Shown here: piece after piece, positions 1 through 47,322 of the stretch | Layout of the letters: each line of letters opens with the position of its first letter | Numbering within the stretch: the first letter of the stretch is position 1 | Assembly (NCBI GenBank): GCA_918298275.1 | Contig: CAKJZO010000087.1 | Location: 1-47,322 of the forward strand | Reading direction: 5' to 3' | DNA length: 47,322 nucleotides | DNA from: Spirochaetota bacterium | GTDB lineage: Bacteria > Spirochaetota > Spirochaetia > Sphaerochaetales > Sphaerochaetaceae | The notes under the pieces: model-generated | The model's input: the letters and a program-made list of their open reading frames with translations, nothing else | Told to the model about the DNA's origin: nothing | Databases searched by the model: none | Translations under genes and position numbers: made by a program

Positions 1-2
1 AG

Positions 3-1157
3 CGCCGCATGCTTCGTGAAGAGGCGATGGACCTTGCACTCTGGAACCTTCCGGGGCGAGACGGCGATATCCGGACAATCTGGCCCGAGGATTACGACAG
101 GTCCTCCAAGAACGAGGTCCGAAGGATCTTCACCCGTGTCATGGCACACCTTTCGGAACTCCGAAGAAGCCCCGTCGACTACAGCACGTTCAATCCCGAT
201 TATGACTTCAGGGGCCGCAAGCCCGATATCAACACGGACTTCCTCTCACCCGACAGGATCATGGGCCGATGCCCCTGTCCCCGCGACGGCGAACAGACAA
301 GATGCTGCAATCTCAAGACCCTTGATGCCGTCCAGCAGTGCGCCTTCGCCTGCGCCTACTGCTCAATCCAGAGCTTCTATTCGCAAAACGAGATCCGCGT
401 CCTCTCCGACCTGAAGCAGCATTTGGACAACATGGTCTTGGAAGAAGGAACCTGGCACATAGGAACCGGCCAGAGCTCGGACTCCCTGCTCCTGGGTGAT
501 GACTACGGCACCCTGACGGCCTTGAAGGCCTTTGCCGAGAAGCACCCCGATGTGATAGTGGAGCTCAAGACAAAGAGCGCCCGCACGGACTGGATAGCCA
601 TGGATCTTCCGCGCAACATAGTCTCGACCTGGTCGCTGAATGCAGAGACACCTGCGGCAAAAGAGGAACATCTGGCAGCCGTTCCGAGTGCAAGAATCAA
701 GGCAGCCCGTGCCTGCGCCGAAGCAGGACATCCGGTCGGCTTCCACATCCATCCGATGGTCTTCTTCGAAGGCTGGGAAGAGGAATACCGAAACCTTGTG
801 ATGGCCTTATGTGACAATATCGATCCGGAAAATGCGGTAATGGTAGGAATAGGTACCCTCACCTTCACAAAACAGAACCTCAGGGCACTGAGGGAATCCG
901 GTCGTCCCACAAGGGTGACACAGATGCCGCTTTCCCCGATTGCAGGCAAGTTCTCATATGATCTCGAGACCAAGAATAAAATGTTCAGCTACCTCTACAA
1001 CTGCTTCCCGCAGGATTGGAAGGACAAGGTTTTCTTCTATCTCTGCATGGAAGACCCGTCCCTCTGGGAGCCGTGTCTTGGGCGTTCCTACAGCTGCAAT
1101 GCAGACTTCGAGGCGGACATGAAACGCCGTTATCTTGCAAAACTGTTCGGAAATTGA
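3..1157 (+). CDS. SplB-like radical SAM protein (5' partial)
   Basis: Radical SAM enzyme resembling the spore photoproduct lyase family. The motif CAFACAYC (Cx3Cx2C) near residue 110 of the visible part would hold the [4Fe-4S] cluster that cleaves S-adenosylmethionine; an additional cysteine-rich stretch (CPCPRDGEQTRCC) lies just before it. The C-terminal half reads as a TIM-barrel-like core. The frame is open to the first base of the window, so the true start is probably upstream; ATG codons at 9 and 27 are alternatives. Spore photoproduct lyase repairs a thymine dimer specific to spores, and nothing else here suggests sporulation, so the substrate in this organism is unknown. The assignment to the superfamily is firm, the exact reaction is not. 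Confidence 0.75.
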   Translation, partial: RRMLREEAMDLALWNLPGRDGDIRTIWPEDYDRSSKNEVRRIFTRVMAHLSELRRSPVDYSTFNPDYDFRGRKPDINTDFLSPDRIMGRCPCPRDGEQTRCCNLKTLDAVQQCAFACAYCSIQSFYSQNEIRVLSDLKQHLDNMVLEEGTWHIGTGQSSDSLLLGDDYGTLTALKAFAEKHPDVIVELKTKSARTDWIAMDLPRNIVSTWSLNAETPAAKEEHLAAVPSARIKAARACAEAGHPVGFHIHPMVFFEGWEEEYRNLVMALCDNIDPENAVMVGIGTLTFTKQNLRALRESGRPTRVTQMPLSPIAGKFSYDLETKNKMFSYLYNCFPQDWKDKVFFYLCMEDPSLWEPCLGRSYSCNADFEADMKRRYLAKLFGN

Positions 1158-1182
1158 TTTCCCTTTGCCGATATAGTATCAT
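1154..1182 (+). promoter_or_regulatory. promoter abutting start codon (candidate leaderless)
   Basis: TTGATT at 1154-1159, 17-base spacer, TATCAT at 1177-1182, then 7 bases to the ATG at 1190. No Shine-Dalgarno sequence lies before the ATG. Transcription would start at or next to the start codon. Confidence 0.45.
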
Positions 1183-1189
1183 CGGACAC

Positions 1190-2137
1190 ATGAAACGCAA
1201 TGACGCCCGTCAGTGTTATGACATTCCGATCTACAACAGGATCTATCCGTTTCTCCTGAAGAGAAGAAGCGATTCATTGGTATATCACACATTCAATCTC
1301 GACGTCACGGAGACCGTGAAGTACATCCGCGCCTACAATGCAACCAAACCCGAATTGAGGCTAAAGTTCTTCTATGTCTTCTGTGCAGCATTCATGCGCA
1401 TGATTGTCCTCAGACCGGAGCTCAACCGCTTCATCGCAAGCAACCGGTACTGGCAGCGCAACGAGCTTTCCATGAACTTCGTGGTCAAGGAAGACTTCAC
1501 CGATGAAGCTCCCGAGACCAGCAATCCTCTGGTGTTCAGGCCGGAAATGACACTGATGGAGTATGCCAGAATCATCGATGACTACATCAACAACGCAAAA
1601 CATGTCTCGGAGAACTCCAACTTCACCGACGATACCATCGCAGCCTTCGTAAAATTCCCGACCTGGGTCGTAGCTACTGCTGCAAAGTTCCTCGGTATGC
1701 TGGACAAACGAGGCAAAGCTCCTTCGTTCCTGAGAGAAGCCGACGGCCTGCACACATCCGTATTCATCTCCAACCTCGGTTCCATAGGAATCACGGGCGG
1801 CAGTCCCCACCATCACCTCTACGAATGGGGAACCACCAGCCTCTTCATCACCCTGGGAGCCATGGAACGCAAGCGTGAATTCGATGATGACGGCAAGGTC
1901 ATCTCCAGCAGGGAGTTCATCCAGGTCGGAGCCACCGTAGACGAGAGAATCACTTCCGGCTTCTACTTCATCAAGAGCCTCAAACTCCTCCAGGATCTTC
2001 TGAACAATCCCCAGGAACTGGAGAAAGTGCCGGAGATTCCGACGGACACCATCACCAAGAAGGAATACAAGGCCAAGGTCAGGGAAGCCGATCGTCAGAG
2101 AAGACTGGCCAAGAAGCAGGCAAGGAAAAAGTCATGA
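1190..2137 (+). CDS. E2/CAT-fold acyltransferase-like protein with altered active site
   Basis: Protein of 315 aa resembling the catalytic domain of 2-oxo acid dehydrogenase E2 and chloramphenicol acetyltransferase. No lipoyl or E1-binding domain is present. Supporting stretches are FISNLGSIGITGGSPHHHLYEWGT, given here only as the central strand region around residues 190-215, and VDERITSGFYF near residue 260, which aligns with the family active-site motif DHRxxDG. At that motif the catalytic histidine is replaced by Glu and the Asp by Ser. The tail is very basic (KKEYKAKVREADRQRRLAK). I chose the ATG at 1190 because the longer frame would overlap the upstream gene and the promoter. It overlaps rsmE by four bases (ATGA), implying coupled translation. 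Function unknown; it may not be an acyltransferase. Confidence 0.65.
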   Translation: MKRNDARQCYDIPIYNRIYPFLLKRRSDSLVYHTFNLDVTETVKYIRAYNATKPELRLKFFYVFCAAFMRMIVLRPELNRFIASNRYWQRNELSMNFVVKEDFTDEAPETSNPLVFRPEMTLMEYARIIDDYINNAKHVSENSNFTDDTIAAFVKFPTWVVATAAKFLGMLDKRGKAPSFLREADGLHTSVFISNLGSIGITGGSPHHHLYEWGTTSLFITLGAMERKREFDDDGKVISSREFIQVGATVDERITSGFYFIKSLKLLQDLLNNPQELEKVPEIPTDTITKKEYKAKVREADRQRRLAKKQARKKS

Positions 2138-2853
2138 ACATGATTCTCTTCGAAGAGCTTCCTCAGAACTGTCTCATACCGGCTTCGGACGAAAGGGCCA
2201 ATCACATCCGTGAGGTACTGAAACTCCAGAAGGGCGATACCTTCAGGATGGGGATCATCAACAAAAGCGAAGGCGATGGCACAATAGAGGCCATTACCGA
2301 TGAAGGCGTTCTCTTCTCCTATTCACCGAAGACAGTACCTACCATGCACCCGGTTACCCTGCTCTGCGCCCAGGTCAGGCCTATCTGCATGAAACGCATT
2401 CTTCGTGAGGCGGTCAGCCTCGGAGTACAGAGGATAATCCTCTGCGGTTCGGACACCGGAGAGAAGTCCTATCTTTCAAGCAATCTCTACAAGACAGGCG
2501 AATACAAGGAATACCTTCTGGACGGAGCAATGCAGGCCTGTCATGCAGGTATGAGCGAAGTTTTATTTGCAAACACTGCAGATGGGGCCATCAAAATGGT
2601 TCGTGAGAATTGTCCTGATTCAGAGCTGATAGTACTGGACAACGTAGTGGGATCGGTGCCCCTGAGCACTGCATCCATCGGAAAATCCGCCGTCCTTGCA
2701 ATAGGCCCGGAGCGCGGCTGGTCAGACCGTGAGAGAAAGCTCTTTTCGGATGCCGGATACAGACCCATGCTGCTTGGTTCCAGGGTCCTGAGGACAGAGA
2801 CCGCATGCAGCGCCGGAGTAGCCGTATTGCTTTCAAGGATGGGACTACTTTAG
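2134..2853 (+). CDS. rsmE: 16S rRNA (uracil-1498-N3)-methyltransferase RsmE
   Basis: SPOUT-family methyltransferase that methylates N3 of U1498 in 16S rRNA, using S-adenosylmethionine. The length of 239 aa is normal. The N-terminal PUA-like part includes HIREVLKLQKGD; the C-terminal knot holds LAIGPERGWSDRE and LGSRVLRTETACSAGVAVL, the signature SAM-binding loops of RsmE. The start overlaps the stop of the preceding gene (ATGA), with AGGA about eight bases upstream. A second ATG lies two codons in. Housekeeping function, probably co-transcribed with the E2-like gene. Confidence 0.93.
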   Translation: MNMILFEELPQNCLIPASDERANHIREVLKLQKGDTFRMGIINKSEGDGTIEAITDEGVLFSYSPKTVPTMHPVTLLCAQVRPICMKRILREAVSLGVQRIILCGSDTGEKSYLSSNLYKTGEYKEYLLDGAMQACHAGMSEVLFANTADGAIKMVRENCPDSELIVLDNVVGSVPLSTASIGKSAVLAIGPERGWSDRERKLFSDAGYRPMLLGSRVLRTETACSAGVAVLLSRMGLL

Positions 2854-2860
2854 TGCAGAG

Positions 2861-2889
2861 TTGATATCCGACTCCCTTTAGTATAAAAT
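2861..2889 (+). promoter_or_regulatory. promoter with very short leader
   Basis: TTGATA at 2861-2866, 17-base spacer, TAAAAT at 2884-2889, 11 bases to the ATG at 2901. The predicted leader is only about four bases and holds no Shine-Dalgarno sequence. Confidence 0.5.
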
Positions 2890-2900
2890 TCAAGAAATTC

Positions 2901-4331
2901 ATGAAGAGACTGTTGTTTATTCTTGCTACTGTTTTTCTCCTCTTTTTCGCGCTCGGGAACATCGTTGCCCAATCGCAGGGAGAGACTCTGCAGCTGCTCA
3001 TCGATCCGGGAAAAGACGAAATCGTCCTGAATCCGTACACGGCATCCGACAGCAACAGCATCATCATAATGCTCAATCTCTACGACGGGCTTTTCGGATA
3101 CGATTCAAAGACCAGCGAACCGGCTTTGGCTCTGGCACAGAGCTATGAAGTATCCGAGGACGGGCTTAGGTGGACATTCAGCCTCCGGCCCTGCAAGTTC
3201 TCAGACGGAACAGACATCACATCAAAGACCTTCGCCGAATCATGGAACTACATGCTCGGCGGCCCGCTTGCCAGCAATCTTGATTTCGTGGCACGCCGTG
3301 CAGACGGGAAACTGGACCTTGAAACACCGGATGCCCAAACACTGGTCGTGAACCTCAGATACGCAGTACCCTATCTGCCGAGCCTTCTGTGCCAGCCCTG
3401 CCTTGCGGCAATCAAGGATACGGCATCATTCAGCGGCGCCTACACGCTCCTGAGTCAGGCCGATAATCAGATCAGACTCAGAAGGAATCCCTATTACTGG
3501 GACACCGTAAAGACCGATTTCGTCGAAATCACAATAGGCGAAGGCTATGACCAGGCCTTCCTGAACGGGCAGATACATTGGTCCATGGCTCCGATTGCGG
3601 ATGCCGCAGACTACATGGTTCTTTCGAAGCTCTATGCAACGACATTCTTCTATTTCAGCGCGAAGGAAGGGGCGTACGCAGACGAGAACATCCGCAAGGC
3701 TCTAATAGACGTCATTCCCTGGGATATCATCAGAAGCCTTCAGGGAAGCTTAATGGAATCATCCTCGCTTGTCCCGGACAGCGGCATCTCGGCGGATATC
3801 GACGATGACATAATCGCCCTTCTTGCAGAAGGCGGCTATCCCTACGGACAGAAGGCCCTGCCCATGATCAGCATGGCTGTCACTCGCGGCTCCCAGAATG
3901 CAGTGGTTGCCGAGCTGATCGCAGAGCTCTGGTCCAAGACCCTCGGAATCACGGTCACCCTGAATACCGTCCCGCTTTCGGTATTCGCATCGGTTCCCGA
4001 GGATAACCCCTACGACTTCTGTACAATCACATGGATAGGCGATTATTTCGACCCGATGGCCTTCCTGCAGCTGTTTGCTTCGGACAGTTCGTTCAACCTT
4101 GCAAACTTCAGCGACGATCGCTATGACGAGCTTCTGGATCTGGCGATGAAAGCCGACGAAATCTCAAGACGCGAGCTTCTTCTTCAGGCAGAGCAGATAC
4201 TGCTTGATTCAGGCGTCGTAATTCCGATGTCCACCGCTTTTGCAACCAACTTCGTGCGCAAGGACCTGATCTCCGGTTGGGAGACCAATCCTCTGGACAT
4301 CCATCCTTTCAAAGAGATTTCACTCAACTAG
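2901..4331 (+). CDS. peptide ABC transporter substrate-binding protein (OppA-like, family 5)
   Basis: Secreted solute-binding protein of family 5 (oligopeptide/nickel type), 476 aa. Residues 1-23 form a signal peptide (KR, then a long hydrophobic stretch, ending VAQS) without a lipobox cysteine, so it is probably released to the periplasm. Family features include LNLYDGLFGYD, WTFSLRPCKFSDGTDITSKTFAESWNYML and LRRNPYYWD. The usual permease and ATPase genes are absent from both sides; it is a single-gene unit ending convergently with ispF, the two coding ends overlapping by 12 bases. It probably delivers peptides to a transporter encoded elsewhere. The ligand is not predictable. Confidence 0.85.
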   Translation: MKRLLFILATVFLLFFALGNIVAQSQGETLQLLIDPGKDEIVLNPYTASDSNSIIIMLNLYDGLFGYDSKTSEPALALAQSYEVSEDGLRWTFSLRPCKFSDGTDITSKTFAESWNYMLGGPLASNLDFVARRADGKLDLETPDAQTLVVNLRYAVPYLPSLLCQPCLAAIKDTASFSGAYTLLSQADNQIRLRRNPYYWDTVKTDFVEITIGEGYDQAFLNGQIHWSMAPIADAADYMVLSKLYATTFFYFSAKEGAYADENIRKALIDVIPWDIIRSLQGSLMESSSLVPDSGISADIDDDIIALLAEGGYPYGQKALPMISMAVTRGSQNAVVAELIAELWSKTLGITVTLNTVPLSVFASVPEDNPYDFCTITWIGDYFDPMAFLQLFASDSSFNLANFSDDRYDELLDLAMKADEISRRELLLQAEQILLDSGVVIPMSTAFATNFVRKDLISGWETNPLDIHPFKEISLN

Positions 4332-4796
4332 AAGACAAACTGCCTGACAGACCACCGCATCAGCTGTGCCCAGTTCTCCGAGCATGTGTTCTGCGGTCTT
4401 TGCCTTGACATCGAAACAATCGAAGGAAATACCCAGCAGTTCCGACATCCTTTTCCTAATAGCCTTCTTGTACGGCCCGAGCTTGGGACTCTGCAGGATT
4501 ACCGTAGTATCGACATTGACTATAGAAAAGCCCTTGGAGCGCACCAGGGAGACGGTTTTCTCCAGAAGGACAGCCGAATCGATGTCCTTGTAGGCGGAAT
4601 CATTGTCGGGAAAGAGCGTTCCGATGTCATCAAGGCCTGCGGCGCCGAGCAGGCTGTCGATCACCGCATGGATCAGGGCATCCCCGTCAGAGTGTCCTAC
4701 GCAGCCTTTTGGACTGTCTATGCGCACTCCTCCGAGAACCAGATTCCTTCCTTCTGCAAGTTTATGGATATCCCAGCCTGTTCCTATCCTGTTCAT
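4320..4796 (-). CDS. ispF: 2-C-methyl-D-erythritol 2,4-cyclodiphosphate synthase
   Basis: Fifth enzyme of the MEP isoprenoid pathway; cyclises CDP-methylerythritol 2-phosphate and releases CMP. Length of 158 aa is typical. The metal site is visible as D8 and H10 (WDIHKL) and H42 (GHSDGDALIHAV); the C-terminal KAKTAEHMLGELGTADAV is also diagnostic. It lies 15 bases after ispD and is translated from an unfused gene, whereas some treponemes carry an IspD-IspF fusion. Last gene of carD-ispD-ispF; its end overlaps the convergent oppA-like gene. Confidence 0.96.
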   Translation of the reverse strand: MNRIGTGWDIHKLAEGRNLVLGGVRIDSPKGCVGHSDGDALIHAVIDSLLGAAGLDDIGTLFPDNDSAYKDIDSAVLLEKTVSLVRSKGFSIVNVDTTVILQSPKLGPYKKAIRKRMSELLGISFDCFDVKAKTAEHMLGELGTADAVVCQAVCLLVE

Positions 4797-4811
4797 CTGT
4801 TTCCTCCGCTT

Positions 4812-5513
4812 TCAGACCTGAAGATCCGATGCGTATGTTATCTTCCTGTTGTCCGCATTTCCCTGCACGAAAGCCACCTTGCCGCCCCAATCCATGAAGA
4901 TTTCAGTATCGTCGGTATATGCCTTTCCGGACACGGCAGCTTCATGGGCCCGGAGGATATCCGGGAAGCGGAAACACTGCGGTGTCTGCACTGTGCAGAT
5001 GCCTTCACGGGAGAGCCTTCCGCACAACAGTCCGTCATCATCTACACGCACCATGGTATCCGTGACCCTGAGGCAGGGACAGGAGCCTCCGGTTATCTTT
5101 GCAGCATCAAAACAAGCCTTAACAAGGGGTAAGTCGATAAAAGGCCTTGCTCCATCATGAATGCCTACTACGCTGATGTCACTTGATTTTTTACTCTGTT
5201 CAAGGGATTTTAGAGCATTGAAAACCGATTCCTGTCTGGTTGCTCCGCCTTGGACAAAAAGGATTTCCAAACTCTTAATCTCAGCCATGCCGTGCGTTTG
5301 TAAGACAAGCTTACGAACGGTTTCAAGGTCTCCTTCCCGATAAGTCACCGCAAGAACGGCAAGGTCTTCCAACTGAAGAAACGGCAGGATGGCATGACAG
5401 AGTACGGGAAGATCATCGATACATAGGAATTCCTTCTTGAGGCCTTTGTTTTCTGAGGATGAATTGAATCTTCGGGATGAGCCTGCAGCGGTGATGATCA
5501 CGGCAGAGGACAT
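4812..5513 (-). CDS. ispD: 2-C-methyl-D-erythritol 4-phosphate cytidylyltransferase
   Basis: Third step of the MEP pathway: transfers CMP from CTP to methylerythritol phosphate. 233 aa, normal length. N-terminal nucleotide-binding signature AVIITAAGSSRRF, central GIHDGARPF and C-terminal TDDTEIF support the call. The ATG follows the TAA of carD with no bases between, which suggests coupled translation and places isoprenoid synthesis under the carD promoter. Confidence 0.94.
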   Translation of the reverse strand: MSSAVIITAAGSSRRFNSSSENKGLKKEFLCIDDLPVLCHAILPFLQLEDLAVLAVTYREGDLETVRKLVLQTHGMAEIKSLEILFVQGGATRQESVFNALKSLEQSKKSSDISVVGIHDGARPFIDLPLVKACFDAAKITGGSCPCLRVTDTMVRVDDDGLLCGRLSREGICTVQTPQCFRFPDILRAHEAAVSGKAYTDDTEIFMDWGGKVAFVQGNADNRKITYASDLQV

Positions 5514-6014
5514 TTACTTCTCCAGGTATGTGAAGATGGTCTTCTCTATGTCCTTCTTGTCCCTGTTCAGGGCATAGGAGCACTCGTCAACCAGAAGGCT
5601 GAGGGCATTGTCGTAGAGCTTGCGCTCCTGAACGGGAAGTTCCTTTACCTTGCTTCTGTGATACAGACCCTGAACAACCTTTGCTATCGAGAAGATAGAA
5701 CCTTCCTTGATGAGGTCCACATTCATCTGATAGCGGGCTTTCCAGTCAACTGCCACCGGTTCGTACTTGCTTGAGATGCTTTCCAGCGCAGCAAGGGCAT
5801 CTGCTTCGCAGACTATGCCGCGCACTCCGGACTCTGCAACTTTCTCAACCGGGATGCTGACTGTCATATCGGCCATGTCTATGTATATCACGTAATAGAG
5901 AACCGGAGTATCCCGGACAATACGCTCACGTATGTCCTTGATAACACCCACACCCTGAAGAGGATATACAACGTGCTCGCCGATCTGGAACTGGTTCTGT
6001 CCTTCCGAATTCAT
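5514..6014 (-). CDS. carD: CarD family RNA polymerase-binding regulator
   Basis: CarD proteins bind the RNA polymerase beta subunit through an N-terminal Tudor-like domain and stabilise open promoter complexes. The domain is seen at residues 8-60 (GEHVVYPLQGVGVIKDI, then YYVIYIDMADMTVSIPVEK); the helical C-terminal DNA-contacting region follows (WKARYQMNVDLIKEGSIF, KVVQGLYHR, KELPVQERKLYDNA). Start choice: the frame can be extended to a TTG at 6044, but the ATG at 6014 gives the standard N-terminus and sits 6 bases after a perfect TATAAT. First gene of carD-ispD-ispF and divergent from malQ. Confidence 0.92.
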   Translation of the reverse strand: MNSEGQNQFQIGEHVVYPLQGVGVIKDIRERIVRDTPVLYYVIYIDMADMTVSIPVEKVAESGVRGIVCEADALAALESISSKYEPVAVDWKARYQMNVDLIKEGSIFSIAKVVQGLYHRSKVKELPVQERKLYDNALSLLVDECSYALNRDKKDIEKTIFTYLEK

Positions 6015-6020
6015 ATTGTT

Positions 6021-6049
6021 ATTATACCCCAAATTAGGGGTCAAAACAA
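6021..6049 (-). promoter_or_regulatory. carD promoter, candidate leaderless start
   Basis: On the minus strand TTGTTT, 17-base spacer, perfect TATAAT at 6021-6026, then six bases to the ATG at 6014. The start site should fall on or next to the A of the ATG. A GGGG run inside the promoter is the only purine-rich stretch upstream. Confidence 0.6.
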
Positions 6050-6096
6050 CAAGGAATATAGAAAAAAAACTCTACATGGGCTATAGTATCCCACTG

Positions 6097-6131
6097 GTGC
6101 GTCAGGTCGAAAAGATGGTCTGAAATCGCAC
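6097..6131 (+). promoter_or_regulatory. stem-loop in malQ leader
   Basis: GTGCG (6097-6101) pairs with CGCAC (6127-6131), extended by TCAG (6102-6105) with CTGA (6120-6123). A TATAGT -10 candidate at 6082-6087 would start transcription just before it, so the hairpin would cap the mRNA right upstream of the AAAGG ribosome-binding site. No known riboswitch class was recognised. Confidence 0.35.
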
Positions 6132-6145
6132 GAAAAGGTAAAAAA

Positions 6146-7666
6146 ATGACTAAAAACGATATGGAAACAAGACGCTGCGGCGTTCTCATTCACCCGACTT
6201 CGTTTCCTTCGCCGTTCGGCATAGGAGATTTCGGAGAAGAAGCCAGACAGACCCTCATGATGCTTGCAAAAGCAAAGGTCAGCCTCTGGCAGATCCTGCC
6301 ATTGGGACCCACCGGTTACGGAGACAGCCCCTACGCTGCCCGCTCCACATTCGCAGGCAACGAGCTACTGATAGACCTCAGGTCACTTGACCGGATGTTC
6401 TCCATTGGCAAAACCTATGAGGATCCCGAGAACAGAACCACCGGCAGAGTCGACTACAATGCAGTCTATGCAAACAAGATGCCCCTTCTCAAGGAAGCCG
6501 CACAGCTTTTCATAGACGGAAAGTCGTCGAAGGATGCCTACAAGGCCTTCTGCAACGAAAACGCCTGGTGGCTTGATGACTATGCCCTCTATCAGGCACT
6601 GGTCAACCATTTCAACGATTCAAGGTGGTTCATGTGGGAAGACGGCCTCAAGACCAGAAAGAAGACCGTCCTTGCAAAGTGGAGGAAAACCCTTGCATCC
6701 CAGATCGAGGTCTACAAGGTCCTCCAGTACTTCTTCTTCACCCAGTGGGATGACCTTCACAGGTTCGCCAACGGACTCGGAATCAAGATCATCGGAGACA
6801 TCCCCATCTATGTCGCAGGTGACAGTGTCGATGCATGGACCAATCCACAGCTGTTCAAAATCGATGCACAGGGCAACCAGACGGCCCAGGCAGGCTGTCC
6901 GCCTGATGCCTTCACGGCAGAAGGTCAGCTCTGGGGCAATCCGGTCTACAACTGGCCCGTCCACAAGGCCGATGATTACTCCTGGTGGAGAACACGCATG
7001 GAGATGACACTCAAGCTGGTGGATATCGTCAGGATAGACCACTTCAGAGGCTTCGAGTCCTACTGGGAAGTTCCTGCCGGTGCAGTCAATGCAGTCAAAG
7101 GCGAGTGGATTCCCGGACCGGGCATGGATCTTTTGGCTCACTTCAAGGGTCTGAACGTCATCGGCGAGGATCTCGGATTCCTCACTCCGGCCGTTGCAGC
7201 CATGAAGAAGAAGAGCGGCTTCCCGGGCATGAAGATCGCACAGTTCGCCTGGGACTACTCAAAGGGTTACTTCGATGCGACCAATGCCTACCTGCCCCAC
7301 AACTACGAGACAAACTGCGTAGCCTACACTGGCACGCATGACAACGAGACAACCCGCGGCTGGTACAACGGTCTGTCCGACCAGTACAAGGATATCGTCA
7401 GACGCTATTTCCAGAGTCCGGACGAGGACATCGTGTGGCAGATGATCAGAGGCCTTCTGGCAAGTGCCGCCAACACGGTGGTGATTCCCATGCAGGACAT
7501 CCTGGGTCTGGACAACAGCGCAAGGATGAACCTGCCTTCATCGGTAGGTAGCGCCAACTGGTCCTGGAGATACGATCCGTCTCTCATGCAGGATTGGATG
7601 ATGGCCAGACTCAGGGAATTCATCCATCTCTACGGACGCGAACAGCTGGAGAAATGGGATATTTGA
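6146..7666 (+). CDS. malQ: 4-alpha-glucanotransferase (amylomaltase)
   Basis: GH77 disproportionating enzyme that transfers alpha-1,4-glucan segments between maltooligosaccharides in the cytoplasm; used for maltodextrin or glycogen turnover. 506 aa, typical bacterial short form. Visible motifs: GVLIHPTSFPSPFGIGDFG at the N-terminus, VRIDHFRGFESYWEVP (nucleophile Asp), VIGEDLG (acid/base Glu), GTHDNETTRGWY (third Asp). An AAAGG element lies about eight bases upstream of the ATG; a second ATG lies five codons in. Monocistronic, followed by an intrinsic terminator. Confidence 0.96.
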   Translation: MTKNDMETRRCGVLIHPTSFPSPFGIGDFGEEARQTLMMLAKAKVSLWQILPLGPTGYGDSPYAARSTFAGNELLIDLRSLDRMFSIGKTYEDPENRTTGRVDYNAVYANKMPLLKEAAQLFIDGKSSKDAYKAFCNENAWWLDDYALYQALVNHFNDSRWFMWEDGLKTRKKTVLAKWRKTLASQIEVYKVLQYFFFTQWDDLHRFANGLGIKIIGDIPIYVAGDSVDAWTNPQLFKIDAQGNQTAQAGCPPDAFTAEGQLWGNPVYNWPVHKADDYSWWRTRMEMTLKLVDIVRIDHFRGFESYWEVPAGAVNAVKGEWIPGPGMDLLAHFKGLNVIGEDLGFLTPAVAAMKKKSGFPGMKIAQFAWDYSKGYFDATNAYLPHNYETNCVAYTGTHDNETTRGWYNGLSDQYKDIVRRYFQSPDEDIVWQMIRGLLASAANTVVIPMQDILGLDNSARMNLPSSVGSANWSWRYDPSLMQDWMMARLREFIHLYGREQLEKWDI

Positions 7667-7713
7667 AACTATTCCTAATTCGGCAATAAAAACTGATAAT
7701 AATAGTGGCTTAG

Positions 7714-7742
7714 GGCTGCAACCGCAAGATTGCAGCCTTTTT
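7714..7742 (+). terminator. intrinsic terminator after malQ
   Basis: GGCTGCAA (7714-7721) and TTGCAGCC (7730-7737) form an 8-bp perfect stem with an 8-base loop, followed by five T residues. Confidence 0.85.
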
Positions 7743-7797
7743 GTTGCACTTGGTTGCAGCCGGAACACATAAACCAACGCTTTTGATTTCCATGCAA

Positions 7798-7826
7798 TTG
7801 ACACTCAAAAACAAATAGGCAACACT
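7798..7826 (+). promoter_or_regulatory. xpt-guaA promoter candidate
   Basis: Perfect TTGACA at 7798-7803 with a weak AACACT at 7821-7826 after 17 bases; the ATG follows five bases later and no Shine-Dalgarno sequence is seen. The region 7743-7831 shows no recognisable purine riboswitch. Confidence 0.35.
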
Positions 7827-7831
7827 TAAGC

Positions 7832-8404
7832 ATGGACGAACTGAAAGCACGAATACTGTCGGAAGGCAAGATCCTTCCGGGCAACATTATCAAGGTCGGG
7901 TCGTTTCTTAACCACAGAATCGATACAGCCCTCATGGGCAGGATGGCGGACGAATTCGCCAGACACTTCGACATCTCCAAGATAACAATGATTCTAACCA
8001 TCGAGGCAAGCGGTATCGCATTGGCATCGGTCTGCTCCTACAAGTGGGGAATTCCAATGCTCTTTGCAAAGAAAGCCAAGAGCGACAACATCGAGAACGG
8101 AATCATCTGCTGCGAAATCTATTCCTATACCTATAAGAAGAACGTCACCGTCATGGTTGAGTCCGAGCTTCTCAAGCCCACCGACAATGTCCTGATCATG
8201 GATGACTTCCTGGCAAACGGCGAAGCCATCCGCGGCCTGACGGATCTCGTCAGGGAAGCCGGAGCAAGCCTTGAAGGAATAGGAATTGCCGTCGAGAAGG
8301 GATTCCAGGGCGGCGGAGACAAGTTCCGCAAGATGGGAATCGATATCTACAGCCTTGCAGTAATCGATTCAGCGGAAAACGGAACAATCAAGTTCAGAGA
8401 CTGA
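7832..8404 (+). CDS. xpt: xanthine phosphoribosyltransferase
   Basis: Purine salvage enzyme that makes XMP from xanthine and PRPP. 190 aa, normal for Xpt. The PRPP-binding motif is VLIMDDFLANGEA near residue 128; IEASGIALA and the N-terminal GSFLNHRIDTALM match the family. Seven bases separate it from guaA, so the pair forms an operon in which XMP made by Xpt is aminated by GuaA to GMP. Confidence 0.93.
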   Translation: MDELKARILSEGKILPGNIIKVGSFLNHRIDTALMGRMADEFARHFDISKITMILTIEASGIALASVCSYKWGIPMLFAKKAKSDNIENGIICCEIYSYTYKKNVTVMVESELLKPTDNVLIMDDFLANGEAIRGLTDLVREAGASLEGIGIAVEKGFQGGGDKFRKMGIDIYSLAVIDSAENGTIKFRD

Positions 8405-8410
8405 AACAAA

Positions 8411-9958
8411 ATGAAAGCCGATGAAGAGAAAGTGCTGATTCTGGACTTCGGAAGTCAGTACAACCAACTCATAGCCAGACGCGTGAGAGAGATCGGTATC
8501 TACTGTGAAGTAAGACCTTTCTCCCTGTCATTCAAGGAAATAGAGGATTTCAACCCTATTGCCGTAATACTCTCGGGCGGACCTTCCAGCGTCTACGACG
8601 AGAAATCCCCCAAGATAGACAAGAGAGTGTTCGAACTCGGCATTCCCGTTTTGGGAATCTGCTACGGAGCCCAGCTGATGGCCCACACGCTCGGCGGAAC
8701 CGTCGTTCCTGCCGACAGTCTGGCCAGCCGTGAGTACGGAAGAACCGAAACAGAATTCAACACCAATTCTTCCTTATTCGGCAATATAACAAGCAAAAGC
8801 ATCACATGGATGAGCCATGGGGACAGTGTAAAGCAGATTCCGGAGGGTTTTGTACCCATCGCCCACTCTGCCGGATGCCCCTATGCAGGCTTCGAGAACA
8901 ATGAGAAACGCTTCTACGCCGTTCAGTTCCATCCTGAAGTCAGTCATACCGAAAAAGGCACCGAGATTCTCAGGACCTTCCTTGTGGATATAGCCAAGGC
9001 AAAGGCAAACTGGTCCATGGCAAACTACAAGCAGACTGCAATAGATGCAATCCGCGCAAAGGTCAAAGACGGCAAGGCCCTGCTTGCACTCTCCGGCGGC
9101 GTGGACAGCTCTGTTGCGGCCGCACTCATGTCCCAGGCCATCGGGGAAAACCTCACCTGCGTTTTCGTCGATCACGGCCTCATGCGCAAGGACGAGGGAG
9201 ATCAGGTCGAGCAGATTTTCTCCTCCTACAAGCTGAACTTCGTCAGGGTCAACGCCCAGAAGCTTTTTCTGGACAAGCTGAGCGGCGTCAGCGAGCCGGA
9301 GAAGAAGCGCAAGATAATCGGAGAGGAGTTCATCAGGGTCTTTGAGAAAGAGGCGAAGAAGATCGGCAAGGTAGACTTCCTCGTGCAGGGCACGATCTAT
9401 CCGGATGTCATCGAGTCAGGCCTCGGCAGCAATGCCGCCGTGATCAAGAGCCATCACAATGTCGGAGGTCTTCCGGACTATGTCGACTTCAAGGAAATCA
9501 TCGAGCCGCTGAGGTATCTCTTCAAGGATGAAGTGCGTCAGCTGGGCAGGGAGCTGGGTCTTCCGGAGTACCTTGTAAGCCGTCAGCCTTTCCCCGGACC
9601 GGGCCTTGCAATCCGCATCATCGGAGATATCACCCAGGAGAAACTGGACGTTCTCAGAGAGGCCGACTGGATATTCAGAAGTGAGATTGAAAACGCCCGA
9701 GTGAAGGATGCAAGCCAATACTTTGCCGTCCTTACAAACACCCGAAGCGTCGGTGTAATGGGAGACGGAAGGACCTACGAATATACCCTTGCCCTACGCT
9801 GTGTAAGCACCTCTGATTTCATGACTGCGACGTTTACAAGGATTCCTTACGAACTGTTGGAAAAGATATCCCACCGCATCGTAAACGAAGTCCCCCACAT
9901 CAACCGCGTCGTCTACGACATCACCGCAAAACCACCAGCAACTGTAGAGTGGGAATAA
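8411..9958 (+). CDS. guaA: glutamine-hydrolysing GMP synthase
   Basis: Converts XMP, ATP and glutamine to GMP. 515 aa with all three parts: class I glutamine amidotransferase (nucleophile C84 in [16 protein letters not shown] later), ATP-pyrophosphatase with P-loop [13 protein letters not shown] near residue 228, and the dimerisation domain ending [19 protein letters not shown]. It is complete and has no missing key residues. It follows xpt. A second gene at 31959 encodes only the ATPase and dimerisation part. Confidence 0.97.
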
Positions 9959-9987
9959 AATTAGCTTAGTTAGTAAGCAATAATTAC

Positions 9988-10013
9988 AAAGCCGGCAATC
10001 ACATGCCGGCTTT
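9988..10013. terminator. intrinsic terminator after guaA
   Basis: AAAGCCGGCA (9988-9997) pairs with TGCCGGCTTT (10004-10013), a 10-bp perfect stem with a 6-base loop. A/T runs at both ends make it potentially bidirectional, serving guaA and the converging brnTA. Confidence 0.85.
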
Positions 10014-10109
10014 ATTCTTTACCAATCCGAAACGCTGTTTTCAACACACGGAAGCGTCTGTCCTGATCTCGTTGATGACCGGCATTTCCCCATTAATCAG
10101 ATTTGAACT

Positions 10110-10412
10110 TCAGCGTGAACCAAAAACGTAGTTTCGCAATGCATCGTTGATTCTTGTCTGATAGCCCTCCCCCTGACTTTTGAAAGCCTCGAGCACATCG
10201 GCATCGATTCTAAGTGATATCTGGACTTTCCTGGGCTTGTAGACGTTATGGTCAACAAGGTAATACGGAGCAAACTCTGCCAATTGTTCTGAAGAAAGCT
10301 TCGGGGCATCCTTTGAGTATCGAACAGGTTTTCTTGAAGCCTCCTCAACTTCTCTCAGCATTTCAGCTGTCGGCTTTTGTCCAATCTGAATTTCGTGATT
10401 TTCCATTTGCAT
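10110..10412 (-). CDS. brnA: BrnA-type antitoxin
   Basis: About 100 aa antitoxin that neutralises BrnT and represses its own operon. The C-terminal ribbon-helix-helix DNA-binding region is seen in KVQISLRIDADVLEAFKSQGEGYQTRINDALRNYV. Start chosen at 10412 because AAAGGAG lies nine bases upstream; ATGs at 10430 and 10406 are possible. The start lies inside brnT, overlapping it by about 50 bases, which is usual for this pair and couples their translation. Confidence 0.88.
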   Translation of the reverse strand: MQMENHEIQIGQKPTAEMLREVEEASRKPVRYSKDAPKLSSEQLAEFAPYYLVDHNVYKPRKVQISLRIDADVLEAFKSQGEGYQTRINDALRNYVFGSR

Positions 10413-10674
10413 TGTAGATTCTCCTTTCATTCTTGTCGGCCAATCTTGCAGATATCAACCTACAGACATCATCTCTCTCCGTATAGACGACAAACAATAC
10501 TTTTCCAACCATCCCAAGGGTCTGATAACGGTCTTCCATGGAATCATTGCTCTCAGACCTGTCATATCGCTCCAATCTGTTGGGATCAGCAAACACATAT
10601 TGTGCAGTCTCGAAACTGATTCCATGGTATTGTTTGTTGATTTCCGCCTTATGCGGATCCCATGTGACTACCAT
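10363..10674 (-). CDS. brnT: BrnT-type ribonuclease toxin
   Basis: About 103 aa toxin of the BrnT family (RelE-like fold RNase that halts growth when unopposed). Family pattern is clear: WDPHKAEINKQYHGISFETAQYVFADP, ED-RYQTLGMVGKVLFVVYTER, RLISARLADKNERRIY. The catalytic Arg/Lys/His-type residues of the family appear present. The ATG at 10674 has AAGGAG eight bases upstream; an in-frame start at 10707 lies inside the operator palindrome and was not used. First gene of a two-gene operon. Confidence 0.88.
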   Translation of the reverse strand: MVVTWDPHKAEINKQYHGISFETAQYVFADPNRLERYDRSESNDSMEDRYQTLGMVGKVLFVVYTERDDVCRLISARLADKNERRIYNANGKSRNSDWTKADS

Positions 10675-10683
10675 ACTCTCTCC

Positions 10684-10701
10684 TTTTTGTATATACAAAA
10701 A
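10684..10701. promoter_or_regulatory. palindromic operator of brnTA
   Basis: Perfect 18-base palindrome (TTTTTGTA centred on TATA, then the mirror) ten bases upstream of the brnT start. On the minus strand TAGACT, an 18-base spacer and TATATA would form the promoter, so the palindrome covers the -10. This is the expected place for BrnA autorepression. Confidence 0.6.
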
Positions 10702-10762
10702 CGACAATACAGCAGTCTATTATCAGAATAATGTCTACTGTAGGGAAAAGCAAGACCATCTC

Positions 10763-10798
10763 CAGTTTTTCTCCATAATTCCTATAACAGAAAAACTG
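10763..10798. repeat. 10-bp inverted repeat between brnT and the MATE gene
   Basis: CAGTTTTTCT (10763-10772) and AGAAAAACTG (10789-10798) are exact inverted copies separated by 16 bases. No T-run follows, so it is not a standard terminator. The rest of 10702-10898 holds AT-rich sequence with no gene seen. Confidence 0.4.
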
Positions 10799-10898
10799 CA
10801 GTTTCCATTAGAAATAACGAGGCGCTTTTGTCCGTTTTTTAGTTTTTATTTTTCTTTAATATAACGAGTTGTTGTTTTTTACTGTCAGAATATAGACA

Positions 10899-12650
10899 TC
10901 ATGCCACGGGGAATCTGATGGTCAGGACATTCAGGCCCAGGAGGTTCTGATAGGTGACATCATCTGCCAGCTTCATCACCATGCGGATACCGATGTTCTT
11001 CTCAGGGCTCTCATCCGAGAACTGGGAAGCACGCTCCTTCGGATCAAACGGAATGCAGTCGTCCTTGATTCTGAGAAGAAGGCTGTCGTTTTTCAGGATC
11101 ACGCTGACAATGACCTGATGGCTCTTGCTGTCTGCGCTGAAGCCATGGCGGACAACGTTCCCCGCCATCTCTTCGATACTCAGGGCGGCATAGACGCAGA
11201 CCTTATGTGAAAGGGCATGCCTTGTGCAGAAGTCCTGGACCTTCTCGGATGTAGACAGTGCATCGTCCATGCTCTCGACCACTAGTTCCAGTTTCATGTC
11301 ATCGGAAACTCCGAAGTCCTTTCTGAGGAACAGCCAGTCATCAAAAGATGACGGAAAACGCCTGTTGAATATGCAGGCATATACAAGAATGGAAACCAGG
11401 ATAAAGAACAGGCCTATCGGGTGGGATATCCATACTCCGAACGCACCCAGAAGCTGGGCAAGAATCAGAGCGGGAGCGACCACGGCAAGAAAGCCGTCGA
11501 GGAAGGACAGCAGGTTAACAAACAAGTTGTGCCCGCAGGCATGAAGATAATTGCAGTAGATCTGAATCAGCATTATCAACGGCATGCACAGCGCATAAAT
11601 CAGGAAAAGCTGTTTTGTGATCACATACACATGAGAACTCTTGTCTGCAAAGAAAACCGAAGTGAGCGGACCGGAAAGGACGGCTGCAACCACTGTAACG
11701 ATTGCGGAAAGGATCATACCCTTGGACAATGCGGTCTTCATCACCGTTCGCAGGCCGTCCCTGTCTTCCTCTCCGATCAGAACACTGGACATCATCCTGA
11801 CAACCGAACCGACTCCGACACAGAAAGCAACCTCCAGGCCGGAGAACATTCCGAATGCGCCTTGGGCGGAAAGACCGTCGCTGCCTGCATATTTGAGAAG
11901 GATTATGTTCAGGACTAGGGCTCTCACTGCCAGATAGAAAATAAGGGCGGCACCGGGGAAGCCGGTCTTGAGCAGAGGCAGAAGCTGGGAGATATCGATC
12001 CTGGACAGGGAGAATTTCAGTTGAGCCTTGCCGGTGAAATAGTAAGGGATGAGAATCAGCAGATATATCCAGTTGCTTATGCTTGTGGCAAGGGCAAGTC
12101 CGAAAGGTCCCATCCGGAAGACCTTGACCAGGACTATGTCAAGAACGATGTTGCTTATCATCATTACCACAACACCGATATAGCCTATAGCGCTCTTGCG
12201 TTCAAGCTGGAGGAACATGGCTACCTGCTGGGCAATCATCATCGGCATGATACCCAAGCCATAGCCTCTTATGTAAGAAACAAGTGCATTTTTAAGGTTC
12301 GGGCTGGCACCCAGGGCACTGGCCATAGGAGACGGAATCAGTAAGCTGATGGCCGAGAGAATTGTTCCGACCAGAAATGCGATGGTAAGATTAAGGGAGA
12401 AGAGACTGTTTGTCTTGTCGAGATCGCCTCTGCCCATATACTTGCCGCAGAGGATCGAAGAACCGCCCAAAAGTACAGAACTCACAGCAGCGAGGACATT
12501 CACCATCGTGAAATAAAGACCGATGACACCGACGGATTCGGCATCTATGAATCGTCCGGCCACTGCACCGTCGACTATCGAGTTTATCGAGCCCATGGCA
12601 ATTATCAGAATCTGAACAGGCAGGAGCTTGTAGAACAGTCTTTTGAACAC
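10899..12650 (-). CDS. MATE-family transporter fused to a GHKL (RsbW-like) ATPase domain
   Basis: 583 aa. Residues 1 to about 430 form a MATE-type 12-helix membrane exporter (two six-helix halves; VDGAVAGRF, SILCGKYMGRGD near the start). Residues from about 450 to the end are a soluble ATPase resembling anti-sigma kinases: N-box EEMAGNVVRHGF, G1 region LRIKDDCIPFDP, G2-like NIGIRMVMKLADDV. The start is GTG with a strong GAGGAGG nine bases upstream. The transporter is usually a separate protein; the fused domain suggests that transport is coupled to, or regulated by, ATP binding or a kinase-like signal. The exported substrate is unknown. Monocistronic. Confidence 0.85.
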   Translation of the reverse strand: MFKRLFYKLLPVQILIIAMGSINSIVDGAVAGRFIDAESVGVIGLYFTMVNVLAAVSSVLLGGSSILCGKYMGRGDLDKTNSLFSLNLTIAFLVGTILSAISLLIPSPMASALGASPNLKNALVSYIRGYGLGIMPMMIAQQVAMFLQLERKSAIGYIGVVVMMISNIVLDIVLVKVFRMGPFGLALATSISNWIYLLILIPYYFTGKAQLKFSLSRIDISQLLPLLKTGFPGAALIFYLAVRALVLNIILLKYAGSDGLSAQGAFGMFSGLEVAFCVGVGSVVRMMSSVLIGEEDRDGLRTVMKTALSKGMILSAIVTVVAAVLSGPLTSVFFADKSSHVYVITKQLFLIYALCMPLIMLIQIYCNYLHACGHNLFVNLLSFLDGFLAVVAPALILAQLLGAFGVWISHPIGLFFILVSILVYACIFNRRFPSSFDDWLFLRKDFGVSDDMKLELVVESMDDALSTSEKVQDFCTRHALSHKVCVYAALSIEEMAGNVVRHGFSADSKSHQVIVSVILKNDSLLLRIKDDCIPFDPKERASQFSDESPEKNIGIRMVMKLADDVTYQNLLGLNVLTIRFPVA

Positions 12651-12665
12651 CTGTGGAACCCTCCT

Positions 12666-12717
12666 CTTGAGAACTCAAGTCCGACTGCCGTCATCGCATC
12701 AGGACCTTTCCATTATA
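12666..12717 (-). promoter_or_regulatory. promoter and leader inverted repeat of the MATE-ATPase gene
   Basis: On the minus strand a perfect TATAAT lies at 12712-12717. The roughly 55-base leader contains an inverted repeat with 6-bp arms (12666-12679) that directly abuts the AGAGGAGG ribosome-binding site, so it might act as an operator or limit ribosome access. Confidence 0.4.
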
Positions 12718-12863
12718 CTGGTATCGGTCTTACCTGCACAGTATCAATATATCTGCTGTTTTTTTTAAAAGTTACCGTTATCCCTTTGCATATCACATTC
12801 TTTTCCTCTAACATGATTTCACATCTCAAGGGATCATCCCCGGTTTTCATTTGGAGTCATGAC

Positions 12864-14924
12864 ATGAAGAAAGTTCTGTTTTTCATTCTTGCAGCAATGC
12901 TGTGTCTGTTCATCTCCTGTCAGTCTTCGCAGCCTGTAGAACAGCAGGTTGCTCAGCAGCAGGGTCAGGGTCAGGTTTTCCTCGAAAGAGAGACCGGAAA
13001 ACTCCAGGGACAACCTTGGGTAAACTCCAACGTCTATGGAAACTGGCCGGAAAGCAAACCGGCAGTCGAAGAGAACTATGAGCTCTATGTCAATTACGAC
13101 AGCTACATGCAGGCAATGAATAGCAATCTTACCGAGGATAGCCTTTACGACAGATCAGATGAGTACCAGCAGACGATAATCCGCCAGTTGATTGAAGACA
13201 CATCAGTGACCTCGGACGAGCTTGAACTGATCAGGGCATACTATGGGCTTTTCGCAGACTTTGACAGGCGCAACACCCAGGGCAATGATCCGCTGGTCGA
13301 ATACAGGGACATGATCGTCAAAAAGAACAATGTGGAAGAACTCTCCGCAGAAATCCAGAACGGACTTGTCTTCGGAAATCCGTTTGCCACATTCGCCGTG
13401 AATGCGGCAGCAGACGGATCCGGAAAGTACGGAGTATGGATCGACTTCAACCTGCCGATCACATCCAAGCTCGAGCCCGGCTACACGGAAGAAGACCTTG
13501 AAAACGTCAAAGCATACCTCGTGTACCTTCTTCTCCTTGCATCCTACGAACAGGATTTCGCAGTGAAGATGGTCAATCTGCTGGAAGACTTCGAGATGAA
13601 AGCATTTGAATTGGACAAGAAGTTCGTCAGCGAAAACGAGTTGGAAAACGATGCCATCATACTGACACTGGATGAGATCAAGGACTTCTGCACGCCGCTT
13701 TACGATCTTATCATCGGCCTCGGTTACTACTCCGCAGACGGAGAACCGGTATGCTACCTCATAAGGAATGCCGGAATGTTCTATGGCATCGAGCAGATGT
13801 ACATGGATGAGAACATCAACATCATCGATACCATCTACGTTCTGTCCATGGCCGAATATGCCAAGGAGTTCCTTGATCTCAAGACCTTTGCCGAAGTGAA
13901 CGACATCGAGGATCCCGAAACAATCGACATCAATGAGATTGCCTACTCCTTCATCACCAAATATCTTTCCGGTGCAGTCGATCAGGTCTATCTCGAGTTC
14001 GCCTTCCCCGCAGACCTCCGCGATAAGATCACGGAGCTTACCAAGCAGTACATGGCAGCCATGAAGGAAAGGCTGGAAAAGGAAGACTGGATGTCCGAAG
14101 AGACCAAGGCGAGCGCACTGGAAAAGCTGCAGCAGATGGTCTCCGTCGTCGTTTATCCCGATGAATGGCTGGACTTCAGCGAGCTCAGGGAGCTTGTCCA
14201 GGATCACGACCAGTTCCTCCTGGATGCGGTTCTCTGCCGCGATGACTTCTTCAGGGAATATGTTACATCTTTCCTCGGGAAGGACATCGAAAGAGGAAAC
14301 TGGGTCTTCTCCAACACCAAGACCACCGAGGCCAACGCCTATTACATACCCAGCGAAAACTCCATCAACATCCTTGCGGGCATCCTCTATGACACCCTCT
14401 ATTACGACAACAGCACGGAGTCCATCCTTGCTTCGATAGGCGCTACGATCGGTCATGAAATCACTCATGGTTTCGATACCGACGGTGCCAGATACAATGG
14501 TATCGGCAATGAGGAAGCCTGGTGGACACAAGAGGATGCCGCAGCTTTCGAGGCCAAGGCAAACCGCGTTGCCGAAGAACTCAGCAAGATAGAAGTATTG
14601 GACGGTTGCAGAGTCAACGGCGAATTCGTACTGAATGAGATGATAGCAGACCTCGGAGGTCTTGCCCTTTGTCTGGACCTTGCAAAGCAGTATGAGAACT
14701 TCAACTATGACGAGTTCTTCCAGTACTATGCATTCATGTGGTACATGATCATGCCGGATGCGCAGACTGCACTGAATACCTACACAGAGGACAATCATCC
14801 CGCAAACTATATCCGTGCAAACTTCTCGGTACAGATGTTCGACGAGTTCTACGAAACCTATCCTCAGGTAGTCGAGGGAACTCCGATGTACCGTGCTCCG
14901 GAAGACAGAGTCAAAGTCTGGTAA
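12864..14924 (+). CDS. pepO: M13-family metalloendopeptidase lipoprotein (PepO-like)
   Basis: 686 aa zinc endopeptidase of the neprilysin family. The zinc site is IGHEITHGFD (HExxH) with the third ligand in NEMIADLGGL (ExxxD). The N-terminus MKKVLFFILAAMLCLFISC is a lipoprotein signal with C19 as the predicted lipidated residue, so the enzyme is anchored on the outer face of a membrane. The start at 12864 is supported by GGAG about eight bases upstream and by the signal sequence; an upstream in-frame ATG at 12786 would bury the signal. Substrates are probably small peptides. Confidence 0.93.
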   Translation: MKKVLFFILAAMLCLFISCQSSQPVEQQVAQQQGQGQVFLERETGKLQGQPWVNSNVYGNWPESKPAVEENYELYVNYDSYMQAMNSNLTEDSLYDRSDEYQQTIIRQLIEDTSVTSDELELIRAYYGLFADFDRRNTQGNDPLVEYRDMIVKKNNVEELSAEIQNGLVFGNPFATFAVNAAADGSGKYGVWIDFNLPITSKLEPGYTEEDLENVKAYLVYLLLLASYEQDFAVKMVNLLEDFEMKAFELDKKFVSENELENDAIILTLDEIKDFCTPLYDLIIGLGYYSADGEPVCYLIRNAGMFYGIEQMYMDENINIIDTIYVLSMAEYAKEFLDLKTFAEVNDIEDPETIDINEIAYSFITKYLSGAVDQVYLEFAFPADLRDKITELTKQYMAAMKERLEKEDWMSEETKASALEKLQQMVSVVVYPDEWLDFSELRELVQDHDQFLLDAVLCRDDFFREYVTSFLGKDIERGNWVFSNTKTTEANAYYIPSENSINILAGILYDTLYYDNSTESILASIGATIGHEITHGFDTDGARYNGIGNEEAWWTQEDAAAFEAKANRVAEELSKIEVLDGCRVNGEFVLNEMIADLGGLALCLDLAKQYENFNYDEFFQYYAFMWYMIMPDAQTALNTYTEDNHPANYIRANFSVQMFDEFYETYPQVVEGTPMYRAPEDRVKVW

Positions 14925-14936
14925 TCTGCATTTACG

Positions 14937-16355
14937 TTATTTCTCGAACAGCTTGAGAAGCTTCATCTTCCTCTGACCGGCCTTGCCTCCGTAAGGATGC
15001 TCCCTCAGAGGAAGATTCATATGAGTCTTCCCCTTCAGCACTGAAGTCGGATGCGTGAATTCCCTGAATCCCCACTCACCGTGGTAGGCGCCCATGCCCG
15101 AGTGCCCCGTTCCGTTGAACGGCACGCCCTTGACCATCATGTGGATGCAGACCTCGTTGATGCATCCTCCGCCATACTGCATCGTGGTCATCACCTTCTT
15201 CGCCCACTTCATGTCGGATGTGAAGACATAGAGGGCTAGCGGATGCTCCCTGTCTGCTATCAGATCCATGATTGAATCAACTTCGCTGTCCTTGAACGGG
15301 ACCACCGGAAGAAGCGGACAGAAGAGCTCATGCCTGACGATATCCTCGTCGGATCCGACCGGATAGATAATCGTGGGTGAGAACCTGTTTCTTGATCTGT
15401 CCCCGGTGCCCCCGAACACGATGCGGTCCTTGTACTGAGTGCACAGGCGCTCGCACTTGTCATAAACCGATGAAGTGATGAGCTTCGGATATTCCGGGTT
15501 TTCCTCGGCCTTCTCCCCTATCTGTCTTACGAACTCTGCCTTCAGATGCCCAAGGAACTCCTCGGCAACCTCATCGGATACTGCAATCTGGTTGATGTTT
15601 ATGCAGATCTGGCCTGCATTGCAGAGCTTGAAGAAAGCGATCTTTCTGGCAGCATCCCTGAGGTCGGCGTCCTTTCTGACAACGGCCCAGTTTCCGGTTT
15701 CGCCTCCGAGCTCAAGAGCTACCGAGGTCAGGTTGTGGGAAGCCATCTCAAGAACATGCTTGGCAACCGCAGGAGATCCCGTATAGAAGATCTTGTCGAA
15801 CCTTTCGGCAAGACACATGTCGGCTACGTCATGCCCGCCGTCGATTACCGTCACATACTTCCCAGGGAATGTCTCGGCAATCATCTTCTTCAAGGCCTTG
15901 GTGCTGGCAGCGGATTTGGAGCTTGTCTTGATCACCGCAGTGTTTCCTCCGCAGAGGCTTGCGGCAAGGACACCCAGGGTCAGGAGGACCGGGAAGTTGA
16001 ACGGGCTGATTATCAGCGACACCCCGTAGGGCATCTTGTAGACAGTGGTCCTGGTGCTCGGAAAACACATAAGGCCGCTGAAATGGTGTTCGGGTCTGGC
16101 CCACTTCCTAAGGCCCTTGAGAATCTCGTTGACCTCGACGATGACCGGACCTATATCACAGAGATAGGCTTCCACGGGGCTTCTGCCCAGATCCTCTGCC
16201 AGGGCTTCCTGGAGGATGCTCTGATTGGCAATGACGGCACTCTTCAGCTTTTTGAGCTGCTCGATTCTCCATCTGACATCAAGAGTCTCCCCCGTCCTGA
16301 AGTATCGCCTCTGTTCAAGAACGATATCGTGAATCATGTCCTGCGTATAACTCAC
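14937..16355 (-). CDS. NAD(P)-dependent aldehyde dehydrogenase
   Basis: 472 aa ALDH-superfamily enzyme of the short class-3-like type. Catalytic Cys lies in NAGQICININ and the general-base Glu in ALELGGETGNW, where the usual Lys after GG is Glu. Rossmann-region support: SPFNFPVLL, AVIKTSSKSAAS, FYTGSPAVAKHV. It starts one base after the stop of the iron-dependent alcohol dehydrogenase, so the two are co-transcribed and probably act on successive oxidation states of the same alcohol/aldehyde. Substrate unknown. Confidence 0.9.
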   Translation of the reverse strand: MSYTQDMIHDIVLEQRRYFRTGETLDVRWRIEQLKKLKSAVIANQSILQEALAEDLGRSPVEAYLCDIGPVIVEVNEILKGLRKWARPEHHFSGLMCFPSTRTTVYKMPYGVSLIISPFNFPVLLTLGVLAASLCGGNTAVIKTSSKSAASTKALKKMIAETFPGKYVTVIDGGHDVADMCLAERFDKIFYTGSPAVAKHVLEMASHNLTSVALELGGETGNWAVVRKDADLRDAARKIAFFKLCNAGQICININQIAVSDEVAEEFLGHLKAEFVRQIGEKAEENPEYPKLITSSVYDKCERLCTQYKDRIVFGGTGDRSRNRFSPTIIYPVGSDEDIVRHELFCPLLPVVPFKDSEVDSIMDLIADREHPLALYVFTSDMKWAKKVMTTMQYGGGCINEVCIHMMVKGVPFNGTGHSGMGAYHGEWGFREFTHPTSVLKGKTHMNLPLREHPYGGKAGQRKMKLLKLFEK

Positions 16356-16356
16356 T

Positions 16357-17562
16357 TCAGAACCCCCTTCTTATCTGGTCAAGCAGCATCAGGATTTCAT
16401 TGTCCGTGAGCGTCCTTGACGGAGAATAGTTGATCGAGTCGGCGTTTATCATCTTCTTGAGCCTTTCATAGTCCTCGACCTTCAGCAGGCTGCAACCTTT
16501 TTCGAGGCCGCACCTGTCTAGAAGAGACTGAACCTCAAGAAGGAATCCGTCTGCAGCACTGACCTGGTCAAGCCCAGTATCCGGATGGCAATGGGAGAAG
16601 ACGGCAGCAAGCTGAGCGTACCTCTGGTTCTCCTGTGCTTTCATAATCGGCAGCAGACACCATGCGATTGCCTTGCCGTGAGGAATGTGGTACAGGGCTC
16701 CCAGCGAATGGGCAAATGCATGCACATAGCCTGCAAGCTGGGTATTGATTGCATTGCCTCCGTAATGGGCTGCAAGCAATGTGGCCTGCCTTGCTTCTAC
16801 ATTCTTCGGGTCATCAAGAAGGATCGGGAGGTTTTCCAAAATCAGTCGCACGCATTCACGGCTCTTGAAAACATCCTCCTCCGAGGAATTGATATCTGCC
16901 AGAAGTCCCTCCAGTCCGTGACTCAGGGCATCGATGGCACACCAGACCGTCACACCCTGAGGTGCGTTCACGATCAGTTCGCTGTCCAGTATCACATGAC
17001 TTATGGTAAGGCCTACGACGACAGTCGATTTCTTTACACCGCGATTATTCTTTACAACGGCTCCGACCGTACATTCGGCCCCGGTTCCCGCTGTGCTCGG
17101 GATGTTTATCATGGGCAAGGTCCCGTCCGGGGCCACTGCAAACTTCAGCAGAAACTGGCGCAGGGGCAGATGCGGGTGTTTTGCACTTGCGGCTATGATC
17201 TTGGCACTGTCCAGGACAGAACCTCCGCCTATGGCGACGATGCAGTCCGCGCAGCAGTCGATGGCCGCACGTCTTCCGTTCCTTACGATCTCGACCGTAG
17301 GCTCGGAATTGATGGAATGGAACACCGTGCATTTCATGCCCTGGCTTTCCAGTGAAGAAACTGCTTTCTGATGCAGGCCGAGACCGAAAAGCGTCTCATC
17401 CGTCACCAGAAAAACCGACTTATACCCGGCATTGCAGCAGATCTCCCCAACCTGACTGCGCGTACCGAAACCCTGAATCAGCTCAGGATGTGGAATCGGA
17501 ACAACCTTGATGACTGTTCCGGGAATCTTCCTGATTGTTTTTCTTTCTACATAGAACGGCAT
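16357..17562 (-). CDS. iron-containing alcohol dehydrogenase
   Basis: 401 aa group III alcohol dehydrogenase. Nucleotide motif IVAIGGGSVLDSAKIIAA; metal ligands are expected in CAIDALSHGLEG and AGYVHAFAHSLGALYHIPHGKAIAW, the standard Asp-His-His-His set. First gene of the pair with aldehyde dehydrogenase. The ATG at 17562 has no usable Shine-Dalgarno sequence (GAGG only two bases away), but a -10 hexamer lies six bases upstream. Substrate unknown; aldehyde reduction in fermentation is likely. Confidence 0.92.
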   Translation of the reverse strand: MPFYVERKTIRKIPGTVIKVVPIPHPELIQGFGTRSQVGEICCNAGYKSVFLVTDETLFGLGLHQKAVSSLESQGMKCTVFHSINSEPTVEIVRNGRRAAIDCCADCIVAIGGGSVLDSAKIIAASAKHPHLPLRQFLLKFAVAPDGTLPMINIPSTAGTGAECTVGAVVKNNRGVKKSTVVVGLTISHVILDSELIVNAPQGVTVWCAIDALSHGLEGLLADINSSEEDVFKSRECVRLILENLPILLDDPKNVEARQATLLAAHYGGNAINTQLAGYVHAFAHSLGALYHIPHGKAIAWCLLPIMKAQENQRYAQLAAVFSHCHPDTGLDQVSAADGFLLEVQSLLDRCGLEKGCSLLKVEDYERLKKMINADSINYSPSRTLTDNEILMLLDQIRRGF

Positions 17563-17568
17563 GCCTCA

Positions 17569-17597
17569 ATAATACATCAGAAGCACGTCAAAAGCAA
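17569..17597 (-). promoter_or_regulatory. promoter of alcohol/aldehyde dehydrogenase pair, candidate leaderless
   Basis: Minus strand: TTGCTT, 17-base spacer, TATTAT (17569-17574), six bases, ATG. Same geometry as carD and the class V aminotransferase. Confidence 0.45.
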
Positions 17598-17608
17598 AAC
17601 CGGATGAA

Positions 17609-18490
17609 TCAGAACAGAAGGACCACTCCCGCTACGGAAACAAGGGTTCCGATTACCGAGAGTACCGAAATCTTCTTCTTTCTGAATATGTCTATGGGAA
17701 TCAGGAAAAGCGGGCTGGTCTGCACCAGACTCTTGACCACCCCGACGGGAATGAGCTCCATTGCCCCTATTGAAAGAGTCATCGCAAAAACAGGTCCGGC
17801 AGCCGAAGCGCAGACTATCATGATGATGTAGCGCCAATCCCTGAAGGCTTTGAACTGCTTGCTGTAATCCCTTCGTTTGAAGAAGCCAAAGACAATCCAG
17901 GCAACCAGTCCTCCGGTAAGCCTCAGAAGATTCGTGGATACGGAAGGCAGACTCTCGAGGGCCGACTTGGCCATCACATCGGCCACCGACTGAAGCACAG
18001 CGCCTGCCGCTGCGCAGAGGATTCCGGCTTTGAGAGAGATGCTTCGGCCCTTTTCCGATGCGCCCTTAGATCCTACAACCATCAGCGATACTCCGATGAC
18101 CGTTACGGACATGCCGAAAACCTGCATTGAACTGAGCACCTCTCCGAAGATGAATAGCGACATTATTGCAGTAATCACGGGATTGAGCGTCATGATGACG
18201 GACGTTTCCCTGGCGCCCAGACCAACGATTGCCCTGAACATGAAGTAGTCGCAGAGGAAGTATCCGACAAAACCGGAACCGAAGGCCACCGCATAGGTCT
18301 GCCACGGATAACCGGCCGGAAGCTGTCTGTCGAAGATAAAAACCAGAATCAGGGACATCGGTACGGCAAGGAACATCCTCACATAGCCGATCATGTCGGA
18401 TGTGAGTTTCTCACCCATCTTGTTGTAAAGGCTTGTCCCCGCAGCGCTGAGCAAAGCCGCACACAGCGCCATGATCTGTCCCCTGAGCAT
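17609..18490 (-). CDS. DMT-superfamily (EamA) membrane transporter
   Basis: 293 aa with ten predicted hydrophobic segments arranged as two EamA repeats (about residues 1-140 and 150-293). Typical export-type family in the cytoplasmic membrane; substrates range from amino acids to sugars and cannot be predicted here. The gene begins 27 bases after the class V aminotransferase gene and may be co-transcribed with it. No clear Shine-Dalgarno sequence precedes the ATG. Confidence 0.85.
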   Translation of the reverse strand: MLRGQIMALCAALLSAAGTSLYNKMGEKLTSDMIGYVRMFLAVPMSLILVFIFDRQLPAGYPWQTYAVAFGSGFVGYFLCDYFMFRAIVGLGARETSVIMTLNPVITAIMSLFIFGEVLSSMQVFGMSVTVIGVSLMVVGSKGASEKGRSISLKAGILCAAAGAVLQSVADVMAKSALESLPSVSTNLLRLTGGLVAWIVFGFFKRRDYSKQFKAFRDWRYIIMIVCASAAGPVFAMTLSIGAMELIPVGVVKSLVQTSPLFLIPIDIFRKKKISVLSVIGTLVSVAGVVLLF

Positions 18491-18517
18491 GCGTGAACTC
18501 TACTACAATAAAGCCGA

Positions 18518-19660
18518 TTACTGAAGAGCCATTATCTCCCCGAGGGCGTCGATTGTCAGGAAAATCTCATCTTTCATTGTAAACGGTCCGGGAGAGAACC
18601 GAAGGGTTCCGCCGGGGAAGGTCCCCAGACTCTTGTGGCTTGAAGGCGAACAATGCATCCCCACCCTTGTCTCAATCCCGTAACGCTCGCTCAGAAGCGC
18701 CGAAATCCGGGCAATGTCCATAGAGTCCGATACCACCGAGATCACCGAGGTCCTGGGTCTGTCCAGAGGGGCGCCGACTATCTTCAGTCCTTTTATCGTC
18801 GTCAGACCCTCATAGAGAAGCTCCGTCATTTTTCGCTCGTTTTCTTTGAGCGATCCGAGGTTCCTCCGTACATAGCGGACACTCTCAGCCAGTGCAAGAA
18901 GACCCGGAAGGTTCTGAGTCCCCGCCTCGAGCCTGTCGGGCAGTGTCACCGGGACATCCTCGCTGTCGCTCTGGCTGCCGGTCCCGCCGCTGATAAGCGG
19001 AGGAATGCTCAGGGCAATATCCTTTCTGAGGGCTATGCCACCCGTGCCTTCAGGGCCCAATAGGCCCTTGTGCCCGGAGAAGACAACGCCGGCGATATGG
19101 TTCCTTTTCATTTCAAATTCAACATAAGGAATGGCCTGAGATGCATCGAAGAACAATAAAAGTTTGTTATCATAGGTAAATTGGGCTATTTTTCCGATAT
19201 CCTGAATGGCACCGGTTACATTGCCTGCGGCACAGATGATCATGGCCTTGGTGTTCGGTCTGATCAGTTTCTCGGCCTCGTTCAGAACCAGATATCCATA
19301 CTCGTCGCAGGGAATCCTGGAAAACGGAATACCTCTCTGAACAAGAGGTCGCATCACGCTGTTGTGCTCGCAGGAAGAGACAAGGACATGGTCATCCTTT
19401 GAGAAAAGACCGCTGATGATCAGGTTCAGCGACTCGGTCACTCCGCTGCTGAAGCAGACGCTCTCGGGAGTTGTGAATCCGAGCATTTCGCCGATATCTT
19501 TTCTCAGACCGAACAGCTTGTCGAAAACGGGGAATTCACCAGGGCCGCTGGTTCTGTTTATATTGGTGCAGTCCTTCTCCAGAAATGTCTTGATGACATT
19601 CCCTATTCCGGGAGCTTTGGGAAAGCTTGTTGCAGCGTTGTCCAGGTAGATGCGTCTCAT
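18518..19660 (-). CDS. class V aminotransferase, cysteine desulfurase / selenocysteine lyase-like
   Basis: 380 aa PLP enzyme. PLP lysine is in FSGHKGLLGPEGTGG; the persulfide/perselenide cysteine is in RVGMHCSPSSHKSLGTFPGG, the pattern of the cysteine desulfurase family found with selD and yedE in selenium-using bacteria. N-terminal RRIYLDNAATSFPKAPG fixes the start at 19660; the longer frame to 19804 runs through the promoter. Divergent from yedE, so it probably supplies reduced selenium (or sulfur) for SelD. A role in sulfur transfer only cannot be excluded. Confidence 0.85.
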   Translation of the reverse strand: MRRIYLDNAATSFPKAPGIGNVIKTFLEKDCTNINRTSGPGEFPVFDKLFGLRKDIGEMLGFTTPESVCFSSGVTESLNLIISGLFSKDDHVLVSSCEHNSVMRPLVQRGIPFSRIPCDEYGYLVLNEAEKLIRPNTKAMIICAAGNVTGAIQDIGKIAQFTYDNKLLLFFDASQAIPYVEFEMKRNHIAGVVFSGHKGLLGPEGTGGIALRKDIALSIPPLISGGTGSQSDSEDVPVTLPDRLEAGTQNLPGLLALAESVRYVRRNLGSLKENERKMTELLYEGLTTIKGLKIVGAPLDRPRTSVISVVSDSMDIARISALLSERYGIETRVGMHCSPSSHKSLGTFPGGTLRFSPGPFTMKDEIFLTIDALGEIMALQ

Positions 19661-19666
19661 AGGGAC

Positions 19667-19675
19667 ATTATAGCA
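19667..19675 (-). promoter_or_regulatory. extended -10 promoter, candidate leaderless
   Basis: Minus strand TGC-TATAAT (extended -10 with a perfect hexamer at 19667-19672), then six bases to the ATG at 19660. No Shine-Dalgarno sequence. Confidence 0.55.
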
Positions 19676-19730
19676 TACCTTCCATTGTATTTTTGAAAAC
19701 TCAATGATAAAATCAGCGTTGGAAACAGAC

Positions 19731-19753
19731 ATGTTGCCCAAACAGGCTAACAT
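19731..19753 (+). promoter_or_regulatory. leader hairpin upstream of yedE
   Basis: ATGTTGCC and GGC-T-AACAT pair with a single bulged base and a six-base loop. It ends a few bases before the GAAAGGAAGGG ribosome-binding site of yedE. Role unknown. Confidence 0.3.
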
Positions 19754-19770
19754 CTGAAAGGAAGGGATAA

Positions 19771-20868
19771 ATGACAATATCCAAAGAAAAGAGAAACCTT
19801 GCAATCGCAGGAGGTCTCATCGGTATCATCGCCATCGTTCTTGTTCTTTTGGGAAATCCGAAGAACATGGGTTTCTGCATCGCCTGCTTCATAAGGGACA
19901 TCGCCGGAGGCATCAAACTCCAGACAGCGGCCCCCGTCAGATATGTCAGACCTGAGATCATCGGTCTGGTTCTGGGCTCGTTCATCATCAGCCTGGTTAC
20001 CAAGGAGTTCAATGCAAGAGGAGGATCCTCCCCCATGCTGCGCTTCTGCATCGGCGTCATGGTCATGATCGGATGTCTTGCATTCCTCGGATGCCCGTTC
20101 AGAATGGTCCTCAGGCTCTCTGCAGGAGACCTCAATGCCCTGATCGGAATGCTGGGCTTTGCAGCAGGAATCGGATGCGGCTCGTTCTTCCTGGCAAAGG
20201 GATTCTCTCTCGGAAGATCGCACAGACAGGCTCCGCTCGAGGGCGCTGCCATCTCTGCGGTTAATGTAATCCTTCTGCTTCTGGTCCTTGTGGCCCCTGC
20301 CCTGTTCGCATTCTCGGAGAGCGGTCCGGGCTCGATGCATGCACCGATCATCATCTCACTCTGCGCAGGTCTGGTCGTAGGCGTTCTGGCCCAGAGAACC
20401 AGGATGTGCATGGCCGGCGGATTCCGTGACATCTACCTGCTCAAGGATGCAACCCTCATCACGGGTTTCATCGCACTGTTCATCTTCGCTCTGATCATGA
20501 ACCTTGCAACAGGCAACTTCAAGCTCGGCTTTGCCAGCCAGCCCGTCGCACACAGCGCACACATCTGGAACTTCCTGGGAATGTTCGTCTGCGGTCTCGG
20601 CTGCACCATGCTCGGCGGATGCCCGCTCAGACAGCTGATCCTGGCAGGTGAAGGAAACAGCGACAGCGCAATCACGGTGCTCGGACTTCTGACCGGCGCC
20701 GCTATCTCCCATAACTTCGGCCTTGCCGGCGGAGCCGACAGCGTAGTCGACGGAGTCTACAAGGTCGGCGGAATCGGAACAAACGGAAAGGTCGCCGTCA
20801 TAGCATGCATAGTGATTCTGCTTGCAATCGCATGTGTGAAGTCATTCGCAAAGAAGAAGGAGGACTGA
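19771..20868 (+). CDS. yedE: YedE-family selenium/sulfur transporter
   Basis: 365 aa membrane protein with about ten hydrophobic segments in two repeats. Conserved cysteine motifs GCPFRM and GGCPLRQL occur at matching positions in the two halves, together with GFCIACFIRD and RMCMAGGFRD; these are the signature of YedE/YeeE transporters. It heads a plus-strand set of yedE, tusA-like, DUF3343 and selD with gaps of two bases or overlaps. In selenium cassettes YedE is the proposed selenium importer. Strong GGAAGGG ribosome-binding site. Confidence 0.9.
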   Translation: MTISKEKRNLAIAGGLIGIIAIVLVLLGNPKNMGFCIACFIRDIAGGIKLQTAAPVRYVRPEIIGLVLGSFIISLVTKEFNARGGSSPMLRFCIGVMVMIGCLAFLGCPFRMVLRLSAGDLNALIGMLGFAAGIGCGSFFLAKGFSLGRSHRQAPLEGAAISAVNVILLLLVLVAPALFAFSESGPGSMHAPIIISLCAGLVVGVLAQRTRMCMAGGFRDIYLLKDATLITGFIALFIFALIMNLATGNFKLGFASQPVAHSAHIWNFLGMFVCGLGCTMLGGCPLRQLILAGEGNSDSAITVLGLLTGAAISHNFGLAGGADSVVDGVYKVGGIGTNGKVAVIACIVILLAIACVKSFAKKKED

Positions 20869-20869
20869 T

Positions 20870-21073
20870 ATGGAACTTGATTGCAGAGGCCTGAGCTGCC
20901 CGGAGCCTGTCATCAGGACAAAGAGAGCTATTGCAGATAAACCGGAGAGCATTGATGTTCTGGTTGACCAGAGAGCACCTCTTGAGAATGTCTCGCGCTT
21001 TCTCAAGGCAATGAAGTATAATGTTGCTGTCGAGGAGCTTGACGGAGAATGGAAGATCAAGGCAACAAAGTGA
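20870..21073 (+). CDS. TusA-family sulfurtransferase (YedF N-terminal-like)
   Basis: 67 aa carrier with the CPxP motif in LDCRGLSCPEPVIRTKRAI, where the first Cys would carry a persulfide or perselenide. It is the single TusA domain only; the C-terminal half found in full-length YedF is absent. One base after yedE and overlapping the next ATG (TGATG). Context suggests it carries selenium from the divergent desulfurase-type enzyme to SelD. Confidence 0.88.
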   Translation: MELDCRGLSCPEPVIRTKRAIADKPESIDVLVDQRAPLENVSRFLKAMKYNVAVEELDGEWKIKATK

Positions 21074-21288
21074 TGGTGGCGACCTTTGCCAACCATTACG
21101 GTGCCATGTTGTTCAGAAAGACTGTAGGAACCGGATGCACACTACGTCCGGTTCCCCGTACTCTGTCCTCCTCCTGCGGAACCTGCGCGTTCTTCAGCGG
21201 TCCGTTTCTGAAGGACTATATCAATGAGAATCTCGAGGCCGTCTACGAGCAGAAGGACGGCAAATACATCAAGATCTATGAAAACTGA
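21073..21288 (+). CDS. DUF3343 protein, putative Se/S carrier
   Basis: 71 aa protein of the DUF3343 family, found in selenium gene clusters. Key stretch RPVPRTLSSSCGTCAFF holds two cysteines (CGTC) suited to bind or transfer chalcogen. I chose the ATG at 21073, which overlaps the stop of the tusA-like gene; an alternative at 21049 would overlap it further. The end overlaps selD by 11 bases. Biochemical role is not established. Confidence 0.82.
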   Translation: MVATFANHYGAMLFRKTVGTGCTLRPVPRTLSSSCGTCAFFSGPFLKDYINENLEAVYEQKDGKYIKIYEN

Positions 21289-22309
21289 CGTGAAACTGAC
21301 AAGCATGGTGAAGACCTCCGGCTGCGCGGCCAAGCTGCCTCCGGAGAAGCTCCACAGAGTCATAGACAACCTGCCCCTGATGAAGAGCGACAAGCTTCTC
21401 GAGGGGTTCGAAAGCGCAGACGATGCCCTGGTCTATCAGGTGACCGATGACATCGTCTCGGTCCAGACCGTGGACTTCTTCCCTCCCATGGTGGACGATC
21501 CGTTCATCTTCGGCGAGGTCGCCGCAGCCAATGCCCTATCCGATGTCTATGCCATGGGCGGAGAGCCTGCCGTGGCCATGAATCTGCTTTGCTTCCCCTC
21601 ATGCCTGGAACTTGATGTCATGGACAAAATCCTTCGCGGCGGTATTGCCAAGGTCAAGGAAGCCGGAGCTGTAATCGCAGGCGGACATACAATCGCTGAC
21701 CCTACCCCGAAATACGGGCTATGCGTCACGGGATACATGAAGAAGGATGAAGTCTGGTCCAACTCCGGAGCCGGATGCGGTGATGCCGTAGTCCTGACCA
21801 AGGCCCTTGGAGTCGGAATAGTCAACACCGCAGCAAAAGGCGGTGAGGCCTCGCAGAAGAGCATCGATGAAGCCGTGGATTCAATGACACGCCTGAACAA
21901 GATTGCCCGGGATACTGCCCGCAAATATGCAGTCCATGCCGCCACAGATGTCACTGGCTTCTCGCTCGCAGGCCACTCCCAGGAGTGTGCCGCAGCATCC
22001 GGCGTCAGTATCGAGTTCGACATCAATGAACTTCCGATCATCGAGGGTGCGCGCGAACTTGCCACATTCGGTTTCATCCCCGAAGGAAGATACACAAACG
22101 AGGACTACCTGTTCGACAAGGTGCGTTTCGAGGAGGGCATTGCGCAGGATCTGATAGACATAGCCTTCGACCCGCAGACCTCGGGAGGACTTCTTCTGTT
22201 CATGCCCGAAGCCGATGCAAAGGCCTTCGTAAAAGAGATGGACAAACCCTACTGCAAGCTCATCGGCAGGGTCGTACCCAAGGCAGAGCGGGACGTAATC
22301 TTCAAATAG
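21278..22309 (+). CDS. selD: selenide, water dikinase (selenophosphate synthase)
   Basis: 343 aa enzyme that makes selenophosphate from selenide and ATP. N-terminal motif KTSGCAAK gives catalytic C16 and K19; compared with the E. coli motif (GCGCK) the second cysteine is Ala, which is seen in other active SelD proteins. Further motifs: VDFFPPMVDDPFIFGEVAAANALSDVYAMGG, here only cited as the region around residues 70-100, and DPQTSGGLL at the C-terminus. The start at 21278 is chosen over 21224 because it preserves the standard N-terminus. No selA/selB or selenouridine synthase lies in the window, so the consumer of selenophosphate is elsewhere. Confidence 0.94.
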   Translation: MKTDVKLTSMVKTSGCAAKLPPEKLHRVIDNLPLMKSDKLLEGFESADDALVYQVTDDIVSVQTVDFFPPMVDDPFIFGEVAAANALSDVYAMGGEPAVAMNLLCFPSCLELDVMDKILRGGIAKVKEAGAVIAGGHTIADPTPKYGLCVTGYMKKDEVWSNSGAGCGDAVVLTKALGVGIVNTAAKGGEASQKSIDEAVDSMTRLNKIARDTARKYAVHAATDVTGFSLAGHSQECAAASGVSIEFDINELPIIEGARELATFGFIPEGRYTNEDYLFDKVRFEEGIAQDLIDIAFDPQTSGGLLLFMPEADAKAFVKEMDKPYCKLIGRVVPKAERDVIFK

Positions 22310-22327
22310 AACTGAACACACAAAACG

Positions 22328-22362
22328 GGGCGATTGGAAAACAACCGCCCTGCTCTTTTTTT
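22328..22362 (+). terminator. intrinsic terminator after selD
   Basis: GGGCG (22328-22332) pairs with CGCCC (22346-22350), extended by TTG/CAA across one mismatch, followed by TGC and a T-rich run (22354-22362). Confidence 0.8.
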
Positions 22363-22376
22363 CGCTCTCTGTTATT

Positions 22377-22889
22377 TCAGAACCTTCCTCCGAAGCCTCC
22401 GCGGCCGCCCATTGCGCCTCCGTCGGCTGCGGCGTAGGCTTCCCTGTCGTATGTCAGAAAGGTCCTGTTTACTATGTGGTGACGTTTGAGGAAGAAGTCG
22501 AACTCCGAGGTCTCCAGCTCAGTCAGTCCTTCGGGTCTCTCGCCGGAGAAGACGTAGAACATGGCATCCAGGAACGACATCCCGATTCTTCTCTTGTAGA
22601 CGATTCCGTCGTATTTCTTCTTGATTTCCAGAAAGACCCTGTTGTTCGTGTTCCGGTCCCAGGTCCCGTATGCACGCAGGCGGAGTTTTTCCTTGTAGTC
22701 TGCTCCGTCAACAGAGGTCCTGATCAGATCGTAATCCTCGGTATCGAAGTAGATGTTCTTGATGGAGTATCTGGCGTGGGCATCCGGAACCATCTTCTCA
22801 CGGATTGCGTCCAGAACCTGTCTGTACTGCGCTTCGGTTAGAAGGTATTTCTTCTCATAGCGCTGGAATAAGAGTTTTGCCTGCTGCAT
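22377..22889 (-). CDS. truncated VTC-domain protein
   Basis: 170 aa. The N-terminal part matches the polyphosphate polymerase VTC domain: RYEKKYLLTEAQYRQVL, SIKNIYFDTEDYDLIR, KLRLRAYG, VFLEIKKKYDGIVYKRR, with the basic residues that line the phosphate tunnel. Complete VTC domains run to about 230 aa; here the reading frame leaves the family pattern after TYDREAY and ends in a glycine-rich tail (GGAMGGRGGFGGRF). The last part of the beta-barrel is therefore missing, and selD leaves no room for it downstream. Ribosome-binding site GGAGG lies eight bases before the ATG but inside a terminator-like stem. Activity is doubtful; could be a degraded or specialised gene. Confidence 0.75.
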   Translation of the reverse strand: MQQAKLLFQRYEKKYLLTEAQYRQVLDAIREKMVPDAHARYSIKNIYFDTEDYDLIRTSVDGADYKEKLRLRAYGTWDRNTNNRVFLEIKKKYDGIVYKRRIGMSFLDAMFYVFSGERPEGLTELETSEFDFFLKRHHIVNRTFLTYDREAYAAADGGAMGGRGGFGGRF

Positions 22890-22939
22890 AAAAAAGTTCC
22901 TCCGTCGTTTGTCGATGACTCAATTTACGACGAAGGAAC
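22890..22939 (-). terminator. terminator-like hairpin overlapping the VTC gene ribosome-binding site
   Basis: On the minus strand two 13-base arms (22927-22939 and 22896-22908) pair fully with one G-U, loop of 18 bases, followed by six T residues (22890-22895) that directly precede the ATG at 22889. It would end the upstream isomerase operon and also hold the GGAGG of the VTC gene in its 3' arm. Confidence 0.8.
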
Positions 22940-23009
22940 TCAAAATGCTTGTTATTCACGGAATTCCACAAATTTCTACATTGTGTGTGGATTGTGTGAA
23001 GTTTGCCTG

Positions 23010-24488
23010 TCAGAACGGGTTCTCTGTAGGATAGAGGACTCCTGCAGGTCTGTTGTAGTCGATGTTCCTGACACCCAGATACCTGAACACCTCGAACAGG
23101 GTCTTGCCGCAGTGGCTGAAGGCAACGGCGCCGTGGTGCGGGAAACGGTTCTGGATCAGGGCATGGCGGTAGAAGCGGCCCATCTCGGGAATTGCAAAGA
23201 TTCCGATTCCGCCGAAGCTGCCGGTTCTTACGGGAAGAACCTCGCCCTGTGCGATGTAGGATCTGACGACTCCCTCGCTGTCGCACTGCAGGCGGTAGAA
23301 CGTGATGTCGGATGCTGCGATATCACCTTCAAGGGTTCCGCGTGTGAAGTCAGGCTCGCTTCCTTCCGGCTCCAGAAGCCTGTGCTGGATGAGCTGGTAC
23401 TTGACCGCACGGTCTGCGCACATCTTGCAGGATGGAGTGTTTCCGCAGTGGAAGCCCATGAATGTATCGGTGAGCTTGTAGTTGAACTTACCCTTGATTT
23501 CCTTCTCATACAATGAGGCGGGTACGGAGTTGTTGATGTCCAGAAGCGTGACTGCATCTGCTGTGACACAGCTTCCGATGTACTCGCTCAGGGCACCATA
23601 GATATCGACCTCGCAGCTTACGGGGATTCCCCTGGAGGCAAGACGGCTGTTCACGAAGCAGGGCTCGAAACCGAACTGCTGCGGGAATGCAGGCCAACAC
23701 TTGTCGGCAAATGCAACATACTTGCGTGCGCCCTTGTGGCCCTCGGCCCAATCAAGAAGCGTGAGCTCGAACTGAGCCATGCGCGGCAGAAGCTCCGGGT
23801 AGTTGTTTCCGCCCACTCCCAGCTCGGTTGCCATATCTGCACAGACATCCTTGATCCTCGGATCCCCTTCGTGCTCCTTGTAGCTGACCAGAAGATCCAG
23901 CTCGGAATTCTCCTCGATCTCGACGCCGAGTTCATAGAGACCCTTGATCGGTGCGTTGCAGGCAAAGAAGTCCTGAGGTCTGGGACCGAAGGTGATTATC
24001 TTGAGGTTCTTCACGCCCAGCACTGCACGTGCGATAGGCACGAACTCCTTTATCTGTGCGGCGGCCTCTTCTGCGGTGGCACAGGGATAATCGGGAATAT
24101 AGGCGCTGATGTGCCTCATGCCCAGATTGTAGGAGCAGTTGAGCATTCCGCAGTATGCATCGCCGCGGCCGTTGATCAGATCTCCGTCACCCTCTGCTGC
24201 GCTTGTGTACATAACTGGGCCATCGAACTTCTGGGCGATCAGGGTCTCGGGAGTTTCCGGACCGAAGTTGCCTAGGAAGACCACTAGAGCATTGCAATTG
24301 TGTTTTTTAACATCATCAAGGGCTTTTAAGGCATCGTTTTCATTCTCAACTGTAACAGGACACTCGTAGAGGCCTTTTCCGAAAGCCTTGACCACGGCGG
24401 CTCTTCTGGCAATTGAAAGCGAAATCGGGAAGCAGTCACGTGAGACCGCGATGATTCCGAGTTTTACATTCGGGATGTTTGAGCTCAT
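23010..24488 (-). CDS. L-fucose/L-arabinose isomerase-family protein
   Basis: 492 aa protein of the fucose/arabinose isomerase superfamily (aldose-ketose isomerase, Mn-dependent). N-terminal KLGIIAVSRDCFPISLS and C-terminal regions GFHCGNTPSC and FPHHGAVAFSHCGKTLFEVFRYLG are the recognisable parts. The ATG at 24488 has AAAGGAG at the right distance; an upstream in-frame Met at 24518 would enter the kinase gene. Last gene of the operon with the FGGY kinase, suggesting a sugar is isomerised and then phosphorylated. The exact sugar is not decided by sequence. Confidence 0.85.
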   Translation of the reverse strand: MSSNIPNVKLGIIAVSRDCFPISLSIARRAAVVKAFGKGLYECPVTVENENDALKALDDVKKHNCNALVVFLGNFGPETPETLIAQKFDGPVMYTSAAEGDGDLINGRGDAYCGMLNCSYNLGMRHISAYIPDYPCATAEEAAAQIKEFVPIARAVLGVKNLKIITFGPRPQDFFACNAPIKGLYELGVEIEENSELDLLVSYKEHEGDPRIKDVCADMATELGVGGNNYPELLPRMAQFELTLLDWAEGHKGARKYVAFADKCWPAFPQQFGFEPCFVNSRLASRGIPVSCEVDIYGALSEYIGSCVTADAVTLLDINNSVPASLYEKEIKGKFNYKLTDTFMGFHCGNTPSCKMCADRAVKYQLIQHRLLEPEGSEPDFTRGTLEGDIAASDITFYRLQCDSEGVVRSYIAQGEVLPVRTGSFGGIGIFAIPEMGRFYRHALIQNRFPHHGAVAFSHCGKTLFEVFRYLGVRNIDYNRPAGVLYPTENPF

Positions 24489-24501
24489 ATCTTCTCCTTT
24501 T

Positions 24502-25976
24502 TCATGCAAGTTCGGCAAACAGATTCTTCATTGCAGGATAAATCTGTCTGAACTTGGAATAACGTTCGTTGTAGAGTTCAACCAGAGCTTCTTCAGGCTG
24601 AACCGTGGAGCACACCGACACAAGTGCATCGGCAGCGCTCCTTACGTCATTGTACACCCCGCATCCCACCATTGCGAGAATAATCGCACCATAACCCGGG
24701 CCCTGCTCCGTCTTGTCCAGATCCAGAGGAATGCCCAGGACATTTGCAAAGATCTTCTTCCACAGCGGACTCTTGAAACCGCCTCCACAGATCTTGGACC
24801 TGTTGATCGGAATTCCGAGGCTCCTTGCGACCTCGAAGGAATCCCGGATGGCGAATGCCACGCCTTCCAGTACGGCCTGGACCATATCGCTGCGGTTTGT
24901 GTCCATCGTCATACCTACAAAGGTCCCGCGTGCATCGGTGTCGTTGATCGGACTGCGCTCGCCCATGAGGTATGGCAAAAAGAATACATGGTTCCTGCCC
25001 AGATTCTCCTCTCTGATATCCTGCTGCAGTTCCGAGTAGTCGTTCCTGCCCAGGATGTCCTCGCAGAACCACTTGTTGCAGGAGGCGGCGCTGAGCATGC
25101 AGCCCATCAGATGGAAGCCCCCGTCTGCGTGGGCAAAGGCATGCAGGGCATTGTTGGATCCACGCTGAAGTTATCCGAAGAAATGAAAACCGTTCCGGAG
25201 GTTCCGAGGGAGATGTTGCACCTTCCCTCTCCTACGGTCCCGGTTCCCACTGCGGCTGCTGCGTTGTCCCCGGCTCCGGCCACGACTTTCACGCTCTGCG
25301 GCAGCCCGAGCTCGCGTGCAACTTCTGCCTTCAGGGTTCCTACCACCTCATAACTCTCATACAGAGCGGGCATCTGGTCCTTCCTGACGCCGCAGATTTC
25401 AAGCATTTCATCGGACCAGCACCTGTTCTTCACATCAAGAAGAAGCATTCCGCTTGCATCCGAATAATCGCAGCAATGAACGCCGGTAAGCCTGTAGTTG
25501 ATGTAGTCCTTGGGCAGCATTATCTTCGAAATGCGCCTGAAGTTCTCAATCTCGTTCTTCTTCATCCAGAGGATCTTGGGCGCGGTGAAACCTGCAAAGG
25601 CGATGTTGGCCGTCAGCTCGGAGAGGCGCTTTTTGCCGATGACGTCGTTGAGATAATCAACCTCGTCTGAAGTCCTTCCGTCATTCCAGAGAATGGCCGG
25701 CCTGATTACCTTGTCATCTTTGTCCAGGGCCACAAGGCCGTGCATCTGACCGCCGGAGCCTATGCCTGCGACATCGGAGGCATCAAAACCATCCAGCAGC
25801 TCCTTCATTCCATCCCGGCAGGCTTCCCACCAGAGGTACGGATCCTGTTCGGACCAACCCGGTTTGGGAAACATGAGCGGATATTCCCTGGAAACGGTTT
25901 TCAGAATATTTCCTTTTGAATCAGAAAGCAGAAGCTTTACTGCCGATGTACCGAGGTCTATTCCGATAAAAAGCAT
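24502..25976 (-). pseudogene. xylB: FGGY sugar kinase (xylulokinase-like), frameshifted
   Basis: Two adjacent frames together match one FGGY kinase of about 490 aa. The first (25976 down to 25107) has the ATP-binding start GIDLGTSAVKLLL, GQMHGLVALD and GAGDNAAAAVGTGTVGEG; the second (25107 down to 24502) continues with GCMLSAASCNKWF, LMGERSPI and GGGFKSPLWKKI. The break is near 25155-25162: the first frame leaves the family pattern after VDPT, while the correct continuation NNALHAFAHADGGFHL is one base out of phase, as if one base were lost in a CC run. Every other key motif is intact, so it is either a recent loss or a sequencing/assembly error. The stop and the internal ATG overlap (TGATG). 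Confidence 0.85.
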
Positions 25977-25988
25977 TATGTCTCCTTT

Positions 25989-27365
25989 TCAGAGGCTGGT
26001 CTGTGTTGCAACCACTCTGATGTCCTCACCGTCGATTTCGGTTCTGAGAACCTCCTCTCCAATGATAACACCTGAATCGAGTTTTGTTTTCCTAAGTTGC
26101 TCCACAACATCGAAGACGTGGGCCTTGCTTATCCGTCCGGCCGTCCTTACGGGAATCAGCAAACCGGAGGTTGTCTTCACGGTAGTGGTAACGGACCTCG
26201 TGGGAGAGTTATGTTCCTGCTCGGCGAATCTTGCTCCTCGCTTGCACCTGTTGCCGGAAAAGGTCCCGGTCTTCTCGTCCCATTTGACCTGACAGCCGTT
26301 GGGGCAGACGGTGCATGTGACGGTCCCTTCCTCCGGAAAGCCCTTCTTCATGCAGTTGGATTTCTCCTCGTCCCAGGTTTCCATTTCCTCACCCCTGATC
26401 AGGTGGACGGCATTGCGTCCGGCCATCTCACCCTGCTCGGAAACGTAGTCCGCAAGATCCATCACATGGCGGCTGTTTCCGCAGGAGAAGACTCCGGGGA
26501 CACTTGTCTGAAGGTATCTGTCAGTATCGACCGCATTGTTGGCAAAGAGCTTCACGCCCGCAGTCTGTGCAACTTCATTTTCGGGAATCAGTCCCACGGA
26601 CAAAACAAGTGCATCACAGTCTATGCGCCTTGCAGTCTGAGGTATTACCTTGCCGTTCTCATCGAGATCCGAGAGCTCAACGGCTTCCAGCTTCCTTTTT
26701 CCTATGATCCTCGAAACCGTCGTCTTCACATAAAGCGGGATTCCGAATTCCTGCACGCACTGGCTTACATTGCGGGCAAGGCCTGTCGGCGTGCTCATTA
26801 TCTCTGCGATTGCCAGCACCTTGGCGCCCTCGAGCGTGAGTCTTCTGGCCATGATCAGACCTATGTCTCCGGATCCGAGGATGACCACGCGCTTTCCGAT
26901 CATCACATTGCGCACATTCACCAGATTCTGCGCAACGCCTGCGGTAAAGACTCCTGCAGGTCTGCTTCCCGGAATGGAGATGTTTCCGCGGGTTCTCTCC
27001 CTGCAGCCTGTGGCAAGGACAATGGTTCTGGTACTGTACTTCTCTATTCCGTCCTTGGTGTATACGGAAACGCAGTAGCCCGAATCGGTCCTGCTGATTT
27101 CAGAAACATGCCTTGAAAGCAGGATCTCGGCTCCCGCATCGGCTGCCTCCCTGATTGCCCTGGCAGCATACTCCGGTCCGGTAAGCTCGCAGTTGTAGCG
27201 GATAAGACCGAATCCGTCATGGATGCACTGGTTGAGGATTCCCCCCGCACGGTTGTCCCTTTCGAGAACAATCACGGAAGAGGCTCCCGCCTTTCTGGCG
27301 GAACACGCTGCGGCAAGACCGCCGGGGCCGCCGCCTATGACAAGAACATCACAGCTTCTCATCAC
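25989..27365 (-). CDS. NAD(P)/FAD oxidoreductase with C-terminal DUF1667 domain
   Basis: 458 aa. Residues 1-310 are a two-nucleotide-fold flavin disulfide-type oxidoreductase: FAD motif VLVIGGGPGGLAAA, second Rossmann GSGDIGLIMARRL, and GVFSCGN before the end of the domain. Residues about 335-450 match DUF1667 (VTCTVCPNGC, GNRCKRG, PTRSVTTTV, PVRTAGRISK) with four conserved cysteines. In other anaerobes these are two separate genes next to a GlpA-like dehydrogenase. Overlaps that gene by four bases. Likely passes electrons from the partner dehydrogenase; acceptor unknown. Confidence 0.88.
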   Translation of the reverse strand: MMRSCDVLVIGGGPGGLAAACSARKAGASSVIVLERDNRAGGILNQCIHDGFGLIRYNCELTGPEYAARAIREAADAGAEILLSRHVSEISRTDSGYCVSVYTKDGIEKYSTRTIVLATGCRERTRGNISIPGSRPAGVFTAGVAQNLVNVRNVMIGKRVVILGSGDIGLIMARRLTLEGAKVLAIAEIMSTPTGLARNVSQCVQEFGIPLYVKTTVSRIIGKRKLEAVELSDLDENGKVIPQTARRIDCDALVLSVGLIPENEVAQTAGVKLFANNAVDTDRYLQTSVPGVFSCGNSRHVMDLADYVSEQGEMAGRNAVHLIRGEEMETWDEEKSNCMKKGFPEEGTVTCTVCPNGCQVKWDEKTGTFSGNRCKRGARFAEQEHNSPTRSVTTTVKTTSGLLIPVRTAGRISKAHVFDVVEQLRKTKLDSGVIIGEEVLRTEIDGEDIRVVATQTSL

Positions 27366-28816
27366 TTCACCTCCCCGCTGAACAGCTCGCTGCCCTTACC
27401 CCTGTAGGTTATTTCCTCGGGTTTCATGTGATAGTCATGGATCAGCATGTCCACGATCTTGGCAAGACAGTATCCGCCGTTGCACCTTCCGGTGGTTGCC
27501 CAAGCACGGTATTTGATGGCCGATATGCTTCTTGCTCCGAACCTGTTCTCTATGGCATCGCGGATCTCGCGCCGCGTGACGTTCTGACAGCGGCAGATGA
27601 TCTCTCCGTACTCAGGGTCCTTCTTAATCAGCTTCTCCTGCTCCTCGACGGAAAGTTCACGGAATCTCACCGGAGTCTTGCGTATGGCCTTGAAATCAGA
27701 TTTGGGACTCAGCTCAATGTGCTCCTTCAGCATATCCCTCACCATGAAGGAAATCGGGACCGCCGCCGTGAAGCCCGGCGACTCTATGCCGATTAGATTG
27801 ATCAGACCCGGACAGGTCTCCTCTTCCTTGATTACGAAATCCCTGAATCCGCCTTCTCCGGGAGGTGCCTGCTTGGGTCTTATGCCGCAGTAGTTTCCGA
27901 TAATGTGTTTCCTTTCGATGGCCGGAAGCAAGGCTTTTGCCTCAGAAAACAGCTTATCCATTACATCCGGGGTTGTCGAATAGTCATCTGGATCTTCAAG
28001 GTACTCGGCACTTGGTCCAATGATTATGTTGCCGTCGACAGTCGGTGTCAGATGGATTCCAAGTCCTCCGATTCCCGGTCTGGGGACCGGATAAGCAGGA
28101 ATGTCCAGAAGATCGGAAGCGACTTTGTCCAGGATGTAGTACTGGCCGCGGCAGGGGTAGATACGGTAGTTGTCCACACCAAGCATGGCGGAGATTCTGT
28201 CGCAGTACAGGCCTGCGGAATTGACTATGAACCTTGAGGAGAATACTCCCTTGGGTGTCGTGACGTAAAAGGTATCGTCCCGTCTGCTTATCGCAGTGAC
28301 CTCGCTCTCGAAGGAGAATTCCACGCCGTTGTCCATGGCGTTTTCGGCGTGGGCGATACAGAATTCGAAGGGGTCGAAAATGGCGGTGTTGGGAGACAGC
28401 ATTCCCCCTATGCCGCCTAAGCCGGGTGCGATGGCGCGGATTTCGTCCCGGCCGATGAGCCGCAGGCCTTCGCAGCCGTTTGCCTTTCCGCGCTCGATTA
28501 TGCCTTCAAGGGCCTTCATGTCGTCCTCGTCGAAGGCTACCAGCACCTTGCCGGTTTTTCTGTAGGGAATCCCGAGTTCGCTGCAGACTCCTTCGAAGAG
28601 CCTGTTGCCTTCGACGCAGAGTTTTGCCATCAGAGAGCCGGTCTTGTTGTTGAAGCCTGCGTGGACGACACCGGACATGCGCCCGCTTGTACCGTAGGCT
28701 ACGTCGCATTCCTTCTCAAGAACCAGTGTGCTGATGTTGTAGCGCGAAAGCTCCCTGGCAATGGCGCATCCGACAGCCCCGGCCCCGATTATGATGACGT
28801 CATAAACCTTGCCCAT
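27362..28816 (-). CDS. GlpA-like FAD dehydrogenase with C-terminal BFD-type [2Fe-2S] domain
   Basis: 484 aa. N-terminal FAD fold VIIIGAGAVGCAIAREL, substrate domain with GRMSGVVHAGFNNKTGSL and GIHLTPTVDGNIIIGP, GIESPGFTAAVPISF; C-terminal BFD-like domain with cysteines in ICRCQNVT and GRCNGGYC (C-x-C...C-x4-C). This layout is that of anaerobic glycerol-3-phosphate dehydrogenase or the related 2-hydroxyacid oxidases. Neighbours (oxidoreductase-DUF1667, FGGY kinase, isomerase) suggest oxidation of a phosphorylated polyol or hydroxyacid formed in sugar breakdown. Confidence 0.88.
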   Translation of the reverse strand: MGKVYDVIIIGAGAVGCAIARELSRYNISTLVLEKECDVAYGTSGRMSGVVHAGFNNKTGSLMAKLCVEGNRLFEGVCSELGIPYRKTGKVLVAFDEDDMKALEGIIERGKANGCEGLRLIGRDEIRAIAPGLGGIGGMLSPNTAIFDPFEFCIAHAENAMDNGVEFSFESEVTAISRRDDTFYVTTPKGVFSSRFIVNSAGLYCDRISAMLGVDNYRIYPCRGQYYILDKVASDLLDIPAYPVPRPGIGGLGIHLTPTVDGNIIIGPSAEYLEDPDDYSTTPDVMDKLFSEAKALLPAIERKHIIGNYCGIRPKQAPPGEGGFRDFVIKEEETCPGLINLIGIESPGFTAAVPISFMVRDMLKEHIELSPKSDFKAIRKTPVRFRELSVEEQEKLIKKDPEYGEIICRCQNVTRREIRDAIENRFGARSISAIKYRAWATTGRCNGGYCLAKIVDMLIHDYHMKPEEITYRGKGSELFSGEVK

Positions 28817-28828
28817 TTCCGTCTCCCG

Positions 28829-30589
28829 TCAGTTCTGGCTGAAAGCAGGCAGCCCGTACTGTTCCATGAATGAATCGTAGGTCCTGTTGAACCTCTCGCT
28901 GTGGTGTTTGTATTCGTTGAGTGTCTCGTGCAGGTTCAGGTTGTGCAGGGCTGCATCCATGACGCAGCCGGCGATGTTGGAGCAGTGGTCGCTGACACGC
29001 TCCATGCTGGCCAGAAGGTCGTTGAGAACAAAGCCTGCCTCGATGCTGCACATACCTTTCTGCAGGCGGCTGATATGGCGTGTGCGGATCTCCTCTCTGA
29101 GGTAGTCCACGACCTGCTCCAGGGGCTCTACCTTGAAGGCAGAATCCATATCCTTGTTGACGAAGGCATTGTAGGCAAGCAAGGTGATGTGATTGATTGC
29201 CTTTATCATGATGCCGATCTCACTGTCTGCATCATCGGAAAACACTATCCCCTTCTCCTTGAGCTCCAGTGAGGATTTCACTACGTCAACGCTGTGGTCC
29301 GCGATTCTCTCGAAATCGCTGATGAGCTTCAGGTATTCGGCTGCGGTCATGCTCTCTTCGTCACCGATCTTCATTCCGCTGAGCTGAACCAGATAGGTTC
29401 CCATGACGTCCTCATAGTGGTCCGTCAGATCCTCTTTCTCCTGAACGGTCTTAGCAATCTCGTCCGTACAGTTCTTGTATGAATTCAGACTCAACGTGAT
29501 GGAGTCCATCGCACTCTTGGCCATGTCATCCATCAGCACGCGGCATCGTTCAAGAGCCAGAGCCGGGGCCTTTAGAAGTCTTTCGTCAAGTTCGACCTTC
29601 TTGTCCGGAGCCGAGGAATCCGGAACCATCTTGCAGATGAGGCGCTCGATCAGCTTGTTGAACGGTGCGATCAACAATACGCACAGAAGCTTGTATGCGG
29701 TATGGACCACAGCGATCCCGAACGGATTGGTTGCACTGTGCAACAGCTCGGAATCGATGAAGCTTCCCCCTATCAGGAAGACGGCAAGTCCGATGACAGC
29801 TCCGATGAGGTTGAAGAGAAGATAATACAGGGCCGATCTCTTGGCGTTCTTGTTGGTTCCGATCGAGGAGATCAGAATCGGCACGCTGGCTCCGATGTTC
29901 ATTCCCATCAGCATTGGGATGGCGGTCGAAAAGGACACAAGCCCTGCAAGCGAGAACGACTGCAGGATACCGACGGAAGCCGAACTTGACTGGATGATTG
30001 CCGCAACAAGAACTCCGACCAGAAGGCCCAGTATCGGATTCTCGAATTTCAAAAACAGGCTGTGGAAAGCCGGAACCTGATCCAGCGTGGACACCGCCCC
30101 GGACATCGTGATAAGTCCGAACATCAGGGTCGAGAAACCAAGAAGAATGGTTCCGGTATCCTTTGACTTGCTGTTTCTTCCCCTGAGTAGGAAGACAATG
30201 CCTATGAGGGCAAGAACCGGTGTGAACGAAGACGGCTTCAGCAGCTTCAAAAAGAAGCTCCCGCCGGAGATTCCGGTAAGGCTCAGGATCCATGCCGTGA
30301 TGGTTGTTCCGACGTTTGCACCCATTATCAGGCTCAGCGACTGCTGCAGCGTCATGAGGCCGGAGTTCACGAATCCGACCACCATGACCGTGGTGGCAGA
30401 CGAGCTCTGGATTACGGCGGTAACGACAAGACCGGTCAGGAAGCCTATGAACTTGTTGTCGGTCAGTTTTCCGAGAATATACTTGAGGCTGTTTCCGGCC
30501 CTTCTTTCCAGGGCCTGCCCCATGATGTTCATTCCGAACAGAAAGAGGCTCAGTCCTCCAATCAGCGTCAGTACGTCAAACAGATCCAT
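28829..30589 (-). CDS. Na/Pi cotransporter family protein with PhoU-like domain
   Basis: 586 aa. Two inverted membrane repeats carry the family signature QSSSATTVMVVG and QSSSASVGILQS (about residues 60-75 and 200-215). The C-terminal 230 residues are soluble and helical, resembling PhoU (GDEESMTAAEYLKLISDFERIADH, MERVSDHCSNIAG). Imports phosphate with sodium; the PhoU part probably limits uptake. First gene of the minus-strand operon, 12 bases before the GlpA-like gene. Upstream: TATAAT at 30622-30627 and GAAAGG ribosome-binding site. Confidence 0.9.
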   Translation of the reverse strand: MDLFDVLTLIGGLSLFLFGMNIMGQALERRAGNSLKYILGKLTDNKFIGFLTGLVVTAVIQSSSATTVMVVGFVNSGLMTLQQSLSLIMGANVGTTITAWILSLTGISGGSFFLKLLKPSSFTPVLALIGIVFLLRGRNSKSKDTGTILLGFSTLMFGLITMSGAVSTLDQVPAFHSLFLKFENPILGLLVGVLVAAIIQSSSASVGILQSFSLAGLVSFSTAIPMLMGMNIGASVPILISSIGTNKNAKRSALYYLLFNLIGAVIGLAVFLIGGSFIDSELLHSATNPFGIAVVHTAYKLLCVLLIAPFNKLIERLICKMVPDSSAPDKKVELDERLLKAPALALERCRVLMDDMAKSAMDSITLSLNSYKNCTDEIAKTVQEKEDLTDHYEDVMGTYLVQLSGMKIGDEESMTAAEYLKLISDFERIADHSVDVVKSSLELKEKGIVFSDDADSEIGIMIKAINHITLLAYNAFVNKDMDSAFKVEPLEQVVDYLREEIRTRHISRLQKGMCSIEAGFVLNDLLASMERVSDHCSNIAGCVMDAALHNLNLHETLNEYKHHSERFNRTYDSFMEQYGLPAFSQN

Positions 30590-30718
30590 CCTATATACCG
30601 ATTCCTTTCATCCGAAATCATATTATAGAAGGGCATTGTTGTTCAAATGCAGATTCTTAATCTTGTTTCCATTCAAACAGCATGTTAGTATTTGCCTATA
30701 AACAATCGGAGGGAGAAA

Positions 30719-31195
30719 ATGAAAAAAGCAATTGTCTTAATCCTAATAGCTATCGTCGCGGTGTCATCTGCATTCGCATTCAAGTTCAATTCAGTAGGAA
30801 TTGAAGCAGGCAACGGTTTCCATGCATCTGCCGATATGGAGATCATCAAGAATCTCGATGGATATTTCAGACTGGGATATACGGGCTTTTTCGACATTTC
30901 GCTTGGTGCACAGTATAAGGTCGCGGAATTCAAGATCGGAAGCACTCCCGTTTATCTCAAACCGGGTGTCCAGATGGGTTTCAGTATGGGAGACGAATAC
31001 TTCAGTTTCTCGCTTCTCGGCACCTGCGCATTATCGTTTGACGCGGATCATCTTACTGCTTTCGTAAGGCCGGGAGTCGGATTCTACACCTATCCTTCAT
31101 ACACATATGAATACCCTTCATACGACCTGAAAAAGGTGACGAAAGCAGGATTTGCATTTCTCATCGAATGCGGCGTAGCCTATCTGTTCAACTGA
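30719..31195 (+). CDS. small secreted barrel-like protein, unknown function
   Basis: 158 aa. Residues 1-20 (MKKAIVLILIAIVAVSSAFA) are a clear Sec signal peptide with AFA cleavage site. The mature part alternates hydrophobic and polar residues with many aromatics and ends in a hydrophobic strand finishing in a Phe-Asn (AYLFN), as in small outer-membrane beta-barrels. I do not recognise a named family. The ATG is preceded by GGAGGG. Monocistronic, with terminator downstream. Confidence 0.75.
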   Translation: MKKAIVLILIAIVAVSSAFAFKFNSVGIEAGNGFHASADMEIIKNLDGYFRLGYTGFFDISLGAQYKVAEFKIGSTPVYLKPGVQMGFSMGDEYFSFSLLGTCALSFDADHLTAFVRPGVGFYTYPSYTYEYPSYDLKKVTKAGFAFLIECGVAYLFN

Positions 31196-31216
31196 GATTT
31201 GATTCTTGTTTATTCG

Positions 31217-31239
31217 GGGCTGCTTCGGCAGCCCTTTTT
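31217..31239 (+). terminator. intrinsic terminator after the secreted protein
   Basis: GGGCTGC (31217-31223), TTCG tetraloop, GCAGCCC (31228-31234), five T residues. Overlaps the end of the convergent acetyltransferase gene. Confidence 0.92.
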
Positions 31240-31852
31240 ATACCGTTTGTCCGTAAATCAGGGTCTCCGGATGTGAGAAATTGAACCTGATGTTCTTCTT
31301 GGGATTGATGAGTATGTTCAGAACACCGGGCTCCTTGGTTCCCATCCGGGTATCCATGATCAGCTTGCGGTAAGGCACGAAACCGCATTTCTCCTGCACC
31401 CTCTTCGATTGGCTGTTGAAGTCATAATAGCCACAGGTAAGAAAATCCATATCGCACTCATTGAACAGATAATCGACAACGGCGGTTACGGCCTCGGGCA
31501 TCAGGCCTTTTCCCCAGTAATCCTTGCTCAGGACATAGCCTATCTCCCGGCCTCTGTAGCCGTCGAACTCGGTCAGCTTTTCCTCCATGCCGTACTTTTC
31601 AACACCAAGCGATCCGATTACATTGCCGCTTTCCTTGAGGCAGACCGCAAAGGTCTTGTCTTCCGAGATGAAGAGGTCAAGAATCTGTGCAGACTTCTCC
31701 CTGTTCTCATGGTGATGCCAACCGGCCATCTCGCCTGTTCCCTCAACGGATGCATATTCATAGAAATCCTCCAGATCCGTTTTCACGAATGGCCTGAGGA
31801 TGAGTCTTTCTGTCTCTATTGTCTTTCCGTTGATATGGAATTCTGCGTTCAT
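31238..31852 (-). CDS. GNAT-family N-acetyltransferase
   Basis: 204 aa. RLILRPFVKTDLEDFYEYAS at the start and EIGYVLSKDYWGKGLMPEAV (acetyl-CoA binding region) then DFLTCGYYDFNSQSKRVQEKCGF are those of the RimJ/RimL-like branch. Substrate unknown; protein N-terminus or small amine are both possible. The start at 31852 is chosen for its GGAGGG ribosome-binding site. Monocistronic. Confidence 0.88.
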   Translation of the reverse strand: MNAEFHINGKTIETERLILRPFVKTDLEDFYEYASVEGTGEMAGWHHHENREKSAQILDLFISEDKTFAVCLKESGNVIGSLGVEKYGMEEKLTEFDGYRGREIGYVLSKDYWGKGLMPEAVTAVVDYLFNECDMDFLTCGYYDFNSQSKRVQEKCGFVPYRKLIMDTRMGTKEPGVLNILINPKKNIRFNFSHPETLIYGQTV

Positions 31853-31922
31853 AGCTTCCCTCCGGGGCAAATATTAACACATAAGCGTTGATTATTCATT
31901 CTTTCCGTACGCCCTCTGTTTC

Positions 31923-31931
31923 TGCTATACT
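31923..31931 (+). promoter_or_regulatory. extended -10 promoter of the guaA-like gene
   Basis: TGC-TATACT, extended -10 element, with a weak -35. It is followed by a short leader and AAGGAGGAG, a strong ribosome-binding site for the ATG at 31959. Confidence 0.45.
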
Positions 31932-31958
31932 TTTCCCATCAGAACCAAGGAGGAGCCT

Positions 31959-32939
31959 ATGTCCGCAAACGTCCGCCCACAGTCCATGGAGCGCATCACA
32001 ACAGAGAAACTTGCAAACGCATTCATCGAAGAACAGGTAGCCGAACTCAGAAAACAGATCGGAAACAAGAAAGTCCTGCTTGCCCTCTCCGGCGGAGTCG
32101 ATTCCTCCGTTGTAGCTGCCCTGCTCATCAAGGCAGTCGGAAAGCAGCTTGTATGCGTACACGTCAACCACGGCCTTCTCAGAAAGGGCGAACCCGAGCA
32201 GGTCATAGAGGTCTTCAGAAACCAGATGAACGCCAACCTCATCTATGTCGATGCCGTTGACCGTTTTTTGGATAAGCTGGCAGGTGTCTCCGACCCTGAG
32301 CAGAAGAGAAAAATAATCGGTGCAGAATTCATCAGAGTATTTGAAGAAGAGGCTCGAAAGCTTGAGAACATAGAATTTTTAGCACAGGGAACCATCTATC
32401 CGGACATCATTGAGAGTGCAGGCGTCAAGGCTCACCACAATGTCGGAGGCCTTCCGGAGGATCTGAAGTTCCAGCTTGTCGAGCCCGTCAAGCTTCTGTT
32501 CAAGGATGAGGTGCGCGTGGTAGGAAAAGCACTGGGTCTTCCTGACAACATGGTCTACCGCCAGCCCTTCCCTGGCCCCGGTCTCGGTGTCAGATGCACG
32601 GGTGCCATCACACGTGACCGCCTCGAAGCTGTCAGGGAATCAGATGCAATCCTGCGCGAGGAGTTTGCAAAGAACGGCCTAGCCGGCAAGGTATGGCAAT
32701 ACTTCACCATCGTGCCCGACTACAAGTCCACCGGTGTCATCGACGGAAAGCGCAGCTGGGATTGGCCGGTTGTCATCCGTGCCGTCAACACCACCGATGC
32801 AATGACCGCTACAGTCGAGAATATCCCGTTCGAGCTTCTGCAGCACATCACGGACCGCATCATCCACGAGGTCAAGGGCGTGAACCGCGTGCTCTACGAC
32901 ATCTCGCCGAAGCCGATTGCCACGATCGAGTGGGAGTAA
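31959..32939 (+). CDS. standalone GMP synthetase ATP-pyrophosphatase subunit (second guaA-type gene)
   Basis: 326 aa that match GuaA only from its ATP-pyrophosphatase domain on: P-loop [17 protein letters not shown] near residue 42, [69 protein letters not shown] at the end. The whole glutaminase domain is absent, and the N-terminus has its own start with strong ribosome-binding site, so it is not a degraded copy. This is the archaeal-type GuaAb layout. Alone it would use free ammonia; no separate amidotransferase gene is in the window. A complete guaA lies at 8411. Confidence 0.9.
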   Translation: MSANVRPQSMERITTEKLANAFIEEQVAELRKQIGNKKVLLALSGGVDSSVVAALLIKAVGKQLVCVHVNHGLLRKGEPEQVIEVFRNQMNANLIYVDAVDRFLDKLAGVSDPEQKRKIIGAEFIRVFEEEARKLENIEFLAQGTIYPDIIESAGVKAHHNVGGLPEDLKFQLVEPVKLLFKDEVRVVGKALGLPDNMVYRQPFPGPGLGVRCTGAITRDRLEAVRESDAILREEFAKNGLAGKVWQYFTIVPDYKSTGVIDGKRSWDWPVVIRAVNTTDAMTATVENIPFELLQHITDRIIHEVKGVNRVLYDISPKPIATIEWE

Positions 32940-32958
32940 TTGCATATAAACGGTTTGC

Positions 32959-34542
32959 TTAGACTCCGCTTGCCCCGTAGTTTGAAAGAACCCTCGCCGA
33001 GGGGTCGTTGACATTGCAGCCTTCCCAGCTTTTGTTGGGCATCCAGAAATCCGGAATCATCTGAGCCTTGCGCGGATAGTGTCTCTCAAAGATTTCCCTG
33101 TACAGGAGACTTTCCTTTGTGAACGGACGGCAGTAGGAATACCTTCGGCTCCTCGATTCGAATTCAGCATCTGAATAGAGCTTCTCTGCGTAGGCTTTCA
33201 GCCCATCCACCATGCTGTGTCCCACTGCATCCGAGAAAGCGGCCTTCTGACGCCATAGAATGCTTTCGGGAAGAATATGGTCATCGGCAAAAGCCTTGCG
33301 GAGCAAGTATTTCCCCATGTCGTACTTATTCATCTTGAGTTCGGGATTCAAGGCCATCACATAATGTACGAACTCCAGATCGCCGAAAGGAACCCTGGCT
33401 TCCAGGGAGTTATCTGAAATGCAGCGGTCAGCACGAAGGACATCGTAGTAATGCAGTTCCCTTATCCTCTTCTGCGCTTCTTTCTGAAAGGAAGCAGCAT
33501 CAGGGGCGAAATCCGTGTACTTATATCCGAAAAGCTCATCCGATATCTCACCGGTCAGCAGAACCTTCACATCGGTTTTCTCATGAATGGCCTTGCAGCA
33601 GAGATACATCCCCATGCTGGCTCTGATTGTCGTGATATCCCATGTTCCGAGAAGTGAAATCACGGTATCCAGGTTCTCAAGAACCTCATCCATTGTCATT
33701 CTCACTTCCATGTGATCGCTTCCGATGAAGGACGATACCTGCCTTGCATATCCCAAATCAATCGGGTCCGTATCCATTCCGATTGCGAAAGTCCTGATCT
33801 TCTTGCCCAGTATTCCTGCCGAAATAGCACAGACCAGACTTGAATCCAGCCCACCAGAAAGCAGGAATCCGAGAGGAGAATCCGAGTCAAGTCGCTTTTC
33901 CACACCTCTGATGAGCTTTTCCCTGATTTTGGAACAAGCTGTATCGATATCGTCAAAAATGATTTCATCGACATAGGAAGGATCGGAATACTTAATGAAC
34001 TTTCCATCCTTGTAATAATGTCCCGGAGGGAACGGCATAATCCTATCGCAGAGACCGATCAGACAACGTGCCTCGCTGCAGAAGATAATGCTTCCATCCG
34101 CAAGGTATCCGAAGAAAAGCGGCCTAATGCCTATGGGATCCCTTGCCGCTACAAGGGAATCCGATTCAGGATCATAGATTATCAGGGCGAATTCAGCATC
34201 CAGATCAGCAAACATATTCACGCCCTTCTCTTTCCACAAAGGGAGAAGAACTTCACAATCCGAATTACTATCAAAGGAGTATTTTGCTTTCAACTCTTCC
34301 CTGATCGGCCTGAAGCCATAAATCTCTCCGTTGCACACCAGACTGCAGTCTCCCAAATGGAAGGGCTGCATCCCGGACTCTTGAGGATCCATTATTGCAA
34401 GCCTGTTGAAACCGAGGTATGCATTATTACCTGCATTCTCGAAGCGACTCTGGTCCGGGCCCCTGGAAACTGAGCGCCCGAAGCAGTCTTGAATCAATTC
34501 GGATTTGATACTATCCGATGAAAAACCGACAATCGAACACAT
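32959..34542 (-). CDS. asnB: asparagine synthase (glutamine-hydrolysing), AsnB
   Basis: 527 aa. N-terminal class II glutaminase with nucleophile Cys2 exposed after Met removal (MCSIVGFS); residues CNGEIYGF and VAARDPIGIRPL follow. The synthetase part has the PP-loop LLSGGLDSSLV near residue 230 and the C-terminal DPSARVL. Makes asparagine from aspartate, ATP and glutamine. The start at 34542 gives Cys2 and an AGGAGG ribosome-binding site; the longer frame to 34575 would abolish this. It has its own strong promoter and lies beyond the nitrogen operon. Confidence 0.95.
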   Translation of the reverse strand: MCSIVGFSSDSIKSELIQDCFGRSVSRGPDQSRFENAGNNAYLGFNRLAIMDPQESGMQPFHLGDCSLVCNGEIYGFRPIREELKAKYSFDSNSDCEVLLPLWKEKGVNMFADLDAEFALIIYDPESDSLVAARDPIGIRPLFFGYLADGSIIFCSEARCLIGLCDRIMPFPPGHYYKDGKFIKYSDPSYVDEIIFDDIDTACSKIREKLIRGVEKRLDSDSPLGFLLSGGLDSSLVCAISAGILGKKIRTFAIGMDTDPIDLGYARQVSSFIGSDHMEVRMTMDEVLENLDTVISLLGTWDITTIRASMGMYLCCKAIHEKTDVKVLLTGEISDELFGYKYTDFAPDAASFQKEAQKRIRELHYYDVLRADRCISDNSLEARVPFGDLEFVHYVMALNPELKMNKYDMGKYLLRKAFADDHILPESILWRQKAAFSDAVGHSMVDGLKAYAEKLYSDAEFESRSRRYSYCRPFTKESLLYREIFERHYPRKAQMIPDFWMPNKSWEGCNVNDPSARVLSNYGASGV

Positions 34543-34573
34543 ACGGCATACCTCCTGTAGAAATATTACTGGC

Positions 34574-34602
34574 ATTATAGGAAGATGCTCGAATAGTTAC
34601 AA
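34574..34602 (-). promoter_or_regulatory. asnB promoter
   Basis: Minus strand TTGTAA (34597-34602), 17-base spacer, perfect TATAAT (34574-34579), and a leader of about 25 bases with AGGAGG. Confidence 0.7.
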
Positions 34603-34658
34603 ATACATATAATATTATGGTTACCATATGTTTTGCATATGATAAAGAACAAAAAAAA

Positions 34659-35243
34659 TCAGGAATAGGTCTTGATAATCAGATCGGCAACTTCCTTCTT
34701 TGAGACACTGCTGTCCATTGCCTTCTTCTCTATGTATCGGTGAGCCTGGCTTTCATCCATGCCGAGTGCTGATATCAGAAGCCATTTGGCCCTGTTGACT
34801 ATTCGGATCTCCTTCATCTTTTCCTCAAGGGACAGGGTTTTCTTCTCAAGGTTCCTCAGTCTTTCACGGGTTGCGGTCATCCATTCAAGAGCGTTGGAAA
34901 GAGAATTCCGGGACAGCGGCTTCAAAAGAGTATAGACCCCGTGCATCAGGACATTTTCGGAGATTGTATCCTGCAGGTCCGGAGGCAGAAGCAGAAGAGA
35001 AACTGCACTCTTGGAAGAAACCACATCAATGGAGAATTCGACTCCGTTATCATCCCTGCAAGGAGAATTGATTATCACGAAATCATAACTCATGGCATTC
35101 CATTCACGTCTGGCAGCGCTGACACTTGAGACAAACCGAATCGGATAATAGCGGGATTCGGGCATAAGGGAAGACAGTGTGGCATGCAGGATCTCTCCCG
35201 CACATACAATGAGGACACTGTATTTCCTTTCTTCCAATTCCAT
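34659..35243 (-). CDS. ANTAR-domain RNA-binding antiterminator with pseudo-receiver
   Basis: 194 aa. Residues 8-120 fold like a response-regulator receiver but lack its chemistry: the acidic pair is Cys-Ala (VLIVCAGE), and the phosphoacceptor position is Asn (DFVIINSP); the conserved Lys is kept (TLLKPL). A coiled-coil linker (RLRNLEKKTLSLEEKM) leads to the C-terminal ANTAR domain, about residues 135-190 (RAKWLLISALGMDESQAHRYIEKKAMDSSVSKKEVADLII). ANTAR domains bind paired RNA hairpins with hexaloops and block terminators. Last gene of the glutamate synthase operon, 28 bases after glnA; a run of eight T follows its stop. It probably controls the two terminator-bearing leaders at 41.5-41.7 kb. 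Confidence 0.88.
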   Translation of the reverse strand: MELEERKYSVLIVCAGEILHATLSSLMPESRYYPIRFVSSVSAARREWNAMSYDFVIINSPCRDDNGVEFSIDVVSSKSAVSLLLLPPDLQDTISENVLMHGVYTLLKPLSRNSLSNALEWMTATRERLRNLEKKTLSLEEKMKEIRIVNRAKWLLISALGMDESQAHRYIEKKAMDSSVSKKEVADLIIKTYS

Positions 35244-35271
35244 CAGTTGATGCCCCTCCCCAATGTTTCGT

Positions 35272-36483
35272 TTACCTATTGCAGTAGATCGACAGGATTT
35301 CCGATGGGATGTGTTCTCTGATGAAGCTGCTGGATGCAGCAACCTTGCACGCTTCATTGAAGGAACCCGGAAGTTGCTCATAGGAGGAAAGCACATCACT
35401 TCCAGCAGTAAAGAGGTTGATATCCGAAGGGCTGCATAGCTGCAGGCGTTTTCCGATTCCGTCCAGACAGGCATGGATAACCAAAGCGAAGGCAAGGTAC
35501 GGATTGGCTGTCGGATCTGCCGAACGCAACTCTACCCTCCTGTATTCTCCTTCCGCAGCCGGTATCCTGACCAGCGGAGAACGGTTCTCGCAGGACCATG
35601 ACACATAACGAGGAGCCTTATGACTTCCCAGACGCTGATAGGAGACTTCGCTCGGATTCAGGAATGCCGTCATCGACCTTGCATTGGCAAGTATGCCTGC
35701 AATCATCTGCGACAATGTTTCCTCTTTGTCCAGCTGCTTTAACGAAATATTGATATGGAAGCCATTTCCGGGAGCATCTTGTATGGGTTTTGGTGAAAAA
35801 TCTGCGACCAAACCATTGTTATAGGCTACCGTTTTGACAACGCGCTGGAATGTCATGGCATTATCTGCAGCCGCCAGAGCACCGGAATATTTGAAATCGA
35901 TCTCATTCTGTCCGGGTCCCTGTTCGTGATGCGAACGCTCCGGAAGAATTCCCATACGTTCCAATGTAAGACAGATTTCTCGGCGAACATTCTCCCCTTT
36001 GTCCTCCGGTGCAATGTCCATGTATCCGGCCTCGTCAGACGGAATCCTGGTGGGCTTTCCGTTTTCGTCGCGCTGGAAGAGATAGAACTCCAGTTCCGAA
36101 CCGAAGTTGAACTCGTAACCCATCTTCTCGGCATCCGAGACGGCATTCTTGAGCAGCCGTCTGGTATCACAACCGAAGGGCGTCCCGTCCGAAAGAGTGA
36201 TGTCGGAGAACATCTGTACCACCCGACCGTGTTCCGGTCTCCAAGGCAGCGGCACAAGGGTATTCGGTTCCGGATGGAGAAGCAGATCGCTGCGTGCCTC
36301 ATCTCCGAATCCTGCGACTGCCGAAGCATCGAAGGATACTCCGTGTTCGAAAGCTCTCGGCAATTCATCAGCCATTATCGAGATGTTCTTCTGCTTTCCG
36401 AAAACATCACAGTAGGCGATACGGACGAACTTGACGTCCTCTTCTCTCGTGTATTGTATGACTTCATCTTTTGAATAGTTCAT
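35272..36483 (-). CDS. glnA: glutamine synthetase, type I (short form)
   Basis: 403 aa, shorter than the 440-470 aa of most GSI. Active-site motifs: GSELEFYLF, SHHEQGPGQNEIDF, GNGFHINISL, NRSPLVRIPA and RRVELRSADPTANPYLA. Makes glutamine from glutamate, ammonia and ATP. The start at 36483 has GAGGGTGG close upstream; the longer frame overlaps the previous gene. The adenylylation-site loop (Tyr near the C-terminus) is not clear to me. Sixth gene of the split glutamate synthase operon; a GSIII gene lies on the opposite arm. Confidence 0.93.
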   Translation of the reverse strand: MNYSKDEVIQYTREEDVKFVRIAYCDVFGKQKNISIMADELPRAFEHGVSFDASAVAGFGDEARSDLLLHPEPNTLVPLPWRPEHGRVVQMFSDITLSDGTPFGCDTRRLLKNAVSDAEKMGYEFNFGSELEFYLFQRDENGKPTRIPSDEAGYMDIAPEDKGENVRREICLTLERMGILPERSHHEQGPGQNEIDFKYSGALAAADNAMTFQRVVKTVAYNNGLVADFSPKPIQDAPGNGFHINISLKQLDKEETLSQMIAGILANARSMTAFLNPSEVSYQRLGSHKAPRYVSWSCENRSPLVRIPAAEGEYRRVELRSADPTANPYLAFALVIHACLDGIGKRLQLCSPSDINLFTAGSDVLSSYEQLPGSFNEACKVAASSSFIREHIPSEILSIYCNR

Positions 36484-36499
36484 TTCACCACCCTCTCTA

Positions 36500-37225
36500 T
36501 CAGTTCGCAACATACATTTGACGGTACGGATTTTCACTGTCAGGTGTAATCACCGTGAAGATACCTGATAGTATCTCTTTTAAATCCAGATTGAAAATAC
36601 TACAGTACTCCGAAAGTAACGATTCCAGCTCTTTCATATCTTCTTCAACGGCTGTATGAACCTTGACCTGACTGGGAAACACTACATCCCTGCAGTCCGA
36701 GCGCAGGAAAACCTTGCCGCCATGCATTCCCGTACACGGGAAGAATCCGACACACTTCTTTTGCGGTTCATCCAGGTTCAGAACCACGATGACTCCTCCG
36801 GCCTGATATTCTCCCAGGAAACTTCCGGCCCGCCCTCCGATTATCATGAGAGGAACTTTATCCTTGTATGCCTTCACATGAATACCCGCACGGTATCCCG
36901 CATTGCCGCGTACATAGATTTTCCCGCCCCGCATCGCATAGCCTGCTGCATCGCCGATATTGCCGTGAATCAGGATCGTACCGTCATTCATGGTATCTCC
37001 CACTGCATCCTGGGCGTTACCCATTACGGTGATTATGCCTCCATTGAAATATGAACCCAGGGCATTGCCCGGAATCCCTTCTATGGTAATGTTCTTGCCT
37101 GACATCCCGGAAGCGATGAACCTCTGGCCGCAACAACCGGTAATCAGGCAACTGTCACAGGCATTCCTGATCTGCTCATTGAGAGCCCTATGGTCTTTGT
37201 CCTGTGCTCTGATTACTACACTCAC
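36500..37225 (-). CDS. glutamate synthase GXGXG-domain subunit
   Basis: 241 aa standalone beta-helix domain that corresponds to the C-terminal part of GltB. Repeated glycine pattern is visible in GNALGSYFNGGIITVMGNAQDAVGDTMNDG, cited as the region of residues 53-82, then GNIGDAAGYAMRGGKIYVRGNAGYRAG and GGRAGSFLGEYQAGG. It has a structural role, scaffolding the FMN subunit. Overlaps the preceding reductase gene by four bases. Confidence 0.92.
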   Translation of the reverse strand: MSVVIRAQDKDHRALNEQIRNACDSCLITGCCGQRFIASGMSGKNITIEGIPGNALGSYFNGGIITVMGNAQDAVGDTMNDGTILIHGNIGDAAGYAMRGGKIYVRGNAGYRAGIHVKAYKDKVPLMIIGGRAGSFLGEYQAGGVIVVLNLDEPQKKCVGFFPCTGMHGGKVFLRSDCRDVVFPSQVKVHTAVEEDMKELESLLSEYCSIFNLDLKEILSGIFTVITPDSENPYRQMYVAN

Positions 37226-38454
37226 ACTGAACCTCCGAATTTGCTCCTGCGTATCTCTTTGGAAAACGCCGCTGTTGTCGCGACTTTCTTCAGAATCTCG
37301 AAATTCACTGACGAAAGCGGTATCCGTTCGCGGATCATTGAGGTATAGATCCCCGCCCTCTCGCCGCAGTTCACAAGCATGAATCCCTTAAGGCAGTTGT
37401 CCTTGATATACAGTCTCCTGACCGAGGTTTCTGTCTTCTCCTCATACAATTCCCCCTCATACGTCCCTGCTGTCATCACATGCAAGCCGAAAAAACCTAT
37501 GGAGTTCATCGGTATTGCCTTATCAAACACTTCCGAACCTCCGGCCATACCGATGCCGGCAGCATATCCCTGCATATATGCATTGGGCAGAATAGCCATC
37601 ACCTTCTTCTGACCGCTCGAAATATCCAGAGCCTCGGAACAATCCCCTGCGGCATAGATCCCATCCAACGAGGTCCTCATGTTTTCATCTACAATTATTC
37701 CTCTGTTCACAGCAGCTCCGATATCTCTGACAATTGCCGTGTTCGCCCTCACCCCGACAGCCAAAACCAGTACATCGAAGTCGACACTCTGCCCGCTTCG
37801 GAGAACAGCTTTATGACTTTCAAACCTGGAAACACTGTCATTGAGATGGAAAGTTATTCCATGCTTCTCCAGATGACTCTGAATCATTGCGGCACACTCA
37901 GTATCCAGAATGCTGGACAGAACGCGATCCGAAAGGTCACAGACGGTGACACTGCCGACCCTATTCACTATGCCCTCGGCACATTTGAGACCTATCAGCC
38001 CGGCTCCCACAATCAGGACCCTGCTATCCCCATCTATGACCTTTTCCAATCCGAGTGCATCATCCAAGGTCATGAAACCGAACTTTTTCTCGACCTTATC
38101 GAGTCCCTCGAACGGTGGAACGAACGGGTTCGAACCGGTAGCAACGCAGAGTGCCGTATACGGGAGCTCTGCCCCGTCATCCATCATCACGACTCTTTTT
38201 TCATTGTCGATACCGACAGCCCTGACTCCGTACAGAACACGACAGCACATCCGGTCATAGAAATCCCTGTCCCTATAACCGATGCGTTTTATGTCTGTTT
38301 TTCCCTCTAGGTAGTATGAAATAAGCGGCCGACAGTACACCGGATGCTTCTCGGCAGAGATCACTGTTATTCTTCCTTCTGAATCTAGACTTCTGATTCC
38401 TTCTATGCAACCGGCTGCTGCCACGCCGTTTCCGACAATCACATACTCTGCCAT
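37222..38454 (-). CDS. NAD(P)H/FAD oxidoreductase subunit of the glutamate synthase set
   Basis: 410 aa pyridine nucleotide-disulfide-type reductase: FAD motif YVIVGNGVAAAGCIEGIR, NAD motif VLIVGAGLIGLKCAEGI, GIYAAGDCSEA. It resembles the NirB/rubredoxin reductase branch rather than GltD. Within this operon it probably feeds electrons from NAD(P)H, through the Fe-S protein encoded just before it, to the FMN subunit. The start lies three bases after the Fe-S gene. Confidence 0.87.
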   Translation of the reverse strand: MAEYVIVGNGVAAAGCIEGIRSLDSEGRITVISAEKHPVYCRPLISYYLEGKTDIKRIGYRDRDFYDRMCCRVLYGVRAVGIDNEKRVVMMDDGAELPYTALCVATGSNPFVPPFEGLDKVEKKFGFMTLDDALGLEKVIDGDSRVLIVGAGLIGLKCAEGIVNRVGSVTVCDLSDRVLSSILDTECAAMIQSHLEKHGITFHLNDSVSRFESHKAVLRSGQSVDFDVLVLAVGVRANTAIVRDIGAAVNRGIIVDENMRTSLDGIYAAGDCSEALDISSGQKKVMAILPNAYMQGYAAGIGMAGGSEVFDKAIPMNSIGFFGLHVMTAGTYEGELYEEKTETSVRRLYIKDNCLKGFMLVNCGERAGIYTSMIRERIPLSSVNFEILKKVATTAAFSKEIRRSKFGGSV

Positions 38455-38457
38455 GAA

Positions 38458-38886
38458 TCACCTCTCTTCGTATACGATTGCCTTGTTGGGGCATCCTTTC
38501 ACACATGCAGGTTCACCGCATGAATTCTGAAGACAGAGTTCGCATTTCTGCATCACCCCGTCTTTATCCGGAGCAAGTGCCCCGAAAGGACAGACGAGAA
38601 CACAGGTATAGCATCCGACACATCTATCCCTGTCTATCCTGATTACACCGTTCTCCCGGGACAGGGCTCCCGCAATACAACTCTTGACGCAAATCGGATC
38701 CTCGCAGTGACGGCAGGAAACTGCGTAGGAAATCCTGTCGGTTCCTTCGATGTGTATGCGGGGATAGATGGGTTTCCCCTTCAGGGCATAAGCCATGTCC
38801 GATAGCCCGGAGTTGGCAAATGCGCAGTTATACTCGCACAGATGACAGCCCAAACACCATTGTTCATCCACATATATTCTCTTCAT
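38458..38886 (-). CDS. polyferredoxin-type 4Fe-4S electron carrier
   Basis: 142 aa with at least three to four Cys clusters: CLGCHLCEYNC, CRHCEDPICVKSC, CVGCYTCVLVCPFG and CELCLQNSCGEPACVKGCP. This is the layout of HycB/CooF-like electron-transfer subunits. Located between the FMN subunit and the FAD reductase of the split glutamate synthase, so it probably bridges the two. It starts four bases after the preceding stop. Confidence 0.9.
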   Translation of the reverse strand: MKRIYVDEQWCLGCHLCEYNCAFANSGLSDMAYALKGKPIYPRIHIEGTDRISYAVSCRHCEDPICVKSCIAGALSRENGVIRIDRDRCVGCYTCVLVCPFGALAPDKDGVMQKCELCLQNSCGEPACVKGCPNKAIVYEER

Positions 38887-38890
38887 ATGC

Positions 38891-40396
38891 TCATGCTCCT
38901 GCGTGTGAAATACCCAGAATCTGGAGTTCTTTCTCGGTCAGTCCTATACCTCTGAGCATCAGACGGTTGCCCCTCAGAGCTTCTATGGAGTTGATTCCCA
39001 TTCCGCCCATCAGCTCCTTGATTTCATGGTTCCATGCGGTCATCAGATTCACGAGACGCTCACTTCCGATATCCGGATTCAAACGCTTAACCAACTCCGG
39101 ATTCTGAGTGGCGATTCCCCAGTTGCACTTTCCTGTCTGGCATGTCCTGCACAGATGACAACCCAAGGCCAGAAGTGCAGCAGTGGCTATATAGCATGCA
39201 TCTGCACCGAGAGCCACAGCTTTTACCACATCTGCCGCACTTCGGATGGACCCGCCTGCAACAAGTGAGACGTTGTTGCGTATTCCCTCGTCACGCAGTC
39301 TCTGATCCACAGCCGCCAGGGCAAGCTCTATGGGAATACCTACATGATCCCTGATTCTCGTCGGAGCTGCACCGGTGCCGCCCCTGAATCCGTCGATGGC
39401 TATGATGTCGGCACCGCTTCTGGCTATGCCGCTTGCAATTGCCGCAATGTTGTGTACTGCGGCAACCTTTACTATCACGGGTTTTTCGTACTTCGTGGCT
39501 TCCTTCAGGGAGAAGACCAGCTGTCTCAGGTCCTCGATGGAATAGATGTCATGATGCGGGGCCGGTGAAATAGCATCGGAGCCTTCCGGAATCATCCTGG
39601 TTCTGGAAATATCTCCGACTATCTTCATTCCCGGCAGATGCCCGCCGATACCGGGTTTGGCACCCTGCCCCATCTTGATTTCTATGGCCGCTCCGGCCTC
39701 CAGATAGTCCTCATGCACTCCGAAACGACCGCTTGCGACCTGCACTATCGTGTTGGCACCGTACTGATAGAAATCTTCATGAAGACCTCCCTCTCCTGTG
39801 TTGTACAGGATTCCCAATCGGCTTGCGGCTCTTGCAAGTGAAGCATGTGCGTTGTAACTGATGGAACCGTAACTCATTGCGGAAAACATCACAGGCATGG
39901 AAAGCTCTATCTGGGGAGGAATATCGCAGATGATCTTTCCATCTCCGTCCCTACTGATCTTTTCCGGTTTCTTTCCCAGCGTCACCCGGGTTTCCATCGG
40001 CTCTCGGAGAGGATCTATAGGCGGATTCGTAACCTGTGAAGCATTGATGAGGATTCTGTCCCAGTAGACCGGAAGCGGCTTCGGATTTCCCATGGATGAG
40101 AGCAGAACACCGCCGCTTGATGCCTGCTTGTATATCTCCTTGATCGTGTCATTCTGCCAGTTTGCGTTCTCTCTGAGCACACAGTCGCTCTTGACTATTT
40201 TCAGAGCTCTGGTAGGACACAGCGATACGCATCTCTGACAGTCTACGCACTTTCTCTCGTCACTCATCATAATCCCGCGCTCGGGACTGTAGTGGTGGAC
40301 CTCGTTTGCACATTGGCGCTCACATACACGACAGGTGATGCATCTGGCCTCGTTGCGGATTACTTCGAATTCAGGATAGATGAAATCAACCGTCAT
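38891..40396 (-). CDS. gltB: glutamate synthase FMN-binding (central) subunit with N-terminal ferredoxin domain
   Basis: 501 aa archaeal-type glutamate synthase core. Residues 15-65 hold two 4Fe-4S motifs (CITCRVCERQCANE, CVDCQRCVSLCP). The remainder is the FMN barrel: GEGGLHEDFYQYGANTIVQVASGRFGV, cited as the area near residue 200, IEIKMGQGAKPGIGGHLPG, SAPHH-type loop ISPAPHHDIYSIEDL, and CHLCRTCQTGKCNWGIATQ with the 3Fe-4S cysteines. Makes two glutamates from 2-oxoglutarate with ammonia delivered from the glutaminase subunit. Its ATG overlaps the stop of the glutaminase gene. Confidence 0.95.
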   Translation of the reverse strand: MTVDFIYPEFEVIRNEARCITCRVCERQCANEVHHYSPERGIMMSDERKCVDCQRCVSLCPTRALKIVKSDCVLRENANWQNDTIKEIYKQASSGGVLLSSMGNPKPLPVYWDRILINASQVTNPPIDPLREPMETRVTLGKKPEKISRDGDGKIICDIPPQIELSMPVMFSAMSYGSISYNAHASLARAASRLGILYNTGEGGLHEDFYQYGANTIVQVASGRFGVHEDYLEAGAAIEIKMGQGAKPGIGGHLPGMKIVGDISRTRMIPEGSDAISPAPHHDIYSIEDLRQLVFSLKEATKYEKPVIVKVAAVHNIAAIASGIARSGADIIAIDGFRGGTGAAPTRIRDHVGIPIELALAAVDQRLRDEGIRNNVSLVAGGSIRSAADVVKAVALGADACYIATAALLALGCHLCRTCQTGKCNWGIATQNPELVKRLNPDIGSERLVNLMTAWNHEIKELMGGMGINSIEALRGNRLMLRGIGLTEKELQILGISHAGA

Positions 40397-41490
40397 TACT
40401 CCACCCCCTTGTTTACCCTGACAACTACAGGCTCTCCGCCTCTGGGGGCCCAGATGTTCTCTGCATCAGGTTCCATCGTACGTATGGCAGCTTCCTCGCT
40501 GGCAATGAATACCCTGTCATCCTTCTCACCGACCACCATGGACCTGAGTTTCAGACGATCGTTCAAAGCCATAAGTCCGCCATCGAAACCAAGGATTATA
40601 GAGAAAGGCCCGGTTATCAGAAGACTCGGAAATACTGTTCTGAGAAAAGCGTGCCTCTTGCTGAGTTCCCGATCTTTCTCACCTGCAATGGTGCTCCAGA
40701 ACGGTGCGGCTATGACGTTTGCGGCCTCTTCCAGAGTCAGGCCCTGCCTGCGGACCAGGTAGTCCAGGATATAGGTAATCACTTCGGTATCGGTCTGCAG
40801 CGTACATTTGTAACCGAACATTTCTATGAATCTGCGGTTGGCATCATAGGAGGAGATTTCACCGTTGTGGACAACCGAATAATCCAGAAGCGTAAACGGA
40901 TGTGCCCCACCCCACCAGCCCGGTGTATTGGTCGGATATCTTCCATGGGCAGTCCAGCTGTAGCCTTCATATTCCTCCAGTCTGTAGAATTCGCCTACGT
41001 CTTCCGGAAAACCGACGGCTTTGAAGGTGCCCATGTTCTTTCCGCTGGAAAAAACATAAGCCCCGCTGATGCTGGAGTTGATCTTCATTACCGCGCGGGC
41101 TACGAATTCCTTCTCATCCAGCTGCAGATTTGCCAGCATCGACTTGAGCGGATCCAGGAAATAGCGCCATATGATCGGTTCGTCAGTAATCTCCGGAATC
41201 TTGCGTGTAGGGATGATTTCGGATTTGACTATCTCGAAATACTCTTTGAGGAATACTTCGCATTCCTTCTGAGTGGATCTGTCATCGAAGAAGACATGCA
41301 GAGCATAGTACTCTTTCATATCCGGATAGATTCCGTATCCGGAAAAACCACCGCCGAGACCATTGCTTCTGTCGTGCATCGGTTTCATGGAATTGACTAT
41401 CATCCCGCCCGACATGGTCCGGCCTTCCCTTGAGATGACTGCGGAAATGGCGCAGCCTGAAGGTATGCGTATCTGTCCTTCCTTTTCCAT
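40396..41490 (-). CDS. glutamate synthase class II glutaminase subunit
   Basis: 364 aa. N-terminal nucleophile-type glutaminase: Cys13 in PSGCAISAVIS, then NGLGGGFSGYGIYP, AHGRYPTNTPGW, HNGEISSYDANRR and LQTDTEVITYILD. It corresponds to the amidotransferase domain of GltB encoded as its own gene and hydrolyses glutamine. First gene of the seven-gene operon. Start chosen at 41490 (AGAGG seven bases upstream); the frame extends to 41580, but that stretch forms the leader terminator, so it is not coding. Confidence 0.9.
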   Translation of the reverse strand: MEKEGQIRIPSGCAISAVISREGRTMSGGMIVNSMKPMHDRSNGLGGGFSGYGIYPDMKEYYALHVFFDDRSTQKECEVFLKEYFEIVKSEIIPTRKIPEITDEPIIWRYFLDPLKSMLANLQLDEKEFVARAVMKINSSISGAYVFSSGKNMGTFKAVGFPEDVGEFYRLEEYEGYSWTAHGRYPTNTPGWWGGAHPFTLLDYSVVHNGEISSYDANRRFIEMFGYKCTLQTDTEVITYILDYLVRRQGLTLEEAANVIAAPFWSTIAGEKDRELSKRHAFLRTVFPSLLITGPFSIILGFDGGLMALNDRLKLRSMVVGEKDDRVFIASEEAAIRTMEPDAENIWAPRGGEPVVVRVNKGVE

Positions 41491-41514
41491 TCGCCTCTTC
41501 TCCTTCAGAGAAAT

Positions 41515-41581
41515 AAAAAAAGCAAAGGCGCTCATTGGCATACGGAATCTATCCATATGTGAATGAACGCCTTTGCTCATT
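41515..41581 (-). promoter_or_regulatory. ANTAR-type attenuator leader of the glutamate synthase operon
   Basis: Minus strand. Hairpin 1: AATGAGC (41575-41581) and GTTCATT (41562-41568) pair over seven bases (one G-U) around the hexaloop AAAGGC, A at 1 and G at 4. Hairpin 2: 41539-41559, stem CATATGG/CCGTATG with loop beginning ATAG. Terminator: 16-base arms (41562-41577 and 41521-41536) with one G-U, then six T residues (41515-41520). The loop and 3' arm of hairpin 1 are the 5' arm of the terminator, so the two structures exclude each other. Target of the ANTAR protein by inference. Confidence 0.7.
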
Positions 41582-41588
41582 TTTAGCT

Positions 41589-41618
41589 GTTATACCCCAA
41601 GGCTTTGCGAAATGTCAA
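41589..41618 (-). promoter_or_regulatory. promoter of the split glutamate synthase operon
   Basis: Minus strand TTGACA (41613-41618), 18-base spacer, TATAAC (41589-41594). The transcript would begin near 41582, exactly at the first base of hairpin 1. Confidence 0.7.
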
Positions 41619-41634
41619 GGAAGTGGCATAGCAG

Positions 41635-41664
41635 TTGACATCATCGGCGTTGTTGGTCTATAGT
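41635..41664 (+). promoter_or_regulatory. promoter of glnN-amtB
   Basis: Perfect TTGACA (41635-41640), 18-base spacer, TATAGT (41659-41664). Start expected near 41671, a few bases before the leader hairpin. The two divergent promoters lie back to back with their -35 boxes 16 bases apart. Confidence 0.7.
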
Positions 41665-41674
41665 CATCGCAAAT

Positions 41675-41720
41675 GAAGGCAAAGGCGTCTTCGGGTTTCA
41701 TACCCGGGGACGCCTTTTTT
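41675..41720 (+). promoter_or_regulatory. ANTAR-type attenuator leader of glnN-amtB
   Basis: Hairpin 1: GAAGGC (41675-41680) and GTCTTC (41687-41692), six pairs with one G-U around hexaloop AAAGGC (41681-41686). Hairpin 2: CGGGT/ACCCG (41692-41706). Terminator: AAAGGCGTC (41681-41689) with GACGCCTTT (41709-41717), then T-run to 41720. The loop and 3' arm of hairpin 1 again form the terminator 5' arm. Same hexaloop as the opposite leader, otherwise different stems. Confidence 0.7.
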
Positions 41721-41751
41721 CGTATCACTGACCGATGCAAGGAGTTTTGAA

Positions 41752-43848
41752 ATGAAGACGGTATCAGATTATTTCGGAAGTATGGTGTTTGACGATCGTG
41801 CGATGAGAGCCTCTCTATCAGCAGATGTTTATGCATCTCTGCGCAAGACCATCGATGAAGGAAGTGCATTGGACATCAGTGTTGCGAATGCCGTTGCAGA
41901 AGCCATGAAGAACTGGGCGGTTTCGAAAGGTGCCACCCACTTCACCCACTGGTTCCAGCCACTGACGGGAATCACGGCGGAAAAACATGAAGCATTCATA
42001 AGCCCTTCTCCGGACGGCAGTGTCATCATGGAGTTTTCAGGCAAGGAACTGATCAAAGGTGAACCGGATGCCTCTTCATTCCCCTCAGGAGGTCTGAGGG
42101 CTACATTCGAGGCCCGTGGCTATACTGCATGGGATCCGACCTCATATGCATTCATGAAGGGCAAGACCCTGTGTATCCCCACGGCGTTCTGTTCCTACGG
42201 AGGACCGGCTCTGGACAAGAAAACACCGCTGCTGAGATCTATGGAGGTTCTCAGCAAACAGGCCCTGAGGATTCTCAGACTATTCGGAAACAACACTGCA
42301 AAACGGGTCATTTCATCTGTTGGGCCGGAGCAGGAATACTTCCTGATAACACGCGAGATGTATGAGAAACGCCCTGACCTGCGTTTCTCCGGCAGAACGC
42401 TCTTCGGAGCAAAGCCGCCGAAGGGACAGGAACTCGACGATCACTACTTCGGAGTCATCAAACCCAGCGTGTCAGCCTTCATGGAAGACCTGAACGACGA
42501 ACTCTGGAAACTTGGGATCCTGGCAAAGACAGAGCATAACGAAGTAGCTCCGGCACAGCATGAGCTCGCCCCGATCTACACTACAACCAATATCGCAACC
42601 GACCACAACCAGCTGACTATGGAGATGATGCAGAAAGTGGCTGCCAGACACGGCCTTGTATGCCTGCTTCACGAGAAACCCTTTGCCGGTGTCAATGGAA
42701 GCGGAAAGCATAACAACTGGTCGATTGCAACCGACAGCGGGCAGAATCTCCTCTCCCCCGGAGATACTCCGTATGAGAACGCACAGTTCCTGATTTTCCT
42801 GTGCGCCGTCATCAAAGCCGTAGATGATTATCAGGATCTGCTGCGCATATCCGTAGCAACAGCAGGCAACGACCATCGTCTGGGAGCAAATGAGGCTCCT
42901 CCTGCAGTCATCTCAATCTTCCTCGGTGATGAACTGAATGCGGTACTGGAAGCCATAGAATCCGATACCCCATACAAGGGAACCAAGAAAAAAGTGATGC
43001 GTCTGGGCGCAGAGGTTCTGCCCAAGTTCAACAGGGACACCACGGACCGCAACAGGACGAGCCCGTTCGCATACACCGGAAACAAGTTCGAGTTCCGCAT
43101 GCTCGGTTCCTCCAACAGCATCGCCTGCACCAACATCATGCTCAACAGTGCTGTCGCAGAGAGCCTCAGAGTCATTGCCGACAGTCTTGAGAAGGCAAAG
43201 GATTTCGAAAGCGAGCTCCATGACCTCATCAGGGATACCATCCGCAATCACAAGAGAATCATCTTCAACGGAAACGGCTATGACGATGCATGGATAGAGG
43301 AAGCCACGAAAAAACGCGGACTGCTGAACTATAAGACAACTGCAGACTGCATGCCGCATCTTCTGGACAAGAAGAATGTGACGATGCTTACATCCCTCGG
43401 TGTTTTCACTGACGAGGAACTGCGTTCCAGACGTGACATCATGCTTGAGAACTACTGCAAGAGCGTGGTAATAGAGGCCCGCACCATGATCAGCATGGCA
43501 AGAACCATGATTGCCCCTGCAGTTGAGGAATACGCCGCCTATGTAGCCGGTGCCGCAAACGCAAAGAAATCACTTTCCTCCGACATCGCCTGCACCTATG
43601 AGAAGAATCTTGTCAGAAAGCTTTCAGGTCTGCTTGACGAGATCTGCACCAAGACCGATGCCCTTGAGGCAGTGCTTCCGCTTCTGCAGGATGCAAAGGA
43701 TATAGTTGAAGAATCGGCAGTGGTTCGTGACAGACTTCTTCCGGCCATGGATGAGCTGCGAATCCCATGTGATGAAGCAGAAGTCCTTACGGACAAGAAG
43801 TACTGGCCGTTCCCGACCTATTCGGATCTCCTGTTTGGTGTGAAATGA
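41752..43848 (+). CDS. glnN: glutamine synthetase type III (GlnN)
   Basis: 698 aa, the size of the large GSIII family. Family regions: THFTHWFQPLTGITAEKHEAF at residues 63-83, FSGKELIKGEPDASSFPSGGLRATFEARGYTAWDP (residues 97-131, cited by position), GPEQEYFLI, AKTEHNEVAPAQHELAPIY, LLHEKPFAGVNGSGKHNNWS, cited as residues around 300-325, and NRTSPFAYTGNKFEFR. Makes glutamine from ammonia. Ribosome-binding site AAGGAG is seven bases upstream. With the AmtB-PII fusion it forms the divergent arm. Having both GSI and GSIII suggests use under different ammonia levels. Confidence 0.95.
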   Translation: MKTVSDYFGSMVFDDRAMRASLSADVYASLRKTIDEGSALDISVANAVAEAMKNWAVSKGATHFTHWFQPLTGITAEKHEAFISPSPDGSVIMEFSGKELIKGEPDASSFPSGGLRATFEARGYTAWDPTSYAFMKGKTLCIPTAFCSYGGPALDKKTPLLRSMEVLSKQALRILRLFGNNTAKRVISSVGPEQEYFLITREMYEKRPDLRFSGRTLFGAKPPKGQELDDHYFGVIKPSVSAFMEDLNDELWKLGILAKTEHNEVAPAQHELAPIYTTTNIATDHNQLTMEMMQKVAARHGLVCLLHEKPFAGVNGSGKHNNWSIATDSGQNLLSPGDTPYENAQFLIFLCAVIKAVDDYQDLLRISVATAGNDHRLGANEAPPAVISIFLGDELNAVLEAIESDTPYKGTKKKVMRLGAEVLPKFNRDTTDRNRTSPFAYTGNKFEFRMLGSSNSIACTNIMLNSAVAESLRVIADSLEKAKDFESELHDLIRDTIRNHKRIIFNGNGYDDAWIEEATKKRGLLNYKTTADCMPHLLDKKNVTMLTSLGVFTDEELRSRRDIMLENYCKSVVIEARTMISMARTMIAPAVEEYAAYVAGAANAKKSLSSDIACTYEKNLVRKLSGLLDEICTKTDALEAVLPLLQDAKDIVEESAVVRDRLLPAMDELRIPCDEAEVLTDKKYWPFPTYSDLLFGVK

Positions 43849-43866
43849 GATTGGAGGAGATGGGAT

Positions 43867-45585
43867 ATGACTGTTGAATTCTGGTTTTTGATCGGTGCCG
43901 CACTGGTCTTTTGGATGCAGGCAGGCTTTGCAATGGTGGAGACAGGATTCACCCGTGCGAAGAACGCCGGAAACATCATCATGAAGAACCTGATGGACTT
44001 CTGCATAGGCACAGTTGTGTTCATGCTGCTAGGTTATCCTCTGATGATGGGTGAGGACATGCTCTATGGACTTATAGGAAAACCTAATCTGAACCTGTTC
44101 ACACATTTCAAGGAATTCATAGCCTCCCCTTCGGAAGGCTTCACAGATGCAAGCTACTTTGTATTCAATCTTGTGTTCTGCGCGACGACGGCGACAATCG
44201 TCTCCGGTGCAATGGCTGAAAGGACAAAGCTCTCGGCCTACTGCGTGTACTCCGGAGTGATAAGCATGCTCATCTACCCGATTGAAGCCCACTGGATATG
44301 GGGCGGCGGCTGGTTGGCACAGCTTGGTTTCCATGACTATGCCGGATCCTGTGCCATCCATATGGTGGGCGGGATAGCAGCCTTGATTGGAGCTATCACC
44401 CTTGGCCCGAGAATCGGCAAATACGTCAGGAACAGAGATGGCAAGGTCACGAAGGTCAACGCCATCCCCGGGCATTCGATCCCGCTTGGAGCACTTGGGG
44501 TGTTCATCCTCTGGCTGGGCTGGTACGGATTCAACGGAGCTGCGGCGACCACCCCGTCCGAGTTGTCCTCAATCTTCCTTGCAACGACCGTTGCACCTGC
44601 AGTGGCAACCTGCACCACCATGGTCTACACCTGGATAAGGAACGGCAAACCTGACGTCTCAATGTGCCTCAATGCGGCACTTGCAGGTCTGGTTGCAGTC
44701 ACCGCAGGCTGTGATGCCTTCGATGCAATCGGAGCTTCAGTTGTGGGAATAGTTGCTGGGATACTGGTTGTGGAAGTCGTTGAGAAGCTGGATCTGAAGC
44801 TTCACATAGACGATCCCGTCGGTGCCGTGGGCGTCCATTGTGCAAACGGAATCTGGGGAACCATAGCCGTGGGACTTCTTGCAAACCCGAACGCACCTGC
44901 AGGCCTCAAGGGTCTGCTGTACACGGGCGACTTCAAGCAGTTCGGCATACAGATGCTGGGGTTAGTGGCTGTTGCAGCCTGGGCAACGGTGACAATGCTG
45001 ATCTTCTTCAGGATTCTGAGGAAGGCGAAGTTCCTCCGTGCAGATGCTGCAGATGAGCTCACGGGTCTGGACATTACAGAGCATGGACTTCCAAGCGCCT
45101 ATGCAGACTTCATGCCTGCAGTTGACAAGTATGCGGAGTTCGGCACTGGAGACCAGATTGTGGCGGTCACGGGGACAACCCCTGTTGCGGAGGCGGTTCC
45201 AGTCAAACGGGAGCCATCCTTCGACGGACACAAGTTCACCAAGGTGGAGATTGTGTTCAGGGAGGAGAAGCTCTACGCCCTCAAGGATGCAATGTCAAAG
45301 CTCGGCATCACCGGCATGACTGTGTCACATGTGATGGGCTATGGAATGCAGAAGGGCCATGTCGAGTTCTACCGTGGTGTCGCAGTCGAGACGGACCTAA
45401 GGCCAAAGGTGCAGGTTGACATAGTCGTATCCGCAATCCCGGTAAGAGATGTTGTGGAGACGGCAAAGAAGGTCCTCTACACAGGACATATCGGAGACGG
45501 CAAAATCTTCGTCTACGATGTCGAGAACGTGATCAAGGTCAGAACTGGAGAAGAAGGCTATGATGCCCTCCAGGACGTTGAATAG
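43867..45585 (+). CDS. amtB: ammonium transporter fused to a C-terminal PII domain
   Basis: 572 aa. Residues 1 to about 405 form the 11-helix ammonium channel: GFTRAKNAGNIIMKN, twin-His pore residues in AIHMVGG and VGVHCANGIWGT, GGGWLA. After a linker (residues 410-460) a complete PII domain follows: KVEIVFREEKLYALKDAM, T-loop GYGMQKGHVEFYRGV with the Tyr of the uridylylation site, LRPKVQVDIVV, B-loop TGHIGDGKIFVYDVE. In most bacteria GlnK is separate and plugs the channel when nitrogen is plentiful; here it is tethered. Ribosome-binding site GGAGGAG. 18 bases after glnN. Confidence 0.95.
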   Translation: MTVEFWFLIGAALVFWMQAGFAMVETGFTRAKNAGNIIMKNLMDFCIGTVVFMLLGYPLMMGEDMLYGLIGKPNLNLFTHFKEFIASPSEGFTDASYFVFNLVFCATTATIVSGAMAERTKLSAYCVYSGVISMLIYPIEAHWIWGGGWLAQLGFHDYAGSCAIHMVGGIAALIGAITLGPRIGKYVRNRDGKVTKVNAIPGHSIPLGALGVFILWLGWYGFNGAAATTPSELSSIFLATTVAPAVATCTTMVYTWIRNGKPDVSMCLNAALAGLVAVTAGCDAFDAIGASVVGIVAGILVVEVVEKLDLKLHIDDPVGAVGVHCANGIWGTIAVGLLANPNAPAGLKGLLYTGDFKQFGIQMLGLVAVAAWATVTMLIFFRILRKAKFLRADAADELTGLDITEHGLPSAYADFMPAVDKYAEFGTGDQIVAVTGTTPVAEAVPVKREPSFDGHKFTKVEIVFREEKLYALKDAMSKLGITGMTVSHVMGYGMQKGHVEFYRGVAVETDLRPKVQVDIVVSAIPVRDVVETAKKVLYTGHIGDGKIFVYDVENVIKVRTGEEGYDALQDVE

Positions 45586-45667
45586 GAAACGGTTCCTGAA
45601 TTCTGCAAGAAGGGTGTTTGGAAAGTCCGATGCTCAGAAATGATTGCATAAAGTATTAAATCATTAC

Positions 45668-45697
45668 AATGCCGACACTTGGATGTCGGCATTTTTT
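45668..45697 (+). terminator. intrinsic terminator after amtB
   Basis: AATGCCGACA (45668-45677) and TGTCGGCATT (45684-45693) form a 10-bp perfect stem with a 6-base loop, then a T-run. The 45586-45746 gap holds only this and the next promoter. Confidence 0.9.
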
Positions 45698-45716
45698 GTA
45701 TTTTGGCATCATTCTC

Positions 45717-45746
45717 TTGAAAAGAGCATTTCATATCTGATACTAT
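45717..45746 (+). promoter_or_regulatory. HD-GYP gene promoter, candidate leaderless
   Basis: TTGAAA, a spacer of 17-18 bases, TGA-TACTAT (extended -10), then GTGCGC and ATG at 45753. No Shine-Dalgarno sequence. Coordinates may be one base out. Confidence 0.45.
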
Positions 45747-45752
45747 GTGCGC

Positions 45753-47006
45753 ATGCCAAAAGAACGCGGTAAACTTTGGAAAGACCTCAACAAGTCCATC
45801 TACACGGGTAAGCGGCTTGAAGCCAACCTGAAGGGTATAACCGCGGTCAGCATCCTGAGCGTTGTCCTGGGAATTGTGATGCTCATCATAAACATCGTCC
45901 AGCACAGGAGCATCCCCATAATATCCACCTCAGTCATGTTCGTTTTGGCCGGAGCCATATCGGCAATAGCTTCTTATTTCTACAAGGCACGCAAGGTCTC
46001 CGAGTTCTGCGCCATATTCACATGCATAGTGACCTTCACATTCTATGCCATAAGCGGCTCTATGAACGGGTTCTCCGTCATCTGGGCTCTTCTCATGCCC
46101 ATAGGTGTGAGCTACTTCCTAAGCGTGAAGCTCGGAATAATCACATCCCTCTATTATGAGGTTCTCTGCATCGTGCTGTTCTACACACCGATCAGACAGC
46201 ACATGGCACGCTACTATTCGGATATAACCATGACCCGTTACCCCATAGTATTCCTGTCAGTTGCATCGGTCACGATCGTGGCCATGATCAACTACCACCG
46301 CATGGCATTGAGGGAGATGGATTACACGGAGCACCTTGATGAAGAAGTGAAGAAGCAGAGCGCCATTGCCATAGAGCGTGCGGACAAGCTTGAGCTGATG
46401 AACGAGGAAGTGGTTAACATGCTTGCAATGGCAATCGATGCCAAGGACCGCTACACCAACGGTCACTCCATACGCGTCGCATCCTACTCGGAGGCCCTTG
46501 CCAAGGAGATTGAAATGCCGGAAGAGGAGATCAAGGTCCTGAAGCGGGAGGCCATGGTACACGACATCGGCAAGATCGGAATCCCCGATGCTGTCCTGAA
46601 CAATCCGGGAGAGCTATCTGAGGAGGAGTTCAAGATACTCGAGTCCCATACCACAATCGGGGCCAGGATCCTTGAGAAGGCCAGCGGGATGGAGGGAGCG
46701 CGCGATGTCGCGGAGTTCCATCATGAGCGATATGACGGCAAGGGATACCCCAAAGGCCTCAAAGGCAATGAAATCCCCTTCCATGCACGCATAGTCAGCA
46801 TAGCCGATGCCTACGATGCCATGAACTCTGACCGCATCTACAGAAAGAGCCTCAAGCCGTCTTCCATAAGAAGCGAGCTTGCCAAGGGAAGAGGCACACA
46901 GTTCGATCCCGAACTGCTCAATGCCTTCCTGAAGCTGTTCAACAGAGGCATCCTGGACGACATGCAGACAATCAGCTACCGCATGCTGTTTGATCCGCCC
47001 AAATAA
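45753..47006 (+). CDS. membrane HD-GYP domain phosphodiesterase
   Basis: About 417 aa. Residues 30-195 contain roughly six hydrophobic membrane helices of unassigned sensing type. A short coiled region (HLDEEVKKQSAIAIERADKLE) leads to the HD-GYP domain, residues 220-410: NGHSIRVASYSEALA, VHDIGKIGIPDAVLN, HTTIGARIL, FHHERYDGKGYPKGLKG, ISIADAYDAMNSDR. All metal-binding and GYP residues are present, so it is expected to degrade cyclic di-GMP in response to a membrane signal. A GTG two codons upstream is the alternative start; ATG fits the promoter spacing. Confidence 0.92.
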   Translation: MPKERGKLWKDLNKSIYTGKRLEANLKGITAVSILSVVLGIVMLIINIVQHRSIPIISTSVMFVLAGAISAIASYFYKARKVSEFCAIFTCIVTFTFYAISGSMNGFSVIWALLMPIGVSYFLSVKLGIITSLYYEVLCIVLFYTPIRQHMARYYSDITMTRYPIVFLSVASVTIVAMINYHRMALREMDYTEHLDEEVKKQSAIAIERADKLELMNEEVVNMLAMAIDAKDRYTNGHSIRVASYSEALAKEIEMPEEEIKVLKREAMVHDIGKIGIPDAVLNNPGELSEEEFKILESHTTIGARILEKASGMEGARDVAEFHHERYDGKGYPKGLKGNEIPFHARIVSIADAYDAMNSDRIYRKSLKPSSIRSELAKGRGTQFDPELLNAFLKLFNRGILDDMQTISYRMLFDPPK

Positions 47007-47007
47007 A

Positions 47008-47034
47008 AAAGGCCTTCTGCTGATAGAAGACCTT
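47008..47034 (+). terminator. terminator-like hairpin after the HD-GYP gene
   Basis: Directly after the stop: AAAGG-C-CTTCT, loop GCTGAT, AGAAG-A-CCTTT, 10 pairs with one mismatch. The T-rich tail is short, so efficiency is uncertain. Confidence 0.55.
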
Positions 47035-47143
47035 TCAGTTCCACGGAAAGAGAAATCATATCATGGATGATTACAATAGAATCATACCAAATACAGGGAA
47101 TCAAGAACCGACAAAAGAGTGGGAATGATCCTCACGTCTAAAT

Positions 47144-47183
47144 CTGCACAGTAAAAATTCGAAAAAATGCACAATTAAAACTC
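47144..47183 (+). repeat. imperfect direct repeat upstream of the transposase
   Basis: Two copies of a 16-base element (47145-47160 and 47168-47183), starting TGCACA and differing at three positions, spaced 23 bases apart. They may belong to the left end of the insertion sequence. No gene is seen in 47035-47283. Confidence 0.35.
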
Positions 47184-47283
47184 TTGAATTTACAATCTAA
47201 GTGCAACAGATGAAGAAAGAGGAAGTGACCCAGAACTTCTGATAGAATGGTGTTTGCGACGACATCACTCATCGGAGGTTACA

Positions 47284-47322
47284 ATGGGTCACTACAGACA
47301 TCTTACACTGGAAGAACGGGAA
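47284..47322 (+). CDS. IS30-family transposase (5' end only)
   Basis: The ATG at 47284 is preceded by GGAGG and opens a frame reading MGHYRHLTLEEREK..., cut after 13 codons by the window edge. The N-terminal HLTLEERE pattern is the start of the IS30 transposase helix-turn-helix region. Left end of the element is therefore between about 47040 and 47283; its terminal inverted repeat cannot be fixed without the right end. Confidence 0.65.
   Translation, partial: MGHYRHLTLEERE

Follow-up and report, generated by a model that had tools for sequence, protein, structure and literature searches.

Single-hexaloop leaders on both arms of a divergent nitrogen-assimilation locus in Spirochaetota are predicted targets of an ANTAR antiterminator

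Two divergent nitrogen-assimilation operons in a 47,322-nucleotide stretch of a Spirochaetota genome (the window) each begin with a leader in which a small hairpin, with A at position 1 and G at position 4 of a six-base loop (A1/G4), overlaps an intrinsic terminator. On the comparative evidence set out below, we hold with considerable confidence that ANTAR antitermination through a single hexaloop controls both arms of the locus. RNA polymerase would start a few nucleotides before the A1/G4 hairpin; by default, the downstream strand would capture the loop and 3′ arm into a stabler terminator, and transcription would stop. An active ANTAR protein would bind the hexaloop, keep the small hairpin and prevent the terminator, allowing readthrough into the split glutamate synthase–GSI–ANTAR genes on the minus strand and the GSIII–Amt-PII genes on the plus strand. 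One of the two switches precedes the ANTAR gene itself, so the protein would exert positive feedback on its own expression.

The intergenic region (41491-41751) divides the two operons. By Pfam, the minus-strand operon starts with the glutamine amidotransferase (GATase_2) part of a split glutamate synthase (40396..41490), followed by its synthase domain with a ferredoxin-like N-terminus (38891..40396), a 4Fe-4S protein (38458..38886), an NAD(P)H/FAD oxidoreductase (Pyr_redox_2; 37222..38454), the GXGXG part of the synthase (36500..37225) and, by both Pfam and NCBIfam, a type I glutamine synthetase (GSI; 35272..36537). The ANTAR gene comes last (34659..35243, minus strand). On the plus strand, a type III glutamine synthetase (GSIII; 41752..43848) precedes an ammonium transporter with a fused C-terminal PII domain (Amt-PII; 43867..45585). 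An earlier sequence-only reading of this DNA had named split glutamate synthase, GSI, GSIII and AmtB-PII as the coordinated genes, and had placed an ANTAR gene at the end of the minus operon; the Pfam matches, PF03861 among them, agree on each count. The asparagine synthase gene 3′ of the ANTAR gene has no such leader, as judged by a covariance-model and sequence check of the window. A similar ammonium transporter–PII fusion lies behind the same type of leader on a Christensenellaceae contig (L120).

Both arms have predicted σ70-like promoters: TTGACA-18-TATAAC for the glutamate synthase/GSI/ANTAR operon (41589..41618, minus strand), the hairpin spacing of which recurs in relatives, and TTGACA-18-TATAGT for the GSIII/Amt-PII operon (41635..41664, plus strand), recognized from sequence. 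The hairpins begin 7 nt (minus) and 10 nt (plus) after the end of the −10 element. Folding, covariation and a covariance-model match identify the minus antiterminator hairpin, AATGAGC [AAAGGC] GTTCATT (41562..41581; stem 41581-41575, loop 41574-41569, 3′ arm 41568-41562); folding and a model match identify the plus hairpin, GAAGGC [AAAGGC] GTCTTC (41675..41692; stem 41675-41680, loop 41681-41686, 3′ arm 41687-41692). These AAAGGC hairpins, opening both divergent leaders, had been placed correctly to the base by the sequence-only reading, and they score 38.2 bits (minus) and 40.1 bits (plus) against our covariance model R1.

The minus terminator (41515..41578, from folding and covariation) has a 17-bp stem (41578-41562 with 41536-41520) and an apical 8-bp hairpin with a pentaloop, followed by a U-tract; the plus terminator (41681..41720, from folding) has a 16-bp stem (41681-41717) and a U-tract. 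Each is mutually exclusive with the antiterminator hairpin of its leader, and folding energies uphold the earlier observation that in both leaders the hexaloop and 3′ arm double as the 5′ arm of the terminator. Folded alone, the hexaloop hairpins reach −5.9 (minus) and −7.0 (plus) kcal/mol; with downstream sequence included, terminators of −39.4 kcal/mol (z −8.9) and −29.7 kcal/mol (z −7.1), respectively, incorporate them. As the terminators are far stabler than the small hairpins, unaided termination should win. The sequence-only reading had described a double-hairpin motif whose second ANTAR hairpin lies in the terminator loop. One A1/G4 hexaloop per leader stands, and small hairpins do exist in the terminator loops, but they carry pentaloops (UAGAU and UUCAU) without A1/G4 and so are not second A1/G4 hexaloops; we dropped them as ANTAR sites. 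Among relatives, the shape of the terminator apex is highly diverse.

Both competing helices covary in the 50 aligned leaders, drawn from Spirochaetota and Clostridia, on which the covariance model was built. The antiterminator stem shows two-sided changes in four of five pairs, with a covariation of 0.779 compared with 0.314 after shuffling and no more than 0.199 in slid controls; the terminator stem shows them in 7 of 12 pairs (0.637, compared with 0.267 shuffled). Paired cells amount to 94.8% and 97.0%, respectively, percentages that are partly built in because the scanner that supplied the aligned leaders demanded a stem of at least 4 pairs and a terminator; the evidence free of this bias is the unbiased folding of leaders described below, together with the variety of pair types. 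One 3′ arm serves both helices, the same bases retaining two mutually exclusive partners, and both states of the switch are, by this comparison of sequences, under selection. That the switch architecture is real seems to us near certain. A covariance search of relatives, which the sequence-only reading had proposed as a check on itself, thus finds recurring sites in which both alternative helices covary. Were these elements operators in the DNA, or ordinary terminators lying between two divergent promoters, their similar loops being incidental, covariation between the two arms of the small hairpin would be needless. AAAGGCG/CGCCTTT does form inverted repeats at the DNA level, and the terminators would function without any protein; the spacing of the repeat arms, however, varies widely, and the loop is fixed at positions 1 and 4, with variation at position 3 and in the stems. 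We give such a reading almost no credence.

The loop itself was assessed with a procedure blind to it. For glutamate synthase genes across the taxonomic family of the window, the best terminator of each leader was picked ignoring loops, and the surroundings of its 5′ arm were then folded. A six-base loop emerged in 53 of 62 distinct glutamate-synthase leaders, with A1 in 51/53 and G4 in 52/53 of these hexaloops, whereas loop position 3 and the stems varied; the conserved loop on unrelated stems seen between the two arms of the window is therefore found in its relatives too. Over 0.96 Mb of related loci, 134 hexaloop hairpins of the A1/G4 class overlap terminators, whereas the other 15 classes have 4–22 each, although A1/G4 makes up only 6.9% of all hexaloop hairpins in the same sequence. 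A1/G4 hexaloops at terminators are not due to chance. In the genome of the window, the covariance model finds the two window sites and no others, and an exact-pattern search returns one extra, unrelated match that lacks a hairpin. Viral contigs queried with the plus-leader sequence gave no match.

The metabolic nature of the regulated genes would also suit a metabolite-sensing leader (riboswitch) or a leader-peptide attenuator, and an ATG at 41580 allows an in-frame reading of the minus leader. A search of the window against Rfam, at gathering and relaxed thresholds, returned no family above threshold and implausible sub-threshold matches only, and the element is smaller than known aptamers. 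Stems such as GGAC/GTCC, GAAC/GTTC and CAGC/GCTG in other leaders have no ATG, and we therefore dropped a peptide from ATG 41580. A riboswitch or leader peptide is, in our estimation, extremely improbable.

The candidate binder is the 194-amino-acid product of the ANTAR gene, in which PF03861 and the predicted fold delineate a pseudo-receiver, a coiled coil and an ANTAR domain. The domain scores 53.9 bits (curated cut-off, 27.3). Its start is very probably the ATG at 35243; a longer frame from a TTG at 35495 overlaps the glutamine synthetase gene and is unlikely. Sequence matches among solved structures are Rv1626, EutV and AmiR, and the AlphaFold model (pLDDT 92.5, pTM 0.73) has RNA-bound EutV (6ww6) as its top match by TM-score (0.75). 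In the alignment, the residues at EutV K149, E160 and M172 are retained in 76/76 proteins (one gap); the position of EutV Tyr164 is always His, as in AmiR, and that of Arg142, which contacts G4 in EutV, is mostly Ile and otherwise another residue. We are strongly inclined to believe that the ANTAR protein is what binds the hexaloop.

A real protein-controlled antiterminator with some other RNA-binding protein, the ANTAR protein being merely a neighbour, would accommodate the genomes that have a site or an ANTAR gene alone. The A1/G4 hexaloop is, however, the known ANTAR signature (PMC3369931), and the ANTAR-like fold and residues, together with co-occurrence inside and outside the family, also speak against another binder, to which we accord a low probability. 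The phospho-Asp position is Asn in 61/77 aligned proteins, the window protein included, which departs from the two-component pattern; a partner or ligand, and not a classical kinase, is therefore the probable sensor. PII or glutamine synthetase would be our guess, and we infer nitrogen status as the signal from the identities of the genes.

Judged by the ANTAR gene, the closest genome to that of the window belongs to a Spirochaetales bacterium from the rumen of roe deer. The genome of the window itself has a second, weak ANTAR-like match in a 335-codon frame (L002, G000:C49). The closest relatives outside the spirochaetes, with up to 55% identity, are on Clostridia contigs (L095-L098), where near-identical hairpins (TGAGC-AAAGGC-GTTCA) adjoin the ANTAR gene; similarity of this kind suggests that the whole cassette has been transferred between gut Clostridia and spirochaetes.

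Sites and ANTAR genes occur together well beyond the window. Within the family, an ANTAR gene is present in 72/76 site-positive genomes (site at E ≤ 1e-4) compared with 14/63 site-negative ones (Fisher p ~7e-20, treating genomes as independent and leaving kinship uncorrected). Across 268 genomes from the rest of the phylum, again treated as independent, the corresponding figures are 25/27 and 14/241. This co-occurrence, in family and phylum, lends support to the earlier proposal that one regulator is shared by both arms. In four family genomes a site is present and the ANTAR gene undetected, and three of the four are <90% complete; a further 14 are ANTAR-positive without a strong model match, and scanning by hand finds sites in at least two of them (G008 and G015). 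The genus of the window (11 genomes) comprises five genomes with both elements, five with neither and one (G133) with only a weak ANTAR-like match. In the genomes with neither element, the GSIII genes that remain are a different paralogue, 56–59% identical.

The mirror arrangement, which the sequence-only reading had highlighted, is not peculiar to this locus: attenuators do lie on both arms in the window, and they do so within 900 nt at 36/70 glutamate synthase loci of relatives. That reading had also specified what would count against it, namely related genomes that keep the genes and lose the loops. Such loss was found only locally, in five genomes of a single genus (L040-L044) that lack the attenuator on the glutamate synthase arm; ANTAR is present in all except one, in which the gene was not found, and the GSIII-arm attenuator is still detected in L040, L041 and L044.

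The one-hexaloop leader recurs across Spirochaetota and gut Clostridia. Elsewhere it precedes GSI, GSIII, glutamate synthase, ammonium transporter and asparagine-synthase-like genes, and it is also found before the genes for CTP synthase (pyrG), the small subunit of carbamoyl-phosphate synthase (carA), glutamate dehydrogenase (gdh) and NAD synthase, as well as purA, purB, purC and dapF, these downstream genes having been identified partly by eye from N-termini and partly by Pfam. The pyrG, carA, pur, gdh, NAD synthase and dapF leaders come from Treponema-like genomes and Clostridia (L213-L226 and L095-L139). The predicted regulon thus consists mostly of genes that produce or consume glutamine and ammonia.

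The well-studied targets of ANTAR antitermination all have two hexaloops (PMC3369931, PMC8934654), and the leaders could be canonical dual-hairpin targets if transcription truly began at a more distant upstream site and a first hexaloop (P1) had thereby escaped notice. Promoter positions argue otherwise. Promoter-like sequences (≥9/12 matches) lie directly 5′ of the hairpin in 104/128 distinct attenuators compared with 32/640 random positions, and the median distance from the predicted start to the stem is 4 nt, with <14 nt between start and hairpin in 102/104 promoter-bearing leaders. Upstream A1/G4 candidates within 100 nt are found in 16/128 leaders compared with 8/116 in a control stretch, several of the 16 being tandem attenuators; neither arm of the window yielded an upstream A1/G4 hairpin when one was sought. 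A P1-like hairpin ~51–57 nt upstream does occur in one genus (L058, L060 and L153), the only one that looks dual; its arrangement is possibly an intermediate between single- and dual-hairpin designs. Given the promoter spacing and the control counts, we dropped an upstream P1 for most leaders and consider an overlooked first hexaloop very improbable. Tandem copies of the complete single-loop attenuator, ~61–80 nt apart, are seen in L036, L037, L038, L095, L096 and L098, on the arm that in most cases leads into GSIII.

The window and most relatives thus have one hexaloop per terminator and not the tandem pair of canonical targets, with which they share the A1/G4 hexaloop, the overlap of hairpin and terminator, and an ANTAR protein in the genome. 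By the two-hairpin test the leaders are not canonical, and yet they appear to work like canonical targets. We think it likely that one hexaloop per switch suffices. Somewhat better than even, in our judgement, is the case for a distinct ANTAR class, defined by a 5′-terminal single hexaloop sufficient without a recruitment hairpin, a pseudo-receiver subfamily with the motif AH[RK]YIEKKAMD, occurrence in Spirochaetota and Clostridia, and a global glutamine/ammonia regulon. Several points count against single-hexaloop ANTAR antitermination at this locus: the G4-contacting Arg142 of EutV is unmatched (Ile or another residue), the published antitermination by EutV needs two hexaloops, and in some genomes a site or an ANTAR gene occurs without the other.

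What is known of EutV makes this difference consequential. Its targets have two hexaloops 5–12 nt apart, both required for antitermination (PMC3369931, PMC8934654); single hexaloops bind alone, and in the proposed model the first recruits the protein in the brief time before the terminator forms (PMC8934654). The authors of that study assigned any single sites to settings free of the time limit that a moving polymerase imposes, and noted that the role of single hexaloop motifs calls for more analysis (PMC8934654). The leaders described here sit exactly under that constraint. With many natural one-loop cases in two phyla, the need for a recruitment hairpin becomes directly testable. Published covariance searches demanded two hairpins (PMC3369931, PMC8164766), an actinobacterial search allowing a linker of 2–25 nt between them, and single-loop leaders would have been passed over; the predicted regulon is invisible to such models. 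The leaders also point to a means by which many bacteria of the gut and rumen may control ammonia assimilation.

In the open literature, to which our search was confined, we found no earlier account of single-loop ANTAR attenuators or of spirochaete ANTAR RNAs; subscription papers may hold a precedent, for example on NitR of Clostridium saccharobutylicum. In the NitR/glnA–gltAB cluster of that species, an ANTAR-type regulator reportedly neighbours the genes for glutamine synthetase and glutamate synthase, and the leaders are structured. In Desulfotomaculum and elsewhere, ANTAR leaders have been predicted upstream of the genes for glutamate synthase, glutamine synthetase, PII and ammonium transporters (PMC3369931), and they resemble those of the window in their nitrogen targets and in regulons that extend over several operons. 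ANTAR attenuation of nitrogen genes is thus already known; what appears to be different here is the single hexaloop.

AmiR of Pseudomonas aeruginosa is like the window protein in combining a pseudo-receiver with ANTAR and in carrying a His where EutV has Tyr164. It differs in being held by AmiC, for which no similar partner was identified here, and in acting on a dual-hairpin leader (PMC3369931, PMC8934654). EutV/EutW of Enterococcus faecalis provides the closest parallel for the RNA, with an A1/G4 hexaloop on a short stem and a loop and 3′ arm that compete with a terminator, and EutV has the same order of receiver, coiled coil and ANTAR, its RNA-bound structure 6ww6 giving the best TM match. 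Whereas EutV is phosphorylated by EutW, the Asn at the phospho-Asp position of the window protein argues against a classical kinase; and whereas the EutV targets have two hexaloops, the leaders here have a single one, located at the very start of the predicted transcript.
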